Source: Nesterenkonia sp. PF2B19
Lineage (GTDB): Bacteria; Actinomycetota; Actinomycetes; Actinomycetales; Micrococcaceae
Assembly (NCBI RefSeq): GCF_001758425.2
Contig: NZ_MDSS02000006.1
Coordinates: 1-64,000, forward strand
Reading direction: 5' to 3'
Length of the DNA stretch: 64,000 nucleotides
Part shown: positions 1 to 64,000 of the stretch, piece by piece
How positions within the stretch are numbered: position 1 is the stretch's first letter
How the letters are laid out: every line of letters starts with the position of its first letter
The notes under the pieces: generated by a model
Databases searched by the model: none
Told to the model about the DNA's origin: nothing
Seen by the model: only the letters and a program-made list of their open reading frames with translations
Program-made: the position numbers and the translations under genes

Positions 1-46
1 GGCCGATCACTGCCCAGGTCTCGTCAGATATCTCTCTGCGTGCCAC
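1..46 (-). CDS. IS5-family transposase, N-terminal fragment
   Basis: Only about 15 codons are inside the window, starting from a GTG at 44-46 on the minus strand and running off the left edge. The peptide VARREISDETWAVIG has the spacing (basic start, then D-E-x-W-x-x-I) seen at the start of DDE transposases of the IS5/IS1182-like group. The assignment rests on this short match and on the terminal-repeat-like sequence just upstream, so it is tentative. Confidence 0.5.
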   Translation of the reverse strand, partial: MARREISDETWAVIG

Positions 47-97
47 AAGGACAGACTCGCCGACGACCGACGCTCCACCCTTTAGCAACACGCCCTA
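1..97 (-). mobile_element. Terminal end of an IS5-type insertion sequence (cut by window edge)
   Basis: Read on the minus strand, this stretch begins at about 95 with GGGCGTGTTGCTAAAG, which looks like an IS5-type terminal inverted repeat. It is followed about 50 bases later by a GTG codon opening a frame that reads VARREISDETWAVIG, similar to the N-terminus of IS5-family transposases. The boundary falls at or next to CTAG (95-98), which also completes the reading frame of the neighbouring IS3 transposase, so the element appears to have inserted into it. The rest lies outside the window, so neither the second end nor the target duplication can be seen. Confidence 0.6.
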
Positions 98-430
98 GAT
101 GGGCTCGTGCATCATTCCGATCGCGGGAGTCAGTACGTGTCCATCCGCTACTCCGAACGCCTCGCCGAGGTCGGGATCACCGGTTCGGTCGGCACCGTCG
201 GAGACAGCTATGACAACGCCCTCGCTGAGGCCGTGAACGGCCTCTACAAGGCCGAACTCATCCACGCTCGACCCGCCTGGCCTTCGACGACCGAGGTCGA
301 GTTCCAGACCATGAACTGGGTCAACTGGTGGAACACGCAGCGCCTGCACGAAGCGCTCGACTATCGCACCCCAGCAGAGGCCGAGGCCGCCTACTATCAA
401 TCACACGAGCCCGCCCGGGCACCCGCATAA
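95..430 (+). pseudogene. IS3-family transposase OrfB, C-terminal remnant
   Basis: The frame enters at 95 with no start codon of its own and reads LDGLVHHSDRGSQYVSIRY onward to a TAA at 428-430. It carries the second catalytic Asp region (HHSDRGSQY), the SYDNALAE segment with the catalytic Glu, and the conserved C-terminal WVNWWNTQRLHEAL block of IS3-family integrase-type transposases. Everything upstream of about residue 200 of a normal OrfB, including the first catalytic Asp, is missing because the IS5-type end joins here. The protein cannot be active. GTG at 107 could start a 107-residue peptide, but no ribosome binding site is evident. Confidence 0.85.
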
Positions 431-458
431 AGACCGGAACAGAACCCAGGGCGGTTCA
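95..458 (+). mobile_element. IS3-family element, right part with terminal repeat
   Basis: The transposase remnant is followed 28 bases later by CAGGGCGGTTCA ending at 458, which matches the outer end (TGAACCGCCC on the other strand) common to IS3-family elements of actinobacteria. The left part of the element is replaced by the IS5-type sequence. Sequence from 459 to 656 shows no gene I can support. Confidence 0.65.
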
Positions 459-656
459 TCCTCTGCCGCACCGAAGATCGTGATGCACTGCGACACGTTG
501 ACGTCGTAGAAGACCAACGCCCGTTCCCTCCCGTTCAGGACTCGACCAGTACGTGAGCAGACCAGTCCCCCCTGGCCTGCTGCTCACCCCGAACAGCTCA
601 CACCGACATGACCGTGTCCGTCAAACCGACCCACCGTCAGCGCTCGGAGAGCCCGG

Positions 657-1382
657 TCACCCCTCGTCGTCGTGCTCCCGATGGTGTCGCCGCAGCCGGA
701 TCGGCCGCTCCACCTCGATGACACCGGTGTCCTGATAGCCCTCCGGGTCGATGTGCACACCCTTGCGATCGAGCCAGACGGACAGCAGGCGGAAGAGCCG
801 GTCGCAGAGCAGACCCAGCAGCACCGCCACCCCGATGCCCACCAGCATCGCCAGCAGCTGGCTGCCCAGCAGCTCGGTGCCCACTGCACCCAGCACGATG
901 AGCCAGCTCGCCCAGACGAGGGAGGCGACCGCGTCGATCAGCAGGAACCGTCGCTTGGAGTACCGAGTGGACCCGGCCACGAAATTGATCGCCACCCGCG
1001 CGCCCGGGATGAAGCGACCCACGAAGATCAGCAGCACTCCCCGTTTGTCCAGCTCATGGCGGGACCAGGTCAGGGTCCGCTGCATCGCCGGGCGACGCAG
1101 CCATGCCCACCGATCGGTGCCGATCCGTCGGCCCAACAGGTAGGCCACGAAGTCACCCAGCACGGCGGCGCCTGCTGCCACCAGGATCACCCACAGCCAC
1201 CAGGGCGTCCCCGGCTGGTCCTGGACCGAGCCGAGTGTGATGATCAGCGAATCCGACGGCAGCGGCGGGAAGACCCCATTGATGAAGACGAAGCCCCCGA
1301 GGCCCAGAAGGGTCCACCAGCCGGAGGCCACCTCGATGACCAGCGCGTTGAAGAACTCGCTCCACTCCTGGAAACGCGTCAT
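657..1382 (-). CDS. DedA-family membrane protein
   Basis: 241 residues, a typical length for the DedA/SNARE-associated family (polytopic inner-membrane proteins linked to lipid-carrier flipping and membrane potential homeostasis). Visible signatures are the N-terminal re-entrant motif NGVFPPLPSDSLI (residues about 35-47) and the conserved arginine motif GRFIPGARVAINFVAG near residue 125, flanked by hydrophobic spans. In the first motif the usual Glu is replaced by Asp (PSD rather than PSE). The last 35 residues are a charged cytosolic tail rich in Arg, His and Glu. It is the last gene of a minus-strand series after thymidine phosphorylase, 35 bases away. The substrate cannot be told from sequence. 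Confidence 0.85.
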   Translation of the reverse strand: MTRFQEWSEFFNALVIEVASGWWTLLGLGGFVFINGVFPPLPSDSLIITLGSVQDQPGTPWWLWVILVAAGAAVLGDFVAYLLGRRIGTDRWAWLRRPAMQRTLTWSRHELDKRGVLLIFVGRFIPGARVAINFVAGSTRYSKRRFLLIDAVASLVWASWLIVLGAVGTELLGSQLLAMLVGIGVAVLLGLLCDRLFRLLSVWLDRKGVHIDPEGYQDTGVIEVERPIRLRRHHREHDDEG

Positions 1383-1417
1383 CGGGGTCCCCTCAGCAGC
1401 GCCGCGGCCGGTGCCGC

Positions 1418-2773
1418 TTAGAGGTCCTCGGCGCTGATGCGGTCCAGCACCAGGTCCCCGAGCTCCACCGGACCACCCTCCGCATCGACGTCGACCGCTC
1501 CCTGCAGCGCCTCCTCGGCACGGGCCATCCGCGATTCCTCATCGGTGAGCAGCGTGAACAGCGGCTGGCCCTCCTGGACCACCTCACCGGGCTTGACGTG
1601 CATACGCACCCCAGCTCCGGCCTGCACGGCGTCCTCCTTGCGGGCGCGCCCCGCCCCCAGACGCCAGGCGGCCAGGCCCACCGCCATCGCATCCATCCGG
1701 GTCACCGTCCCGGAGACCCCTGCGGTCACCGTGTGCTGATGCGCCGCAGTCGGCAGGTCCGCGTCCGGATCGCCGCCCTGGGCGGCGATCATCCGCCGCC
1801 AGGTGTCCATGGCCCGTCCGTCCTGCAGCGCCTCCGCAGGGTCCGCATCCGGAACCCCGGCGGCGGTGAGCATCTCCTGCGCCAGTGCCACGGTCAGCTC
1901 CACGACGTCGGACGGTCCGCCCCCGGCGAGCACCTCCACCGACTCCTGAACTTCGATGGCATTGCCGGCAGTCAGTCCCAGAGGGGTCTCCATGGCCGTG
2001 ATCAGGGCGGTGGTCGCCACTCCGGCGTCGGTGCCCAGGGCGACCATGGTGCGGGCCAGTTCCTCGGCGTCCTCGCGGGACTTCATGAAGGCACCGGAGC
2101 CGACCTTCACGTCCAGCACGAGCGCATCGGTGCCCTCGGCGATCTTCTTGGACATGATGGAACTGGCGATCAGCGGGATCGCCTCCACGGTGCCGGTGAC
2201 GTCCCGCAAGGCATAGAGCTTCTTGTCCGCCGGTGCCAGCCCGGCTCCGGCCGCGCAGATCACCGCGCCGACGTCGTCCAGCTGGGCGAGCATCTCCTCA
2301 TTGCTCAGCGACGCCCGCCAGCCGGGGATGGCCTCCAGCTTGTCCAGCGTGCCGCCGGTGTGGCCCAGGCCGCGGCCGGAGAGCTGCGGCACCGGCACCC
2401 CGAAGCTCGCTACCAGCGGAGCCAGCGGCAGGGTGATCTTGTCCCCTACCCCGCCGGTGGAGTGCTTGTCCGCCGTGCGGCGGCGGGCGCCGTCGGCAGT
2501 GGTCAGCGAGGAGAAGTCCATCCGCTCCCCCGAGGCGATCATCGCCCGGGTCCACGAGGAGATCTCGTCCCGGCCCATGCCGCGCAGCAGGATCGCCATG
2601 GCCATGGCCGACATCTGCTCATCGGCCACCCGGCCGGCGGTGTAGGCGGCGATCACCCAGTCGATCTCCGCCGAGGAGAGCACCCCGCCGTCGCGCTTGG
2701 TGCGGATCAGGTCGACGACGTCGAAGGCCTGCGGGTCGAAGCCGGTCGGTGCGGAGGCGACGTCAGAGGTCAT
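1418..2773 (-). CDS. deoA: Thymidine phosphorylase
   Basis: 451 residues, full length for pyrimidine-nucleoside phosphorylase, which converts thymidine and phosphate to thymine and 2-deoxyribose-1-phosphate in the cytosol. The family signature lies near residues 105-140: KHSTGGVGDKITLPL followed by the glycine-rich GRGLGHTGGTLDKLE block. The SGAFMK segment (KVGSGAFMKS) and the C-terminal H-V-K-P-G-E-V-V barrel-hammerhead motif are also present. The gene follows cytidine deaminase by 59 bases on the same strand, which fits joint pyrimidine nucleoside salvage. The start ATG has GGAGG about 6 bases upstream. Confidence 0.95.
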   Translation of the reverse strand: MTSDVASAPTGFDPQAFDVVDLIRTKRDGGVLSSAEIDWVIAAYTAGRVADEQMSAMAMAILLRGMGRDEISSWTRAMIASGERMDFSSLTTADGARRRTADKHSTGGVGDKITLPLAPLVASFGVPVPQLSGRGLGHTGGTLDKLEAIPGWRASLSNEEMLAQLDDVGAVICAAGAGLAPADKKLYALRDVTGTVEAIPLIASSIMSKKIAEGTDALVLDVKVGSGAFMKSREDAEELARTMVALGTDAGVATTALITAMETPLGLTAGNAIEVQESVEVLAGGGPSDVVELTVALAQEMLTAAGVPDADPAEALQDGRAMDTWRRMIAAQGGDPDADLPTAAHQHTVTAGVSGTVTRMDAMAVGLAAWRLGAGRARKEDAVQAGAGVRMHVKPGEVVQEGQPLFTLLTDEESRMARAEEALQGAVDVDAEGGPVELGDLVLDRISAEDL

Positions 2774-2832
2774 GGGGAGGTGTCCTCTCGAGTGGACGGT
2801 GTCGTGGATCGGACAGGGCGGCGCGGGAGGGC

Positions 2833-3339
2833 TCAGTCCTCGAGGTCCCGCGGGCCGAAGGCCTGCGGCAGAAGGTCCTGCAGCGTGGTCACGCCGTCCG
2901 CGGTCCGGATGAACAGCGTCTCGGCGGCGAACTCATGGAGCAGCTGACGGCACCTGCCGCACGGGGTGATCGGCTCGCCGTCGCCATTGACGCAGGTGAA
3001 CGCCACCAGACGGCCGCCTCCGGACATCTGCAGCTGGCCCACCATGGTGCATTCCGCACACAGCGTCAGCCCGTAGGAGGCGTTCTCCACATTGCAGCCG
3101 GAGACGATGCTGCCGGTGTCCAGCAGCCCCGCCGCTCCCACCGGGTACTTCGAGTACGGCACATAGGCCTTGGTCATGGCGATCCGCGCCTGGGTGTGCA
3201 ATGCATCCCAGTCCACGGAGCCCCCGCCGGGGGCCAGCCGGAGGCTGCCGGTGAAGTCCAGATCCTCATGCTCCGCGGAAGGGCCGCCGGCCGGATCTGT
3301 CGAGCGCTCGGCGGAGTCGCGGGGGTGATCGACGTTCAT
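2833..3339 (-). CDS. cdd: Cytidine deaminase
   Basis: Deaminates cytidine and deoxycytidine to uridine forms. The zinc site is complete: CNVENASYGLTLCAE holds the substrate-binding N-x-E and the first zinc Cys with the catalytic C-A-E, and PCGRCRQ supplies the other two zinc cysteines. The protein is 168 residues against about 130 for the tetrameric class. The extra roughly 45 residues are an acidic N-terminal extension before WDALHTQARIAMTKAYVPYS. The true start could be internal, but no better ribosome binding site was seen. It sits upstream of deoA, as in nucleoside salvage operons. Confidence 0.93.
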   Translation of the reverse strand: MNVDHPRDSAERSTDPAGGPSAEHEDLDFTGSLRLAPGGGSVDWDALHTQARIAMTKAYVPYSKYPVGAAGLLDTGSIVSGCNVENASYGLTLCAECTMVGQLQMSGGGRLVAFTCVNGDGEPITPCGRCRQLLHEFAAETLFIRTADGVTTLQDLLPQAFGPRDLED

Positions 3340-3390
3340 GGGGTCATCCTACGGGTGGTACGGACAGGGAGTGGACCGGGGCGGGTGGCG

Positions 3391-4628
3391 TCATGAGGTC
3401 CTGCCGAAGGCTCCGGACGGCCCGGCGGCCAGGCAGCGCAGCGCCGTGGCGACCATGACCTTGGTGCCGACCGCCAGCGCCCGCTCGTCCGGGGCGTAGT
3501 CTCCGCGGTGGAGGTCGAAGTCCTCCCCGCCGGGGGTGCGGGTTCCCAGCCGGAACATCGCTCCGGGCCGTTCCTGGGTCATCCAGGCGAAGTCCTCTCC
3601 GCCCATGGACTGCGGGGCCAGTTCGACGGCGTCGGCGCCCAGCATGGCCCGTCCGCACTCCTCCAGCAGCATGGTCTCCGCCTCGGCGTTGTTCACCGGC
3701 GGCACGCCCCGGACATGCTCCAGGGCGACGTCCACGCCGAAGGGTGCCGCGCATTGGCCGATGATCTCCTCCAGCAGCTCTCCGGCACCGCGCCAGGCCT
3801 CGGCGTCGAGGACCCGCATGGTGCCCACCAGCGTGCCGGTCGACGGGATGGCGTTGTGCGCGCTGCCGGCCTGGATCTGGCCCCAGACCAGGGAGACCGC
3901 TGAGCGGACGTCCACCCGGCGGGACAGCACGCTGGGGGCGGTGGTGGCGATGTGCGCCAGGGCGGAAACCACGTCCTCGGTCAGGTGTGGCCGGGAGGTG
4001 TGTCCGCCGCGGCCGGTGACCTCGATGCGCACCACGTCGGCCGCCGACGTGATCGCACCGATGCGGGTGCCGATGGTCTCCACGTCGATGCGCGGGTCCG
4101 CGTGCAGCGCGAAGACCCGCGCACCGGCTCCAGCACGCCGCGACGGATCACCTCCAGCGCGCCGCCGGGCATGGTCTCCTCCGCCGGTTGGAAGATGATC
4201 CGCACGCTGCCGCCCAACCCATGGGGCCGCTCGTCGTGCAGCCGCTGCAGGCTCAGTGCCAGCCCCAGCATGACGGTGGTGTGGATGTCATGGCCGCAGG
4301 CGTGGGCGACGTCGGGGTGCTGCGAGGCGTAGTCCAGGTCCGTCAGCTCGGTGACCGGCAGCGCGTCGATGTCCCCGCGGAATCCGGCGACCAGCGGCCC
4401 GTCGCCGACGTCGACGAACAGCCCGGTGGTCTCCGGCAGCATCTGCGGCTCCAGTCCGACCTCCCGCAGCCAGGCGGCGATCCGGTTCGTGGTCTCCACC
4501 TCCTGCCAGGAGAGCTCCGGATGGGAGTGGATCTCCCGGCGCATGGCCAGCAGCCGGGGCTCCAGGTCCTCGACGACGGCGGCCGCCCCGTGGAGCGCCT
4601 CATCGGTGGTGACAGGGCTAGAGGACAT
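3391..4628 (-). pseudogene. M20 amidohydrolase (hippurate/IAA-amino-acid hydrolase type), single frameshift
   Basis: Two adjoining frames together make one zinc-dependent M20 peptidase/amidohydrolase of about 410 residues. The N-terminal part (to about 4119) has the first metal motif ACGHDIHT and the QPAEE segment. The C-terminal part has the GGHTSRPH dimerisation motif, a GGEDFAWM metal ligand region and a conserved end. Adding one C to the CCC run at 4116-4118 (a G on the coding strand) restores VRGVFALHADPRIDV across the junction. The start is the ATG at 4628, preceded by AAGGGAG and overlapping the end of manC. The family hydrolyses N-acyl amino acids; the exact substrate is unknown. It is intact apart from the one-base shift, so sequencing error is possible. 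Confidence 0.85.
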
Positions 4629-5811
4629 CGGAGTCTCCCTTCTCACGCAGCGCCTCCACCGCCTGCTTGACGGACTGGGCGTGATCGGTGGTGGTCACCA
4701 GCAGGGCGTCCTCGGTGTCCACCACCACGATGTCCTGGACGCCGATGAGCGCGACGACCCGCTGGGTGTCGGAGACCACCACGCCGCTGGACTGGTCCGA
4801 ATAGACGCGTGCTTTCTCTCCCAGCACGGTCATCTCATCCTGCTCATGCGCGGGGTTCAGTCGGGCGATGGCGGCAAAGTCGCCGACGTCGTCCCAGGTG
4901 AAGTCCCCGGGGATGACGGCCACGTCCCCGGCGTCGGCGGCCGGCTCCGCCACGGCATAGTCGATGGCGGTCTTCGGCAACGACGGCCAGATCCGCTGCA
5001 TGACCTCGTCCTGCCGCGATGTGCCCCAGGCCTCGGCGATCTCCACCAGACCGGCGTGCAGCTGCGGCTCGGCGGCCCGCAGATGCTGCAGCAGCAGCCC
5101 CACCGGGGCCACGAACATTCCCGCGTTCCACAGGTAGTCGCCGTCGGCCACGTACTGGGCGGCCCGCGCCTCCCCCGGCTTCTCCACGAACTCGGCCACC
5201 TGACGAGCGCTCGGCGCGTGGTCCACCTCGAGCCGCTCCCCGCGGCGGATGTAGCCGAAGGCGGTGGAGGGATGGGTGGGGGTGATCCCGATGGTCACGA
5301 TCTTGCCGGTGGCCGCCGTGGCGACGGCCTCCCGGACGGCCGCCTGGAAGGCGTCCACCGGGGCGATGACCTGGTCGGCGGCGAAGGACCCCATGATGAT
5401 GTCCGGACTGCGCCGGTGCAGGATCGCCGCGGCCAGTCCGATTGCGGCCGCAGAGTCCTTCGGCGAGGGCTCGAGGACCAGATCGTCCTCGTCCACCTCG
5501 GGCAGCTGGGCGCGCACCGCGTCCCGGTGCTGCTCACCGGTGACCACCACCACGCGTTCGCCGGTCAGCGGAGCCAGCCGCTCGTAGGTGCCCCGGATCA
5601 GGGTGGTGCCGGAGCCCGTGAGGTCATGCAGGAACTTCGGCGCGTTCGCGCGCGAGAGCGGCCACAGCCGGGTGCCCACTCCTCCGGCGGGGATCACGGT
5701 GTAGAAGCGCTCGAAGCTGACGGGGGGCGCAGCAGAGGCCGCGACGACGTCGTGGTCCCCGGCGTGCCGGGCCTCGGCCCCGGCCAGAGAGGCATCATGT
5801 GCGAAAGTCAC
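4618..5811 (-). CDS. manC: Mannose-1-phosphate guanylyltransferase
   Basis: Nucleotidyltransferase making GDP-mannose from GTP and mannose-1-phosphate for glycan and mannoside synthesis. The N-terminal FYTVIPAGGVGTRLWPLSR has the pyrophosphorylase G-G-x-G-T-R-L-x-P-L motif near residue 40, followed by PKFLH, ADQVI and the FVEKP substrate loop. The C-terminal half has the TWDDVGDF motif. The length of 397 is slightly long because of about 30 unconserved residues before the core. Single-domain form: no fused phosphomannose isomerase cupin is present. Its last codons overlap the M20 gene start, suggesting translational coupling. The cognate start region faces sdhC divergently across 405 bases. 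Confidence 0.9.
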   Translation of the reverse strand: MTFAHDASLAGAEARHAGDHDVVAASAAPPVSFERFYTVIPAGGVGTRLWPLSRANAPKFLHDLTGSGTTLIRGTYERLAPLTGERVVVVTGEQHRDAVRAQLPEVDEDDLVLEPSPKDSAAAIGLAAAILHRRSPDIIMGSFAADQVIAPVDAFQAAVREAVATAATGKIVTIGITPTHPSTAFGYIRRGERLEVDHAPSARQVAEFVEKPGEARAAQYVADGDYLWNAGMFVAPVGLLLQHLRAAEPQLHAGLVEIAEAWGTSRQDEVMQRIWPSLPKTAIDYAVAEPAADAGDVAVIPGDFTWDDVGDFAAIARLNPAHEQDEMTVLGEKARVYSDQSSGVVVSDTQRVVALIGVQDIVVVDTEDALLVTTTDHAQSVKQAVEALREKGDSDVL

Positions 5812-5947
5812 TCCCCCAGGGTAGACGTGTCCGGCGACATCGGCCCGTTCCGGCGCTGCGGGTCCTCTCCCGCCCGGAGCGACGTGAGCCTCCCTCTCGG
5901 GCCCGCATCCCTTCCTGTGGCCGCTCTCGCGCCCCCGGGAAAGTCGA

Positions 5948-5968
5948 ATTTCTACGTCACGTAGAAAT
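5948..5968. promoter_or_regulatory. Perfect 10-bp inverted repeat between manC and sdhC
   Basis: ATTTCTACGT-C-ACGTAGAAAT is a perfect 21-base dyad in a locally AT-rich patch of the 405-base divergent spacer (5812-6216). It lies 137 bases before manC and about 250 bases before sdhC. The short arms and single-base centre fit a dimeric regulator's operator rather than a terminator. The protein that binds it is unknown. The rest of the spacer holds no supported gene. Confidence 0.55.
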
Positions 5969-6216
5969 ATTGGCGGTCCGTCCTGTGGCGAAGGTCATGA
6001 TTCATCTCCTCCCGGGCGGAAGGTCTACGATGATCCGCGCAACATTGCGTCCAGGAATGTGCCGACGCCCGCGTCACCGGCGACGGTGGCTTACCCTGGT
6101 ACGTAGATCGCACTCGCACAGGCGTCACACACATCCGCTCCGCCAACTGCGATCAGATGCGCACCCAAGGAAGGGCGGGCGGAACGCCATGCGACGATGC
6201 AGGGAGGTTTACACAC

Positions 6217-6597
6217 GTGACGCAATCCAAAGGCACCCTGTACAGGGGCCGAGAAGGCATGTGGTCCTGGGTCGGCCACAGGATCACCGGCGTCGGCATC
6301 TTCTTCTTCCTCCTGGTCCACGTGCTCGACACTTCGCTCGTGCGCGTGTCTCCGGAGGCCTACGATGCCGTCATCGGCGCCTATAAGAACCCCATCATGA
6401 TCATGGGCGAGATCGGCCTGGTCGGCGCGATCGTCTTCCACGCCTTCAACGGTCTGCGGATCATCCTGGTGGACTTCTGGAAGAAGGGCACGCGCTACCA
6501 CAAGCAGATGCTCTGGGGCGTGCTCGCCCTCTGGATCGTGACGATGGTCGCCTTCAGCGCCCGTCACCTGATGCTCTTCCTGGAAGGGTGGAACTGA
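6217..6597 (+). CDS. sdhC: Succinate dehydrogenase cytochrome b556 subunit
   Basis: Membrane anchor of respiratory complex II. I place the start at the GTG at 6217 (reading VTQSKGTLYRGREGMWSW) because GGGAGG lies 9 bases upstream. An upstream ATG at 6157 would add 20 residues with no similarity to the family. The 126-residue product has three hydrophobic spans and the conserved HRITGVGIFFFLLVH segment, whose His is a likely haem ligand or quinone-site residue, and HAFNGLR. It is the first gene of sdhCDAB, with sdhD 3 bases downstream. Confidence 0.93.
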   Translation: MTQSKGTLYRGREGMWSWVGHRITGVGIFFFLLVHVLDTSLVRVSPEAYDAVIGAYKNPIMIMGEIGLVGAIVFHAFNGLRIILVDFWKKGTRYHKQMLWGVLALWIVTMVAFSARHLMLFLEGWN

Positions 6598-6600
6598 TCG

Positions 6601-7098
6601 ATGACCGCCACCAACTCTGAAGCAGTCCTCCCGGCACAGGGCATCGAGGCCCCCCGCTCGGGACGAGTGGACCCCAAGTACCTGCGCAGCAAGACGACCT
6701 CCGGCAGCTTCGAGATGGCCGCCTGGGTCTTCATGCGCGTCTCCGGCATCGCCCTGGTGGTGCTCATCTTCGTGCACCTGTGGGTGAACCTCATGGTGGG
6801 TGACGGCATCCACCAGGTCGACTTCGGCTTCGTCGCCGGCAAGTGGGCCAACCCGGTCTGGCAGTTCTGGGACCTGACCATGCTCTGGCTGGCCATGCTG
6901 CACGGCACCAACGGCATGCGCACCATCATCAACGACTACGCCGAGAAGGACTCGACCCGCCTGTGGCTGAAGTCGATCCTCTACATCGGCAGCACGGTGA
7001 TCATCATCCTGGGCACCATGGTGATCTTCACCTTCGAGCCGTGCCTGCTGGACAGCACCACCGGCGAGCCGCTGCCGCGGGCGGTCTGCCCGAACTGA
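6601..7098 (+). CDS. sdhD: Succinate dehydrogenase hydrophobic membrane anchor subunit
   Basis: Second membrane anchor of complex II, 165 residues. A hydrophilic N-terminus of about 38 residues is followed by three membrane spans. [10 protein letters not shown] and MLHGTNGMR carry the conserved His residues expected near haem and quinone. The spacing of 3 bases to sdhC indicates translational coupling. A 124-base gap separates it from sdhA. Confidence 0.92.
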
Positions 7099-7222
7099 TC
7101 GACGAGCGCCCCTCCCCGCCGGGCTGACCCCGGGCTCCGCCCAGGGCACGACGACGGCGGGGAGCGCGGGCCCCGTCCGAGACGCCTCCACCACTTCCGA
7201 CCGAAGAGAGACACCCAAGCTG

Positions 7223-9010
7223 ATGCAGGTTCACAAGTATGACGTCGTCATCGTCGGCGCCGGCGGCGCGGGGATGCGCGCCGCCATCGAATCCGGCCAG
7301 CGCGCCCACACCGCCGTGCTGACGAAGCTCTATCCGACCCGCTCCCACACCGGCGCCGCCCAGGGCGGCATGTGCGCCGCCCTCGCGAACGTCGAGGAGG
7401 ACAACTGGGAGTGGCACACCTTCGACACCGTCAAGGGCGGTGACTACCTGGTCGACCAGGACGCGGCCGAGGTCATGGCCAAGGAGGCCATCGACGCCGT
7501 CCTCGACCTGGAGAAGATGGGGCTGCCCTTCAACCGCACCCCCGAGGGCAAGATCGACCAGCGTCGCTTCGGCGGCCACACGCGCGACCACGGCAAGGCC
7601 GCCGTGCGCCGCGCCTGCTATGCGGCCGACCGCACCGGCCACATGATCCTGCAGACGCTCTACCAGAACTGCGTCAAGCACAACGTGGAGTTCCACAACG
7701 AGTACTACGTGCTGGACCTGCTCACCGTGGAGGAGGACGCCACCCGCGAGGACGGCACCCCCTACAAGCAGAAGCGCGTCGCCGGCGTCGTCTCCTACGA
7801 CCTCGCCAACGGTGAGATCCACGTCTTCCAGGCCAAGTCCGTGGTGTTCGCCACCGGCGGGTTGGGCAAGATCTTCAAGACCACCTCCAACGCGCACACG
7901 CTGACCGGGGACGGCATGGCCATCGCCTACCGCGCCGGCATCCCGCTGGAGGACATGGAGTTCGTGCAGTTCCACCCGACCGGACTGGCCGGGCTGGGCA
8001 TTCTGCTCTCCGAGGCGGCCCGCGGTGAGGGCGGCATCCTGCGCAACTCCGAGGGTGAACGCTTCATGGAGCGCTACGCCCCCACCATCAAGGACCTGGC
8101 CCCGCGTGACATCGTCGCCCGGTCCATGGCCAACGAGGTGCGGGAGGGGCGCGGCTGCGGCCCGAACAAGGACTACGTGCTGCTGGACCTGACCCACCTG
8201 GAGCCGGCGCACATCGACGCCAAGCTGCCGGACATCACCGAGTTCGCCCGCACCTACCTCGGTGTGGAGCCGTACACGGAGCCGGTTCCGGTGTTCCCCA
8301 CCTGCCACTACGCCATGGGCGGCGTGCCCACCACGGTGACCTCCGAGGTGCTGCAGGACAACGACACCACCGTCCCCGGCCTCTACGCCGCCGGCGAGGT
8401 CGCCTGCGTCTCCGTCCACGGGTCCAACCGTCTGGGCACCAACTCCCTGCTGGACATCAACGTGTTCGGCAAGCGCGCCGGCATCGCCGCCGCCGAGTAC
8501 GCCTCCACCGCCGAGTTCGTGGAGCTGCCGGAGAACCCGACCGCCCGCACCGAGGAGATGCTCGCCACGGTCCGCAACGGCAACGGCGGAGAGCGGGTGG
8601 CCGCCATCCGTGCCGAGCTCCAGGAGACCATGGACGCCAACATGCAGGTGTTCCGTTCCGAGGAGACCATCAAGGAGGCCCTCGGCGTCATCGAGAACCT
8701 GCGGGAGCGTTACCAGCAGGTGCAGATCCAGGACAAGGGCCGCCGGTTCAACCTCGACCTGCTCGAGGCCGTGGAGCTCGGCTTCCTGCTGGACATGGCC
8801 GAGGTCATGACCGTGGCCGCGCTGCACCGGCAGGAGTCCCGCGGAGGTCACTACCGCGAGGACTTCCCCGACCGCGACGACGAGAACTTCATGCTGCACT
8901 CGATGCTCTACCAGGACCCCGAGGCGGAGACCGAGGGCACGAAGGGCATCCGCTTCGAGACCAAGCCGGTCGTCTTCACCCGCTACGAGCCGATGGAGCG
9001 TAAGTACTGA
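7223..9010 (+). CDS. sdhA: Succinate dehydrogenase flavoprotein subunit
   Basis: 595 residues, the expected size. It oxidises succinate to fumarate in the TCA cycle, passing electrons from FAD to SdhB. The N-terminal FAD-binding motif is [16 protein letters not shown]. His-42 in [10 protein letters not shown] is the covalent FAD attachment site, and [13 protein letters not shown] and the active-site PRDIVARSM region (arginine) are present. The C-terminus is the usual capping and helical domain ([16 protein letters not shown]). The stop TGA overlaps the sdhB start ATG by one base. Confidence 0.97.
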
Positions 9011-9801
9011 TGAGCACCCCCACCCAAGACGTCGCAGAGCCTGCCTCCAAGGTCGATCTCGCCCAGAGCTCGGGCGGAGGCGGGGAGATCCCCAGCTTCG
9101 ACATCACCCTGAAGGTGCGCCGCTACGATCCCGAGTTCTCGGATGAGGCCCGTTGGGACGAGTGGACCCTGACCATGTACGGCACGGACCGTGTGCTGGA
9201 CGCCCTGCACAAGGTCAAGTGGGAGATCGACGGCTCGCTGACGTTCCGTCGTTCCTGCGCCCACGGCATCTGCGGCTCCGACGCCATGCGCATCAACGGC
9301 CGCAACCGCCTGGCCTGCAAGACCCTGCTGAAGGACCTCGACACCTCCAAGCCGATCACGGTGGAGCCGATCAAGGGCCTCCCGGTGGAGAAGGACCTGA
9401 TCGTGGACATGGAGCCGTTCTTCCAGTCCTACCGGGAGATCATGCCGTTCCTGGTCAACAACTCCCCCGCCCCGACGGCGGAACGGCTGCAGTCCCCGGA
9501 GGACCGCGAGCGGTTCGACGACACCACCAAGTGCATCCTGTGCGCGGCCTGCACGTCCTCCTGCCCGGTGTTCTGGACCGACGGCCAGTACTTCGGCCCC
9601 GCGGCGATCGTGAACGCCCACCGCTTCATCTTCGACTCCCGCGACGACGCCGGCGACATGCGCCTGGAGGTCCTCAACGACAAGGAGGGCGTGTGGCGCT
9701 GCCGCACCACCTTCAACTGCTCGGACGCCTGCCCGCGCGGGATCGAGGTCACCAAGGCCATCCAGGAGGTCAAGACGGCCATCCTGACCCGGGCCATGTG
9801 A
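9010..9801 (+). CDS. sdhB: Succinate dehydrogenase iron-sulfur subunit
   Basis: 263 residues carrying the three clusters of complex II. The [2Fe-2S] motif is RSCAHGICGSDAM near residue 83, where the third ligand position is Asp, as in several bacterial SdhB proteins including that of E. coli, with LACKTLL completing it. CILCAACTSSCPVFW and FNCSDACPRGIEV give the [4Fe-4S] and [3Fe-4S] clusters. The N-terminus has an unusual 30-residue low-complexity lead (SSGGGGEIP). It ends the operon, followed by a strong hairpin. Confidence 0.97.
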   Translation: MSTPTQDVAEPASKVDLAQSSGGGGEIPSFDITLKVRRYDPEFSDEARWDEWTLTMYGTDRVLDALHKVKWEIDGSLTFRRSCAHGICGSDAMRINGRNRLACKTLLKDLDTSKPITVEPIKGLPVEKDLIVDMEPFFQSYREIMPFLVNNSPAPTAERLQSPEDRERFDDTTKCILCAACTSSCPVFWTDGQYFGPAAIVNAHRFIFDSRDDAGDMRLEVLNDKEGVWRCRTTFNCSDACPRGIEVTKAIQEVKTAILTRAM

Positions 9802-9825
9802 CCGGCTGACCTACGTTCCCAGGCA

Positions 9826-9866
9826 CCAGGAGGGGCTCGCCGCATGATGCGGCGGGCCCCTCCTGG
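9826..9866 (+). terminator. Intrinsic terminator after sdhCDAB
   Basis: An 18-base stem (9826-9843 with 9849-9866, one G-T pair) with a five-base loop starts 25 bases after the sdhB stop. The following sequence is only mildly T-rich, as is common for actinobacterial terminators. Confidence 0.8.
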
Positions 9867-9992
9867 CGTCTGCACTTTCTGCGTCTGCACCCTCTGCGTC
9901 TGCTCCTTCGCCGCCCCTCCCCCCAGCGGCCGGTGCCCCGGACCTGTGGATAACGTGGGCGGCATCAGGCCGATGTGCGGCAGAGTGCTTCC

Positions 9993-11153
9993 ATGGAGAT
10001 CCCCTCCCGGCCCCAGATCCCCCTGCACCTCGCCCGGCCCACCCCTGACGGTCTGCACACCGGCACCGACCTCAGCTACGGAGTGCGGACGGGCGACATG
10101 CTCAGGCTGCGACGCGGCGTCTACGTCCCCGCGCAGGAATGGCTCGACGCCGCACCGTGGGAAAGACCCGTCCTGATGATCGCAGCCACGGCCCTGGCCG
10201 ACCCTGAGACGGTCTTCTGCCGCACCAGCGCCCTGCTTCTGCACGGCATCCCGCTGCTGCATCCTCCTCAGCGCATCCACGTGCGGACGATGCGCAGGAG
10301 TTCGGTGCGCATCACACGGCAGACGCCGATGACGGGCCGGCTCTCCGCTGACGCCGTTCTGGCCAAGCACCGCCATCCTCCGGCACGGGCAGCGATTCTG
10401 CAGGGCATGCCCACGCAGCGCCATGAGCCGATGATTCCACCTGACCAGCACCGCTCTGCCATGCGGTCGCAGGCCCAGCAGGACAGGCGATCTGCCGAAA
10501 AGCTGCTCCTCCCCCAGCAGATGCTCCCGCCCACGGCGCTGAGAATCTGCCAGGGCCCTGCCGCCGGGTACCGAGCTGAGCCTCTGGAACTCGCCGCGGT
10601 GGACACAGCGACCAGGGTGCCCGCCGCGGACGCCGTCGTCATCCTCGATGCCGTGCTCGCCCGGCTCATGGCGCAAGGTACGGCGGAAGATGAGGCGCGG
10701 CGTCTGCTTCTCGCGTGGAAGGACCACGTCAGCTCACGACGCCGGCGCGCTCTGCTGCAGAAGCGTCTCGCGTTCACCGACCCGCGGGCCGAATCTCCGG
10801 GAGAATCATGGTCGCGCGTGAGGATCCATGAGCTGGGGTTCGTCACGCCGGAGCTTCAGACCCGAGTGGCGCTGGAGACGGGACACGCCCGACTGGACTT
10901 CGAATGGCGTGACGCCGGCGTCGTCGGAGAGTTCGACGGCCGGATCAAGTACTTCAGCCAGCAGGATCAGACGGGACGGAGCGCGGCCCTGGCCGTCTAT
11001 GAAGAGAAGATCCGCGAGGACGGGATCCGCCGCACCGGCCGCACGGTGGTGCGATGGGGATGGGAGGACCTGCGACGCCCCACCACGCTCGGCACGCGTC
11101 TGTGTGCCGCCGGCGTCCCGCGGCTGCCGTCCTCACAGATCGTCTCTCTATGA
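9993..11153 (+). CDS. AbiEi-like / DUF559-type protein of unknown role
   Basis: Residues about 15-90 resemble the winged-helix N-terminal part of AbiEi-type antitoxin/regulator proteins common as single genes in actinobacteria (LRRGVYVPAQEW, then FCRTSALLLHG). The C-terminal 100 residues (ARLDFEWRDAGVVGEFDGRIKY, later RTVVRWGWEDL) resemble the DUF559/Vsr-like endonuclease fold: an acidic E-F-D-G-R-x-K-Y motif and a final V-x-R-W. I start it at the ATG at 9993; an ATG at 9975 is also in frame and neither has a clear ribosome binding site. No toxin partner lies next to it. Its codon use is less biased than the neighbouring sdh genes. Confidence 0.6.
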   Translation: MEIPSRPQIPLHLARPTPDGLHTGTDLSYGVRTGDMLRLRRGVYVPAQEWLDAAPWERPVLMIAATALADPETVFCRTSALLLHGIPLLHPPQRIHVRTMRRSSVRITRQTPMTGRLSADAVLAKHRHPPARAAILQGMPTQRHEPMIPPDQHRSAMRSQAQQDRRSAEKLLLPQQMLPPTALRICQGPAAGYRAEPLELAAVDTATRVPAADAVVILDAVLARLMAQGTAEDEARRLLLAWKDHVSSRRRRALLQKRLAFTDPRAESPGESWSRVRIHELGFVTPELQTRVALETGHARLDFEWRDAGVVGEFDGRIKYFSQQDQTGRSAALAVYEEKIREDGIRRTGRTVVRWGWEDLRRPTTLGTRLCAAGVPRLPSSQIVSL

Positions 11154-11199
11154 GAAATCGCCCGTCCATACAGGCACGATCTCTCATAGAGGGACGATC
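11138..11199. terminator. Imperfect 23-bp inverted repeat between convergent genes
   Basis: Arms 11138-11160 and 11177-11199 match at 21 of 23 positions around a 16-base spacer. The left arm contains the stop codon of the upstream gene, and the minus-strand gene beyond ends at 11254. The position fits a bidirectional terminator, but the arms are not GC-rich, so a regulatory or mobile repeat cannot be excluded. Confidence 0.5.
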
Positions 11200-11253
11200 T
11201 TTCGCTCGGCGTCGTGCTGGACGGCGCACAACGGGCGAGCCGGGCGGCACTGG

Positions 11254-12339
11254 TCAGTCCTTCGCGGTACGGTCGGCGGCGACGACGGCGCCCCACGCGG
11301 CCGCCAGCAGGTACACCAGACTGAACACGTAGAAGTAGAAGAACAGCCCCAGCACCGTGGTGAACGGCAGCAGCAGCTCATTGGCGGTGGCCCCGGAGAT
11401 CAGCTGCGTGGAGAGCTGCCGCAGCAACGAGGACCCCAGCCCGGCGATGATCGCGGCCTGCCACAGCGCAGAGACGGGGATGACGATCCGGGAGGCCACC
11501 CGCATCAGCAGCACCGCCACGAGCACGTCCAGCACGAAGGACACTCCGATGGTGGTCAGACGCGTCAGCGGCCCGTCCAGCGCCTCCCACCCCAGGATGC
11601 CGAGGGTGGCGTCCAGGAACACCGTCGTCAGCAGGTTCGCCGCCGTCGTGCTGGCCAGCACCGCGCCGAGCACCAGCATGATCAGGAAGTCCCGGGACTT
11701 CACCACCCAGATGTACTCGGCCATCAGCGGCCGGTCGAAGATGCTGCGGATCCCGGAGCGCAGGCCGTGGATCCAACTCAGCGAGGCGACCACCATGACG
11801 GTCAGCGAGACCACCAGGGCTGCGTTGAATCCGGCGGTGTCGAAGAGCGTCTCCGGCCGCGCCAGCCCACCGTCGCCGGTGTCGATCACCCCGGGCACCG
11901 CGGTCTCCACCGCCTCCACGATGAAGGACTGCATCTCCTCGTCCCCGCCGATCACCAGACCCGCCACGGAGAAGACCGCCACCAGCATGGCGGCCACGGA
12001 GAAGAACATCATGTAGGCGGCGCCGGCGGCCATCACCGTGCCGTAGTGGAAGAAGAACAGATTGATCGCCCGGACCGGCCGGAACCGCGCCCACCGCGCC
12101 AGTCCCCACTCCACCAGGGCCATCCCTACGGCCAGGGTCCCCCGGGCGTCGCGGCGGGCGCGGCCGAACGCCATTCGGGCGCGCAGCTCCTCCTGCTTCA
12201 GCGCCGCGGCATCGATCGGGTCCGGCCGGGCGCGGACCTCCGTGCGATCGTCGATCTTCTCGATCCTGGAGCGCGCAGACTGCAGCAGGGCGTTGTGGTG
12301 GGAGTTCCGTGGGCGGAGGCGGGAAGGGTTCGTGGTCAT
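11254..12339 (-). CDS. YihY/BrkB-family inner membrane protein
   Basis: A polytopic membrane protein of 361 residues. After a charged N-terminus of about 80 residues come six hydrophobic spans with family features: FFFHYGTVMAAGAAYMMFFS in span 1, LSWIHGLRSGIRSIFD, and a final FFYFYVFSLVYLLAAAWGA. BrkB-type proteins have no firmly known transport activity. I choose the ATG at 12339, which has GGGAGG 10 bases upstream. A GTG at 12384 in the same frame would overlap the trpS stop (GTGA) but lacks a good ribosome binding site. It lies directly downstream of trpS on the same strand. Confidence 0.85.
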   Translation of the reverse strand: MTTNPSRLRPRNSHHNALLQSARSRIEKIDDRTEVRARPDPIDAAALKQEELRARMAFGRARRDARGTLAVGMALVEWGLARWARFRPVRAINLFFFHYGTVMAAGAAYMMFFSVAAMLVAVFSVAGLVIGGDEEMQSFIVEAVETAVPGVIDTGDGGLARPETLFDTAGFNAALVVSLTVMVVASLSWIHGLRSGIRSIFDRPLMAEYIWVVKSRDFLIMLVLGAVLASTTAANLLTTVFLDATLGILGWEALDGPLTRLTTIGVSFVLDVLVAVLLMRVASRIVIPVSALWQAAIIAGLGSSLLRQLSTQLISGATANELLLPFTTVLGLFFYFYVFSLVYLLAAAWGAVVAADRTAKD

Positions 12340-12380
12340 CTCAGGCCTACCTCCCGCGTCACCGTCGACACTGCCTCGGC

Positions 12381-13424
12381 TCACGCCCCGGATGCGGGCA
12401 GGAAGCCGACCTTCTCATAGATGTCGGCCAGCAGCGGTGAGGCGATGCCGCGTGCCTTCTCCGCACCGCGGGCGAGCAGGGCGTCGAGCTCGTCGGTGTC
12501 CTCCAGCAGCTCCAGGGCCCGGTCACGGATCGGTCCCAGCGTCGCCACCACGGCGTCGGCCAGATCCACCTTCAGGTGGCCGTACATCTTCCCCTGGTAC
12601 TCCTCGACAAGCTCGTCGATGCTCTTTCCGGAGACCGAGGAGTAGATGCTCAGCAGATTGGAGATCCCGGGCTTGGCATCCCGGTCGAAGCGGATCTCGG
12701 TGCCGTCGTCGGTGACCGCGGACTTGATCTTCTTGGCGATCTTCTTGTCCGTGTCCATGATGTTGAGCAGCCCGTTCGGTGAGGAGGCGGACTTGCTCAT
12801 CTTGGTGGTGGGGTCCTGCAGGTCGTAGATGCGGGCCCCGACCTCGGGGATGAAGGGTTCCGGGACCCGGAAGGTCTCTCCGAACCGGTGGTTGAACCGC
12901 TGGGCCAGGTTGCGTGCCAGCTCCACGTGCTGCTTCTGGTCGTCACCCACCGGCACGCCGTCGGGCTGGTAGAGCAGGATATCGGCGGCCATGAGCATCG
13001 GGTAGGTCAGCAGACCCACTCCGGCGGAGTCCGCCCCCTGTTTGGCGGACTTGTCCTTGAACTGGGTCATCCGGGAGGCTTCGCCCATTCCGGTGAGGCA
13101 GGTCAGCACCCAGGCCAGCTGGGCGTGCTCCGGCATATGGGACTGCACGAACAGCGTGGAGCGCTCCACGTCGATCCCGCCGGCCAGGAACTGGGCGGCG
13201 GTCATTCGGGTGCGATGCCGCAGCTCCGCCGGGTCGTGGGGGACGGTGATGCCGTGCAGGTCCGGGATGAAGAAGAAGGCGTCATAGTCTTCCTGCATCT
13301 TCACCCAGTTGACCAGTGCGCCCACGTAGTTCCCCAGGTGCAGGGAGTCTCCGGAGGGCTGCATCCCGGAGAGCACTCGGTGCTCGTCGGAGATGCCCAC
13401 CAGCTGCGCACTCTGCTCGGCCAT
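12381..13424 (-). CDS. trpS: Tryptophanyl-tRNA synthetase
   Basis: Charges tRNA-Trp with tryptophan. Class I synthetase signatures are visible: [14 protein letters not shown] (HIGH equivalent SLHLGN, residues about 27-32), [12 protein letters not shown], the [13 protein letters not shown] motif and [13 protein letters not shown] (KMSKS). The length of 347 from the ATG at 13424 is normal, and that start has GAGGGAG just upstream. An ATG at 13436 would add four residues. It stands beside tryptophan-degradation genes but on the far side of a broken hydrolase, so a functional link is not proven. Confidence 0.96.
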
Positions 13425-13522
13425 GTTCTCCCTCATCGATCGTGCCAGGAGTCCCTGGCGTGGTGTGTCGCTGCCTCCGTCAGATTACCAGCGCGTCGGG
13501 TGCCGCGAGGGCGGACCGCGCC

Positions 13523-14361
13523 TCAGCCCGCCAGCCAGTCCCGCACGCCGGCGAAGTACGGCGACGCCGGGTCGATGACGTCGAAGTGGCAGGCGCCGTC
13601 GAGTTCGGTGCGCGGGCAGCGGCATGTCTCGGGAGAATCCGATGTCCACGGTGGCGTCATCGGTGCCGTGGATGATCCGCGCGTCGAATCCGTCCGGCAG
13701 CAGCGCGGCCCGCGAGCGCGGATCCTCCCAGCGGTACGCCTCAGGCGCCTCGTCCGGGAGCGCACCCATGTAGTCGAGCACCGCACCCTCGGCGAGCCCA
13801 CCGCGCGCCTCACGGATGAGGTCGGTGATGGGCGCCAGCGCCCGCACCCGGGCCTGCGGCAGGTCCGCCCCGTGGTGGGTGGCCCAGGCCAGGGCCAGAC
13901 ACCCTCCGGCCGAATGCCCGACGATCAGCGGGGCGGCGGCCCCCTCGGGACGCATCCCGAGCTCCTGCCACAGCCGGACACAGTGCGCCACCGCAGTGCT
14001 GACGTCGCCAGCGTGCGCGGATGCCCGCCGTCTCCGCCGGCCCGCCGGTACTCCAGCAGGGCCACGACGCGCCCCCTCGCCCGGACGCGTCTCCCCCGGC
14101 GAGCGCGGCGGCCAGAGGGCGCGCGTGGGTGAGGTCGACACGCTGACGGAAGTACCCGCCGTGGATCAGGATGATCCCCTGTTCGGCGGTGGCCGGGTCG
14201 CCGTAGAGCTCCAGGTGCTGATCGGGCCGGTCCCCGTAGGTGTGGCGCGTCCCGGCGGCGATCCCGCGGGCCAGCAGGGAGGCCAGCTGGGCGGACTCCC
14301 GCTGCGCCGGCGTCGTACCGTCATGTCCCGCGCCGACCCTGCGCGTGCCGGCGCGGCTCAT
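13523..14361 (-). pseudogene. Alpha/beta hydrolase (kynurenine-formamidase-like), three frameshifts
   Basis: Three frames on the minus strand join into one hydrolase of about 280 residues. Part 1 (from the ATG at 14361) has the oxyanion motif LIHGGYF. The middle has the nucleophile motif IVGHSAGG, then RIIHGTDDATVDIGF with the acid region. The end (ELDGACHFDVIDPASPYF) contains the catalytic His. Inferred shifts are a missing base in or near the C5 run at 14069-14077, one missing near 14006, and a shift near 13611-13617. The ATG overlaps the kynureninase stop (ATGA). Because of its place beside kynureninase and tryptophan dioxygenase, and its HGGY motif, arylformamidase is the best guess for its original role. 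A generic esterase is possible. Confidence 0.7.
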
Positions 14362-15692
14362 GCCGACCCTGCGCCGTCGCGAACCTCCACCAGGCTGTCC
14401 CGGATGGCGCGGATGCCGACCTCCACCTCCGCGAAGCTGGTGGACAGCGGGGACAGGCCCAGCCGGAGCCCGTGCGGAGGCCGGAAGTCGGGGATCACGC
14501 CCTGGGACCAGAGCCCCGGCAGCACGGCGGCGAAGTCCTCGTGGTCCACGGTGACGTGGGACCCGCGCCGCTGCGGATCCCGTGGGGAGGAGAGACGCAC
14601 GCCCAGCGGTGTCAGCAGCTCGTCCACCAGCTCCTCGGCGAAGCCGTCAGCGCCACCGACTTCTCCCGCACCGCCTCCATCCCGGCCTGCTCGATGAGGT
14701 CCAGCATCCCCTCCATGGCGAGCATGCCGGTCACCGGCGGGGTGCCGCTGATGAACCCCCGGATGCCCGGGTGCGGGGCATACTCCGGCCCCATGGCGAA
14801 CGGGTCTGCCGCGCCCATCCAGCCCTGGACCGGCTGCCGCAGGCGGCCCAGGTGACGGCGAGCCACATAGCCGAAGGCCGGGGAGCCCGGGCCGCCGTTG
14901 AGGTACTTATAGGTGCAGCCCACCGCCAGGTCCACCTCATGGGCGTCCAAGGTGATCGGCACCGACCCGACCGAATGGCACAGGTCCCACAGCACCAGCG
15001 CGCCGTGCCGGTGCGCCGCGGCGGTGATGCCCGGAAGATCCGCCAGATGCCCGGAGCGGTACTCCACGTGGCTGAGCACGACGACGGCGGTCCGCTCCCC
15101 CAGCAGCGCCTCGACGTCTGCCAGGGCCACGCCCTCCACCGGGTCGGTGTCGATCCAGCGCAGCGTCATGCCGCGTTCGGCCGCGATGCCCTCCAGCAGA
15201 TACCGGTCGGTGGGGAAGTTACCGGTGTCCAGGATGATCTCATGACGGCCGGCCGCGGCCTGGGCGTCGACGGCGGCGCGCAGCAGCTTGTACAGGATGA
15301 CGGTGGTGGAGTCCCCGACGAAGGTCTGCCCCTCGGCGGCTCCCAGGGTGAGCCGGGCGATCCGGTCCCCGAGGCGCAGCGGCAGCTCCATCCAGGACTC
15401 GTCCCAGGCGCGGATCAGCCGAGCGCCCCATTCCTCGACGGCGAAGCGGCCCAGTCGCTCGGCCGCCGTCCTGGTGGGCCGCCCGAGGGAGTTGCCGTCC
15501 AGGTAGGAGCGGACCTGCTCGTCCAGGACGAACTCGTCCCGGAGGTGGGCCAACGGATCGGCGGCGACGAGCGCGGCGGCCACGGTCGACGAGGGCACGG
15601 TCGACGGCGGCGCGGTCGACGGCGGCCGGCGCTGCGGCTGGTGCGTGCTGCCGGGCGTGGTGCTGGGCAGGCTGCTGGGCGTCCATGGGCAT
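14358..15692 (-). pseudogene. kynU: Kynureninase, frameshifted
   Basis: PLP enzyme cleaving kynurenine to anthranilate and alanine. The main frame (15598 down to about 14645) has YLDGNSLGRP at the start, DLCHSVGSVP and the PLP-lysine motif CTYKYLNGGPG, then FISGTPPV. The C-terminal frame, beginning GFAEELVDELL, continues to HGLRLGLSPLS and the stop at 14358. Adding one base near 14645 joins the two (ALT-GFAEEL). The N-terminus is unclear: ATGs at 15692 and 15686 have GAGGAG but are out of frame with the core, while the first in-frame start is a GTG at 15598 without a ribosome binding site. A second shift may therefore lie in the repetitive GTCGAC stretch at 15598-15640. Confidence 0.85.
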
Positions 15693-15705
15693 CTCCTCGG
15701 TGACC

Positions 15706-16590
15706 TCAGCGTCCGATCTCGGAGCGGACGGCGAACAGCTCAGGGAAGAAGGTCAGCTCCAGTGCCTTCTGCAGGAACGCGACCCCGCTGGAGCCGCCGG
15801 TGCCGGGTTTTCCGCCGATGATCCGCATCACGGTGCGCAGGTGGCGGAACCGCCAGGTCTGGAAGTTCTCCTCCAGGTCCACCAGCTCCTCGCAGCTCTC
15901 ATAGATCAGCCAGTGCTGCTCGCGATCCTCGTAGATGCCGCGGAAGAGCTCCGTGAGGCCGTCGTGGGCGGTGTGGGCCCGTGAGACGTCCCGGGCCAGC
16001 AGCTCCTGGGGCACCGGGTGCCCCAGGCGGGCCAGATGGCGGATGAACTCGTCATAGATGCTGGGCTGCTCCAACAGCTCGGCCAGCTGACGCTGTGCCT
16101 CGGGCTCGGCGTCGAAGACCTTCAGCATGCCGGCGTTCTTGTTGCCGAGCAGGAACTCCACGGCCCGGTACTGCCAGGACTGGAATCCCGAGGAGCTGCC
16201 CAGGAAGTCGCGGAACTCCGCGTACTCGCTGGGAGTGAGCGTGGCCAGCACCGACCACTGCTCGGTCAGCGTCCGCTGGATGTGCTTGACCCGGGCGATG
16301 CACTTCAGCGCGGGCTGCAGCTGATCGGCCGCGATCAGGTCCCGGGCGGCGCGCAGCTCATGGATGACCAGCTTCAGCCACAGCTCGGTGGTCTGGTGCT
16401 GGATGATGAACAGCAGCTCGTCATGGTGCTCGGGCTCGCTGACCGGATGCTGGGCGGAGAGCAGCCGCTCCAGCCCCAGATAGGACCCGTAGGTCATGCG
16501 GTCCCGCAGGTCGGTGTGGATCCCGGCCTCAAGCTCACGTTCGTTGTGCTCGGCCGTCTCACTGGGTCGGGCCGTCGACGACTCTGTCAT
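15706..16590 (-). CDS. kynA: Tryptophan 2,3-dioxygenase
   Basis: Haem dioxygenase opening the indole ring of L-tryptophan to N-formylkynurenine, the first step of the kynurenine path. Of 294 residues, the family markers include [38 protein letters not shown] (catalytic and substrate-binding His and Arg region), [17 protein letters not shown], and near the end [25 protein letters not shown] with the haem-ligand His. It lies just upstream of kynU with 13 bases between its stop and the ATG at 15692. Together these genes turn tryptophan into anthranilate. Confidence 0.95.
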
Positions 16591-16616
16591 GGCGCCTCTC
16601 TGCCCCGGACCGGGAC

Positions 16617-16898
16617 TCAGTCGTCCAGCCCGAGGGCGAATCCGGCCTCGAGGTCCTGATCGGAGTACGTGCGGAACGCCAGCAGGGTCTCGGTGTCCCG
16701 GATCCCGGAGACCTTGGAGATGCGGTCCGGGATCAGTTCGGCGAGCTCGTCGAAGCTGGGGCCCTTGACCATCGCGACCAGGTCCCAGGGTCCGGTGACC
16801 GAATAGACGGCCTGGACGCCGTCGATGTCGGCGATCTGCTGGCCGGCCTCCGGGATGCCCTGGGGGTCGGTCTTGATCATCACGAAGGCTGTGACCAT
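16617..16898 (-). CDS. Stand-alone Lrp/AsnC ligand-binding domain protein
   Basis: 93 residues matching only the C-terminal RAM domain of Lrp/AsnC regulators: beta-strand [12 protein letters not shown], then [19 protein letters not shown] with the conserved V-x-G-x-x-D-L motif, and a final strand-helix. No helix-turn-helix is present, so it cannot bind DNA by itself. Such stand-alone RAM proteins form oligomers binding amino acids. It precedes tryptophan dioxygenase by 26 bases on the same strand, and could sense tryptophan or a related amino acid, which is inference. Confidence 0.85.
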
Positions 16899-16947
16899 CG
16901 CATGCTCCTCATCGAGTTCTCGTGATCAGTGGGGTGGCCCGCTCAGC

Positions 16948-17835
16948 CTACGGGAGGCGGTAGTCCACCACGAGGGGCGCATGGTCGGACCAGCGCAGCG
17001 AATAGTCCAGCGCCCGGTCCACGGCGGACTTCTCGGCCGTCTCCGCGAGTGCGGGGGTCGCCATCTGGTAGTCGATGCGCCAGCCGGTGTCGTTGTCGAA
17101 GGCCTTCCCGCGGTAGGACCACCAGGTGTAGGGCCCCTCCACGGGACCGGCCAGGGTGCGGGCGACGTCGACGTATCCGCCCTCGTCGCCGAAGTAGCCG
17201 TCGAAGTACGCCCGTTCCTCCGGCAGGAAGCCCGAGTTCTTCACGTTGCCCTTCCAGTTCTTGATGTCGAGCTCGGTGTGCCCGACGTTGAGGTCCCCGA
17301 CCACCAGCACGTGGTCCTTGGTGCGGGCCAGCTGCGGCAGGTGGTGACGCATGTACTCCAGGAACCGCATCTTGTGCTCCTGCTTCACGGAGCCGACCTC
17401 GCCCGAATGCACGTAGACGCTGACCACGGTCAGCGTGCTGCCGTCTCCGAGGGCGAAGTCCGCCTCCACCCACCGGCCCTGGTCCTCCGGGTGGCCGTCG
17501 CCGATGCCGCTGCGGACCTCGGTGGGCTCGGTGCGGGAGACGATGGCGACGCCGGCCCGCCCCTTCTGTGCGGCCTCCTCCTCGTGGACGTGCCATGCCA
17601 CGCCTGTGGGCTCGGTCATCTCTCCGATGAGCTTGGTGACGATGGACTCGTCGGCACGGACCTCCTGCAGGGCGAGGATGTCGACGTCGCGGGAGGCCAG
17701 CCACTCCCCCATCCCCTTGCGGTGGGCGGCGCGGATGCCGTTGACGTTCACCGACGCCACGCGGGTCAGGCCCTCGGGCTTGGGGTCGACGACGCGATGC
17801 GGGAACTCGCCGAAGGGGGTGGTCTCGTCAGGCAC
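16948..17835 (-). CDS. xthA: Exodeoxyribonuclease III
   Basis: AP endonuclease and 3'-5' exonuclease of base excision repair, 295 residues. Endonuclease/exonuclease/phosphatase fold motifs are SVNVNGIRAA, LALQEVRAD (metal-binding Glu), VVSVYVHSGE, VVGDLNVGHTELD (Asp and Asn of the active site), GWRIDYQMA and the final LRWSDHAPLVVDY (catalytic Asp-His). The GTG start at 17835 lies 8 bases inside the end of the next gene upstream, so translation is probably coupled. The N-terminal 20 residues before VASVNV are not conserved. Confidence 0.92.
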   Translation of the reverse strand: MPDETTPFGEFPHRVVDPKPEGLTRVASVNVNGIRAAHRKGMGEWLASRDVDILALQEVRADESIVTKLIGEMTEPTGVAWHVHEEEAAQKGRAGVAIVSRTEPTEVRSGIGDGHPEDQGRWVEADFALGDGSTLTVVSVYVHSGEVGSVKQEHKMRFLEYMRHHLPQLARTKDHVLVVGDLNVGHTELDIKNWKGNVKNSGFLPEERAYFDGYFGDEGGYVDVARTLAGPVEGPYTWWSYRGKAFDNDTGWRIDYQMATPALAETAEKSAVDRALDYSLRWSDHAPLVVDYRLP

Positions 17836-18517
17836 GGAGGATCCTCTCGTCTGTCAGCTCAGTCTGGTGTGCACCGGCGCCGCGGCCCGCGACGCCGGCT
17901 CCGGCCGGTGCCGCGCAGTCGACGACTTCGCCGCTGATGGGCCGATCGTCATCGCGCGGGCGGTCGTCACGCTGCTCCCGCCCGCGGCGCTGCTCCTCAC
18001 CGCCGCGGCCGACGTGCTCGGCGAGCATGTCACGACCGTTGGTCGCGGTCATCTCGATGGTGTCCAGGGCACGCTCGACCATCTCCAGGTCGGCCTCCTC
18101 GCCCTTGGCGAGCTCCTGTCCGATGACCCTGCGCTGGACCTGCACGATCTTGAAGGAGTGGTCCAGCTTCATATTGCGGGTGTGGGCGTCCTCGTCCACG
18201 ACGGCGGTTCCGCCTGCGTCCTGGCTGTGGCGCGCGGCGGCGTCGGCCCGCGCCGAGTCGAGCGTCTGGCTCATCTTCTGCGCCCCTCGGCGCACCGAGG
18301 TCACCAGGATCGCGGCGAGGATCAGCCAGCCGGCGGAGATGGCGACGATGATCCACCCGATCACGTCGTTCTGGTTGGCGGCGAACACCAGCGCCACCAG
18401 CAGCACCGTGATCATCACGGCGAAGGTGATGCCGGAGGATCGGCGCCCGAAGCTGCGGAGGGCGTCGTCGGCACGACGGCCCGTGGACCCGGATTCGAGA
18501 GGAGGCTGCGAACTCAT
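17828..18517 (-). CDS. Two-span membrane protein of unknown function
   Basis: 229 residues. Two hydrophobic segments lie close together (about residues 31-47 and 53-72), followed by a soluble helical region with KLDHSFKIVQVQRRVIGQELA and DTIEMTATNGRDML, then a low-complexity Arg, Glu and Asp-rich tail. No enzymatic motif was found. It overlaps the xthA start by 8 bases, so the two are likely co-transcribed. I do not recognise a named family. Confidence 0.7.
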   Translation of the reverse strand: MSSQPPLESGSTGRRADDALRSFGRRSSGITFAVMITVLLVALVFAANQNDVIGWIIVAISAGWLILAAILVTSVRRGAQKMSQTLDSARADAAARHSQDAGGTAVVDEDAHTRNMKLDHSFKIVQVQRRVIGQELAKGEEADLEMVERALDTIEMTATNGRDMLAEHVGRGGEEQRRGREQRDDRPRDDDRPISGEVVDCAAPAGAGVAGRGAGAHQTELTDERILRA

Positions 18518-18560
18518 GGTCCCGATTATCTCCGAGACCGGGGTGGGACGGCGAATCGCG

Positions 18561-18848
18561 TCAGCGGGTCGGCCAGGTCAGATGGTGCTCCCAGCCGTGC
18601 CTCGGGAGCGCCTGCATGGGATCGCGGTGGAGACCCTCGTCGTCCACCGGCTCAGAGAGCCTGATGTCGACGTGCTCCTCATGCTGCGAGTAGGTGTACT
18701 GGTCCACTGTGAAGGTGAACCCCTCCTCCCCGCGGATCAGGTGCTGCCCGGTGTAGCCCTCGACGTCGTTGTCGTGGTGCTCCTCCTGTTTGATCAGCAG
18801 CCCGCGTGGGACCTCCAGGATCAACGTGGCTCTCAGCATCTCCCTCAC
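18561..18848 (-). CDS. Small hypothetical protein
   Basis: 95 residues, hydrophilic, with no signal peptide or membrane span. It reads as a compact beta-rich domain (MLRATLILEVPRGLL, then FTFTVDQYTYS, then HVDIRLSEPVDDEGL). The GTG start at 18848 has GAAGGA 7 bases upstream; an ATG at 18839 is an alternative. I do not recognise it. It lies 43 bases upstream of the two-span membrane protein on the same strand and is divergent from the MFS gene. Confidence 0.55.
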   Translation of the reverse strand: MREMLRATLILEVPRGLLIKQEEHHDNDVEGYTGQHLIRGEEGFTFTVDQYTYSQHEEHVDIRLSEPVDDEGLHRDPMQALPRHGWEHHLTWPTR

Positions 18849-18943
18849 CCCTGTTCCTTCACCGCCGACGGCTGTGCCGGTGAGTGTAGGCCCGGGGTCA
18901 CACCCGGGGGAAGATCTCCCGAGTCAGCACGGTTGGGCAGAGT

Positions 18944-20457
18944 GTGACCTCAGCCTCCCCCACACCCGACGACGCCGGCTCAGCCGCCCCGGACGGCGCG
19001 CCGCCTGATCCCCCGGCCCGTCGGGTGATGGTGGCGCTGCTGACTCCGCTGTTCGCCGCGCTGATGAGCATCAGCATCGTCAACGTGGCGCTGCCGGCGA
19101 TCGAATCAGGGCTGGGCGCCGGGTCCTCGGATCTGCAGTGGGTCCTGTCCGGCTACGCCCTGGCCTTCGGGGTGGTGCTGGTGCCTGCGGGCCGGGCCGG
19201 CGACCTGTGGGGCCGCCGCCGCTTCTTCCTGCTGGGCGTGGCGGTGTTCGGGCTGGCCTCCCTGATGTCCGCCCTGGCGCCCACCCCGATGGTGCTCAAC
19301 ATCGCCCGCGTGCTCATGGGAGTCGGGGCGGGGCTGCTGACCCCACAGATCATCGGCATGATCCAGCAGCTGTTCCGTGGGTCGGCCCGCGGCCGGGCCT
19401 ACGGGCTGATGAGCACCGTCATCGGCGTGGCCGTGGCGGCCGGACCGGCGATCGGCGGGCTGATCATCGACGTCGTCGGTGACGACCTGGGCTGGCGGAC
19501 GACGTTCCTGATCAATGTGCCGCTGACCCTGCTGGCCTTCGTGCTCGCCTTCCTGTGGCTCCCGCGCACCGGTGGAGGGGCCGTCACCGGCACCACCAGC
19601 AGCACCGGCACCCGCACCGGCAGCGGCGGCCGCCGAGGCCTGGCCGCGCTGGATCCGCTGGGCGTGGCGCTGCTCTCCGCGGCGTGGTGCTGGTCATGCT
19701 GCCGTTCATCCAGTTCCGCTCCGGAACCGGAGCGTTCCTCGGCGCCGCTGGTCTGGCGCTGATGACCGTCTGGGCGTTCTGGGAGCGCCGCCTGGGACGG
19801 CTCGACGCCGAGGCGCCCATGGTGGACCTGGCCCTGTTCACCCGTCCCAGCTACACCCTCAACACCCTGGTGCTGTCCCTGTACTTCCTCGGAATGCCGG
19901 CTGTGTGGGCGGTCGTCGCGGTCTATGTGCAGCAGGGGCTGGGCCATGGGGCGCTGGTGGCCGGCGTCGTGACCCTGCCCTCGGCGGTGATGGTCATGCT
20001 GCTCTCCACCGCGGTGGGGCGCCGCGTGGAGACCTCGGGCCCTCGGATGCTGGTGGTCGGCACGGTGATCGCCGTGCTCTCCATGCTCGCCCTGGCCGGG
20101 GCCACCGCATTGATGGGCGCCGGCTCCGGGTCCCTGTGGCTGGTGGGAGCCGCCCTGGCGCTCAACGGGCTCTCCCAGGCGCTGATCATCCCCAGCGCGC
20201 AGACCCTGTCCATGCAGGATGTGCCGGCGCGCATGGCAGGCGCGGCCGGCGGCGTCGCGCAGACCTCCCAGAGGCTGTTCACGGCGGTCGGCATCGCTCT
20301 GGTCACCGGGGTCTACTTCAGCATCGCGGCAGCCGTGGACCACCATGCCGCCGTGCTGGTGGCCTCCCTGGCGATCGCCGCATGCATGCTCAGCGCCGTG
20401 CTCGCCGCAGTGCTGGCGGCCCGCCGGGCGCGACGGGCCCCGGCGGCCGCCTCGTGA
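18944..20457 (+). pseudogene. MFS drug/metabolite exporter (DHA2-like), one frameshift
   Basis: Two overlapping frames form a 14-span-type exporter of about 505 residues. The first (GTG start at 18944) carries SIVNVALPAIESGL, LQWVLSGYALAFG and the motif-A loop GRAGDLWGRRRFFLLG, typical of the DHA2 subfamily. The second continues from GVVLVMLPFIQFRS through eight more spans to the stop at 20457. Inserting one base at 19680/19681 rejoins them as LLSAGVVLVML. The substrate is unknown. It is divergent from the small gene at 18848 and converges on the NIPSNAP-like gene 10 bases away. Confidence 0.85.
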
Positions 20458-20466
20458 GGGGCCCGG

Positions 20467-20808
20467 TCAGCGCAGGCGCGTGACCTGGGTGAGGTCCTTG
20501 TCGAGCACGTACTTCGGCCGGCCGGAGAAGATCCGAGCCCGTTCCTCGGACTCCTCCCACTCCTTCTCGGCGGCCGCGAACTCCTCGGCAGTGCCGAAGC
20601 GGCTGACATACCAGGTCAGCTCGGTGCTGTCCGCGGCGAGCCACACCGACTCGACGGTGAAGCCGCGCTCCTCCCGGGCGGGGAAGACCTCGTCGCGCAG
20701 GAACGCGACGAACTCCTGCGCCAGCTCCGGGTCCAGCCTGTAGCGGCGCATCCAGGTGGTGCGCCGGGTCTCCTCGGCGCCGACGGTGGTCTCAGGAAGC
20801 TCGGTCAT
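20467..20808 (-). CDS. NIPSNAP-like dimeric alpha/beta-barrel protein
   Basis: 113 residues starting at the ATG at 20808 with GGAGAG upstream; the open frame extends further but without similarity. MRRYRLDPELAQEFVAFLRDEVFPAREERGFTVE (shown in parts) and ELTWYVSRFG, then AAAEKEWEES, match the pattern of NIPSNAP/EthD-like ferredoxin-fold proteins, which are small stress or catabolic accessory proteins without a fixed reaction. It is the last gene of the minus-strand polyamine series, 95 bases after the amidase. Confidence 0.65.
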   Translation of the reverse strand: MTELPETTVGAEETRRTTWMRRYRLDPELAQEFVAFLRDEVFPAREERGFTVESVWLAADSTELTWYVSRFGTAEEFAAAEKEWEESEERARIFSGRPKYVLDKDLTQVTRLR

Positions 20809-20903
20809 GTCTCTCCTCGCAAGGACGGGGCGTCTGGCGGGCCGGAGCAGGTCAGCCCCGACTCGCGGCGGGCCGGCTCCGCTGACCCGCCGGCGCCTCC
20901 ATC

Positions 20904-22648
20904 CTACGAAGCATCCAGCCGCGGCGTCCGCGGCGGCTCGGTGCGGCGGCGCCCGGTGGCCTCGAGGGCCGCGGCGATCTGCAGCAGCCTGACGTCGTCG
21001 TGGGCGCGCCCGGCGAAGGTCAGCCCCACCGGCATCCCGGTGTCGGCCATGGTGCCCATCGGCACGGTGACGGTCGGCACCCCCAGGTGCCGCCAGACCA
21101 GGTTCCCGTTGGCCACCCAGACGCCGTTGCGCCACGCGAGCTCCGCCGAGTCTGGGTTGACGTCCGCATCCGCAGGTCCGACGTCGGCCACCGCGGGGAA
21201 AGCGATGACGTCCAGGCCCAGCCGGTCCATCCAGGCCTCCAGATCGACCTCCCGGGTGCGCACCAGACCACGCAGGCCCTCCTGAAGGTGCGGGATCTGA
21301 TGCATCGACAGCTCGGGGGTGTCCCGGATGAACTGCGGGTAGGCGGCGATGTCGTCGTCGAAGCCGTGGTACCGGTCCTCCAGGGCGCCCTCCGGGTGCG
21401 GGAAGATCTGCGTCCCGTCCACCGCCGCGAGGCTGGACAGCCCGGGGTCCCCGTTGGCGTTCAGGAAGTCCTCCCACCCCCAGGCGGAGAGGTCGAGGAT
21501 CTCTCGGTCCAGATACTCGGAGCTGACCAGCCCTCGGGTGCGGATCGTCGGGGCCCCTGGGCGGTCTCCCTCGTAGTTGGTGACCACCGGCAGGTCCGTG
21601 ATGCGTACGTCGGCCCCGTGGCGCTCCATGTCCGCGCGCGCCTGCTCCCAGAGGTCGAGCACACTGGGCCGCGGGGTAATCGGCCGCCCGGTGGAGCCGC
21701 CGATGCCCGTGACCCCTTCGGGGGACGGCTCAGCGGTCCCGGCCGAGGCGTCCAGGCCCAAGTACAGGGCGGGCGCCCCGATCCGCAGCCCCGCGAGCAG
21801 CCGCGCGGCCTCCGCGGGATCGGCCGGACGCAGGTCCGTGAAGCTCTCCGGACGCACAGCAGAGGTCTTCGGGATCTCCACCCACGGCTGCACCCGCCAG
21901 AAGTCGCCCCGGGTCTCGGCGTCGTCGACCATGATGACGTCGAGCACCTCCAGCATGTCCTCCATGCTGCGGGTGTGCGGCACCACCACGTCCATGGTGG
22001 GCACCAGCGGCCAGTTCCCCCGGATCGAGATCATCCCCCAGGACGGGGTGTAGGCGCACAGGGCGTTGTTCGACGCCGGCGCGCGCCCGGAGGACCAGGT
22101 CTCCTCCGCCAGGCCGAAGGCCGCGAAGCTGGCCGCCGTCGCCGTGCCGGATCCGTTGGAGGAGCCGGAGGCGAAGGCGGAGGTGAGGTGCTCGGCGCTG
22201 TACGGGCTCTCGGCCCGGCCGCGCAGACCTCGCTGCATGCCGCCGTTGGCCATCGGAGGCATGGTGGTCAGGCCCAGCAGGACCGCCCCTGAGGCTCGCA
22301 GCCGCTCCACGGTGAAGGAGTCCCGCTGGGCGACGAGCTCCGCGAAGGCCGGCGAGCCGGCCGAGACGGTCAGCCCGGCGGCCTGGTAGCTCTCCTTGGC
22401 GGTGTAGGGGATGCCGTCGAGCGGACCCAGGAGCTCGCCGCGGGCACGGCGGGCGTCCGAGGCGCGGGCCTCGGCGAGTGCCTGCTCGTTGCGCACCACC
22501 ACGGCGTTGAGCCGCGGCCCTGTTGGTCGTAGGCCTCGATGCGCGCCAGGTGGGCGCCCACCAGCTCCTCACTGGTGGTCTCGCCGCGCTCCAGAGCCGC
22601 GCGCATCTGCGGGATCGCGGCCTCCACGACGTCGAATGCTGCCGTCAT
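20904..22648 (-). pseudogene. Amidase-signature hydrolase, one frameshift
   Basis: A 581-residue amidase of the Ser-Ser-Lys class, read from two frames. The start ATG at 22648 gives MTAAFDVVEAAIPQMRAAL and LARIEAYDQQG. The second frame continues RLNAVVVRNEQALAEARA. One C added near 22517 joins them. Visible catalytic parts are the Lys in PYTAKES, and FASGSSNGSGTATAAS holding the two serines (the family usually has GGSSGGSA, so this is a divergent site). The C-terminal 300 residues include an insertion not typical of GatA. It sits 16 bases after agmatine deiminase. In this context it could hydrolyse N-carbamoylputrescine, but that is inference; a peptide or nitrile-derived amide is equally possible. 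Confidence 0.75.
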
Positions 22649-22664
22649 CGCTGATCTGTTCCTT

Positions 22665-23792
22665 TCACGCGTGAGGGGTCGCCTGCGCCCGGCCGGGTGC
22701 TTCCGGGCGGAGGCGCGGCCGCGGCTGCTGCTGGGTGATGCAGTGGATGCCGCCCCCGAAGCAGAGGATGTCCCGGGCGTCCACCAGCTGGATCCGGTGG
22801 TCCGGGTAGGCCCGGGCCAGGATCTCGGCGGCCTGCGCGTCGTGGGGGTCGTCGTAGCCGCACAGCACCACCAGGCCGTCGGCCACGTAGTGGTTGATGT
22901 AGGTCCAGTCCACGAACTCTTCGTCGGCGTCCACGATGGTGCGCGGGGCCGGGACGTCGATGATCTCGAACGGGTTCCCCTCCGCGTCGCGCGCCGCCTC
23001 CAGGACCTCGCGCAGCCGGCGGGTGACCGCGTGGTCCGGGTGCCGGGGGTCGTCCTGCCGGTGCAGCAGCACGCTGCCGGACGGGGTGAAGCAGGCGAAC
23101 ATGTCCACATGACCGCGGGTGCCGAACTCCTCGTAGTCCCGGGTGAGACCACGGGGGAACCAGACGGCGTGGCGGGTGCCCAGCTTCGCGTGCAGCTCCG
23201 CCTCGATCTGCTCCCTGCTCAGCCCGGGGTTCCGCCCCGGATCCTGCTGGACGGTCTCGGTGAGCAGCACGGTGCCGCGGCCGTCCACGTGGAAGGCCCC
23301 GCCTTCGTTGACCAGCGGGCTGCCGATCCGTTCGGCGCCGGCGGGACCGGCCATCTCCACTCCGACCTTGGCGTCCCGCTCATGGGGGGCCCAGGGCTGG
23401 TCGCCCCAGCCGTTGAAGATCCAGTCCACTCCGGCGACGGCGCCCGAGGCGGTGTGGACGAAGGTCAGCCCGATGTCACGCATCCAGGCGTCGTCGAGGG
23501 CGATGGTGACGATCTCGGCGACCTCGCCGAGCGCTTCCCGGGCGGCCTGCTCGTCCGCCGGGTCGGCCACCACGGTGACCGGTTCGACGGCGGCGATGGT
23601 ACGCGCCACCTGGGACCAGGCCCGCCGGGCGCGTGCCAGCGACTGCGAGCCGTGCGGACCGAAGGTCTCGTTGGCCGGGGGGAAGGCCATCCAGGTGCGC
23701 TCATGCGGCGCCCACTCGGGCGGCATCACGGTCGTCTCCGTCGTGGCGCCGACCGGCTGCGCCGTCGTCGGCTGTGAGATGGGGGTGTCCAT
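22665..23792 (-). CDS. aguA: Agmatine deiminase
   Basis: Converts agmatine to N-carbamoylputrescine and ammonia. 375 residues, family length. Markers are MPPEWAPHERTWMAFP at the N-terminus, DDAWMRDIGLTF, VDWIFNGWG, RGHVDMFACF with the catalytic His-x-Asp, and CFGGGIHCITQQQ near the end with the nucleophilic Cys. The ATG at 23792 has GGAGAG upstream. It lies between an APC permease (29 bases upstream) and an amidase (16 bases downstream) on the same strand, so a catabolic role is likely. No nitrilase-type AguB is present in the window. Confidence 0.93.
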   Translation of the reverse strand: MDTPISQPTTAQPVGATTETTVMPPEWAPHERTWMAFPPANETFGPHGSQSLARARRAWSQVARTIAAVEPVTVVADPADEQAAREALGEVAEIVTIALDDAWMRDIGLTFVHTASGAVAGVDWIFNGWGDQPWAPHERDAKVGVEMAGPAGAERIGSPLVNEGGAFHVDGRGTVLLTETVQQDPGRNPGLSREQIEAELHAKLGTRHAVWFPRGLTRDYEEFGTRGHVDMFACFTPSGSVLLHRQDDPRHPDHAVTRRLREVLEAARDAEGNPFEIIDVPAPRTIVDADEEFVDWTYINHYVADGLVVLCGYDDPHDAQAAEILARAYPDHRIQLVDARDILCFGGGIHCITQQQPRPRLRPEAPGRAQATPHA

Positions 23793-23821
23793 GTCTCTCC
23801 TCAGGGTCCTCCGCGGGGCGG

Positions 23822-25363
23822 TCAGGCGGTCGGGTGCTCGGTGGTCTCGAAACGGCGGCGGAAGAACTCCGGGTTGCGGCGGTGCTGGTAGAGCATCGCG
23901 GCCACGCCGAGCACGAAGATCAGCACGCCCAGGATGAACACCAGGCCGACGCCGCCGATCTCGGAGCCGGAGCCGTAGGCCGGGTCCATCGAGTCCCAGG
24001 CGGTCTGGAAGAAGAAGATCAGCAGCAGGATGCCGCCCAGCAGCGGGGCCAGCAGCTTGTTGATGAAGGATCCCACGGAGGCGGTGGCCTCGGCACGGAA
24101 GTACCACACGCAGGCCAGCGCCGTGACGCCGTAGTAGAAGCAGACCATCATGCCCAGAGTGGTGATGGTGTCCCACAGGACGTTCTCCGAGATCACGCGC
24201 ATCACCGCGTAGAAGACCGCGGCGATGACCACCGAGACGATCGTCGCGTAGGCCGGCGTCTGGTGCTTGGGGCTGACCTTCGCATACTTGGGGCTCAGCG
24301 CTCCGTAGTGGCCCATGGCGAGCATGGTCCGCGCCGGGGAGATCATCGTGGACTGCAGCGAGGAGGCGGAGGAGGACAGCACTGCCAGGGAGATGAGGAT
24401 CGCGAAGGGCCCCATCACCGGGCCGGCCAGCGCGGCGAAGACGTTCTCCTGGATGTCCGGGTTGCCCAGGCCGAAGTCCCCGGTGGAGACGCCCGCGTAG
24501 GACAGGGTCGCCAGCGTCACCAGGGTGTAGAGCCCGACGACGACCAGGATGGTCAGCACGGCCGCCTTGCCGGGCGTGGTGGTGGTGCCCTTGGACTCCT
24601 CGTTCATCGTCAGTACGACGTCCCAGCCCCAGTAGATGAACACCGACAGGGCGATGCCTGCGGCGAAGGCGGAGAAGGTCTCCACACCGAACGGGTTGAA
24701 CCAGTCCCAGCTGAAGTGGGTCGCGTCGAAGGCGGTGCCGCTGCCCACGTGGCGGAAGGCCACCACGGAGAACCAGACCAGCACGAGCATCTGGAAGGAG
24801 ACCAGCAGGTACTGGAACGCCTTGGTGGCCTCCAGTCCGCGGTAGGAGATGTAGGCGGCCACGGCCATGAAGGCCAGGCAGGTGAGGATGTTGACCGGCA
24901 CGTTGCGTGTCAGGTCCGCGATCCAGTCCAGGCCGGTGAGCTGACTGATCGCCAAGTAGAAGAAGTCCACGGCGATGCCGGCAAGGTTGGACAGCACCAG
25001 GATCGTGGAGGCCAGCAGGCACCAGCTGCCCATCCACCCGATCCATGGGCCGAAGGCCCGGGAGGCCCAGGTGAAGGTGGTGCCGGAGTCGGGCATGGCC
25101 CGGTTGAGCTGGCGGTAGCCCAGGGCCACCAGCAGCATCGGGATGAACCCGACGATCAGCACCGCCGGCAGGTGCTCACCAACGGCCGAGGCGGTGGGTC
25201 CGACCGCGCCGGAGAGCGTGTAGGCCGGTGCGATCGTGGAGACGCCGATGACGACGGCGCCGAGCGTGCCGATCGCTCCGGCACTCAGGCCTTTCCTGTG
25301 GTCCGTCCCTGCGGGTGCGGATCCTGGGGCGCCGGTGGCGGCGCCGCTGCCGATCTGGGTCAT
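23822..25363 (-). CDS. APC-superfamily amino acid/polyamine permease
   Basis: 513 residues with twelve predicted spans. The N-terminal GAVVIGVSTIAPAYTLSG contains the unwound span-1 region of APC carriers. NRAMPDSGTTFTWASRAFGPWIGWMGSW is the conserved span-2 to span-3 signature. The C-terminus is a short basic tail. Being flanked by agmatine deiminase and a stress-protein/amine-oxidase pair, with gaps of 29 and 14 bases, agmatine or putrescine is the likely substrate (inference from context). Confidence 0.88.
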   Translation of the reverse strand: MTQIGSGAATGAPGSAPAGTDHRKGLSAGAIGTLGAVVIGVSTIAPAYTLSGAVGPTASAVGEHLPAVLIVGFIPMLLVALGYRQLNRAMPDSGTTFTWASRAFGPWIGWMGSWCLLASTILVLSNLAGIAVDFFYLAISQLTGLDWIADLTRNVPVNILTCLAFMAVAAYISYRGLEATKAFQYLLVSFQMLVLVWFSVVAFRHVGSGTAFDATHFSWDWFNPFGVETFSAFAAGIALSVFIYWGWDVVLTMNEESKGTTTTPGKAAVLTILVVVGLYTLVTLATLSYAGVSTGDFGLGNPDIQENVFAALAGPVMGPFAILISLAVLSSSASSLQSTMISPARTMLAMGHYGALSPKYAKVSPKHQTPAYATIVSVVIAAVFYAVMRVISENVLWDTITTLGMMVCFYYGVTALACVWYFRAEATASVGSFINKLLAPLLGGILLLIFFFQTAWDSMDPAYGSGSEIGGVGLVFILGVLIFVLGVAAMLYQHRRNPEFFRRRFETTEHPTA

Positions 25364-25377
25364 GGTGGTGTCCTCCC

Positions 25378-26247
25378 TCAGCGGACGGCGTCCGCGGGGT
25401 TCGGGTGGTCGTTCCGGTGGTCAGGGGTGTCATGGCGCGGCATGACGATCAGCGGGATCGGCAGCTGCGTGAGGATGCGGGCGGCGGTGTCACCCAGGAA
25501 GAGTCGACGTCGGCCGGCCAGGCGGGAGGAGCCCATCATGAGCAGGCCGCCTTCGGGCCAGTCGTGGGCGGCGACGGCGCGGGCGGGGTCCCCGCCCTGG
25601 GGGAAGGTCACCTGGGTCACCGGCACCTGGAGCTGGGCCGCCCAGGCGGCGGCGTCGTCGGCGACCTGGTGCACGCCACCGCCCGGGGAGACGGCGGCCA
25701 GCACGTGGCCGACCGGTGTCTCGTCGCGGTGGCCGGCAGGCGCCAACGCCAGCGGCACCGGGGAGCTGTGCAGCAGAGCGTCCACCGCCGGGTGGGTGGT
25801 GAGCCGACGGGCCCCCACTCCGGAACCGGTGACCAGCAGGTCGGCTCCGTGCTCCTCGGCGGCGGCGATCAGACCTTCGGCCACCGAGGGGGCGGGGCTG
25901 ATCGCGCTGCTGTGCGCGACGTCGTCGGGGATCATCTGCTGCGCCTCGGCGAGCCAGCCGCGTGCCTGGTCGGCGATGATCCCGCCGACGTCGCCCACCG
26001 GCGGGTACGCCGGGGTGAAGGCGGAGTGCTGCCGCAGGATCAGCTGCAGGTGCAGGTGTGCGTCGGCGGCCCGGGCGAGGGCGACGCCGAGTCGCACCGC
26101 ATCGCGGCTGCGCTCGTCACCGCCGTATCCGACCAGGATGCGTCGCAGGGCGGGGGCCGTCACCGCGGGCGGGGTCTCCGTCTCCGTGACGGTGACGGCC
26201 TCAGCGCCGGCGTCAGTGCCGGTGCCGGTCTCTGTGTGGGGGCTCAT
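25378..26247 (-). CDS. Universal stress protein, tandem UspA domains
   Basis: 289 residues with two UspA-like domains. The first (about residues 30-165) has RRILVGYGGDERSRDAV and the nucleotide-loop-like LLVTGSGVGARRLTTHPAVDALLHSSPVPLAL. The second (170-280) ends LLMMGSSRLAGRRRLFLGDTAARILTQLPIPLIVMP. Both G-x-x-x-x-G-S-x-type loops are recognisable though degenerate. The start is the ATG at 26247 with AGAGGAG 8 bases upstream. A frame that runs on from the amine oxidase into this gene is an artefact of that gene's frameshift. USPs bind ATP or act in stress survival; here the gene is inside the polyamine operon. Confidence 0.88.
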   Translation of the reverse strand: MSPHTETGTGTDAGAEAVTVTETETPPAVTAPALRRILVGYGGDERSRDAVRLGVALARAADAHLHLQLILRQHSAFTPAYPPVGDVGGIIADQARGWLAEAQQMIPDDVAHSSAISPAPSVAEGLIAAAEEHGADLLVTGSGVGARRLTTHPAVDALLHSSPVPLALAPAGHRDETPVGHVLAAVSPGGGVHQVADDAAAWAAQLQVPVTQVTFPQGGDPARAVAAHDWPEGGLLMMGSSRLAGRRRLFLGDTAARILTQLPIPLIVMPRHDTPDHRNDHPNPADAVR

Positions 26248-26276
26248 CGGGGGGTCTCCTCTCGCAGGCTCGTCGC

Positions 26277-27684
26277 TCACACCGTGGCGGCTGACGTCGG
26301 CAGCTCGGCCAGGACGTCCTCGGCGGCTCGGCGGCCCTGGCGCAGGTCCGCCGTCGACGTGCTGATAGCCCTCGGCGGCAAGGTCCGAGCAGGCCCAGTG
26401 GATCGGACCGACGGCCTCCCGCTGATGGGCGCCGTAGCGGCTCAGTCCGCCGAGGTCGAAGCTGGCGGCGTAGGCTCCGCGGGTCCACTCCTCCGAGCCG
26501 AAGTCGGACTCGTAGTAGACCTCGGGGCTCAGCGCCTGATCACCCAGGTAGTGCGCGAGCGACTCGAGGATCCGCCGACGACGCTCCTCCTCAGGGAGGG
26601 CGAACATCTCGTCGGCCTTCTCGTCGGAGACGAAGGCGACGAGGGTTCCGCGGGAGTCCCCGTGGTTGGTGTTGTCGTAGACCTCCTGGCAGATCTCCGC
26701 GGCCCCGAACCCGGTGCCGGAGAGGCCTGCTTCGCGCCAGAAGGGGCGGTCGTAGACGGCGTGGACCTTGATGACCAGGCCCATGGACTGGTGCTGGTGC
26801 ATCTGGTGCTGCAGTCGTGGCAGGGCCGGTTCGAAGCTGATGCGGGAGTACAGGTTCGGCGGGACGGCCACGATCACCTGCTGCGCGCGGACGGTGACCC
26901 GGTCCGACCACACGGTGACCCCGTGCGGCTCCTCCCAGGCGATGGTGCGCACCGGGGTCTCCAGGTGCACGGTGCCCGGCTCGAGCTGAGCGGCCATCGT
27001 CTCGGAGACGCTCTGCATGCCGCCGACCACGCGACGGTCCAGGATGAAGTCCTCATCGACCAGGTGGCTGAAGGAGCCTGCGGAGGCGGCCATCAGCACC
27101 GCCTGCAGCGCGGAGAAGGCGTGGTCCGGCTTGGTCAGCATGCCGCCGGCCAGGAAGATCGCGAGGTTCTCGCGGGCCGGGGCGTCGTCGGTCTGCTGCC
27201 GCAGCCACTCGGCGAACGTGACCGAGTCCAGCTCCCGGGCCTGCGGGTGCGCCCACGGCTCCTGGGCCCCGATCTCGGCGGCCAGCCGATCGAGGATCTC
27301 GATGACGCGCTCCATCTCGGCCTCGGTGTGCTCCCCGACGGGGAACATCTCACCGGTGAACTCGTGGCGGGTGCCGTCGGTGGCCAGGTAGACGTTGGCC
27401 CCGTCGCGGTGGCGCTGGAAGGTCTCCAGCCCAAGCTCGTCGAGGAGACCCAGCAGCTCGGTCTGGTCCGGCGAGACCCACTGGCCCCCGACCTCCAGGA
27501 AGGCGCCGTCGATCTCCTGCGACCAGGTGCGGCCTCCCACGCGGTCGCGAGCCTCCAGGACGGCGACGCTGCGGCCCTGCTGCTGCAGGGCGCGGGCGGC
27601 GCGCAGCCCGGCCGGTCCGGCCCCCACCACGACGACGTCACGGTCGAGTGCCTCGATGCTTCCCACGGAGCGGATCCCTGTCAC
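26277..27684 (-). pseudogene. FAD-dependent amine oxidase (putrescine-oxidase type), C-terminal frameshift
   Basis: About 470 residues. The FAD-binding motif is DVVVVGAGPAGLRAARALQQ, then LEARDRVGGRTWSQ and GGQWVSPDQTEL, as in monoamine/putrescine oxidases. The C-terminus has GPIHWACSDLAAEGYQHVDGG, the FAD-contacting end. Past this the frame goes out of phase; shifting near 26344-26352 gives LRQGRRAAEDVLAELPTSAATV and a stop at 26277-26279. I prefer the GTG at 27684, with AAGGAG 7 bases upstream, over the ATG at 27720 that lies inside the palindromic site. Putrescine oxidase makes 4-aminobutanal, hydrogen peroxide and ammonia. The adjacent agmatine deiminase and aldehyde dehydrogenase support this substrate. 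Confidence 0.82.
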
Positions 27685-27701
27685 TGTGCTCTCCTTCACA
27701 A

Positions 27702-27723
27702 TTAAATGAACTATATTCATTAA
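27702..27723. promoter_or_regulatory. Palindromic site AATGA-N7-TCATT before the amine oxidase operon
   Basis: The core AATGAACTATATTCATT (27705-27721) is a 5-bp dyad in a strikingly AT-rich patch. It lies 21 bases upstream of the amine oxidase start and 130 bases before the divergent TetR gene. A close copy exists at 30097-30118 (15 of 22 positions identical). This is the expected size and placement of a TetR-family operator. Confidence 0.65.
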
Positions 27724-27850
27724 CGGGCATGGACACCCACCTTGTCAAGCCCTGCGATGACTTCCCCCGCCCTGCGGGCCGTCGTCGTGGTTCTCACCCA
27801 GGCGCCGCCTACACTGAGGGCGCCAGCTGACCTCGACCCGAAGGACCACC

Positions 27851-28509
27851 GTGAGCCCGGAGCAGACCCGACCCCGACGACGCGGCCGACCGTCCTCCCC
27901 CGTACTCTCCCGCGAGGGCATCACCACCGCGGCGATCCGGATCGTGAGCACCCGTGGCTACCGGGACCTGACGATGGCGTCCCTCGCCCGCGAGCTCGGC
28001 GTCTCCACCTCGGCGCTGTACAACCACGTCTCCTCCAAGCGAGATGTGATGCTGCTCCTGCAGGATCGGCTCAACGAACAGATCGACACCACCGGCTTCC
28101 AGTCCCTGCCCTGGGACCAGGCGCTGCGCCGGTGGGCGATCTCCTACCGGGACTGCTACATCCGGCACACCGAGCTGATCCCGATCATGGCTGTCCTCCC
28201 GGTAGCCGACGCGCCCCAGACGCTGGTGATGTACGAACGTGTCACCGCCGCACTGGAGGACGCCGGCATCCCCGGGCCGGACGCCGTGGACGTGATCGTC
28301 GGCGTCGAGGCCCTCGTCTTCGGCGCCGCCTACGACGCCTCGGCACCGGCCGACATCTTCGACCCCGGGCGCCGGGCAGACCTGGCCCCGCGCTTCGGCC
28401 GGGCCGCTGCGGCGCGGGACGAGACGCCCGCGCCGCGGCGGACCGCGCCTTCCTGTTCACCTTGGACTCTCTGATCGACGGACTGCGCCGCCGCGTGGCC
28501 ACCGAGTGA
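27851..28509 (+). pseudogene. TetR-family regulator, one late frameshift
   Basis: About 219 residues. The N-terminal DNA-binding domain has LSREGITTAAIRIVSTRGYRD, then LTMASLARELGVSTSALYNHVSSKRDVMLLL, the classical helix-turn-helix of TetR repressors. The C-terminal domain matches the TetR ligand-binding type with YRDCYIRHTELIPIM. One base missing near 28422 moves the last about 30 residues out of frame. Restored, the end reads DARAAADRAFLFTLDSLIDG and RRRVATE, with a stop at 28509. The GTG start at 27851 has GAAGGA upstream. It is divergent from the amine oxidase operon, so local control, probably by putrescine or a derivative, is likely. Confidence 0.82.
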
Positions 28510-28552
28510 GCGTCGCGCGACCTCTGGGGAGGCGCGGGCATGAGCCCCTCGG

Positions 28553-28586
28553 GCGGCCGCTCGGGCGGATGCTCAGGAGCGGCCGC
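28553..28586. terminator. GC-rich hairpin between TetR gene and aldehyde dehydrogenase
   Basis: GCGGCCGCTC (28553-28562) pairs with GAGCGGCCGC (28577-28586) across 14 bases, in the gap between two convergent genes. It abuts the aldehyde dehydrogenase stop codon. No clear T-run follows, so a weak bidirectional terminator is the likely role. Confidence 0.4.
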
Positions 28587-30014
28587 TCAGACCTCGATGG
28601 CGTGCATGACGTGCTTGACCCGGGTGTATTCCTCCACCGCATACCCGGAGAGATCCTTCCCATGCCCCGAAGCCTTGAACCCCCCATGAGGCATCTCCGC
28701 GACCAACAACAGATGCGTATTGACCCACACACACCCGAAGTCCAGATCCCGAGTGAACCGCATCGCCCGCGCCCCATCAGCCGTCCACACACTCGAAGCC
28801 AACGCATACTCCACCCCATTGGCCAGCTCCAACGCCTCCTGCTCCGAGGCAAACGACTGCACCGTGAGCACCGGCCCGAAGACCTCCTCCTGCACAATCG
28901 CATCCGACTGCTCAACCCCCGTGATGATCGTGGGCTCAAAGAAGAACCCCGGACTGCCCTCCACCGGGCCACCCCCGGTGAGGATCCGCGCATGCCCCGG
29001 CAACCCCTCGATCTTGGCCTGCACCGCCGCGAAATGCCGCGCATTGTTCAACGGCCCATAATCATTGAGCCCATCATCGACATTGCCGGTCCGGGTCGCT
29101 TCCGCCGCAGCCACCAGATGCTCCACCAACTCATCATGAGCTGACTCCTCGACCAACACCCGAGTCACCGCCGTACAGTCCTGCCCCGCATTGAAGGTCC
29201 CGAACTCCACCACAGCCTTCGCCACCGCCGCAAGATCCACATCACCGAAGACCACCGCCGGAGCCTTCCCACCGAGCTCCAGATGCGTGCGCTTCAACCC
29301 CGCCGAGGCGGCCACCGCCTCCCCGGCCCGCACCGACCCGGTCAACGAGACCATCGCCGCAGCCCGATGCTCCGTGAGCAGCCGCCCGGTCGAACCATCA
29401 CCGAGGACCACATTGACCACCCCGGTCGGGAAGATCTCCCCAGCCAACCGGGCCAACACCAGGGTGGACTCCGGAGTCGTCTCCGAGGGCTTGAGCACCA
29501 CCGTGTTCCCCGCCGCCAGAGCCGGGCCGATCTTCCAGATCGCCATCATCAACGGGAAGTTCCACGGCGCGATCTGCGCCACCACCCCCACCGGCTCCCG
29601 CCGCACATAGGAGGTATGACCCTCCATATACTCCGCGGCACCCCGGCCCTCCAGCATCCGGGCCGCCCCCGCGAAGAACCGCAGCTGATCCGCCCCCGCG
29701 GCGACCTCCTCCTCAGCGATGATCCCCCGCGGCTGACCAGTGTTGCGATGCTGAGCCTGAACCAGCTCCTCACTGTGGGCCTCGATGGCATCGGCCAACG
29801 CCAGCAGATGCTTCTGCCGCACCGACGGGGTCACCTGCTTCCACCCGGTGAAAGCCCGCTCAGCCGCCTCGAACGCGGCATCCACATCAGCGGCCCCCGA
29901 GATCGGCGAGACCGCCACCATCTCCCCGGTGGCCGGATCCACCACCTCGAAGACCTCCTGTCCCTGGGCCGGCACGAACCGACCATCGATGAAGTTCTCC
30001 AACCGCTCACCCAT
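28587..30014 (-). CDS. Aldehyde dehydrogenase, gamma-aminobutyraldehyde type
   Basis: 475 residues of the NAD(P)-dependent ALDH superfamily. Motifs in order are APWNFPLMMAIWKIGPAL, the catalytic Glu in HLELGGKAP, and the catalytic Cys in FNAGQDCTA near residue 280, then EEVFGPVLTV and the C-terminal MPHGGFKASGHGKDLS. The gene pattern and its place in the polyamine island point to oxidation of 4-aminobutanal to GABA, completing putrescine degradation; betaine-aldehyde use is the main alternative. Codon use is unlike all neighbours, with many GAT, AAT, CAT, TTG, TGT and GGG codons, which suggests recent transfer. The promoter region holds the second palindromic site 86 bases upstream. Confidence 0.88.
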   Translation of the reverse strand: MGERLENFIDGRFVPAQGQEVFEVVDPATGEMVAVSPISGAADVDAAFEAAERAFTGWKQVTPSVRQKHLLALADAIEAHSEELVQAQHRNTGQPRGIIAEEEVAAGADQLRFFAGAARMLEGRGAAEYMEGHTSYVRREPVGVVAQIAPWNFPLMMAIWKIGPALAAGNTVVLKPSETTPESTLVLARLAGEIFPTGVVNVVLGDGSTGRLLTEHRAAAMVSLTGSVRAGEAVAASAGLKRTHLELGGKAPAVVFGDVDLAAVAKAVVEFGTFNAGQDCTAVTRVLVEESAHDELVEHLVAAAEATRTGNVDDGLNDYGPLNNARHFAAVQAKIEGLPGHARILTGGGPVEGSPGFFFEPTIITGVEQSDAIVQEEVFGPVLTVQSFASEQEALELANGVEYALASSVWTADGARAMRFTRDLDFGCVWVNTHLLLVAEMPHGGFKASGHGKDLSGYAVEEYTRVKHVMHAIEV

Positions 30015-30096
30015 GATGACGCTCCTGTTCCTGTGGTGATGTCTTGTGATGCCGAGGGACGAGACCGGCCGGAAGGCCAGAGACTCCGCACCTCGC

Positions 30097-30118
30097 TTTA
30101 ATGATCGTGATTCATTTT
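30097..30118. promoter_or_regulatory. Second AATGA-N7-TCATT palindrome, aldehyde dehydrogenase/LLM promoter region
   Basis: The core AATGATCGTGATTCATT (30100-30116) repeats the dyad found before the amine oxidase, with identical arms and a seven-base centre. It lies 86 bases before the aldehyde dehydrogenase start and about 102 bases before the divergent LLM gene. The surrounding 20 bases are AT-rich, unlike the region as a whole. Confidence 0.62.
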
Positions 30119-30219
30119 AGGGTCGTATGACGTGACGCGCAACACGTCGTCCCGCTCCGCGGTCGGGGCCCGCCGCTGTCTCCGGTCGGCCCACCCCTTT
30201 CGGCAGGAGGAATACCCCG

Positions 30220-31266
30220 GTGCCGTCGCCGGTTCCTGCGGAGGTGAAGAGCATCGGATTCCTCTCCTTCGGACACTGGACGCCCTCGCCCCATTCGAGG
30301 ACGCAGTCAGCGCAGGACGCGCTGCTGCAGTCCATCGACCTGGCCGTGGCCGCCGAGGAGCTCGGCGCCGACGGGGCGTACTACCGGGTCCACCACTTCG
30401 CGCGCCAGCTGGCCTCCCCGTTCCCGCTGTTGGCCGCGATCGGCGCACGCACCAGCCGGATCGAGATCGGCACCGGGGTGATCGACATGCGCTACGAGAA
30501 CCCGCTGCGCTTCGCCGAGGACGCCGGGGCGGCGGATCTGATCTCCGGGGGCCGGCTGCAGCTCGGCATCTCACGGGGATCCCCCGAGCAGGTCATCGAC
30601 GGCTGGCGACACTTCGGGCATCGTCCCGCCGAGGGCGAGTCCGACGCCGACATGGCCCGCCGCCACACCGAGGCAGCCCTGCAGGTGCTCACCGGTGAAG
30701 GCTTCGCCGAGCCGAATCCACGGCCGATGTTCCCGAACCCTCCCGGGCTGCTGCGGCCCGAACCGCACTCCCCCGGACTGCGGGAACGCCTCTGGTGGGG
30801 CGCGGGCTCCGACGCCACGGCTCGTTGGGCCGCCCGGCAGGGGATGAATCTGATGAGCTCGACCCTGAAGGACGACGAGACCGGGGAGCCCTTCCACGTC
30901 CAGCAGCGGCGACAGATCGAGGCCTTCCGCCACGAGTGGGAGGGCCACGACCACGGCTTCACTCCGCGCGTCTCGGTGAGTCGGTCGATCGTGGCGCTCA
31001 CCAGCGACCAGGACCGGGCCTACTTCCTCGGGCAGCGCGAGGCCCAGGACCAGGTCGGCATGCTCGACGAGAGGACGCGGGCGATCTTCGGGCGCAGCTA
31101 CATCGGCGAGCCCGAGGAGCTGGTGCAGGAGCTGGCCCGCGACGAGGCCGTCGCCGCCGCGGACACGCTGCTGATCACCGTGCCGAACCAGCTCGGGGTG
31201 GACTACAACGCGCACCTGATGGAGTCGATCCTCACCGCGGTGGCACCCCCGCTAGGCTGGCGCTGA
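30220..31266 (+). CDS. LLM-class flavin-dependent oxidoreductase
   Basis: 348 residues, luciferase-like monooxygenase (TIM barrel) fold. Visible features are SIGFLSFGHWTP at the start, ELGADGAYYRVHHFA, RTSRIEIGTGVIDMRYENPLR, and DLISGGRLQLGISRGSPEQV, the typical LLM loop. The GTG start at 30220 has GGAGGA 8 bases upstream. The substrate cannot be predicted; flavin or F420 dependence is unclear. It is divergent from the aldehyde dehydrogenase and shares that promoter region and palindrome. Confidence 0.85.
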   Translation: MPSPVPAEVKSIGFLSFGHWTPSPHSRTQSAQDALLQSIDLAVAAEELGADGAYYRVHHFARQLASPFPLLAAIGARTSRIEIGTGVIDMRYENPLRFAEDAGAADLISGGRLQLGISRGSPEQVIDGWRHFGHRPAEGESDADMARRHTEAALQVLTGEGFAEPNPRPMFPNPPGLLRPEPHSPGLRERLWWGAGSDATARWAARQGMNLMSSTLKDDETGEPFHVQQRRQIEAFRHEWEGHDHGFTPRVSVSRSIVALTSDQDRAYFLGQREAQDQVGMLDERTRAIFGRSYIGEPEELVQELARDEAVAAADTLLITVPNQLGVDYNAHLMESILTAVAPPLGWR

Positions 31267-31293
31267 TGATGGTGTCTGTCGTCGGGAGTGATC

Positions 31294-32049
31294 ATGGGTG
31301 AATCAGTCCAGTTTCCGAGTTCGACCGGGCCGATGCTGGCCGGCCGGATCGACCTGCCCGAGGGTGCTGTCCGCGGGTGGGGCGTGTTCGTCCACGGCTT
31401 CACCCTCGGCAAGGACACTCCGGCCGCCTCGCGGATGTGCAAGCAGCTCGCCGCCGAAGGGATCGGCATGCTCCGCTTCGATGCCCTCGGCCTCCGAGAC
31501 TCAGACGGCGATTGGGGCGACGGATCCTTCACCGTGAAGGTCGACGACACCGTCCGGGCGTGCCAGTTCATGGCGGAGCGAGGCACCCCGGCGGACATCC
31601 TCGTGGGCCACTCTTGGGGCGGGGCCGCGGTGATCGCCGCAGCCGAGCGATCCCCCGGCACCCGCGCCGTGGTGAGCATCGGGGCGCCCGCCGATCCGAG
31701 CCATGTGGAGCATCACTTCGACGCGATCGCCGACCGTGCTGTGGCTGACGGTGAGGCCGAGTGGCTGGTCGGCGGCCGAGCGCTCACGCTGAAACGTGAT
31801 TTCGTCGAGGACGTGCGCCGTGCGGACATCGATGACAAGATCCGCGCCCTGTCCCTGCCGTTCATGGTGATGCACTCCCCCACGGACAACACTGTCAGCA
31901 TCGACAACGCCAGCACGCTCTTCTGGGCCACGAAGCATCCCCGCAGCTTCGTCGCCCTCGAGGGCTCGGACCACCTGCTGACTGCTGACGGCCAGGCCGC
32001 GCGGGCAGGGAAGATCATCAGCGCGTGGGCTGATCAGTACGTGGGCTGA
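31294..32049 (+). CDS. Alpha/beta hydrolase
   Basis: 251 residues with a serine-hydrolase triad: the oxyanion loop FVHGFTLGKDTPAAS, LRFDALGLRDSDGDW, the nucleophile motif VGHSWGGAA, the acid near HSPTDNTVSI, and the His in LEGSDHLLTA. This arrangement resembles the hydrolase domain seen with OsmC-type stress proteins. The ATG at 31294 has GGGAG upstream; a GTG two codons earlier is in frame. The last six codons lie inside a tandem repeat array. Substrate unknown. Confidence 0.8.
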   Translation: MGESVQFPSSTGPMLAGRIDLPEGAVRGWGVFVHGFTLGKDTPAASRMCKQLAAEGIGMLRFDALGLRDSDGDWGDGSFTVKVDDTVRACQFMAERGTPADILVGHSWGGAAVIAAAERSPGTRAVVSIGAPADPSHVEHHFDAIADRAVADGEAEWLVGGRALTLKRDFVEDVRRADIDDKIRALSLPFMVMHSPTDNTVSIDNASTLFWATKHPRSFVALEGSDHLLTADGQAARAGKIISAWADQYVG

Positions 32050-32090
32050 TCCGTACATGGGCTGATCAGTACGTAGGCTGATCAGTACGG
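32027..32090. repeat. Four tandem 16-bp repeats spanning a stop codon
   Basis: Units at 32027, 32043, 32059 and 32075 share the sequence GGGCTGATCAGTACGT with one to three differences. The first unit and the start of the second encode the C-terminus and stop of the hydrolase gene; the remaining units are in the intergenic gap. Each unit contains TGATCA, or TGATCC in the second. Confidence 0.9.
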
Positions 32091-32149
32091 GACGTGAGAT
32101 GACGGGGCGTCGGCCGGCACCGGCATCTGATCGGTTCACCCCTGGCTCG

Positions 32150-32698
32150 TCATTCCCCCCGCTGACCGTCGATCGACTCGCGCAGCAGATCTGCGTGGCC
32201 ATTGTGCCGGCTGTACTCCTCGATCGCGTGCACCAGGATGAACCGCAGCGTGACCACGGCGCCGTCGGGCCGGGCGCGGTCGGCGGATCTCTCCAGGCCG
32301 CCGTCGTTGAGGGCCTGCTGGGTGAGCCGCCGCGACGCCTCCACAGACCGCTCCCACAGAGCCCGCAGCTCCTGGGGAGAATCTGCGGCCGCGGAGTGCC
32401 ACTCCCAGTCCTCGTCTGCCTCCCAGTCCGCGCTGAGCCAGGGCTCCGCCGGTTCGCGGGCGAAGAGCGTGACGGAGAACCAGTGGTCTTCCACCAAGGC
32501 CAGATGCTTGAACAGCCCGCCCAGCGTCATGGTGGAGGGTTCCACCCGCTGAGCCAGCCCCGCGGCGTCGAGCCCCGCGCATTTGTGGGCGAGGGTCGCC
32601 CGATGGAACTCCAGGAACCCCAGAAGGGTCTCCAGCTCCCCGCCGGCGAGCGGGGCCTCCGGGCGCCCCTGCTCGTCCACCGTGAACTCCATGGTCAT
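32150..32698 (-). CDS. DinB-family protein (DUF664)
   Basis: 182 residues, four-helix-bundle DinB/YfiT-like superfamily. The metal-binding-type His pattern is visible: LGGLFKHLALVEDHWF in the second helix and LVHAIEEYSRHNGHADLLRE in the last. In actinobacteria these proteins are associated with mycothiol-dependent transfer reactions or detoxification. The exact reaction here is unknown. The ATG at 32698 has GGAGGG upstream. Confidence 0.88.
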   Translation of the reverse strand: MTMEFTVDEQGRPEAPLAGGELETLLGFLEFHRATLAHKCAGLDAAGLAQRVEPSTMTLGGLFKHLALVEDHWFSVTLFAREPAEPWLSADWEADEDWEWHSAAADSPQELRALWERSVEASRRLTQQALNDGGLERSADRARPDGAVVTLRFILVHAIEEYSRHNGHADLLRESIDGQRGE

Positions 32699-32801
32699 GG
32701 ATCTGCCCTCCGGTCGGCGATGGTCGGAAGCAGTCTTCCCGACGCCCGGTCCCCGGGCAACGGTTCCGGGCCGGTTCCCGACCGTGTGCGACCCCGGACG
32801 G

Positions 32802-32846
32802 CAGAAGGGGCGGGACCCACCCCTGTGGTGGACCCCGCCCCTTCTG
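32802..32846 (-). terminator. Strong hairpin terminator after the membrane gene at 32871
   Basis: A 20-base stem (32802-32821 with 32827-32846, two wobble pairs) lies 25 bases after the stop of the minus-strand membrane protein gene. The sequence is GC-rich, as expected for an actinobacterial intrinsic terminator. Confidence 0.75.
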
Positions 32847-32870
32847 ATGCTCTCCAGCGGTTGTGGGCCG

Positions 32871-33493
32871 TCAGGCGACCTTCCCCTGCTCGAAGTACCT
32901 GCTGACGTCCTTGGTGAACGCAGTGAGGAACCAGTAGACGTTCACCGCGATGAACGCGATGGACAGCACCAGCGAGAGGATGCCGATCGCCCCCGTGTCC
33001 AGCATCATCCCGATGCCGGTGAGGCCCCACAGCGTGAACAGGGTGCCGAGTGCGGCGAACACGGTGCCGAGGATCCTGCCCCAGTTCTTCACCTTGGTGA
33101 TGCCGAGGTAGGCCACGATGTAGAGCACCACCGGGATGATGAGCATGACGGCGGCGAAGATCATCCCCCGACCATGGCGAAGGAGAGTGTCTCCTCGTCC
33201 ACGGCCATGCCCTGGGCCGCCAACTGCTCACGCACCGCGTCCTCATCCGTCGCCTGGAACATCCCGACGAGTCCCGAGAGGACGTAGATCCCCAGAGAGA
33301 CGAGGGTGAGCTTCTTCAGCAGGCCGAACTTGGTCGGCTCGGCCATCGGCCCGCCGACCGCGTTCGGGTCATAGGGGTCGGTGCCGAACTTGGGCCCCTC
33401 GGGGCTCGGCTGCTGGTAGGGGTTCTGACCCGGCTGCTGGTTCGGGTCCTGCGGGTTCGGATGCTGGGGGTCCCCATAGGGCGAGCTGGTCAC
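32871..33493 (-). pseudogene. Hypothetical membrane protein, one frameshift in a G run
   Basis: Two frames meet at a run of five G (plus-strand C at 33164-33168). Adding one base restores MVGGMIFAAVMLIIP and a 208-residue protein. The N-terminal 50 residues are rich in Pro, Gln and Asn (NPQDPNQQPGQNPYQQPSP), a disordered cytosolic tail. Then come one hydrophobic span, a soluble segment rich in acidic residues, and three more spans ending at AFTKDVSRYFEQGKVA. The design resembles many small actinobacterial DUF membrane proteins. I do not recognise a function. It is followed by a terminator and stands alone on the strand. Confidence 0.7.
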
Positions 33494-33538
33494 GACTCTC
33501 TCCTTCTCACGATGATGTCCTTCACACTACCTGGGCGC

Positions 33539-34849
33539 CTACTCGTAGCGTAGGGCCTCGATCGGGTCCTTCTTCGCCGCACGCGCCGCCGGCAGGGTTC
33601 CTGCCAGGAAGGCGATGCCCACCACCAGCCCGGTGATGCTGAGGATCGCCACGGGGCTCACCGCATAGAGGATGAGTCCGCCGACGTCGCCGAGCGGCCC
33701 GCCGCTGCCGGTGAGCAGGGCATTGGCCACCACACCGGTGAGCACACCGCCGCCGACGCCGATGAGCGATCCGAGCAGACCGATCATCACGGCCTCCATG
33801 GAGAACAGCCCGAAGATCCGGCCGCCGGACATGCCCAGCGCCTTCATCAGCCCGATCTCCCGGGTCCGCTCCTGCACCGACATCAGCAGAGTGTTCACGA
33901 TGCCGAAGGAGGCCGCGATGAGGGCGATCACCGCGAAGCCGTAGAGGACCCACGCGATGGCGTCGATGACGGTCTGGATGATGCCCATGAAGTCCTCGAC
34001 CGTGAGACCGACCAGGCCCTCCTCCTGCAGGGCCTCCTTGATGGAGTCCTCAAAGGCCTCCATGTCCTCGACGTCGGCGGCGGCCTGGACGAAGGCGTCG
34101 TCCTGCTCCACGTCCAGCCCGGAGCTCTGGATCTCGTAGAGCTCATCGTTCAGAGCGTGCGAGGGCATGGGTGACCCGCCGATGCCGGCCAGGTTCTGCA
34201 CCGAGACGCCGACCACCTCGGCCTCGACGGTGTGCGACTCGCGGACCATGTCCGAGATGCCCAGCTCCACCGTCTCGCCCAGGACCGACTCCGGGTCGAC
34301 GTCCTCGTAGTCGTCGTCCGCGTCGTCGAAGATGGCCAGCCAGGTCTCCGGGACCGTGATCTCCATGGAGTCCCGGGCCGGGGTCTCGCCGGCCACGAGC
34401 TCCATGCCCGAGGCGTCGGCAGGAAGCCCCAGCTCGCTGAGCAGGTACTGCCCGCCGTCAGGGGCCTCGAGGTAGTCCGGCGAGACGAAGAAGATCGGGT
34501 CCACGTTCGTGATCCCGTCGATCCCCTCGATCGTCTCGATGTCCTCCTCGGTGAGCATCGCCTGACCGAACTCGCTCTGCTGGCCGGCGGTGTCCGGGTC
34601 GTACTCCTGCGGGCCCGGGCCGGTGTCCTCTCCCTGGCCCATGGCGCTGGCCTGCATCACATAGATCTGGTCCTGGTCTCCGTAGCCGTCGACCATGTCC
34701 TCGATGGTCTGGTTCACACCGGCGGCCAGCCCTGTGGTCACCGCCAGCGTGAACGCGCCGATGACGATGGCGATCACGGTCAGGAACGTGCGGAGCTTGG
34801 ACCGCATGGTGTTCCCCAATGCGGTCCGGGTGACGTCGAGAGCCCTCAT
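33539..34849 (-). CDS. FtsX/MacB-type ABC transporter permease
   Basis: 436 residues. The N-terminal segment MRALDVTRTALGNTMRSKLRTFLTVIAIVIGAFTLAV is the first span of FtsX/MacB permeases. A large extracytoplasmic domain of about 240 residues, strongly acidic, follows. Three C-terminal spans carry FGIVNTLLMSVQERTREIGLMKALG, the family coupling motif. It overlaps the ATPase gene by 4 bases (ATGA), making a two-gene exporter. No periplasmic adaptor is present, consistent with a Gram-positive bacterium. Substrate unknown. Confidence 0.88.
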   Translation of the reverse strand: MRALDVTRTALGNTMRSKLRTFLTVIAIVIGAFTLAVTTGLAAGVNQTIEDMVDGYGDQDQIYVMQASAMGQGEDTGPGPQEYDPDTAGQQSEFGQAMLTEEDIETIEGIDGITNVDPIFFVSPDYLEAPDGGQYLLSELGLPADASGMELVAGETPARDSMEITVPETWLAIFDDADDDYEDVDPESVLGETVELGISDMVRESHTVEAEVVGVSVQNLAGIGGSPMPSHALNDELYEIQSSGLDVEQDDAFVQAAADVEDMEAFEDSIKEALQEEGLVGLTVEDFMGIIQTVIDAIAWVLYGFAVIALIAASFGIVNTLLMSVQERTREIGLMKALGMSGGRIFGLFSMEAVMIGLLGSLIGVGGGVLTGVVANALLTGSGGPLGDVGGLILYAVSPVAILSITGLVVGIAFLAGTLPAARAAKKDPIEALRYE

Positions 34850-35610
34850 GCCCGGTCCTCCTCATCCTCGAGGCCCAGCTGGGCCGGGTCGAACGTCGTG
34901 TCCAGCTGCCCGGGCGTGATGACGCCGTGCTCCTCGGCCACGATGAGCCCGTCCTGCATATGCAGGCGGCGTTCGCACCGGCCGGCCAGATCTTCGTCGT
35001 GGGTGACGACCACCAGCGTGATCCCCTGATCACGGTGCAGGCCGAACAGGATGTCCTCCACCACCTCGGAGGTGGCGGTGTCCAAGTTGCCGGTGGGCTC
35101 GTCGGCGAAGATCACCGAAGGCCGGTTCACCAGGGCACGGGCGATGCAGACGCGCTGCTTCTGCCCGCCGGAGAGGTCCGTGGCGCGGTTCTTCGCCTTG
35201 TCGGCGATCTCCAGCTGCTCCAGGACCTCCATGCCGCGCTCGTTGCGCTGGGATCGGCCCCACCCGCCGATCTTCAGCGGCAGGGTCACATTGTCCAGCA
35301 CAGACTGGTTCGCGTTGAGGAAGAACTGCTGGAACACGAAGCCGAAGGTCTCGTTGCGCAGGCGGGAGACCTTCTTCGGGTCCAGCTGCGAGACCGGCCT
35401 GCCCTCCAAGGCGACGACGCCGGCGGTCGGCTCGTCCAGCAGGGCCAGCAGATGCATGAGGGTGGACTTGCCGGAGCCGGACTTGCCGACGATCGCCACG
35501 GACTCGCCGTCGTGGATCTCGAAGGTCAGCCCCTTCAGCGCGTCGAAGCGTGCGGCCCCTCGGCCGTACACCTTGACCAGGTTCTCCGTCTCGAGGACAG
35601 GGGTGGACAT
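34846..35610 (-). CDS. ABC transporter ATPase, LolD/MacB type
   Basis: 254 residues. The Walker A motif is GKSGSGKST, the Q-loop VFQQFF, the signature LSGGQKQRV and Walker B VIFADEPTGNLD, followed by the H-loop VVVTHD. The C-terminal 40 residues are an acidic tail rich in Asp and Glu. It is translationally coupled to the FtsX-like permease. The start ATG at 35610 has GAGAGGA upstream. Divergent from the second ABC ATPase at 35779. Confidence 0.92.
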   Translation of the reverse strand: MSTPVLETENLVKVYGRGAARFDALKGLTFEIHDGESVAIVGKSGSGKSTLMHLLALLDEPTAGVVALEGRPVSQLDPKKVSRLRNETFGFVFQQFFLNANQSVLDNVTLPLKIGGWGRSQRNERGMEVLEQLEIADKAKNRATDLSGGQKQRVCIARALVNRPSVIFADEPTGNLDTATSEVVEDILFGLHRDQGITLVVVTHDEDLAGRCERRLHMQDGLIVAEEHGVITPGQLDTTFDPAQLGLEDEEDRA

Positions 35611-35778
35611 GGTGATGTCCTCTCCATGGGATGGAAGCGGGTGATGGAACGGTGATCATTCTTCAGGATGAGGGCGCCGGGCACATCGACCGTGAGGATG
35701 ATTCACCCGCCGCCGCTGACAGCGGAGAACCCGGCGGAGCCCTGGTCAGGCGGTGGTTGCCCGCGTAAACTGCGCCAC

Positions 35779-36801
35779 ATGCCCGATTCTGCCCGTGCCA
35801 CCCGTGCGCCCGCGGCCGCCGACGCCGTCAGCTCCCGCCCCGACGGCGGAGCCGCCCCCTCCGACGCCATCACCGCCGTCGGCCTGACGAAGCGCTACGG
35901 CGACTTCACCGCCGTCGACGGAATCGACTTCAGCGTGGCCCGCGGCGAGTCCTTCGGTCTGCTGGGGCCCAACGGTGCCGGAAAGTCCACCACGATGCGG
36001 ATGATCGCCGCCGTCGCCTCCCGCACCGCCGGCGAGCTGTCCGTGGCCGGCCTGGACCCCGAGAAGCAGGGCCCGGAGGTCCGCGCCCGGCTGGGCGTGA
36101 TCCCCCAGCAGGACAACCTGGACGAGGAGCTCACGGTCCGGGAGAACATCATCATGTACGGCCGCTACTTCGGCCTGCCGCGCCGCTGGCTGCTGGGCAA
36201 GGCCGAGGAGCTGCTGGAGTTCGCGCAGCTGACCCAGAAGGCCAAGGCCAGGGTGGAGGACCTCTCCGGAGGCATGAAGCGGCGTCTGACGATCGCCCGC
36301 GCCCTGGTCAACGAGCCTGACGTGCTGCTGCTGGACGAGCCCACCACCGGGCTGGACCCGCAGGCCCGCCATGTGCTGTGGGACCGCCTCTTCAGGCTCA
36401 AGGAGACCGGCACCACCCTGGTGCTGACCACCCACCACATGGATGAGGCCGAGCAGCTCTGCGACCGGCTCATCGTGGTGGATCACGGCCGGATCATGGC
36501 CGAGGGCAGCCCCTCGGGGCTGATCCGGGAGCACTCCACCCGGGAGGTCCTGGAACTGCGCTTCGGCATGGACCGCAACGCCGAGCAGGCAGAGGAGCTC
36601 ACCGGCGTCCTGACGCCCGGCGACGCCGGCTTCGACCGCATCGAGGTGCTGCCGGACCGCCTGCTGGTCTACGCCGAGCGGGCCGAGGAGGCCCTGGAGC
36701 AGGTCCACGCCGCCGGTCACCGTCCGGTGACCTCCCTGGTGCGCCGGTCCTCGTTGGAGGACGTGTTCCTGCGGCTGACCGGGAGGAGCCTCATTGACTG
36801 A
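35779..36801 (+). CDS. ABC transporter ATPase, DrrA type
   Basis: 340 residues. Walker A GPNGAGKST, Q-loop VIPQQDNLDEELTV, signature LSGGMKRRL, Walker B LLLDEPTTGLDPQ and the H-loop LTTHHMDEAEQL identify a DrrA/NodI-type exporter ATPase. The first 40 residues are an Ala, Pro and Ser-rich extension. I start it at the ATG at 35779; no ribosome binding site is seen, but TAAACT 8 bases upstream could be a -10 element, which would suit a leaderless transcript. It overlaps the permease by 8 bases. Confidence 0.9.
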   Translation: MPDSARATRAPAAADAVSSRPDGGAAPSDAITAVGLTKRYGDFTAVDGIDFSVARGESFGLLGPNGAGKSTTMRMIAAVASRTAGELSVAGLDPEKQGPEVRARLGVIPQQDNLDEELTVRENIIMYGRYFGLPRRWLLGKAEELLEFAQLTQKAKARVEDLSGGMKRRLTIARALVNEPDVLLLDEPTTGLDPQARHVLWDRLFRLKETGTTLVLTTHHMDEAEQLCDRLIVVDHGRIMAEGSPSGLIREHSTREVLELRFGMDRNAEQAEELTGVLTPGDAGFDRIEVLPDRLLVYAERAEEALEQVHAAGHRPVTSLVRRSSLEDVFLRLTGRSLID

Positions 36802-38578
36802 GACGCGGCCCTCCGACGTCACCTCCTCGGGACCCGGCGCCGCGCCGTCGTCGCCGGCCGCGGACAAGGCGGCGCTGGCCTCCCGGGTGCGGTCCCGCGG
36901 GATCCTGTACCAGGCGGAGCACACGCTGCGCGGCATGCGCGCCTATGCGGTGGTGATCCTGACCAGCTCCATCGCCCAGCCGATCCTGTACATCCTGGCC
37001 ATGGGCCTGGGCCTCGGTGTGCTGGTGGGCGACCGCGCGGACCTGACCGCCTACGGCGCCGAGTCCTACCTGATGTACATCGGTCCGGCGATCCTGGCCT
37101 CCACCATGGCGATGTCAGCGGGCATCGAGTTCACCTTTCCGGTCATGGAGAAGTTCAAGTGGCGGCGCATCTACTACGGTGCGCAGGCCTCCCCGCTGAC
37201 GCCCACCCAGATCGCCTCCGGGCACATTCTGGCCGTCTGCGCACGGTTCGGCGTCCACGGCGTGGTGTTCACCGCCGTGCTGGTCGCCTTCGGGGCCACC
37301 ACGAGCCCCTGGGCCTGGCTGCAGGTGTTCACCGCAGCCCTGGGGTCGCTGGCCCTGGGGCTGCCTATCATGGCCTACATCGCCTCCCTGCGGGATGAGA
37401 AGGGCCACGCGGCGCTGATCCAGCGGTTCATCATCATGCCGCTGTTCCTGTTCTCCGGCACGTTCTACCCGTTGACCAACCTGCCCGGACCGCTGCAGCT
37501 CATCGGTTGGGTCTCCCCCATCTGGCATGCCAATGAGCTCGGGCGCCTGCTGGCCTTCGGGCAGCCGATGACCCTGGGGATGGCCGCGGTGCATCTGGGC
37601 TACCTGCTGGTCCTGGCCGGCGCGGCCTGGCTGTGGGTGCGGAGGATCTACATCCGACGTCTCGGGCTGAGCGAATGGCGGGGCCGCACCCCTGGCGAGA
37701 AGTCTCGACTGAAGCGGGAGGCCCGACTGGAGGCCAAGGACCTGGCGGCCGGGCCGCCCGCACCGGGCACCCCACCGGTGAAGGTCCGCACCGGACCGGT
37801 CGGCAACTACTACTCGGGCAACATCCGGGCGGTGTTCTCCCGGGGGATGTCGGCCATCCGGAACAACCGCGGGGTCATCTTCCTCTCCGGATTCCTGGAG
37901 CCCGTGCTGTTCCTGACCTCCTTCGGCCTGGGCATCAGCCCCATGATCTCCGGAGTGCAGGCCGCCGACGGCGGCGAGATGAGCTACGCGGCGTTCATCG
38001 CGCCCGCTCTGCTGGCGGTCTCCGCGATGAACGGCGCGGTCTTCGACTCCACCTGGAACGTGTTCTTCAAGCTGAAGATCACCAAGCTCTACCAGTCGAT
38101 GATGGCAACCTCGCTGGGCCCGTTGGACGTCGCCGTCGGGGAGATCCTGCTGGCGCTGTTCCGCGGCGGGATCTACGCGCTCGGCTTCCTCACGGTGCTG
38201 GTGGCCGCAGGCCTGGTGAGTCCGCTGGCCGCCGTGATCATGCTGGTCACGGCCCTGTTCATCGCCCTGGGCTTCGCGTCGGTGGGCATGGCGGTGACCT
38301 CCTTCATGAGCCGGTTCCAGCAGATGGACTGGATGATGATGGTCATGATGCCGATGTTCCTGTTCTCGGCCACGCTGTTCCCCATCGACGTCTACCCGGC
38401 CGGTGTCCAGTGGATGATCCAGGCGCTGCCGCTGTGGCACGCGGTGGAGCTGATGCGGGACATCGCCGCCTTCTCCTTCAGCGGGCTCACCCTGGTGCAC
38501 ATCGGCTACTACCTGGTGATGGTCGCCGTCGGGATGACCGTGGCGACGCTGCGGATGCGTCGGCTGTTCCTGCGCTGA
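36794..38578 (+). CDS. ABC-2 permease with two fused permease domains
   Basis: 594 residues holding two ABC-2-type membrane domains in one chain: residues about 35-285 and about 340-590. Each has six spans and its own end motif (FSGTFYPLTNLPGPLQLIGWVSPIWHANELGR in the first, shown partly; FSATLFPIDVYPAGVQWM then LPLWHAVELMRD in the second). A charged linker of about 50 residues, rich in Arg, Lys and Glu, joins them. Related systems usually have two separate permease genes, so this one looks fused. With the DrrA-type ATPase it would form a complete exporter. Substrate unknown. Confidence 0.88.
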   Translation: MTETRPSDVTSSGPGAAPSSPAADKAALASRVRSRGILYQAEHTLRGMRAYAVVILTSSIAQPILYILAMGLGLGVLVGDRADLTAYGAESYLMYIGPAILASTMAMSAGIEFTFPVMEKFKWRRIYYGAQASPLTPTQIASGHILAVCARFGVHGVVFTAVLVAFGATTSPWAWLQVFTAALGSLALGLPIMAYIASLRDEKGHAALIQRFIIMPLFLFSGTFYPLTNLPGPLQLIGWVSPIWHANELGRLLAFGQPMTLGMAAVHLGYLLVLAGAAWLWVRRIYIRRLGLSEWRGRTPGEKSRLKREARLEAKDLAAGPPAPGTPPVKVRTGPVGNYYSGNIRAVFSRGMSAIRNNRGVIFLSGFLEPVLFLTSFGLGISPMISGVQAADGGEMSYAAFIAPALLAVSAMNGAVFDSTWNVFFKLKITKLYQSMMATSLGPLDVAVGEILLALFRGGIYALGFLTVLVAAGLVSPLAAVIMLVTALFIALGFASVGMAVTSFMSRFQQMDWMMMVMMPMFLFSATLFPIDVYPAGVQWMIQALPLWHAVELMRDIAAFSFSGLTLVHIGYYLVMVAVGMTVATLRMRRLFLR

Positions 38579-38618
38579 GCGGCTGCGGCCCTGGACAGCT
38601 GCCCAGCCGGGGCGCCGT

Positions 38619-39635
38619 TCAGAAGACCTGGCTGTAGGCGTTGAGCGCCGGCTGCCCGCCGAGGTGCGCATAGAGCACCGTCGAGTCGGCGGGGATCTCG
38701 GATTCGCGGACCAGGTCCATCAGCCCTGCCATGGACTTGCCCTCGTAGACCGGGTCGAGGATGACACCCTCCAGCTGGGCGGTGGTGCGGATCGCCTCGA
38801 CGGTGGACTCCACCGGGATGCCGTACTCCTCACCCGCCCAGCCGGGCAGCACGGTGATCTCCTCGGCGCGCAGCTCCCGACCCAGCCCGATCAGCTCGGC
38901 GGTGTGCCGGGCGATCCGCTCGACCTGGGCGCGGGTCTTCTCCAGCGTGGCGGAGGCGTCGATGCCGATCACCCGCCGGGGGCCACCGCCGGCCTCTTCG
39001 AGGGCCGCGAATCCGGCGATCATCCCGGCATGGGTGGATCCGGTGACCGTGCAGACCACGATCGTGTCGAAGAAGACGCCGAGCTCGCGCTCCTGGGCGG
39101 CGACCTCATAGGCCCAGTTCGCGAAGCCCAGGCCACCGAGCGGGTGCTCCGAGGCGCCGGCCGGGATGGGGTAGGGCGTGCCACCCAAGGCCTCGACCTC
39201 CGCGATGGCCTCCTCCCAACTGGAGCGGATGCCGATGTCGAAGCCGGCGTCGTCCAGACGGACGTCGGCGCCCATGAGGCGGGAGAGCAGGATGTTGCCG
39301 ACCCTGTCGTTGACGGGGTCGTCCCAGTCCACCCAGCGCTCCTGGACCAGACGCGCCTTCAGGCCGAGCCGCGCGGCGACGGCGGCCACCTGACGGGTGT
39401 GGTTGGACTGGTAGCCACCGATCGAGACGAGCGTGTCCGCGCCGGAGGCCAGGATGTCCGGGACGATGTACTCCAGCTTCCGCGTCTTGTTGCCGCCGAA
39501 GGCCAGGCCTGAGTTCACGTCCTCCCGCTTCGCCCAGATCCGTGCCCCGCCCAGATGAGCCGTGAGCCGATCCAGCCGATGGACGGGGCTGGGGCCGAAG
39601 GTCAGCTCGTAGCGGGGAAAGTCGGTGATGGCCAT
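38619..39635 (-). CDS. acdS: 1-aminocyclopropane-1-carboxylate deaminase
   Basis: 338 residues. PLP enzyme splitting ACC, the ethylene precursor of plants, into 2-oxobutanoate and ammonia. The N-terminus [17 protein letters not shown] and the core [23 protein letters not shown] (Lys-50 as PLP lysine) follow the AcdS pattern closely. [33 protein letters not shown] and [15 protein letters not shown] are also kept. The Glu in YEGKSM and Leu in HLGG are the residues that separate true ACC deaminases from D-cysteine desulfhydrases. The start at 39635 is followed by the conserved N-terminus. It is divergent from a GntR gene, with a palindrome between them. Confidence 0.88.
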
Positions 39636-39682
39636 GGGGCTCCTCGGGATGGGCCAGGGCGGCACCGGCCGTCCCGACGATA

Positions 39683-39696
39683 TGCGATATATTGCA
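39683..39696. promoter_or_regulatory. AT-rich palindrome between acdS and the GntR gene
   Basis: TGCGATATATTGCA is a 14-base dyad with one mismatched pair, 48 bases upstream of acdS and 136 bases before the GntR start. FCD-class GntR repressors bind short AT-centred palindromes of this type, and the divergent arrangement suits autoregulation. Binding is inferred. Confidence 0.5.
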
Positions 39697-39831
39697 CTCA
39701 GCATTCCACGCGGTGGATGCGATGATGTCAAGGCCCTGCTCGAGTCGCGATTCTGCTCGAGACGTTCCTGCCCGAGACGACCCTGCCCGCCCGCGGCCCC
39801 CGACGCCGCCCCACCTGTTGAGGAGCCGACC

Positions 39832-40476
39832 ATGCCCGTCCCCGCGGCTCGCGGCGTCCACCGCCGCACCCTGCTGCGCGACGAGGTCCACCGCACCATC
39901 CGTCAGGCGATCGTCACCGGGGATCTCTCCCCCGGTGAGCTGCTGCGCGATGCCGACCTGGAGGACTGGCTGGGAGTCTCCCGCACTCCGATCCGGGAAG
40001 CCCTGCTGCGCCTGGAGCGAGAGGGGCTCGTCGACGCCCAGCCGGGTCGCCGCACCACCGTGGCCGAGGAGGATCCGGAGCGTGTGGCCCATGCCCGTGA
40101 CGTCGCCGCAGCACTCCATGAGCTGGCCGTCCGCAGCGCCGCACCCCGGATCACACCCGAGGATCTGGTGCAGATGGCCGAGGCCAACGACAGACTGGCC
40201 CGGGCGCTGGAGGACCGGGACGCGCCCGCCGCCGTCGCCGCAGACGAGGCGTTCCACGCCGTGGCGCTGCAGCGGGCGGAGAACCCGGTCCTGGATGACG
40301 CCCTGGACCAGGTGGTCGCCCTGCTGCGACGCACCGAGCACCTCCACTTCGGCAGCCTCACCGGCGCCGACTCCCCCGCCCAGCATGAGCAGATCCTGAC
40401 AGCGCTGCGCGCCGGCGACGCCGAGGAGGCGGCCCGGCTGACCCGCCTCAACTGGGCGGGCCTACGAGCAACCTGA
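39832..40476 (+). CDS. GntR-family transcriptional regulator (FadR/FCD type)
   Basis: 214 residues. The winged-helix domain runs from about residue 8 to 72: [39 protein letters not shown] (in part) followed by [18 protein letters not shown]. The C-terminal all-helical FCD domain contains [16 protein letters not shown] with an Asp and His pattern like the metal site. The ATG at 39832 has GAGGAG upstream. The frame is open further upstream, but without conserved sequence. Divergent from acdS, so it probably controls that gene. Confidence 0.85.
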
Positions 40477-40575
40477 CACTGCCGGCCGGTGACACTGCCG
40501 ACGGGTGACACTGCCGACGGGTGACACTGCCGACGGGTGACACTGCCGACGGGCGACACTGCCGACGGGTGACAC
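40474..40575. repeat. Tandem array of 16-bp repeats at the end of the GntR gene
   Basis: Six full units of TGACACTGCCGACGGG (the first with GGCCGG, the sixth starting with C) begin exactly at the stop codon TGA at 40474 and run to 40569, with a partial seventh unit after that. The period is 16 bases with nearly no drift. The array lies in the gap between convergent GntR and folD genes, just before a long hairpin. Confidence 0.95.
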
Positions 40576-40576
40576 G

Positions 40577-40654
40577 CGAGTGGCCACGAATCCCGCGATC
40601 TCCCCGAGGACACGCCGTGTCGCGTGGGGAGAAGCCGGGATTCGTGGCCACTCG
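40577..40654. terminator. Long hairpin with perfect 19-bp arms between convergent genes
   Basis: Arms 40577-40595 and 40636-40654 are perfect inverted copies (CGAGTGGCCACGAATCCCG). Inside, TCTCCCC (40599-40605) pairs with GGGGAGA (40626-40632) and GACACG with CGTGTC (40609-40614, 40616-40621), so almost the whole 78 bases can fold as one stem. It may stop transcription from both sides. Its size also suits a palindromic repetitive element. Confidence 0.6.
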
Positions 40655-40674
40655 ATGGGGGAGGAACGGCCGCC

Positions 40675-41574
40675 TCAGCCCGCCTGCAGCTCGGCGGCCT
40701 CCACCACATTGGTCATCAGCAGCGCCACCGTCATGGGGCCCACTCCCCCGGGGTTCGGGGAGAGCCAGCCGGCGACGTCGGCGACGTCGGGGTGGACGTC
40801 CCCGTAGACCTTCGCCTTGCCTCCGTCAGGGTCCGGCTCCCGGGTGACGCCGACGTCGAGCACCGCGGCGCCGGGCTTGACGTCCTCCGGACGCACCAGG
40901 TGCTTCACTCCGGCGGCGGCCACGATGACGTCAGCCTGCCGCAGGTGGTGAGACATGTCCACCGTGCCGGTGTGGGTGAGGGTCACCGTAGCGTTGAGCT
41001 CGCGACGGGTCAGCAGCAGCCCGATGGAGCGGCCGATGGTCACGCCGCGGCCGACGACGACCACGTGCTTGCCGGCGAGGTCATAGTCATGGCGCAGCAG
41101 CAGCTCGATGACTCCGCGCGGAGTACAGGGCAGCGGCGTGTGGATCGGCTCGTTGACGTTGAGCACCAGACGACCCAGGTTGACCGGGTGCAGCCCGTCG
41201 GCGTCCTTGGCCGGGTCGATGCGTTCCAGCACCCGGTCGGTGTCGAGGTGCTTCGGCAGCGGCAGCTGGACGATGTAGCCGCGGCAGGCCGGATCCGCGT
41301 TGAGCTCGTCGATCAGCGCCTCGACCTGCTCCTGCGTGGCGTCCTCCGGCAGCTCCCGCTGGATCGAGTTCATCCCGATGGCCTGGGACTGCTTGTGCTT
41401 CATCCCCACGTAGAGCTGCGACGCCGGGTCCGCGCCCACCAGCACGGTGGCGATGCCCGGAGTGACGCCCTGCTCCTTGAGCGCCGCCACCCGTTCGGTC
41501 AGCTCCGCGCGGATCTGTGCGGAGGCCGCCTTGCCGTCGAGGCGACGTGCCGTCGTCGTGTCCTGCTGAGCCAT
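40675..41574 (-). CDS. folD: Methylenetetrahydrofolate dehydrogenase/cyclohydrolase
   Basis: 299 residues. Interconverts methylene-, methenyl- and formyl-tetrahydrofolate. Motifs include [22 protein letters not shown] with the catalytic Tyr and Lys (YVGMKHK), [29 protein letters not shown] and the nucleotide loop [14 protein letters not shown]. The C-terminus is [16 protein letters not shown]. The ATG at 41572-41574 shares one base with the stop of glyA (TGATG), so the two are translationally coupled. Serine hydroxymethyltransferase feeds methylene-THF to this enzyme. Confidence 0.96.
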
Positions 41575-42875
41575 CACCACTCCTCGAGGCCCTCGTAGAG
41601 CGGGAAGTCGGCGGCCAGCGCGGCGACCCGGGCCTTGAGCGGCTCAAGGTCGGGCTGGCCGGCGGCCCCCTGCTTGAGCACCTCCGCGATGATGTCCGCC
41701 ACCTCGGCGAACTCCACGTCGCCGAAGCCGCGGGAGGCCAGCGCCGGGGTGCCGATGCGCAGCCCGGAAGTCACCATCGGCGGGCGCGGGTCGTTCGGCA
41801 CAGCATTGCGGTTGACGGTGATGCCGACCTCGTGGAGCAGGTCCTCGGCCTGCTTGCCGTCCATCTCCGAGTTCCGCAGGTCCACCAGCACCAGGTGGAC
41901 GTCGGTGCCCCCGGTGAGCACGTTGACCCCGTGGGCGGTGACGTCGTCGGCCACCAGGCGCTCGGCGAGGATCTGTGCGCCGGCGACCGTGCGCCGCTGG
42001 CGCGCCGCGAAGTCCTCGGAGGCCGCGATCTTGAACGCGATGGCCTTCGCGGCGATGGCGTGCATGAGCGGCCCGCCCTGCTGGCCGGGGAACACCGCGG
42101 AGTTGATCTTCTTCTTGTGCTCCTCCTTGCAGAGGATCATGCCGGAGCGAGGGCCCGCCAGCGTCTTATGCACCGTGGTGGTGACGACGTCGGCGTGAGG
42201 CACCGGGTTCGGGTGCAGGCCGGCGGCCACCAGGCCGGCGAAGTGGGCCATGTCCACCCAGAGGATGGCGCCGACCTCGTCGGCGATCTCACGGAACGCG
42301 GCGAAGTCGAGCTGCCGCGGGTAGGCGGACCAGCCGGCCACGATCATGTCCGGACGCTCGGCGAGCGCCTGCTCCCGAACCTTCTCCATGTCGATCAGAC
42401 CGGTCTCCGGGTCCACCTCATAGGCGGCGACCTCGTGGAACTTGCCCGAGTAGTTCAGCTTCATGCCATGGGTCAGGTGTCCGCCGTGGGCCAGCGAGAG
42501 GCCCATGAGCTTGTCCCCGGGCTTGAGGAAGGCCGTCATCACGGCGACGTTGGCCTGCGCGCCGGCGTGGGGCTGGACGTTGGCGTGGTCCGCGCCGAAG
42601 AGCGCCTTGGCGCGCTCGATCGCGAGGTTCTCCGCGACGTCGACGAACTCGCAGCCGCCGTAGTAGCGCCGACCCGGGTACCCCTCGGCGTACTTGTTGG
42701 TCAGCACCGACCCCTGCGCCTCGAGCACCGCTCGCGGCACGAAGTTCTCGGAGGCGATCATCTCGAGAGTCCCCCGCTGGCGCCCCAGCTCGTCGGAGAT
42801 CGCCTGGGCGATCTCGGGGTCGACCTCGGACAGTGGCGCAGTGTTGATGTTCACGGTGGACTCGGCAGTGGTCAT
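41574..42875 (-). CDS. glyA: Serine hydroxymethyltransferase
   Basis: 433 residues. PLP enzyme converting serine and THF to glycine and methylene-THF. Core motifs are [30 protein letters not shown] (in parts), [29 protein letters not shown] and the PLP-lysine motif [16 protein letters not shown] near residue 230. The length and the C-terminus are normal. The ATG at 42875 lies 286 bases from the sugar-transport gene, which faces the other way. Coupled to folD downstream. Confidence 0.97.
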
Positions 42876-43108
42876 CGACGCGGTCTCCTCGCTGTGCGTT
42901 CAGGGACGACCGCGGCCCGGCCTCGTGGAGGGGCGCTTGGCACGTCGCAGAGACATGCCGTGGGAGACGGAGCTCCGGCTCCCGGCCGCAGTCCCGAGAC
43001 AGTCTATCGCCGCGACGCCTCCTCGTCCCACACTCCTGCGGAATCTCTCCGCGTCGATCTGCCGCATCACGACTCCGGCCTGCATCTCGCAGCGCTGACC
43101 TGCGCGGC

Positions 43109-43150
43109 TTGACGTGTGCTCTGACTCACAGTACATTTCCTCACACGTGT
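43109..43150 (+). promoter_or_regulatory. Promoter and ACACGTGT palindrome before the sugar operon
   Basis: TTGACG at 43109-43114 and TACATT at 43132-43137, separated by 17 bases, make a good sigma-70-type promoter. ACACGTGT at 43143-43150 lies just past the -10 element, with the CG centre common in LacI-family operators, and is followed by AGGAGG and the start at 43162. Repression there by the LacI protein at the operon's end is plausible. The other 220 bases of the 42876-43108 gap show no gene. Confidence 0.6.
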
Positions 43151-43161
43151 TAGGAGGCAGG

Positions 43162-44572
43162 ATGCACATCTCATCACAGTCACGGACCATCACCCGACGC
43201 ACGCTGCTCGGCGTCGGCGGGCTCGCCGCCCTGGGCGGCACGGTCGCCGCGTGGCCCCGGCTCTCCGGCCAGGACATCCCGGGCCGCGGCGAGGACGTCC
43301 TGCGCGTCGCCATCCAGGGCACCGGCGCGGACGCCGCCGCCGCCAGGCCCTGGCCGACGAGTTCACCGCCGAGCACCCGGACATTCCGGTCCGAATCGAG
43401 GCGATCCAGGCCGTGGACTGGGGCGACTTCTTCACCAAGATCCTCACCATGGTGGCCGCGGGCACCGCACCCGACGTCGTCTACGTCGCCACCGAGGGCG
43501 CGCAGCTCTTCGCCGAGCGGCTCGCCGAACCGCTGGACGACTGGATCACCCAGGACCAGACACGGCTGACCGACTACTTCAGCGACGTCCACCCATCCCT
43601 CATCGAAGCCTTCATGTACCACGGCAGCCTCTACGTGCTGCCGCTGGACTTCAACGCGGCCAACATGTACCTCAACCTGCCGACCCTGGAACGGGCGGGG
43701 CTGGACATGCCCTCCCCGGACTGGGACATCGACGAGTTCGAGCACATGCTGCGCACCATGCGGGACACCGCAGACGGCGGGTTCGTCCCCTATTTCTGGA
43801 CCAACCGGCTCTTCGGCGGAATCGTCCCCTGCTCTACGCCAACGACACCAGCATCCTCACCGAGGAGCGGTTCGACGGGGGCGACTGGCTCTGGGACCGG
43901 TTCTACACCCCGGAGCAGACGGCAGGCCGCCAGGGCGGCTACCGGTGGACGTCCTCCAACGTCGGCGACCCCCGCGTCGTGGAGACCTTCGAGCGGCTGC
44001 AGAGCTGGGTCTCCGAGGGGCTGAGCATCCGCCCGGAGGAGGGCGGCGGGACATCGCTGATCGGCCTGTTCGCCGCAGACCGCATCGGCGCCACCCCGGC
44101 CGGCGGCTACTGGGCCCAGGGGCTGCATGAGAACGGGATGTCGGAGGAAGACTTCGACGTCCAGTACTTCCCTCGGTGGCGGAGCCAGCGCCACCAGTTC
44201 GGCACCGCCGGCTACTCGATCATGCGCACCTCCGAGCGCAAGGACCAGGCCTGGCGCTGGCTGGAGTTCACCACGCGCAAGGAGTCCATGGAGCTGGCGA
44301 TGCCAGAGCCCACGACCACCCCGACCCGCCGCTCGATGGTGAACGAGGCCTTCTACCGCGAGACCGGGCCCCGCAGTTGGAAGGTCTTCTACGACACCCT
44401 CGACGAGTTCCCCTCCTCCGGGCCCATTCCCGCCCCGCCCCAGCAGGCGGAGGTGGAGAACGCCCTGGCCCGCAACGTCGCCCTCGGCATGAGCGGAGGC
44501 CCCGCCCAGCTGGAGACGGCCCTGGACCGCCTCGACCGTGAACTCACCGTCGCCATGGAGAAGACCACATGA
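43162..44572 (+). pseudogene. Sugar ABC transporter substrate-binding protein, two frameshifts
   Basis: About 470 residues from the ATG at 43162, which has AGGAGG upstream. The N-terminus TITRRTLLGVGGLAALGG is a twin-arginine export signal. The core then has ALADEFTAEHPDIPVRIE and WGDFFTKILTMVAAGTAPDVVYV, typical of the extracellular solute-binding family 1. Frames break near 43343 (one base missing before CAGGCCCTGG) and in the C4 run at 43827-43830 (one C missing). The rest continues in one frame to 44572. The stop overlaps the first permease start (ATGA). The encoded operon with GH32 suggests a fructoside or sucrose-type ligand. Confidence 0.82.
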
Positions 44573-45530
44573 CCACCACCGCACCTGTCACACCGCCGGC
44601 CGGACCCGCCGACGCCGCGGCGTCGTCGGCGAAGCCTCCCCCGCTCCCCGTCGCCGCTCCCGCTCCGAACGCTGGGTGATCCTGCTTCTGCTGGCCCCCA
44701 CCGTGGTCGGCATGGGGATCTTCACCCTGCTGCCGATCGCCGGCTCCCTGGCCCTGGCGTTCTTCCGCTGGGACCTGCTCTCAGCCCCCGAATTCGCCGG
44801 CGTGGACAACTTCCTCACCCTCGGCGCCGACCCCACGGTGCGCACGGCCTTCCTGAACACCATCGTGTTCGTGATCGTCGCCGTGACGCTGCAGCTCAGC
44901 CTCGCGATGTTCCTGGCCGTGATGGTCCAGTCCCGGATGCCCGAGTGGCTGCGGCTGTTCTTCCGCTCCACGTTCTTCTTCCCGCTGGTCCTCTCGGCCG
45001 CAGGGGTCTCCATCTTCATGAGCTACCTGTTCAACGAGCAGTTCGGCGTCGTGAACTGGCTGCTGGGCCTGGTCGGCATCCCGAACGTCCCCTGGCTGAC
45101 GACGCCGACCGGTGCCGCCGCCGTCGTCATCTTCGTCTTCGTCTGGCAGAACTTCGGATTCTCCTTCCTCATCCTGCTGGGCGGGATCGCCTCCATCCCG
45201 AAGGAGCTCTACGAGGCCGCCGAGCTCGACGGCGCCCGCGGCTGGGGAGCCTTCAGGAACGTCACCTTCCCGCTGGTCTCCCCCTCGCTGCTGGTCGCCT
45301 CCGTCACCGCGATGATCATGGCCCTGCAGGTCTTCGACCAGCCCTACGTGCTCACCCGCGGAGGACCCGGCGACTCCACCCGCTCCGCCGTCATGGTGGT
45401 ATTCGAGGCCGCCTTCCAGCGCCTGGAGTTCGGGCTGGCCTCGGCCGCCGGACTGGTGCTGATGCTCATCATCATGCTCATCACCTGGGCGCAGTTCCGC
45501 CTCTCCCGCCGATTCGTCTTCTACCAGTGA
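44569..45530 (+). pseudogene. Sugar ABC transporter permease, N-terminal frameshift
   Basis: About 320 residues of the MalF-like binding-protein-dependent permease class. WVILLLLAPTVVGMGIFTLLPIAGSLALAFF (in part) is the first span, and the EAAELDGARGWGAFRNVTFPLVSPS loop is the conserved EAA motif contacting the ATPase. The ATG at 44569 overlaps the preceding stop, but its frame ends after 36 codons. The long permease frame begins without a start of its own. One base missing around 44590-44640 would join them. The alternative is that translation begins at a GTG far inside the previous gene (44538), which seems less likely. Confidence 0.75.
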
Positions 45531-45588
45531 ACCGTCCGACGCCGCCGCCTCCGTGCCGTCGCGCCGTGGACGAAGGAGCTCTGAACCC

Positions 45589-46454
45589 ATGACCACCCTC
45601 CAGCCTGTCACCGACAGACCCCGCCGACGCCTGCGCCTGCCCTCTCCCTCGCGGGCCGCCGCCCTGCTGTTCATGATCGTCGCCGCCGTGGCCGTGCTCG
45701 GCCCGGTGATGTGGACGCTGTCCACCTCCCTGCGAGCGCCGGCGGAGTCCTTCGACCTGCCGCCGCACTTCATCCCCCTCGGCTTCGACGTCTCGGCGTA
45801 CCGCGAGGTCTTCACCCAGATCGACGTCACCCGGCTGGTGCTGAACTCCGCGCTGGTCACCGCGCTGATCGCCGGCGGCAGATGCTCACCGCGGCGATGG
45901 CCGGCTACGTCTTCGCCCGCATGCGGTTCCGGGGCTCCGGGCTCCTCTTCGCCCTGGTGCTGGCCACCATGATGATCCCCGTGCAGGTCACGATCGTCCC
46001 GGTGTTCATGCTCATCCGGGGCATGGGGCTGGCCGACACCCTGCTGGCGCTCATCATTCCGGCGGTCCCGACGGCCTTCGGGACGTTTCTGATGCGGCAG
46101 TACTTCCTCAACCTCCCCGGCGACTACGCCGAAGCCGCCTCCCTGGACGGCGCCGGGCCGTGGCGAGTGTTCTTATCCGTGTACCTGCCGCTCTCCGCTC
46201 CCGGCATGGCGATCGTGGGCATCCTGGCCTTCAACTACCACTGGAACGAGTTCTTCCGACCGCTGGTGCTGGTCAACTCGGAGGAGAACTTCACGCTGCC
46301 CCTGGGCCTGGTCTCCCTGCAGGGGCACCTCGGGACCGGGAGCATCTCAGTGGTGCTGGCCGGTGTGGTGCTCTCCATGATTCCGGCGCTCATCGTGTTC
46401 CTCTTCGGGCAGCGCTATCTGCGCGAAGGCCTCACCGCCGGAGCCGGCAAATGA
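45589..46454 (+). pseudogene. Sugar ABC transporter permease 2, one frameshift
   Basis: About 288 residues, MalG-like class. The first frame (ATG at 45589 with GAAGGAG upstream) holds AAALLFMIVAAVAVLGPVMWTLSTSLR, the first span and the segment to VLNSALVTALIAGG. The second frame continues MLTAAMAGYVFARMRF, then YAEAASLDGAGPWRVFLSVYLPLSAPG, the EAA loop. One base added near 45878 joins them as AGGQMLTAAM. The stop overlaps the GH32 start (ATGA). No ATPase is encoded here, so a shared MsiK-type ATPase elsewhere is likely. Confidence 0.8.
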
Positions 46455-47884
46455 CCGTTGCCGCCCCTCTCACCACCGACCCGCTCGTGGCCACCCACGG
46501 AAAGGACTCCATGCCCAGCCCCACCGCCTCCCACCCGGACCCCGCCTTCCCCGTGGCTCACCCCCGGCCCGCGAGGGGATGGCTCAACGACCCCAACGGC
46601 CTGTGCCGGGTGGACGGCGTCTGGCACGTGTTCTTCCAGCACAATCCGCGCTCCGCCCGACACGACCGGATCCACTGGGGCCACCTCTCCTCCCCGGACC
46701 TCGTGGACTGGACCGAGGAACCCGTGGCACTCGTCCCCTCGACCGACGGTCCGGACCGCGACGGGTGCTGGTCCGGCGTCATGGGCTTCGACGACGACGG
46801 CGCCCCCGTGGCCGTCTACAGCGGGGTCCAGGGCATCGAGAACGCCTCGGAGGTGACCCTGGCCCGAGGCTCCGCGGACCTGCGTGAGTGGTCGGCCGAG
46901 CGTCACGTGGCCGCCGGCATGCCCGAGGACGATCGGGTCATCGGGGTGCGGGATCCGTTCCTGGTGCGCATCGCGGGACGCCGGTGGGCGCTGCAGGGCG
47001 CAGGACTGGCGGACGGACAGGCCGCCGTCCTGCTCTATGACGCCGAGGATCTGGACCGGTGGACGTATCACGGCGTCTGGCTGAGCTCCGGTCAGGCTCC
47101 CGCCGCCGTCGACGCGACATCTGGGAGTGCCCGCAGCTGGTGCGGCTGACGGGCACCGAGACCTGGGCGTTGGTCGTGTCCCGGTGGCACCGCAGGCCCG
47201 ACGGCGGCCACGAGCTCGGCGACACCCAGGCTCTGCTGCTCGAGATCGAGGACGCCGCCCCTGCAGACGCCGCGCCGCATGGAGCCCCCACGACGGTCCC
47301 CACTCCGCGCATCGTCGGCACCTCGGCGGTCGACGACGGCCCCAGCTTCTACGCGCCGCAGGTGCTCGCCGAGCCCGACCGGGCGCTGATGATCGGGTGG
47401 GCCCGCGAGCGCCGTGCTCAGGAGCTCAGCGACGCGGCCGGGTGGTCGGGACTGCTCACCTGGCCCCGGGTGCTCACGCTGCAGGACGGCGCACTGGTCA
47501 GCCGGCCCGCCCCGGAATGCGAGGGATGGCGCGAGGGCCCGGCGCACCGTGCCGACGACGACGTCGTCGTCCTCCCGGACGCTGTGACGTCGTCTCGAGC
47601 CCCACGGCTCGACGGGGAGCCCGGCAGTCGTGACGCTGCGGATGCCCACGAGTCCGCTGACGGGGTCGGAGACGGGATCGGACACGGGATCGGAGACGGC
47701 CGAGACGGTCTACAGCGGGCCCGCCTCCCGGATCGTGATCGACCGGTCGATCATCGAGGTCTACCGGGAGGACGGGCCGGCGCGCACGGTGCGGGCGGAA
47801 CCCGCGCCGGGGCAGCAGTGGCAGCTGATCCCCCAGGGTGCCGCCGTCACCTGGTGGGCGCTGCGCCCGTGGAGTCCCGCCTGA
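46451..47884 (+). pseudogene. GH32 beta-fructofuranosidase/sucrose hydrolase, two frameshifts
   Basis: About 477 residues. WLNDPNG (residues 44-50) with the nucleophilic Asp, WGHLSSPDLVDW, the GVRDPFL stabiliser and the WECPQL acid/base Glu identify family GH32, which cleaves sucrose, inulin or levan-type fructosides. The Asp of GVRDPF is in the first frame; WECPQL follows a missing base near 47115. A second shift near 47621 (one base extra or two lost) leads into the last frame with SGPASRIVIDRSIIEVYRE, the beta-sandwich end. The last 38 bases overlap the convergent LacI gene. No signal peptide, so cytoplasmic. Confidence 0.85.
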
Positions 47885-48875
47885 TCAGTTGAGTCGGCAG
47901 CAGCTCCGGCTCGTGAGGCGCCTGCGTGTCCGCCCTGGAGATCCCGGTGAGCAGGATCTCCATGGCCCGTCGCCCGATGTCCTGGTGGGGCAGCGCCACC
48001 GTGGTCAGCGCAGGGACCACCTGAGCGGCCACATGTGCCTGGTCGTCCACCCCGACCACCGAGAGGTCACCGGGGACGTCCACGCCGCGATGCGCGGCAG
48101 CCAGCAGGACTCCCACCGCCGTGCGGTCGTTCGAGGCCAGCACGGCGGTGGGCGGCGCGGCGCCGTCGAGAAACGCGGAGGCAGCACGGTAGCCCTCGGC
48201 GATCTCCCAGCCGCAGGGGACCACCTGCGTGGCCACCTCCCCGGCGGCCTGCAGGAAACCGTCCCTGCGCAGGGGGGTGGCCGGTGACTCCTCGGTGCCG
48301 CACAGCAGGGCGATGTCCCGGTGACCGAGCTCCAGCAGATGGCGCACCGCCTGCACCGATCCGTCGGCCTCGTCGGCAATCACCGCGGGAGCACGTCGTG
48401 AGGGATCCAGACAGTTGGCCAGCACGGCGGGCGCGGAGAAGAACGTCTCCGCAGGGTCCACCGTCACCAGCCCTCCGGTGGCGAGCATGAGCGCGTCGAC
48501 GTTGCGGGCGAAGAAGACCTCGCACATCCGCCCGATGCGCGCCTCCTCGCCCTCCGTGTCGGCCACCATGACCATGTAGCCGGACTCCCGCGCGACGGCG
48601 TCGGCCCCGCTGATGATGCCGCCGGCGAAGGGCGAGGTCACGATCTCATCGGTGATGACGCCGATGGTCCGGGTGCTGCGGCTGCGCAGCGACTGCCCGA
48701 CGCTCTGCGGGATGTAGCCGAGCTCCTCGACGGCGGCTCGGATGCGCTCCTGGAGCGCTGGCGCGACGTTGCCGTCGGCACGCCCGTTGAGCACCAGCGA
48801 CACGGCGCTGCGTGACGCCCCGGCCCGGGCGGCGACGTCCGCCGCGGTGACCTGTCGGCGCACCTGTCGCTGCAC
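47847..48875 (-). CDS. LacI-family transcriptional regulator
   Basis: 342 residues. The helix-turn-helix is at the N-terminus: VTAADVAARAGASRSAVSLVLNGR followed by the hinge RIRAAVEELGYIPQSVGQSLRS. The sugar-binding core has VLASNDRTAVGVLLAA and LSVVGVDDQAHVA. It converges on and overlaps the GH32 gene, with the sugar operon upstream. It probably represses that operon and binds its sugar as inducer. The start codon is 69 bases from the PhoX stop. Confidence 0.9.
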   Translation of the reverse strand: MQRQVRRQVTAADVAARAGASRSAVSLVLNGRADGNVAPALQERIRAAVEELGYIPQSVGQSLRSRSTRTIGVITDEIVTSPFAGGIISGADAVARESGYMVMVADTEGEEARIGRMCEVFFARNVDALMLATGGLVTVDPAETFFSAPAVLANCLDPSRRAPAVIADEADGSVQAVRHLLELGHRDIALLCGTEESPATPLRRDGFLQAAGEVATQVVPCGWEIAEGYRAASAFLDGAAPPTAVLASNDRTAVGVLLAAAHRGVDVPGDLSVVGVDDQAHVAAQVVPALTTVALPHQDIGRRAMEILLTGISRADTQAPHEPELLPTQLIRRDSTGAAPTR

Positions 48876-48944
48876 GTCGTCTCCTCATCCGTCGGACTCC
48901 GCGACCAGTCTAGCGGCGGGGTCCGACGCATCCCTCCCGGCGCC

Positions 48945-51056
48945 TCAGCCCGTGGCGAGGCCGTGCTTCAGCTCCTCCCCGGCGTGGACGTCGCCGATGA
49001 GCCGGCGCTGTCGGGCGTCGGCCGTTCCCTTCTTCGGCCTGCCGGGGAGCACCTGCACCACGGCGGGGCGCGGCACGGCGGCCAGCCCCGGCCCGTCCTC
49101 GCCCACATAGTCCGGGAACGCCGACCGCTGGTCGCCCCAGACGCCGTCCTCGCCGGGGTGCTGGACGGCCACGAAGACGCTGCGCTGGTCATCGTGGATC
49201 ACCGGCCCGCAGGTCTCGGCGTCGGCGGGCACGGACAGGAACTGCTCCACCTTGCCGCGGGCCTCCCCATCCAGGTGGACCTTGAACAGCCCGTCGCAGA
49301 GACCGATCCCGCTGGGGGCGCCGTCGGTGGAGATCCATAGGTTCCCCTGGGAGTCGAAGGCGACGTTGTCCGGACAGGAGATCGGAGAGACCTGGTCCGC
49401 CGGGAACCCGCTGAAGTAGGTGGAGTCATCCCGGGAGGGGTCTCCGCAGACCAGCAGCAGCGTCCAGTCGAACACCGTGGAGGTCTGACCGCCGCGTTCG
49501 GTGATCTCCACGACGTGCCCGTCGCGATTCGCCGTCCGCGGGTTCGCCTCGTCGGCGCCGGCGGCGCCGTCCGGCCCGCGCTGAGAGTTGTTGGTGCAGG
49601 CCATGTAGACCTTGCCGGTGTGCGGGTTGGGCTCCACATCCTCGGGGCGGTCCATCGCCGTGGCCCCCGCGGCGTCGGCGGCCAGCCGCGTATGGACCAG
49701 CACCTCCTCGGCGGTGAAGCCCGGCACCTGAGGCTCGCCGTCCACCAGCAGCGGGAGCCACTCACCGGTGCCGTCGAAGGCGCCGTCGGAGGGCAGCGCC
49801 CCAGTCCCGTCGATCTCGGCCGCCGGGGAGTTCCCGGTGAACTTCGCGACGTACAGGTCGCCTTCCGTCAGCAGGGTCTTGTTGTGCGCCCGGTCCCCCT
49901 CGACGTAGGTCCCGCGCGAGACGAACTTGTACAGGTAGTCGAAGCGCTCGTCATCACCGGCGTAGGCCACCGCATGGCCGGACTCCGAGAGGATGACGGT
50001 GGCGCCTTCATGCTTGAACCGGCCCAGGCTGGTGTGCTTCACGGGGGTGGACTCCGGGTCCCAGGGGTCGACCTCCACGATCCAGCCGAAACGGTTCTTC
50101 TCGTTCTCATACCCCGGGTTCCGGGTGTCGAATCGGGGCTCGTCCTGCTCCCAGCCGCGGACCGTGGGCTCGGCGTCGATGCCATACCGACGGTCCGCCT
50201 CGGAGGTCCCCTCGGAGACGAAGTACCCGTGGAAGTTCTCCTCCCCGGAGAGGAACGTGCCCCAGGGGGTGAGACCGCCGGCGCAGTTGTTCAGCGTGCC
50301 GCGGACCCTCCGGCCCTCGGGGTCGTCGGCGGTGACCAGCAGCTCCGAGCCGGAGGCCGGACCGGTGAGCTCGAACTCGGTGTCCAGCAGGAAGCGGCGG
50401 TTGCGCACGCCGTCGACGTCGACCTGCCAGGCATGGTTCCGATTCTTCCGCGTCACCTCGACGACGGTCAGCCCGTGGGCGGCCATGCCCACGGACCGGC
50501 GGGTGGCCTCGTCGGTGCCCTCGGGGAACATGATGTCTTCGTTGGTGTACTCGTGGTTGGCGAACAGCACCGCCCGACGCCCCTTCGATCCGGGGACCTC
50601 CACGATCTCGAGGTAGTCGTTGTTGTACCCGAACTGCTTCGCCTGCGCCTCGGCGGTCTGGTGTCCAGCGTCGAACTCCGGGGCGTCGGCGAAGACCTTG
50701 TCGCCCCAGCGGATGACGGGCTCCCAGGTGTAGCCCTCCGGCACGATCAGCCCGTCGACGTCGCGGTGGACGGGGCTGATCGGACGGAACGTCAGCCGGG
50801 ATCCTGTGCTCGCGGACGCCGGTGCCGCCTGCGGCCCGGCGGCCGCCCCCACCGCGATGGCCAGCGCGCCCGCGGCGGAGGCGCCGAGCAGCTGGCGTCG
50901 GGTCAGGGCCGCCGAGGCGACCTCCCGGAAGGTCTCATTGCCGGAGGTGTTGCAGACCTCTCCAGCGCAGGCGTTGGCGCACTTCAGCGCGCAGGTGACG
51001 GCGCTGCGCTTGCCGCGGACATGACCGAGCATGGGGAGCAGCTCTCGGACGGGCAT
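48945..51056 (-). CDS. Tat-exported PhoX-type alkaline phosphatase
   Basis: 703 residues. PhoX/DUF839 phosphatases are calcium- and iron-dependent enzymes releasing phosphate from esters outside the membrane. ASAALTRRQLLGASAAGALAIAVG is a twin-arginine signal starting about residue 47, unusually far from the N-terminus, after a Cys-rich lead. The mature part shows FANHEYTNEDIMFPEG, NCAGGLTPWGTFLSGEENFHGYF, RPEDVEPNPHTGKVYMACTNNS and SCPDNVAFDSQGNLWISTDG, the family blocks. The ATG at 51056 has AGAGGA upstream. A PHO-box-like pair of repeats is 79 bases before it. Confidence 0.9.
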   Translation of the reverse strand: MPVRELLPMLGHVRGKRSAVTCALKCANACAGEVCNTSGNETFREVASAALTRRQLLGASAAGALAIAVGAAAGPQAAPASASTGSRLTFRPISPVHRDVDGLIVPEGYTWEPVIRWGDKVFADAPEFDAGHQTAEAQAKQFGYNNDYLEIVEVPGSKGRRAVLFANHEYTNEDIMFPEGTDEATRRSVGMAAHGLTVVEVTRKNRNHAWQVDVDGVRNRRFLLDTEFELTGPASGSELLVTADDPEGRRVRGTLNNCAGGLTPWGTFLSGEENFHGYFVSEGTSEADRRYGIDAEPTVRGWEQDEPRFDTRNPGYENEKNRFGWIVEVDPWDPESTPVKHTSLGRFKHEGATVILSESGHAVAYAGDDERFDYLYKFVSRGTYVEGDRAHNKTLLTEGDLYVAKFTGNSPAAEIDGTGALPSDGAFDGTGEWLPLLVDGEPQVPGFTAEEVLVHTRLAADAAGATAMDRPEDVEPNPHTGKVYMACTNNSQRGPDGAAGADEANPRTANRDGHVVEITERGGQTSTVFDWTLLLVCGDPSRDDSTYFSGFPADQVSPISCPDNVAFDSQGNLWISTDGAPSGIGLCDGLFKVHLDGEARGKVEQFLSVPADAETCGPVIHDDQRSVFVAVQHPGEDGVWGDQRSAFPDYVGEDGPGLAAVPRPAVVQVLPGRPKKGTADARQRRLIGDVHAGEELKHGLATG

Positions 51057-51134
51057 CGTGATGGATCCTCTCACTGACGACGGGGCAGAACGCCCTCACG
51101 ATGCCAGGGGCGGGAAGAGGTGACGCAGACGAGG

Positions 51135-51152
51135 CGTGAACGCCAGTTGAAA
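51135..51152 (-). promoter_or_regulatory. PHO-box-like direct repeat upstream of phoX
   Basis: On the coding strand TTTCAAC-TGGC-GTTCACG gives two 7-mers with the 11-base spacing of the actinobacterial PhoP site (GTTCACC-N4-GTTCACC), matching 5 and 6 of 7 positions. A phosphatase of this class would be expected to be phosphate-regulated. Binding is inferred. Confidence 0.5.
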
Positions 51153-51243
51153 TCCACCTGACCTGCGAAGAAGTAGCCCTGCGGTCGACTCGACAGCCTT
51201 TGGAGGGTGAACGGCGCCAACCCTGCCGAACTTACGGCTCCCC

Positions 51244-51260
51244 AGTAATTGTGAATCACT
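51244..51260. promoter_or_regulatory. Dyad in front of the Fur-family gene
   Basis: AGTAATTGTGAATCACT is an inverted repeat with six of seven arm positions paired and a three-base centre. It lies 19 bases before the start codon of the Fur-family gene. It would suit an autoregulatory Fur/PerR-type operator. Confidence 0.5.
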
Positions 51261-51278
51261 CAGATCTAGGGCAGACTG

Positions 51279-51749
51279 GTGTTCGTGACCCTGACGACCG
51301 ACTGGCCCTCCCAGCTGCGCGACCGCGGACTGCGCGTCACCCGCCAGCGCCTGGCCGTGCTCGACGCCGTCGCCGATGAGCCGCACCGCCCGGCGGAGGC
51401 CATCCACGCCAAGGTCACCGAGCATCTCCCGGAGATCACCGTGCAGTCGGTGTACACCGTGCTGCACGACCTCACCGCCCACGACCTGCTGCGCCGCTTC
51501 GATCCGCCGGGCTCGCCCGCCTGCTACGAGACGCGCACCCATGACAATCACCACCACGCCATCTGCACGGTGTGCGGGCGGATCGAGGACGTCGAATGCG
51601 TCCCCGGTGAGGCCCCATGCCTGCAGCCGCCTCCCGGTCTCGGCATGACCGTGGAGGTCGCCGACGTCGTGTTCCGCGGCATCTGCGACGAGTGCGCCGC
51701 CCGTCAGAGCGCGCCCGCCTCCCCCGCCGAGAGCTCAGCCGCCCGCTGA
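51279..51749 (+). CDS. Fur-family regulator (PerR/CatR-like)
   Basis: 156 residues. The winged-helix domain has [18 protein letters not shown] and [23 protein letters not shown]. The metal region is [20 protein letters not shown], with the structural-zinc Cys pair, and ICDECAARQ near the end forms the second Cys pair. The arrangement before a catalase gene (92 bases) is the classical peroxide-sensor pairing, so it probably represses katA. The GTG at 51279 is the first start; GTG at 51285 is an alternative. The final 15 residues are a Ser and Ala-rich tail. Confidence 0.88.
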
Positions 51750-51840
51750 GCCTGCTGTCCGCCGTCGTGGCCCACGGCGCGCGGCCGACCAGACCTGCCT
51801 CACCCGAGAAACACCCAAGGAAGAGAGAAAGGGAACAGTG

Positions 51841-53304
51841 ATGACCACTGGCAACACCCCGAACGCCACCGGGTCGACGACCCAGGCCGGCATCCCCGCG
51901 GTGAGCGACCGCCACTCGCTCAGCGTCGGCGCAGACGGTCCCCTGCTGCTGCATGACCACCACCTGGTCGAGACCCTGGCGCACTTCAACCGGATGAACG
52001 TCCCCGAGCGTCGTCCGCACGCCAAGGGCGCCGGTGCCTTCGGCACCTTCGAGGTCACCGAAGACGTCTCGAAGTACACCAAGGCCGACGTCTTCCAGCC
52101 GGGCCGCACCACGGAGACCCTGCTGCGCTTCTCGACGGTGGCCGGTGAGATCGGCTCGCCCGACACCTGGCGCGACGTGCGCGGCTTCGCGCTGAAGTTC
52201 TACACGGAGGAGGGGAACCTGGACATCGTCGGGAACAACACTCCGGTGTTCTTCCTGCGCGACCCCATGAAGTTCCCGCACTTCATCCGCTCCCAGAAGC
52301 GCCTGCCGGACTCCGGCCTGCGCGACGCCCACATGCAGTGGGACTTCTGGACCCAGAACCCCGAGTCCGCCCACCAGGTCACCTACCTCATGGGTGACCG
52401 CGGCCTGCCGGCCTCCTGGCGCCGGATGAACGGCTACGGCTCCCACACCTACGCCTGGGTCAACGCCGAGGGCGAGCGCTTCTGGGTGAAGTACCACTTC
52501 ATCAACGACGCCGGCTTCGACACCATGTCCGGCGAGGAGGCCGAGCGCCTGGCCGGCGCCGACGCCGAGTACCACCGCCGCGACCTGTTCGACGCGATCA
52601 AGGACGGCGACTACCCGACCTGGACCCTCTACGTGCAGGTCATGCCGTACGAGGACGCCAAGACCTACAAGATCAACCCGTTCGACCTGACCAAGACCTG
52701 GCCGAAGGCGGACTACCCGCGCATCCCGGTGGGCAAGCTGACCCTGAACCGGAACCCGGAGAACTTCTTCGCCCAGATCGAGCAGGCGGCGTTCTCCCCG
52801 GCCAACATGGTCCCCGGCACCGGCAACTCACCGGACAAGATGCTGCTGGGCCGGAACTTCGCCTACGCGGACGCCCAGCGCTACCGCATCGGCACCAACT
52901 TCCAGCAGCTGCCGGTCAACCGCCCGAAGAACCCCGTCCACACCTACAACTTCGAGGGCAACATGTGGTTCGACCACAGCGGCGACAAGCCGGTGTACGC
53001 CCCGAACACCGTGGAGGGCTCGACCTGGTCCGACGAGCAGGGACCCGTGGAGAACGGCTGGGAGGCCGACGGCGAGCTGGTCCGCTCCGCCTACACGCTG
53101 CGTGAGCAGGACGACGACTTCACCCAGCCGGGGATCCTGGTCCGGGAGGTCTTCGACGACGCCGCCCGTGATCGCCTCGTGGAGACCGTCTCCGGCGCAC
53201 TGGACGGCGTCCGTGAGCCGGTGCTCTCCAACGCCTTCCAGTACTGGAAGAACGTCGACGCCGAGATCGGCCAGCGCATCCAGGACGCCGTGAAGAGCGG
53301 CTGA
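51841..53304 (+). CDS. katA: Monofunctional haem catalase
   Basis: 487 residues, clade 3 small-subunit length. It disproportionates hydrogen peroxide. The active-site motif is [18 protein letters not shown] (His near residue 60), with NTPVFFLRD and the catalytic Asn just before it, and [16 protein letters not shown], which has the proximal haem Tyr. The ATG at 51841 follows an A and G-rich ribosome-binding region. It matches the peroxide produced by the amine oxidase of this window, though no direct link is implied. Followed by a strong hairpin at 53347. Confidence 0.96.
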
Positions 53305-53346
53305 TCCGGTGACCTGACCGTGTGACGTCACCACGGACGCACACAG

Positions 53347-53389
53347 CAGGAGGCCCCCGATCGGCTTGATCCCGGTCGGGGGCCTCCTG
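53347..53389. terminator. Bidirectional terminator between katA and the lipoprotein gene
   Basis: CAGGAGGCCCCCGA (53347-53360) pairs with TCGGGGGCCTCCTG (53376-53389), extended outward by ACAC/GTGT. It lies 43 bases after katA and 57 bases after the convergent lipoprotein's stop, so it can serve both. Confidence 0.8.
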
Positions 53390-53445
53390 TGTGTCCCGAC
53401 GGTGCGTCACGGAGACCGTGACCGCACCGGGGCGCCTCGGGCGGA

Positions 53446-53763
53446 TCAGCCGTCCAGGCCGTCCTCCTCCTCAGCACCCTCGTCCTCCAGGCCGCCCTCG
53501 AGCTCCTCGTCGGCGGCGTCGTCCTCAGCGGCACCGTCCTCCTCGAGGCCGGCGTCACCCTCGGCGGGGTCCTCCTCAGCCGGGTCCTCCTCCGGGAGGC
53601 CCTCGTCAGCCGGGTCCTCCTCGGGAGCGCCCTCCTCCTCGACCGGTGCGTCCTCCGGGGCCTCGCCCTCGGTGTCGCATGCGGTCACGCCGAAAAGCGC
53701 CAGCGAGCCGACGCCGACGGCGGCGGCCAGGGAACGAAGCTTGTTCGCGTCGGTTGCAGCCAT
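53446..53763 (-). CDS. Small polyanionic lipoprotein, paralog 1
   Basis: 105 residues from the ATG at 53763 (MAATDANKLRSLAAAVGVG). A lipoprotein signal ends at LFGVTAC with Cys as the first mature residue. The mature part is 76 residues made of Glu, Asp, Ala, Pro and Gly repeats such as EEDPAEEDPAEGD and has no Lys, Arg or His at all. It would be a highly charged tail anchored to the outer face of the membrane. Its signal peptide is almost identical to that of the next gene, so the two arose by duplication. Function unknown. Confidence 0.72.
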   Translation of the reverse strand: MAATDANKLRSLAAAVGVGSLALFGVTACDTEGEAPEDAPVEEEGAPEEDPADEGLPEEDPAEEDPAEGDAGLEEDGAAEDDAADEELEGGLEDEGAEEEDGLDG

Positions 53764-54156
53764 GGTGTGCACCTCCGTGGTCATGCATCGTGTGTGATGC
53801 TCCGCGGACTCTCCGCGTCTGTCTTCCAGGCCTTCCGAGCCTGGCGCCTCGGCCGCTGACCGCGACGCCGTCCGGATGGCTTGTCCCCATCATCACCACA
53901 CGGAGAGGGGCTCGGAAAAGCTCAGCACGGGCAGATCGGGAAACTCTCGGGAACCTCTTACGGAGCATCGAGGAAGTGCCCACCTTGGCAATCCTCCCTG
54001 GTCAGACCCTGGGTACAGGCCGATACGGGGTAGGGAGCCTCCCGAAGACCACCCTCAGGAGGCCCGCCGAAAAGGCCCTGGAGAGCCCCGGGGTGTGCGC
54101 TGGACGTGCGCAGCGACGCGCCGGGGTGACCACGGGCACGCCCTCCGGACACAGAA

Positions 54157-54186
54157 CGGCCCCGGCGGTATGCACCGCCGGGGCCG
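54157..54186 (-). terminator. Hairpin downstream of lipoprotein paralog 2
   Basis: CGGCCCCGGCGGT (54157-54169) pairs perfectly with ACCGCCGGGGCCG (54174-54186) around a four-base loop, and on the minus strand is followed by TTCTGTGT. It sits 125 bases after the stop of the gene ending at 54311. The rest of the gap 53764-54310 holds no gene I can support and is likely the leader of paralog 1. Confidence 0.65.
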
Positions 54187-54310
54187 CACTGGATCGGTGG
54201 GCTCGGTCCACCATGGGCCGAGCCGCACCGACCATCGTCGTACTGGAGAAGCTCTCCCGCCGGGACCGTGCCCTGCAGGAGACGACCTCAACCGGACGTC
54301 GGAGAAGGGA

Positions 54311-54514
54311 TCAGCCCTCCTCTTCCTCCTCGGCCGGGTCCTCAGCCGGGTCCTCGGCCGGGTCCTCCTCCATACCCTCTTCCTCTTCGACCGCCGGGTC
54401 CTCTTCGCCGGTGTCCCCGTTGGTGTCACAGGCTGTGACGCCGAACAGTGCCAGGGATCCGACTCCGATGGCGGCAGCCAGGGAGCGAAGCTTGTTGTCG
54501 TCGGTGGTAACCAT
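54311..54514 (-). CDS. Small polyanionic lipoprotein, paralog 2
   Basis: 67 residues from the ATG at 54514 (MVTTDDNKLRSLAAAIGVG), or 76 from an in-frame ATG at 54541. The same LFGVTAC lipobox is used. The mature region is only 38 residues, dominated by Glu and Asp with a repeated AEDP unit, and carries no basic residue. Together with paralog 1 it forms a tandem pair with divergent tail lengths. The gap 54515-54820 has no gene; it is AT-richer than its surroundings and contains a 7-bp inverted repeat (GAAAGCT, 54654-54660 with 54668-54674). Confidence 0.68.
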   Translation of the reverse strand: MVTTDDNKLRSLAAAIGVGSLALFGVTACDTNGDTGEEDPAVEEEEGMEEDPAEDPAEDPAEEEEEG

Positions 54515-54820
54515 AGGATCAGTACCTCCGTCCAGGTGCATTCTCGATGCATCGCGGGCTTTCCGCTGGTCACCTGATCTGACCGTTCTGCGGCAGTCGC
54601 CTGCCTTCGACCAGATGACTCGTGACCATTCTCACCATAGAAGTTCCCTGAAAGAAAGCTCTGCAAAAGCTTTCTCCCGAATCTATGAGGACGCTCCCAT
54701 GAATCGTCCAGGTTGTCGCCCGGATCACGCTGAATCTGGACGGAACCTGAACGTCCACTCGGCGGTCGGTTCACTCGAGCAACAGCTCCGCTGAACCGGG
54801 GCGCCGGGTCGACGCACCGA

Positions 54821-55735
54821 TCAGCTGAGGATGTCCTCCATATCGTCGACGGTCAGGATGTCCTCGTCAGCGGGTCGCTCCGGCTCGGCAGCCTCGTCCC
54901 AGTCGCTGAACCGGACGTCGAAGACGTCGCCGTCATTGTCCGCGTAGACCGACAGCAGCACCGGGTCATCCCCGGCCCGGACCACGATCTCCCGGCGGTC
55001 ATCGGTGTAGATCCACACGTCCTCGCCGTCGCGGGTGTCCGCCTCCGCCTCGAGCTCGCCGAATCCTCCGGCCTCCTCGAGGCTGCCGCGGAAGTCGGCC
55101 ATCCACTCGTCCACCGTGAAGCCCTCGGGGAAGATCTGCGAGTAGTCCACCCACTTGCCCTCGAACTCACCGGCCAGCTCGTCCTCGTCGATCTCACCCG
55201 GGAACTGTCGCGCCACGGCGGCCAGCTCGTCCTCGCCGCGCAGATAGGTGCCGTCGTCGAAGGAGATGTACTCGGCCGAGGCGCCGCCTGCCTCCTCCCG
55301 CAGGGTCAGCGCCGAGCCGTCCATCTGCCCCGAGTAGTGCTGGACGATGGTGTCCGCACCCTCTTCGGCGTCGATGTCGGCCTCGACCTCCTCGGCGCCG
55401 GCGGGCACCTCGGCGTCGAGCACCACGGACTCGGCCTCCTCCATGGCACGCCACAGGTCGGCTTCGATCTCCTCGATGGCCGGAGCGTCTCCCGCCTCAG
55501 CCTCCGTCTCGTCCTCGGGCTCCTCGTCGGCCCCGTCCTCGGCGATCTCGTCCGGCTCGTCGCCCTGGTCCTCGGCGCCGTCCGGATCCACATCCTCCTG
55601 ACCGGCGTCCTGCTCGCCGGCGTCCTCCTCGGCCTCGCCGGCCCCACAGCCGGTGAGGGCCAGCAGGGCGATCCCCACGATCCCCAGCGTCCTCACCGTG
55701 GTCGGGACCGCAGCGGTCTCCATCTCCTCAGTCAC
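54821..55735 (-). CDS. Acidic lipoprotein of unknown function, paralog A
   Basis: 304 residues. The start GTG at 55735 has AAGGAGG upstream. The signal peptide ends LLALTGC. A 65-residue Glu, Asp and Gly linker follows, then a beta-rich domain resembling the LppX/LprG-like lipoprotein fold (SGQMDGSALTLRE, ISFDDGTYLRGEDELA, KWVDYSQIFPEGF, VWIYTDDRREIVVRAGDDP) and a C-terminal ILTVDDMEDIL. It shares this order and the ending with the next gene, so the two are paralogs. Lipid carriage or envelope maintenance is possible; no activity is proven. Confidence 0.7.
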   Translation of the reverse strand: MTEEMETAAVPTTVRTLGIVGIALLALTGCGAGEAEEDAGEQDAGQEDVDPDGAEDQGDEPDEIAEDGADEEPEDETEAEAGDAPAIEEIEADLWRAMEEAESVVLDAEVPAGAEEVEADIDAEEGADTIVQHYSGQMDGSALTLREEAGGASAEYISFDDGTYLRGEDELAAVARQFPGEIDEDELAGEFEGKWVDYSQIFPEGFTVDEWMADFRGSLEEAGGFGELEAEADTRDGEDVWIYTDDRREIVVRAGDDPVLLSVYADNDGDVFDVRFSDWDEAAEPERPADEDILTVDDMEDILS

Positions 55736-55798
55736 GTCGTGCCTCCTTCAGGCGGTGCATGATTCTTCCGTTCCGCCGCGCGTCGCCGCGCGACCCCA

Positions 55799-56635
55799 TC
55801 ACTGGTCCGAGACGTCCTCCTCGGTGGGCCACCCCTGATGGTCGGCGATGGCGTCGAAGATGTCGTCCAGGGTGATGACGTTCTCAGGCTCCTCGGGAAT
55901 GTCCGCGGAGTTCCAGTCGGTGAAGGTGTACGTGCTGTCCTCATCCCGCAGCTCCAGGAGGTGCGGCTGTCCGTCCGCGGCCACCACGTACTCGGTCTCG
56001 CCGTCCTGCTGCGCGTAGACGTAGACCTCCTGCCCGTCTCGGGTCTCCCGGACTCCCGAGATCGCGTCCGTGTCCTCCTCGCGCAGCTCGCGCTGCCAGA
56101 TGCCCAGGAAGTCCTCGGCGGAGAAGATGGAGGCCGAGCCGTCGGCGGAGAACTCCACCCACTGGTCGGCGACCAGGTCCTCGATGAACTCCGGCTCCAC
56201 CGCGGCGGCGACGTCGTCGTCCAGGTTGCCGTACAGCAGGGCGCCGAAGTCCTCCCCGCGGAAGTACTCGACACCACCGACCGCACGCTGGGTGAAGGTG
56301 TTGCCCTCCCCGGCCGCGTAGCTCATCTCCGAATCCGTCCCGTCCAGGGCACCCGTGATGGTGATGTCGCCGACCGCGTCCTCGTCGATCTGCTCGAACA
56401 GCTCGTCCAGATCGGCCTCCCCGGCTTCGACCTGCCCCTCGATGGTGACGGTCTCGGCGGCGAGCATCGTCTCCCACATCTCGTCCTGGATCTCGCCGAG
56501 GCTGGGGACTTCGGCCTCAGCGACGGTGCCGTCGTCGGAGTCCTCGGGGGCGTCGTCCGCGAAGGGGTTCGACGCGCAGGAGGTGAGCAGCAGGGTCCCG
56601 GCGATCGCCAGGGACGTCACGGCGGTGGGCTTCAT
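55799..56635 (-). CDS. Acidic lipoprotein of unknown function, paralog B
   Basis: 278 residues with a clean lipobox signal (LAIAGTLLLTSC). The domain order matches paralog A: a short acidic linker, a strand region with TITGALDGTDSEM, VGGVEYFRGEDFGALL, DQWVEFSADGSASIF, and a C-terminal VITLDDIFDAI. It lies 63 bases upstream on the same strand of paralog A, so they form a tandem operon. The ATG has AGAGG about 10 bases upstream. Function unknown; the LppX/LprAFG type is the nearest resemblance I see. Confidence 0.7.
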   Translation of the reverse strand: MKPTAVTSLAIAGTLLLTSCASNPFADDAPEDSDDGTVAEAEVPSLGEIQDEMWETMLAAETVTIEGQVEAGEADLDELFEQIDEDAVGDITITGALDGTDSEMSYAAGEGNTFTQRAVGGVEYFRGEDFGALLYGNLDDDVAAAVEPEFIEDLVADQWVEFSADGSASIFSAEDFLGIWQRELREEDTDAISGVRETRDGQEVYVYAQQDGETEYVVAADGQPHLLELRDEDSTYTFTDWNSADIPEEPENVITLDDIFDAIADHQGWPTEEDVSDQ

Positions 56636-56759
56636 CGTCAGGTGCCTCTCAGCAACGGATCACAGGGTGCTGTCGGACCACCGACGCCTCGCGGCAGAGT
56701 GGTCCGAAGCGTGACTATACCCACGGAACCTGGTCCGTGCCTCCACATGACCTGGGGCC

Positions 56760-58460
56760 TCAGACGAGCCGCGGGTCCTCCTGCCTCCTGACACGCAGCC
56801 AGCGGTGCCCATAGCCCTCCAGGTCGATCTCGGAGCGACGGCCGGCATCCAGCCGGCAGGCCCCGGGCTGCAGCAGATCCACCAGCTCCGTGCCCTCCGA
56901 CAGGTCCTCGAGCTCGAAGCCGACGACCACCGGCTCCGGGCTCAGATTGTGCAGCAGGACGATGGAGGAGCCCCGCCAGACCATCCGGTGGGCCAGCACC
57001 TGCTGGTGCGGCTGCTCGATGATCTCCATCGTGCCCCAGCCCAGCTCCGGTGACTCCCGGTAGCGCTGGCAGAGCCGCGTGATGTGCTGCAGCAGCGAGC
57101 CGGCGTCCCGGCGGGCATCGGCCGCATTGACATGCTCCGGGCCATAGGGGCCCTCCACCACCGGCCGCGGCAGCCGGCTGGGACGAGCCGCGGAGAAGCC
57201 GCCGTTCTTCTCTGCGGACCACTGCATAGGGGTGCGCACCGCGGCCCGCCCCTCCAGGGAGAGCTCCTCCCCCATGCCGATCTCCTCACCGTAGAACAGC
57301 ACCGGAGTGCCGGGCAGGGCGAACAGCAGCGAGTACGCCATCTTCAGGCGCCGGGGGTCTCCGTCCACCATGGGCGGGAGTCTCCTGCGCAGTCCGCGGC
57401 CGAAGAGCTGCATCTCCTCCGCAGGGCCGAACGCGGCGAAGATCTCCTCCCGCTCGTCCGTGTCGAGCAGGTCGAGGGTGAGCTCGTCATGGTTGCGCAG
57501 GAAGGTCGCATACTGGCAGGTCTCCGGAAGGCCGGTGGGGCGGCTGCGCAGCGCCTCCGCGATCGGCCGGGCGTCCTGCCGCGCCATGGCCAGGAACACC
57601 TTCTGGTTGGTGAGGAAGTCGAACTGCATGGTCAGCTGGTCGCCGCCGTCGCCGCCGTCGCCGCCGAAGAACTCCACCTGTTCCTCATGCGGGAGGTTGA
57701 CCTCACCGAGCATGATGCCCGCGCCGTTGCCGGAGGAGCGTCGTTGCAGGAAGCCGCGCAGAGCCCGCAGATAGTCATGCGGCTCGTCGAAGGCATGGTG
57801 CTGCTGCAGGTCGATGGTGTTCTCGTTCAGCGCGAAGGGCACGGCGTCCACCCGAAAGCCGTCGACGCCCATCTGCAGCCAGAACCCCATGGTCCGCTCG
57901 ATCGCCTCCCGCACCTGCGGATTGGCGGTGTTCAGATCCGGCTGATGACGGAAGAAGTGATGCAGGTAGTGCTCGCCGGTCTTCTCATCACGGGTCCAGA
58001 TCCCGTCCTCCACATCGGGGAACATGGTCTGATCGGAGGTGTCCGGAGGGGTGTCCGCGCGCCATACGTAGAAGTCCCGGTACGGGCTGTCCTTCGAGGA
58101 CCGGGCCCGTCGGAACCACGGGTGCCGGTCCGAGGTGTGGTTGATGACCAGGTCGATGATCACCCGGATGCCGCGGTCATGGGCCACCCGGATGAACTCG
58201 ACGACGTCGCCGTGGTCGCCGTAGCGCGGATCCACCCCGTACATGTCCTGCACGTCGTAGCCGTCATCGCGCCGCGGAGACGGGTAGAAGGGCATGAGCC
58301 ACAGGCAGGTCACCCCCAGCTCGGCCAGGTAGTCCACCCGCTGAGTGAGCCCGGCGAAGTCCCCGACGCCGTCTCCGTCCGCGTCCAGAAAGGTCTCCAC
58401 ATCCAGGCAGTAGACCACGGCGTTCTTGTACCAGAGGTCGGCGGTGTCGGCGATACGCAT
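56760..58460 (-). CDS. GH13 alpha-amylase-family protein (trehalose-synthase-like)
   Basis: 566 residues with the GH13 catalytic set: Asp nucleophile in VDGFRVDAVPF, general acid Glu in MLGEVN, and the third Asp in FLRNHDELTL. The N-terminus LWYKNAVVYCLDVETFLDADGDGVGDF is the pattern seen in trehalose synthase and related enzymes. The final 100 residues form the beta-sandwich C domain. It could isomerise maltose and trehalose or hydrolyse alpha-glucosides; specificity is not readable. AGGAGG precedes the ATG at 58460. Operon partner is the LLM gene 35 bases upstream. Confidence 0.88.
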   Translation of the reverse strand: MRIADTADLWYKNAVVYCLDVETFLDADGDGVGDFAGLTQRVDYLAELGVTCLWLMPFYPSPRRDDGYDVQDMYGVDPRYGDHGDVVEFIRVAHDRGIRVIIDLVINHTSDRHPWFRRARSSKDSPYRDFYVWRADTPPDTSDQTMFPDVEDGIWTRDEKTGEHYLHHFFRHQPDLNTANPQVREAIERTMGFWLQMGVDGFRVDAVPFALNENTIDLQQHHAFDEPHDYLRALRGFLQRRSSGNGAGIMLGEVNLPHEEQVEFFGGDGGDGGDQLTMQFDFLTNQKVFLAMARQDARPIAEALRSRPTGLPETCQYATFLRNHDELTLDLLDTDEREEIFAAFGPAEEMQLFGRGLRRRLPPMVDGDPRRLKMAYSLLFALPGTPVLFYGEEIGMGEELSLEGRAAVRTPMQWSAEKNGGFSAARPSRLPRPVVEGPYGPEHVNAADARRDAGSLLQHITRLCQRYRESPELGWGTMEIIEQPHQQVLAHRMVWRGSSIVLLHNLSPEPVVVGFELEDLSEGTELVDLLQPGACRLDAGRRSEIDLEGYGHRWLRVRRQEDPRLV

Positions 58461-58495
58461 GTTGGGGTCCTCCTACGGCGGCGGCCGGTGCTGAC

Positions 58496-59485
58496 TCAGC
58501 CGGACCGGAGCCCGGGGAGCACGTGCTCTCCGGCGGTGTCGAGCCAGGGGCGCTGATCCTGGCCCACGTGGTGCAGGTACAGGGTGTCGAAGCCGGCCTC
58601 CACGTCCTCGACCAGGTGCTCCAGGTGCCACTGCGGGGACTCCGAGATACGCACCGCCTCCCGGACCCTCGCCAGCGGAACATCCTCGGCGACGGCGTCG
58701 AAATGCTCCGGGGAGGGCAGGTCCTGATCCACCGGGGGCCCGAAGACGTTGGTCCGCCATTGGTCATGGGCCAGAGCCTCCGCCTCGGCTCTGGTCTCCG
58801 CCCAGCTGAGGTGGACCTGCAGCATCGCCGGGCCGACGCCGCCGGCCTCCCGATAGGCCTGCAGCACGTCCCGTTCGGCGTGGTCGGGCTGGTTCAGCGT
58901 GATCACGCCCTCCGCCCACTCGGCGGCCCGCTGCGCAGACTCCACCGTGATGCAGGCCGCGTAGAGCGGCACGGGGTCGGTGGGCAGGTCGTAGAGGACG
59001 GCGTCGTCCACGCGGACCAGGCCGTCGTGGCTGACCCGCTCCCCCCGATGCAGACGACGGATGATGTCGGCGCATTCGGCCAGTCGGCGCCGTCGGGTCT
59101 CCCGGTCAGGCCAGGGGTCCCCGGTGATATGTTCGTTCATCGCCTGGCCGGCGCCCAGGGCCGCCCAGACCCGGCCGGGGAACATCTCCGCCAAGGTGGC
59201 GTAGGCCTGCGCGACGACGGCCGGATGATGGCGCTGTCCGGGTGCCGTGACCGCGCCCAGGGAGAAGCTGGTGGTGGCCAGCGCCGCCCCCAGCCACGCC
59301 AGCGTGAAGCCTGAATGCCCCTGTCGGGTGGACCAGGGCATGAAGTGGTCCGAGCTCATGGCCGCGTCGAACCCCACCTGCTCGGCCAGCTGCACGTCGC
59401 GCAGCAGCTGGGACGGAGGGATCTGCTCCTGCGAGGCGTGGAACCCCACGCGCGGGTGAGGCAGGCCAGCGATCTCCTCTGCCAT
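58496..59485 (-). CDS. LLM-class oxidoreductase (TIGR03885-like)
   Basis: 329 residues with a luciferase-like TIM barrel: VGFHASQEQIPPSQLLRDVQLAEQVGFDAAMSSDHF (in part) and EMFPGRVWAALGAGQAMNEHITGDPWP. The sequence resembles the TIGR03885 flavin-dependent family of actinobacteria, described as non-F420, and is paired with a trehalose-synthase-like GH13 gene downstream, a combination I recall for that family. The substrate is unknown. The ATG at 59485 has GGAGGG upstream. Confidence 0.82.
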   Translation of the reverse strand: MAEEIAGLPHPRVGFHASQEQIPPSQLLRDVQLAEQVGFDAAMSSDHFMPWSTRQGHSGFTLAWLGAALATTSFSLGAVTAPGQRHHPAVVAQAYATLAEMFPGRVWAALGAGQAMNEHITGDPWPDRETRRRRLAECADIIRRLHRGERVSHDGLVRVDDAVLYDLPTDPVPLYAACITVESAQRAAEWAEGVITLNQPDHAERDVLQAYREAGGVGPAMLQVHLSWAETRAEAEALAHDQWRTNVFGPPVDQDLPSPEHFDAVAEDVPLARVREAVRISESPQWHLEHLVEDVEAGFDTLYLHHVGQDQRPWLDTAGEHVLPGLRSG

Positions 59486-59561
59486 GCGCCCTCCTGGTCA
59501 CCTGTCACGACTCGGTGCGCAGTCTGCCACGAGCCGCGGCATGCGCGCACGGCCCGGCGGC

Positions 59562-60083
59562 TCAGGCCGGTTCGGCGTGGATGTGGGCGTCCTTCAGCTC
59601 CAGGTAGGTCTGAGCGTTCTCCCTCAGCCCGGCGACCTCATCCTCGGTGAGCTCGCGCCGCACCTTCGCGGGCACGCCGGCCACCAAGGACCGGGGCGGA
59701 ATGACGGTGCCCTCCAGCACCAGGGCGCCCGCCGCCACAAGGCTCTGTTCGCCCACCATGGAGCCGTTGAGCAGGGTCGCTCCCATGCCGATGAGACTGT
59801 CGGCCCCGACCGTCGCCCCGTGCACGACGGCGCCGTGGCCGACGGAGACGCCTGCCCCCAGCGTGCAGGGGTACCCCTCGTCCGCGTGGAGCACCACATT
59901 GTCCTGCAGGTTCGTCCCGGCGCCGACGGTGATGCGTGCCGAGTCGCCCCGAGCCGAGACGCCGTAGAACGCCGAGGAGTCCGGCTCCAGGACGACGTCG
60001 CCGGTGATCGCGGCGGTGGGTGCCAGGAACACCCCGGCACCGATGCTGGGGGTCTTGCCTCTGACGGTCAGGATGTGTGCCAT
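59562..60083 (-). CDS. Gamma carbonic anhydrase-like protein
   Basis: 173 residues of left-handed beta-helix hexapeptide repeats. The three zinc histidines are visible in NVVLHADEG and SVGHGAVVHG, about residues 65, 82 and 87. Family members hydrate carbon dioxide or are inactive relatives (PaaY/YrdA). The short C-terminal helix (LRENAQTYLELKDAHIHA) is typical. It stands 51 bases after the 2-hydroxyacid dehydrogenase on the same strand. Confidence 0.88.
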   Translation of the reverse strand: MAHILTVRGKTPSIGAGVFLAPTAAITGDVVLEPDSSAFYGVSARGDSARITVGAGTNLQDNVVLHADEGYPCTLGAGVSVGHGAVVHGATVGADSLIGMGATLLNGSMVGEQSLVAAGALVLEGTVIPPRSLVAGVPAKVRRELTEDEVAGLRENAQTYLELKDAHIHAEPA

Positions 60084-60134
60084 GCTCCGGTCCTCCTTGA
60101 TCGGATCCTGCGGTCCAGCGGGGCCTCTCCCCGC

Positions 60135-61052
60135 TCAGTACCCGGCGGTGGTGTCGACGACGCCGACCGGCGGCTCGCCGTCGCGCAGGCGACGGTGGTT
60201 CTCCAGCACGCGGTCCCGCAGCAGCGGAACCACCATGGCCTTGGTGTCCGCGGTGTGCGGCGTGATCAGACAGGTCTCCAGCTCCCACAGCGGGTGGCCG
60301 TCAGGCAGCGGTTCCGGCTCCGTGACGTCTAGCCCGGCTCCTCGCAGCCGTCCGGCACGCAGCGCGTCCACCAGGGCGTCATGGTCGATCAGTCGACCGC
60401 GCCCCACGTTGGCGACCACCGCGCCGTCGGCCAGCAGACCGAGCTGGCGGGCCCCGATCATGTTCTCCGTGTCCGGGGTGACGGCGGCGGCGAGGGCCAG
60501 GACGTCAGCACCGTCGAGCACCTCGTCCAGCTGGTCCTGGGAGACGGTCCGATCTGCGCCCTGCAGCGGCTCCTGGGTGCGCCGGACCACCGTGACATGC
60601 GTGTCGAAGGCCTTGTAGAGGCGCACCATCTCCGCAGCCACGCCTCCGGCCCCGACCACGACGCAGCGCAGTCCGTTCAGCGAGATCCCGCCCTCGGTGC
60701 CCCAGCTGGTGGCCCGGGCCCGGACCTTGAGTCCGCGCAGGGCCGCCAGGGTCAGCAGCAGCCCGTGCTCGCCGACGGGCTTGGCGTAGGAGCCCTTGGC
60801 GGAGGTCCAGAGCCGGTCCGGGAACCGACGCAGGATCTCGCCGTACTTCTCGATGCCGGCGCTGGGCAGCTGGATCCAGGAGATCTGCGGGTTGGCCTCG
60901 AGGACCTCCGCCAGGTTGAAGCTGCGGAACATGCCGGTGACCACCACCGCCGTCGGCTGCTCGTCCGCGCCGACGATCTCGGCTCCCTGGGCCTGGAGGC
61001 CGGCGACGAGCTCCGGCTCGCCGTCGGGCATGAGGTGGATGCGTGAGGTCAC
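60135..61052 (-). CDS. D-isomer 2-hydroxyacid dehydrogenase
   Basis: 305 residues. I start at the GTG at 61052 (VTSRIHLMPDGEPELVAGLQ) because GGAG lies just upstream and the family begins close to this point; an ATG at 61094 would add 14 residues. The nucleotide loop is VVVGAGGVAAEMVRLY, the catalytic Arg is in NVGRGRLIDHDAL, the Glu in LDVTEPEPLPDGHPLWE, and the His in ITPHTADTKAM. NAD(P)-dependent reduction of a 2-oxo acid is the expected reaction; the substrate is not known. Confidence 0.85.
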   Translation of the reverse strand: MTSRIHLMPDGEPELVAGLQAQGAEIVGADEQPTAVVVTGMFRSFNLAEVLEANPQISWIQLPSAGIEKYGEILRRFPDRLWTSAKGSYAKPVGEHGLLLTLAALRGLKVRARATSWGTEGGISLNGLRCVVVGAGGVAAEMVRLYKAFDTHVTVVRRTQEPLQGADRTVSQDQLDEVLDGADVLALAAAVTPDTENMIGARQLGLLADGAVVANVGRGRLIDHDALVDALRAGRLRGAGLDVTEPEPLPDGHPLWELETCLITPHTADTKAMVVPLLRDRVLENHRRLRDGEPPVGVVDTTAGY

Positions 61053-61173
61053 GAGGTCTCCGTCCGCGTCTCGAACTTGTCGGCCCCCGATCATGCCTGA
61101 GCATGTCCGGGCGCGTCTGGGGTGGTCCGGCTCACCATCCTACGAGGTCAAGGCCACCGACGTCGGAACACGT

Positions 61174-61213
61174 GACGGGCCCGGGCTCCCTGTTCAGGGA
61201 GCCCGGGCCCGTC
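61174..61213 (-). terminator. Terminator of the isocitrate dehydrogenase gene
   Basis: Perfect 19-base arms (61174-61192 and 61195-61213) with a two-base centre lie 23 bases after the icd stop. A hairpin this strong and close to the stop is a confident terminator. Confidence 0.85.
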
Positions 61214-61235
61214 ATGTCTCAGCCGAGGGCGGCGG

Positions 61236-63527
<2,292 letters not shown>

Positions 63528-63624
63528 TCAGTCGACGATCCAAATCTACCGGAGTGCGGGCTTGAGCCCGTGCTCCGTTTCGTCGCCTGCGGCGACGCGC
63601 TCATCTCCCGGGTCATGTCCCGGG

Positions 63625-64000
63625 TCATATACCGAGCACGGCGCGGGCGATGAGGAAGTAGACGATCAGTCCGGTCGCGTCCACGAAGGTGGAGATGAAC
63701 GGATTGGCGAACACGGCGGGATCCGCACCCAGCTTCTTGCCCAGGATCGGCATGAGTCCGCCGGCCGAGGCCGCCAGGGTGCAGATGGCCAGCAGCGTGA
63801 GCCCGATCACCGCCCCCACATGCCATTCCCACCGCCAGCTGACCAGCAGGAACCCGAGGACCCCCAACACGGAGCCCAGCGTGATGCCGACCCTGATCTC
63901 CCGCCAGAACACCTTGAACACGTCCCGGGTGGTGACATCGCCCAGCGCCATGGCGCGCGTGACGGTGGTGGCCGCCTGATTGCCGGTGTTGCCTCCGGTG
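63625..64000 (-). CDS. mgtE: MgtE-family magnesium transporter, C-terminal part
   Basis: The last about 125 residues of a membrane protein that enters from outside the right edge. TGGNTGNQAATTVTRAMALGDVT is the conserved pore-region motif of MgtE, then GVLGFLLVSW, LAICTLAASAGGLMPIL, GKKLGADPAVFANPFISTFVDATGLIVYF (in part) is the C-terminal signature including the Asp lining the magnesium path. The N-terminal CBS domains lie outside the window, so the gene is partial here. Confidence 0.9.
   Translation of the reverse strand, partial: TGGNTGNQAATTVTRAMALGDVTTRDVFKVFWREIRVGITLGSVLGVLGFLLVSWRWEWHVGAVIGLTLLAICTLAASAGGLMPILGKKLGADPAVFANPFISTFVDATGLIVYFLIARAVLGI

Follow-up and report, generated by a model that had tools for sequence, protein, structure and literature searches.

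Whether the genes for agmatine and putrescine breakdown in Nesterenkonia sp. PF2B19 answer to one local repressor is the question raised by a 64,000-nucleotide stretch of its genome (contig NZ_MDSS02000006.1, positions 1 to 64,000; hereafter the window). The first-pass annotation had listed here a putrescine-type oxidase, a permease, an agmatine deiminase, an amidase, an aldehyde dehydrogenase and a TetR protein, and had pointed to one palindrome in two intergenic gaps as the possible site of common control. We compared the locus with its relatives in the genus, in the family and beyond. The features are collected in Table 1.

Table 1. Genes, operator sites and promoter elements of the diamine locus (positions in the window)
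Feature	Position	Strand	Remarks
AguY-type amidase-signature N-carbamoylputrescine amidohydrolase	20904..22648	-	NCBIfam NF005127/PRK06565; function after PMC12283126, as far as that source describes it
Agmatine deiminase AguA, PAD_porph family	22665..23800	-	start approximate
APC permease (amino-acid permease)	23822..25363	-	profile match and relatives
Universal stress protein (Usp) family gene	25381..26151	-	adjoins oxidase gene (many relatives)
Putrescine oxidase (FAD amine oxidase)	26350..27684	-	probable start GTG at 27684
Operator 1 (putative)	27702..27723	.	core AATGAA-N5-TTCATT at 27705-27721
Probable -10 GTTAAT, oxidase promoter	27719..27724	-	overlaps 5' arm of operator 1
Probable -35 TTGACA, oxidase promoter	27743..27748	-	18 nt from -10
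TetR-family regulator	27851..28509	+	ORF 27851-28474; conserved C-terminal end in another frame to 28509
4-Aminobutanal (gamma-aminobutyraldehyde) dehydrogenase	28587..30014	-	NF010000 645 bits, cut-off 615
Operator 2 (putative)	30097..30118	.	core AATGAA-N5-ATCATT on minus strand, 30100-30116
Possible -10 TAAAAT, dehydrogenase promoter	30114..30119	-	overlaps operator 2
GTG-N8-CAC box (GTGTTGCGCGTCAC)	30132..30145	-	overlaps possible -35 of dehydrogenase promoter
LLM-class flavin monooxygenase	30220..31266	+	neighbour only, judged outside regulon

Comparison with protein profiles and PDB structures upheld this enzyme set. The putrescine oxidase matched 3rha (694 bits) and 2yg3 (677 bits), and the first otherwise named match scored 258 bits; its ORF had been read as 25378-27720, a relative's match stopped near 26350, and the frame continued into the Usp gene. 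Relative to the nearest relative, the reading frames of the oxidase, the TetR protein and the amidase were each interrupted by frame shifts, that of the amidase between 22388 and 22520. The nearest PDB entry of the dehydrogenase was 6c43. The APC permease is probably an importer of polyamines or agmatine, a substrate that we infer. AguA scored 257 bits, short of the 382 bits that its NCBIfam profile demands, and none of the agmatine deiminases or AguB-like hydrolases in the 197 genomes of the family reached its equivalog cut-off, so these two names rest on relationship and context. The regulator exceeded the cut-offs of PF00440 (37.9 bits, cut-off 24) and PF02909 (29.5 bits, cut-off 21) and had no match in PADLOC; a confident structure model (pLDDT 87) gives it a TetR fold, with 2g7g as the best structural match (Z 19.7, rmsd 2.5 over 183 residues).

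The amidase scored 877 bits with NF005127 (cut-off 575), and its nearest PDB entry was Tse8 (732 bits). We considered its function as new and rejected this, since PMC12283126 (Biochem J, 2025) already describes AguY as an N-carbamoylputrescine amidohydrolase, reporting enzyme activity for the Shewanella oneidensis and Microterricola gilva proteins. We infer that NF005127 corresponds to AguY.

The palindrome AATGA-N7-TCATT had exactly two exact matches in the window, at 27705-27721 (AATGAACTATATTCATT) and 30100-30116 (AATGATCGTGATTCATT). The total stayed at two when one mismatch was allowed, whereas 100 dinucleotide shuffles gave a mean of 0.20 and a single shuffle reached two. The earlier description of a 22-base element with 15 of 22 positions equal (27702-27723 against 30097-30118), confined to two gaps, was thus accurate. 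Across the 3.70 Mb genome, the pattern occurred at 10 places with at most one mismatch, the two window sites being the only exact ones, and a control pattern read backwards occurred at 2 places. A further candidate, C123:76305 (one mismatch), lies about 40 nt upstream of an amidohydrolase-permease pair. It was left uncounted as a third regulon site because the same downstream gene in G029, the nearest relative, has beside it a similar site that precedes an MFS gene; a paralogous TetR protein may be responsible.

Both sites overlap predicted -10 elements, one probable (oxidase) and the other possible (dehydrogenase). For alignment, we picked promoters that already showed the site with at most one core mismatch, so the conservation given here describes the sites and does not test their presence. 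TT stood immediately 5' of AATGAA in 30/33 oxidase promoters, and TTGAC was found in 32/33 site-1 promoters, in 29 of these 26-27 nt upstream of the operator core. All 27 site-2 promoters carried GTG-N8-CAC at 29-30 nt (shuffle mean 0.45), and none of the 33 site-1 promoters did. We take this box to be CRP-like. Because it holds a fixed place at the dehydrogenase promoter alone, the step that clears the reactive aldehyde may be under two inputs.

An element that overlaps the probable -10 at both promoters, in or adjoining the 5' leader, might itself be part of the promoter or mRNA, for example a conserved -10 with a hairpin, and have no dedicated repressor. We regard this as very improbable, since both arms were conserved at the aligned site-1 and site-2 promoters while most spacer positions varied, and the same element stood at two promoters with different upstream regions. 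Moreover, it was missing from the oxidase promoters of three genomes outside the family in which no TetR match lay in the 1.5 kb flanks (no site with up to two mismatches in about 4.2 kb each). On the strength of these three distant, siteless oxidase genes we also rejected the idea that the palindrome simply accompanies the oxidase.

If the neighbouring TetR protein reads the palindrome, the two should travel together, and in relatives they did. Within Nesterenkonia, a TetR orthologue (E<1e-60) was present in 13/30 genomes. Eleven of these carried a pair of sites separated by 2.2-2.5 kb, neither departing from AATGAA-N5-WTCATT at more than one position, and in the other two a single site stood 107 nt ahead of where the TetR match begins. 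Exact copies occurred in 12/13 genomes with the orthologue and 1/17 without it (p 2e-6), and the sole copy in the latter group (G013) falls within a predicted gene. Among named loci, which come from related species, 11/28 being from Nocardiopsis, and three of which (Nesterenkonia) are probably G007, G021 and G024 counted again, an exact copy was found in 25/25 with a TetR relative at 62-83% identity. In the 28 loci chosen by TetR, 42/43 exact copies fell within the 3.2% of bases directly upstream of these operons. At the scorable promoters of these loci, taken as the 350 nt before the first gene's tblastn match rather than before an annotated start, the site (at most one mismatch) was present at 23/24 oxidase and 19/20 dehydrogenase promoters. 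The single miss of each type came from Kocuria massiliensis (L030), whose TetR protein is only 35% identical.

The association also held in the 197 family genomes: 119 had both a TetR match and the exact palindrome, 16 the TetR match only, 14 the palindrome only and 48 neither (odds ratio 25.5), at a TetR threshold of E<=1e-30 that admits matches of 37-45% identity, which may be paralogues. One TetR match was taken per genome (two for G124), together with the listed oxidase matches minus two fragments; of the 122 genomes with both genes, 115 had TetR at most 1.5 kb from the oxidase gene, and in 109 the two were divergent. The proposed enrichment of the motif at orthologous loci, and its co-occurrence with TetR and with the oxidase and dehydrogenase orthologues, was borne out.

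The 14 palindrome-bearing genomes among the 62 without a TetR match would suit a different DNA-binding protein that binds the palindrome and controls both promoters; five of them (G006, G033, G156, G170 and G204) belong to the nine TetR-less genomes with an oxidase. Palindromes of a similar kind also lie beside paralogous TetR proteins (28-37% identity), in two cases together with MFS and amidohydrolase genes, and the word may therefore be shared by other TetR proteins. However, TetR, oxidase and site stay adjacent across several Actinomycetota families, rearranged loci included, and in Kocuria massiliensis the diverged TetR protein coincides with the absence of the site, which makes such a protein improbable. 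Because the palindrome goes with the neighbouring TetR gene across relatives, it is very probably the landing site of that TetR protein.

The second site had been placed between the dehydrogenase and LLM genes. The LLM gene was matched beside site 2 in 4/11 Nesterenkonia genomes with the site pair (the present one, G007, G021 and G029) and in 0/16 aligned site-2 loci outside the genus, and we therefore rejected the idea that site 2 serves it; the site belongs to the dehydrogenase promoter instead. By this comparison the LLM gene is not a stable part, and we judge that it should be dropped from the regulon. Autoregulation of tetR was likewise not supported, as the distance from site 1 down to the gene is about 130 nt here and about 1 kb in Kocuria rosea, and in Rothia the two lie apart.

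In the window, AguA is a distal gene of its putative operon. In Rothia, where two loci have the site before agmatine deiminase genes, it precedes a relocated AguA-AguY operon in a locus without the oxidase, and elsewhere it precedes operons with an AguB-like hydrolase instead of the amidase; the site thus stands before pathway genes despite altered gene order. To the 28 TetR-chosen loci, promoter scoring added 80 loci hand-picked from the 131 agmatine deiminase (AgDI) places, in which the named loci L022, L028, L029 and L030 occur again; five further CN-type or other places, fetched for their motif, were kept out of the scoring. The site was present in 20/37 scored promoters of AguB-type (CN-first) operons, 8 of them exact, and was missing from the other 17 and from 25/35 AguA-first promoters, so operator control of the agmatine step is not universal.

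For typing, we took all 131 AgDI places, 63 amidase matches (>500 bits, each of two split genes being counted without its second half) and 68 CN-hydrolase matches (>150 bits, the next one being at 131 bits). An AguY-type amidase accompanied AgDI at 47 places and an AguB-like hydrolase at 43; none had both, and 41 had neither. In G111 the two kinds occur at different places. Conversely, for 16/63 amidase and 25/68 CN-hydrolase matches no same-strand AgDI lay within 3 kb. On an AgDI tree of 104 sequences made by a quick method, the hydrolase types fitted two changes, of which the starred branches force only one. That the same operator word stands before both types of N-carbamoylputrescine hydrolase independently supports the AguY assignment.

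We consider it highly likely, from these comparisons, that the palindrome is the operator of the TetR protein encoded at 27851, which would repress both units and be released by a diamine. A TetR dimer would block transcription of two units by occupying their -10 regions: the operon putrescine oxidase-Usp-APC-AguA-AguY, and the gene for 4-aminobutanal dehydrogenase. Putrescine itself is the most likely candidate for the diamine that, once imported by the permease, would free TetR from the DNA. Agmatine would then be converted by AguA to N-carbamoylputrescine, by AguY to putrescine, by the oxidase to 4-aminobutanal and by the dehydrogenase to 4-aminobutyrate.

The inducer could instead be agmatine or N-carbamoylputrescine, with TetR acting on the oxidase and dehydrogenase genes. 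Operators do precede AguA operons in many genomes, and AguR of Pseudomonas aeruginosa, a TetR-family repressor with a site in the aguBA promoter, is described as responding to agmatine (PMC4287709). Yet the oxidase was present in 122/135 TetR genomes and agmatine deiminase in 96/135, leaving 39 without a match to the latter (E<=1e-30), and we regard this alternative as rather unlikely. As far as PMC4287709 describes it, the AguR system resembles the one proposed here in its TetR-family regulator, its site at an agmatine deiminase operon promoter and release by a pathway substrate. In contrast to aguBA, the most constant targets here are the putrescine oxidase and dehydrogenase genes, and an AguY-family protein serves as the second enzyme.

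The AguA-AguY arrangement of PMC12283126 likewise sets an agmatine deiminase gene beside an amidase-family gene, whereas here AguY comes last in a putrescine oxidase operon; neither TetR nor putrescine oxidase occurs in the main text of that paper. The genome report on Arthrobacter sp. Rue61a proposed the same route, in which agmatine passes through putrescine and 4-aminobutanal before yielding GABA and the putrescine oxidase is close to 2YG3, but its account of the route names no regulator or operator (PMC3534580). PuuR of E. coli and EpuRII of Streptomyces coelicolor are also local regulators of polyamine use, but their targets, as given in PMC9397018, belong to the gamma-glutamylation route rather than the oxidase route. 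No paper on this TetR protein or its operator was found in the open-licence literature, in which query wording can miss papers. The enzymes were known before; what is added, very probably, is a local TetR regulon for catabolism, comprising the switch and the site that it binds.

More tentatively, and with the odds slightly against it, TetR and its operator may form the conserved core of a movable diamine regulon of Actinomycetota, in which enzymes are exchanged or moved and the dehydrogenase has two inputs. Behind the operator, AguB could take the place of AguY, agmatine deiminase could be present or absent, and moved genes would regain the operator. The present comparison offers an operator word and a set of targets for studying how a group of actinobacteria controls putrescine and agmatine breakdown and, if the proposal is true, the pair would be a ready-made diamine sensor part.

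The first-pass annotation had described a polyamine-catabolism locus with one palindrome in just two intergenic gaps, and this description held. The oxidase, APC permease, agmatine deiminase (AguA), amidase, aldehyde dehydrogenase and tetR genes were all found at the locus, and the two exact copies of AATGA-N7-TCATT in the window (69% G+C) were the only ones in the 3.70 Mb genome searched. The best named match of the TetR protein was that of Nesterenkonia halophila (83% identity). Compared with the nearest relative, genome G029, five genes had frames split in two or short, which on sequence comparison suggests assembly indel errors or fresh decay. A one-mismatch palindrome, AATGAACTACATTCGTT, lies elsewhere in the genome (C123:76305-76321; L069, position 7306) and may mark a third target, a pair of amidohydrolase and APC permease genes that begins ~40 nt downstream.

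Features of the locus, and frame breaks or short matches relative to G029 (window positions)
Feature	Position	Strand
Putrescine oxidase, Usp gene, APC permease, agmatine deiminase, amidase, in that order	leftward from 27684	-
tetR	from 27851	+
Aminobutyraldehyde dehydrogenase	from 30014	-
Exact palindrome, site 1	27705-27721	
Exact palindrome, site 2	30100-30116	
GTG-N8-CAC box, dehydrogenase promoter	30132-30145	-
Frame break, MFS transporter	19684	
Frame break, amidase	22388-22520	
Frame break, putrescine oxidase	~26350	
Frame break, TetR	~28423	
Frame break, 203-aa gene	33167-33176	

Among 30 Nesterenkonia genomes, 13 carried a TetR orthologue (E<1e-60); two sites lay 2.2-2.5 kb apart in 11 of them, and the other two had just one, 107 nt upstream of where the TetR match begins. 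Exact AATGAA-N5-WTCATT occurred in one of the 17 genomes without the orthologue, inside a predicted gene. A TetR protein scan of named genomes yielded 28 loci. All 25 with TetR identities of 62-83% (Nesterenkonia, Rothia, Kocuria, Arthrobacter, Zhihengliuella, Nocardiopsis, Glycomyces and one Propionibacteriaceae MAG) had at least one exact site; L031 (42%) had one site, with one mismatch, and L030 (35%) and L032 (39%) had none at up to one mismatch. The predicted motif enrichment at orthologous loci was evident: promoter zones, taken as 350 nt upstream of whichever gene leads an oxidase, dehydrogenase or AguA unit, held 42 of the 43 exact sites in 3.2% of bases at the 28 loci, and 25 of 28 in 4.5% of bases at 80 loci picked for their agmatine deiminase. 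Similar palindromes also accompany TetR paralogues (28-37% identity) at L108 (6001), L029 (7394) and L022 (5112), next to MFS and Amidohydro_3 genes at L108 and L029, and may belong to a sister regulon whose operator words overlap with these.

In 197 family genomes, TetR (E≤1e-30) was matched in 135, oxidase (E≤1e-90) in 131, the exact palindrome in 133 and agmatine deiminase (TIGR03380, E≤1e-30) in 115. The anticipated co-occurrence of motif and TetR was borne out, with both in 119 genomes, neither in 48, TetR only in 16 and the exact palindrome without a TetR match in 14 (p = 1e-19, which overstates the independent evidence because the genomes are related). TetR and oxidase occurred together in 122 genomes (TetR only 13, oxidase only 9, neither 53), lying within 1.5 kb in 115 of these and divergent in 109. 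TetR and deiminase were found together in 96 genomes (TetR only 39, deiminase only 19, neither 43).

The promoters aligned on the operator (33 oxidase, 27 dehydrogenase) were picked because the site had already been seen there. TTGAC was present in 32 of the 33 oxidase promoters, in 29 of these 26-27 nt upstream of the core, and was followed by NTTAAT running into AATGAA, so the first operator arm would cover the probable -10. The probable oxidase start codon is the GTG at 27684, 20 nt past the operator and preceded by a GAAGGAG ribosome site. Just 1 of the 27 dehydrogenase promoters had TTGAC; all 27 had GTG-N8-CAC at 29-30 nt (shuffle mean 0.45; 0/33 oxidase promoters), followed by TAAAAT-like letters running into the operator. 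The box is centred at ~ -31 or ~ -41 by our count, according to which -10 is taken, and presumably resembles a CRP-family site.

The window amidase belongs to NF005127/PRK06565 (877 bits). Among solved structures it is closest to Tse8, which according to PMC12283126 derived from the N-carbamoylputrescine amidohydrolase AguY. Of 131 agmatine deiminase places, 47 had the amidase as neighbour, 43 an AguB-like CN hydrolase, 0 both and 41 neither (Fisher 3e-11), and both kinds were found in genera g8, g10 and g31. This exchange beside AguA and the family of the amidase agree with the AguY assignment in that paper. Every AguA-like and AguB-like protein in the 197 genomes scored below its NCBIfam cut-off.

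The site itself was found at AguA operons. In two Rothia species it lies upstream of AguA-AguY, the promoter again being of the TTGACA type; an oxidase was looked for in these 20 kb loci and not found. In other genera it precedes CN-hydrolase-AguA-APC (e.g., L110, L125, L092 and L095), and genus g7 has the operator at both the oxidase and hydrolase promoters with tetR in between, the second copy having one mismatch. Before the AguB-like gene of g7 (L129, L132, L135, L136, L141 and L143), two one-mismatch palindromes are offset by 4 nt (AATAAACGAACGTCATTCATT), perhaps for two dimers side by side. At L105 (G059:C1:2774137-2786153, 6001-9694), genes for an APC permease and for an AguY-family amidase lie downstream of the operator, and the 12 kb locus gave no match to agmatine deiminase. 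In a 104-row deiminase tree, AguY-linked deiminases fell into two groups: one had 43 rows, and the other had 18, placed within the AguB-linked rows. The operator was missing from most of the AguA promoters scored in this nested group. The site was absent from 25 of 35 AguA-first and 17 of 37 CN-first promoters scored, so the agmatine deiminase step is often controlled by other means; a TetR of their own (31-38% identity) was present in several site-less operons.

The pathway enzymes are already known, AguY since 2025 (PMC12283126); the open-licence papers searched yielded no account of either this TetR or its operator. The TetR structure model was confident (pLDDT 87), and the structure it most resembled was Rha04620 of Rhodococcus, whose title calls it a putative regulator. 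The simplest reading is that a TetR dimer would sit over the -10 of both the oxidase and dehydrogenase promoters and repress them. AguR responds to agmatine (PMC4287709), whereas putrescine is the better guess for the inducer here, because the presence of TetR is tied more tightly to the oxidase than to the deiminase.
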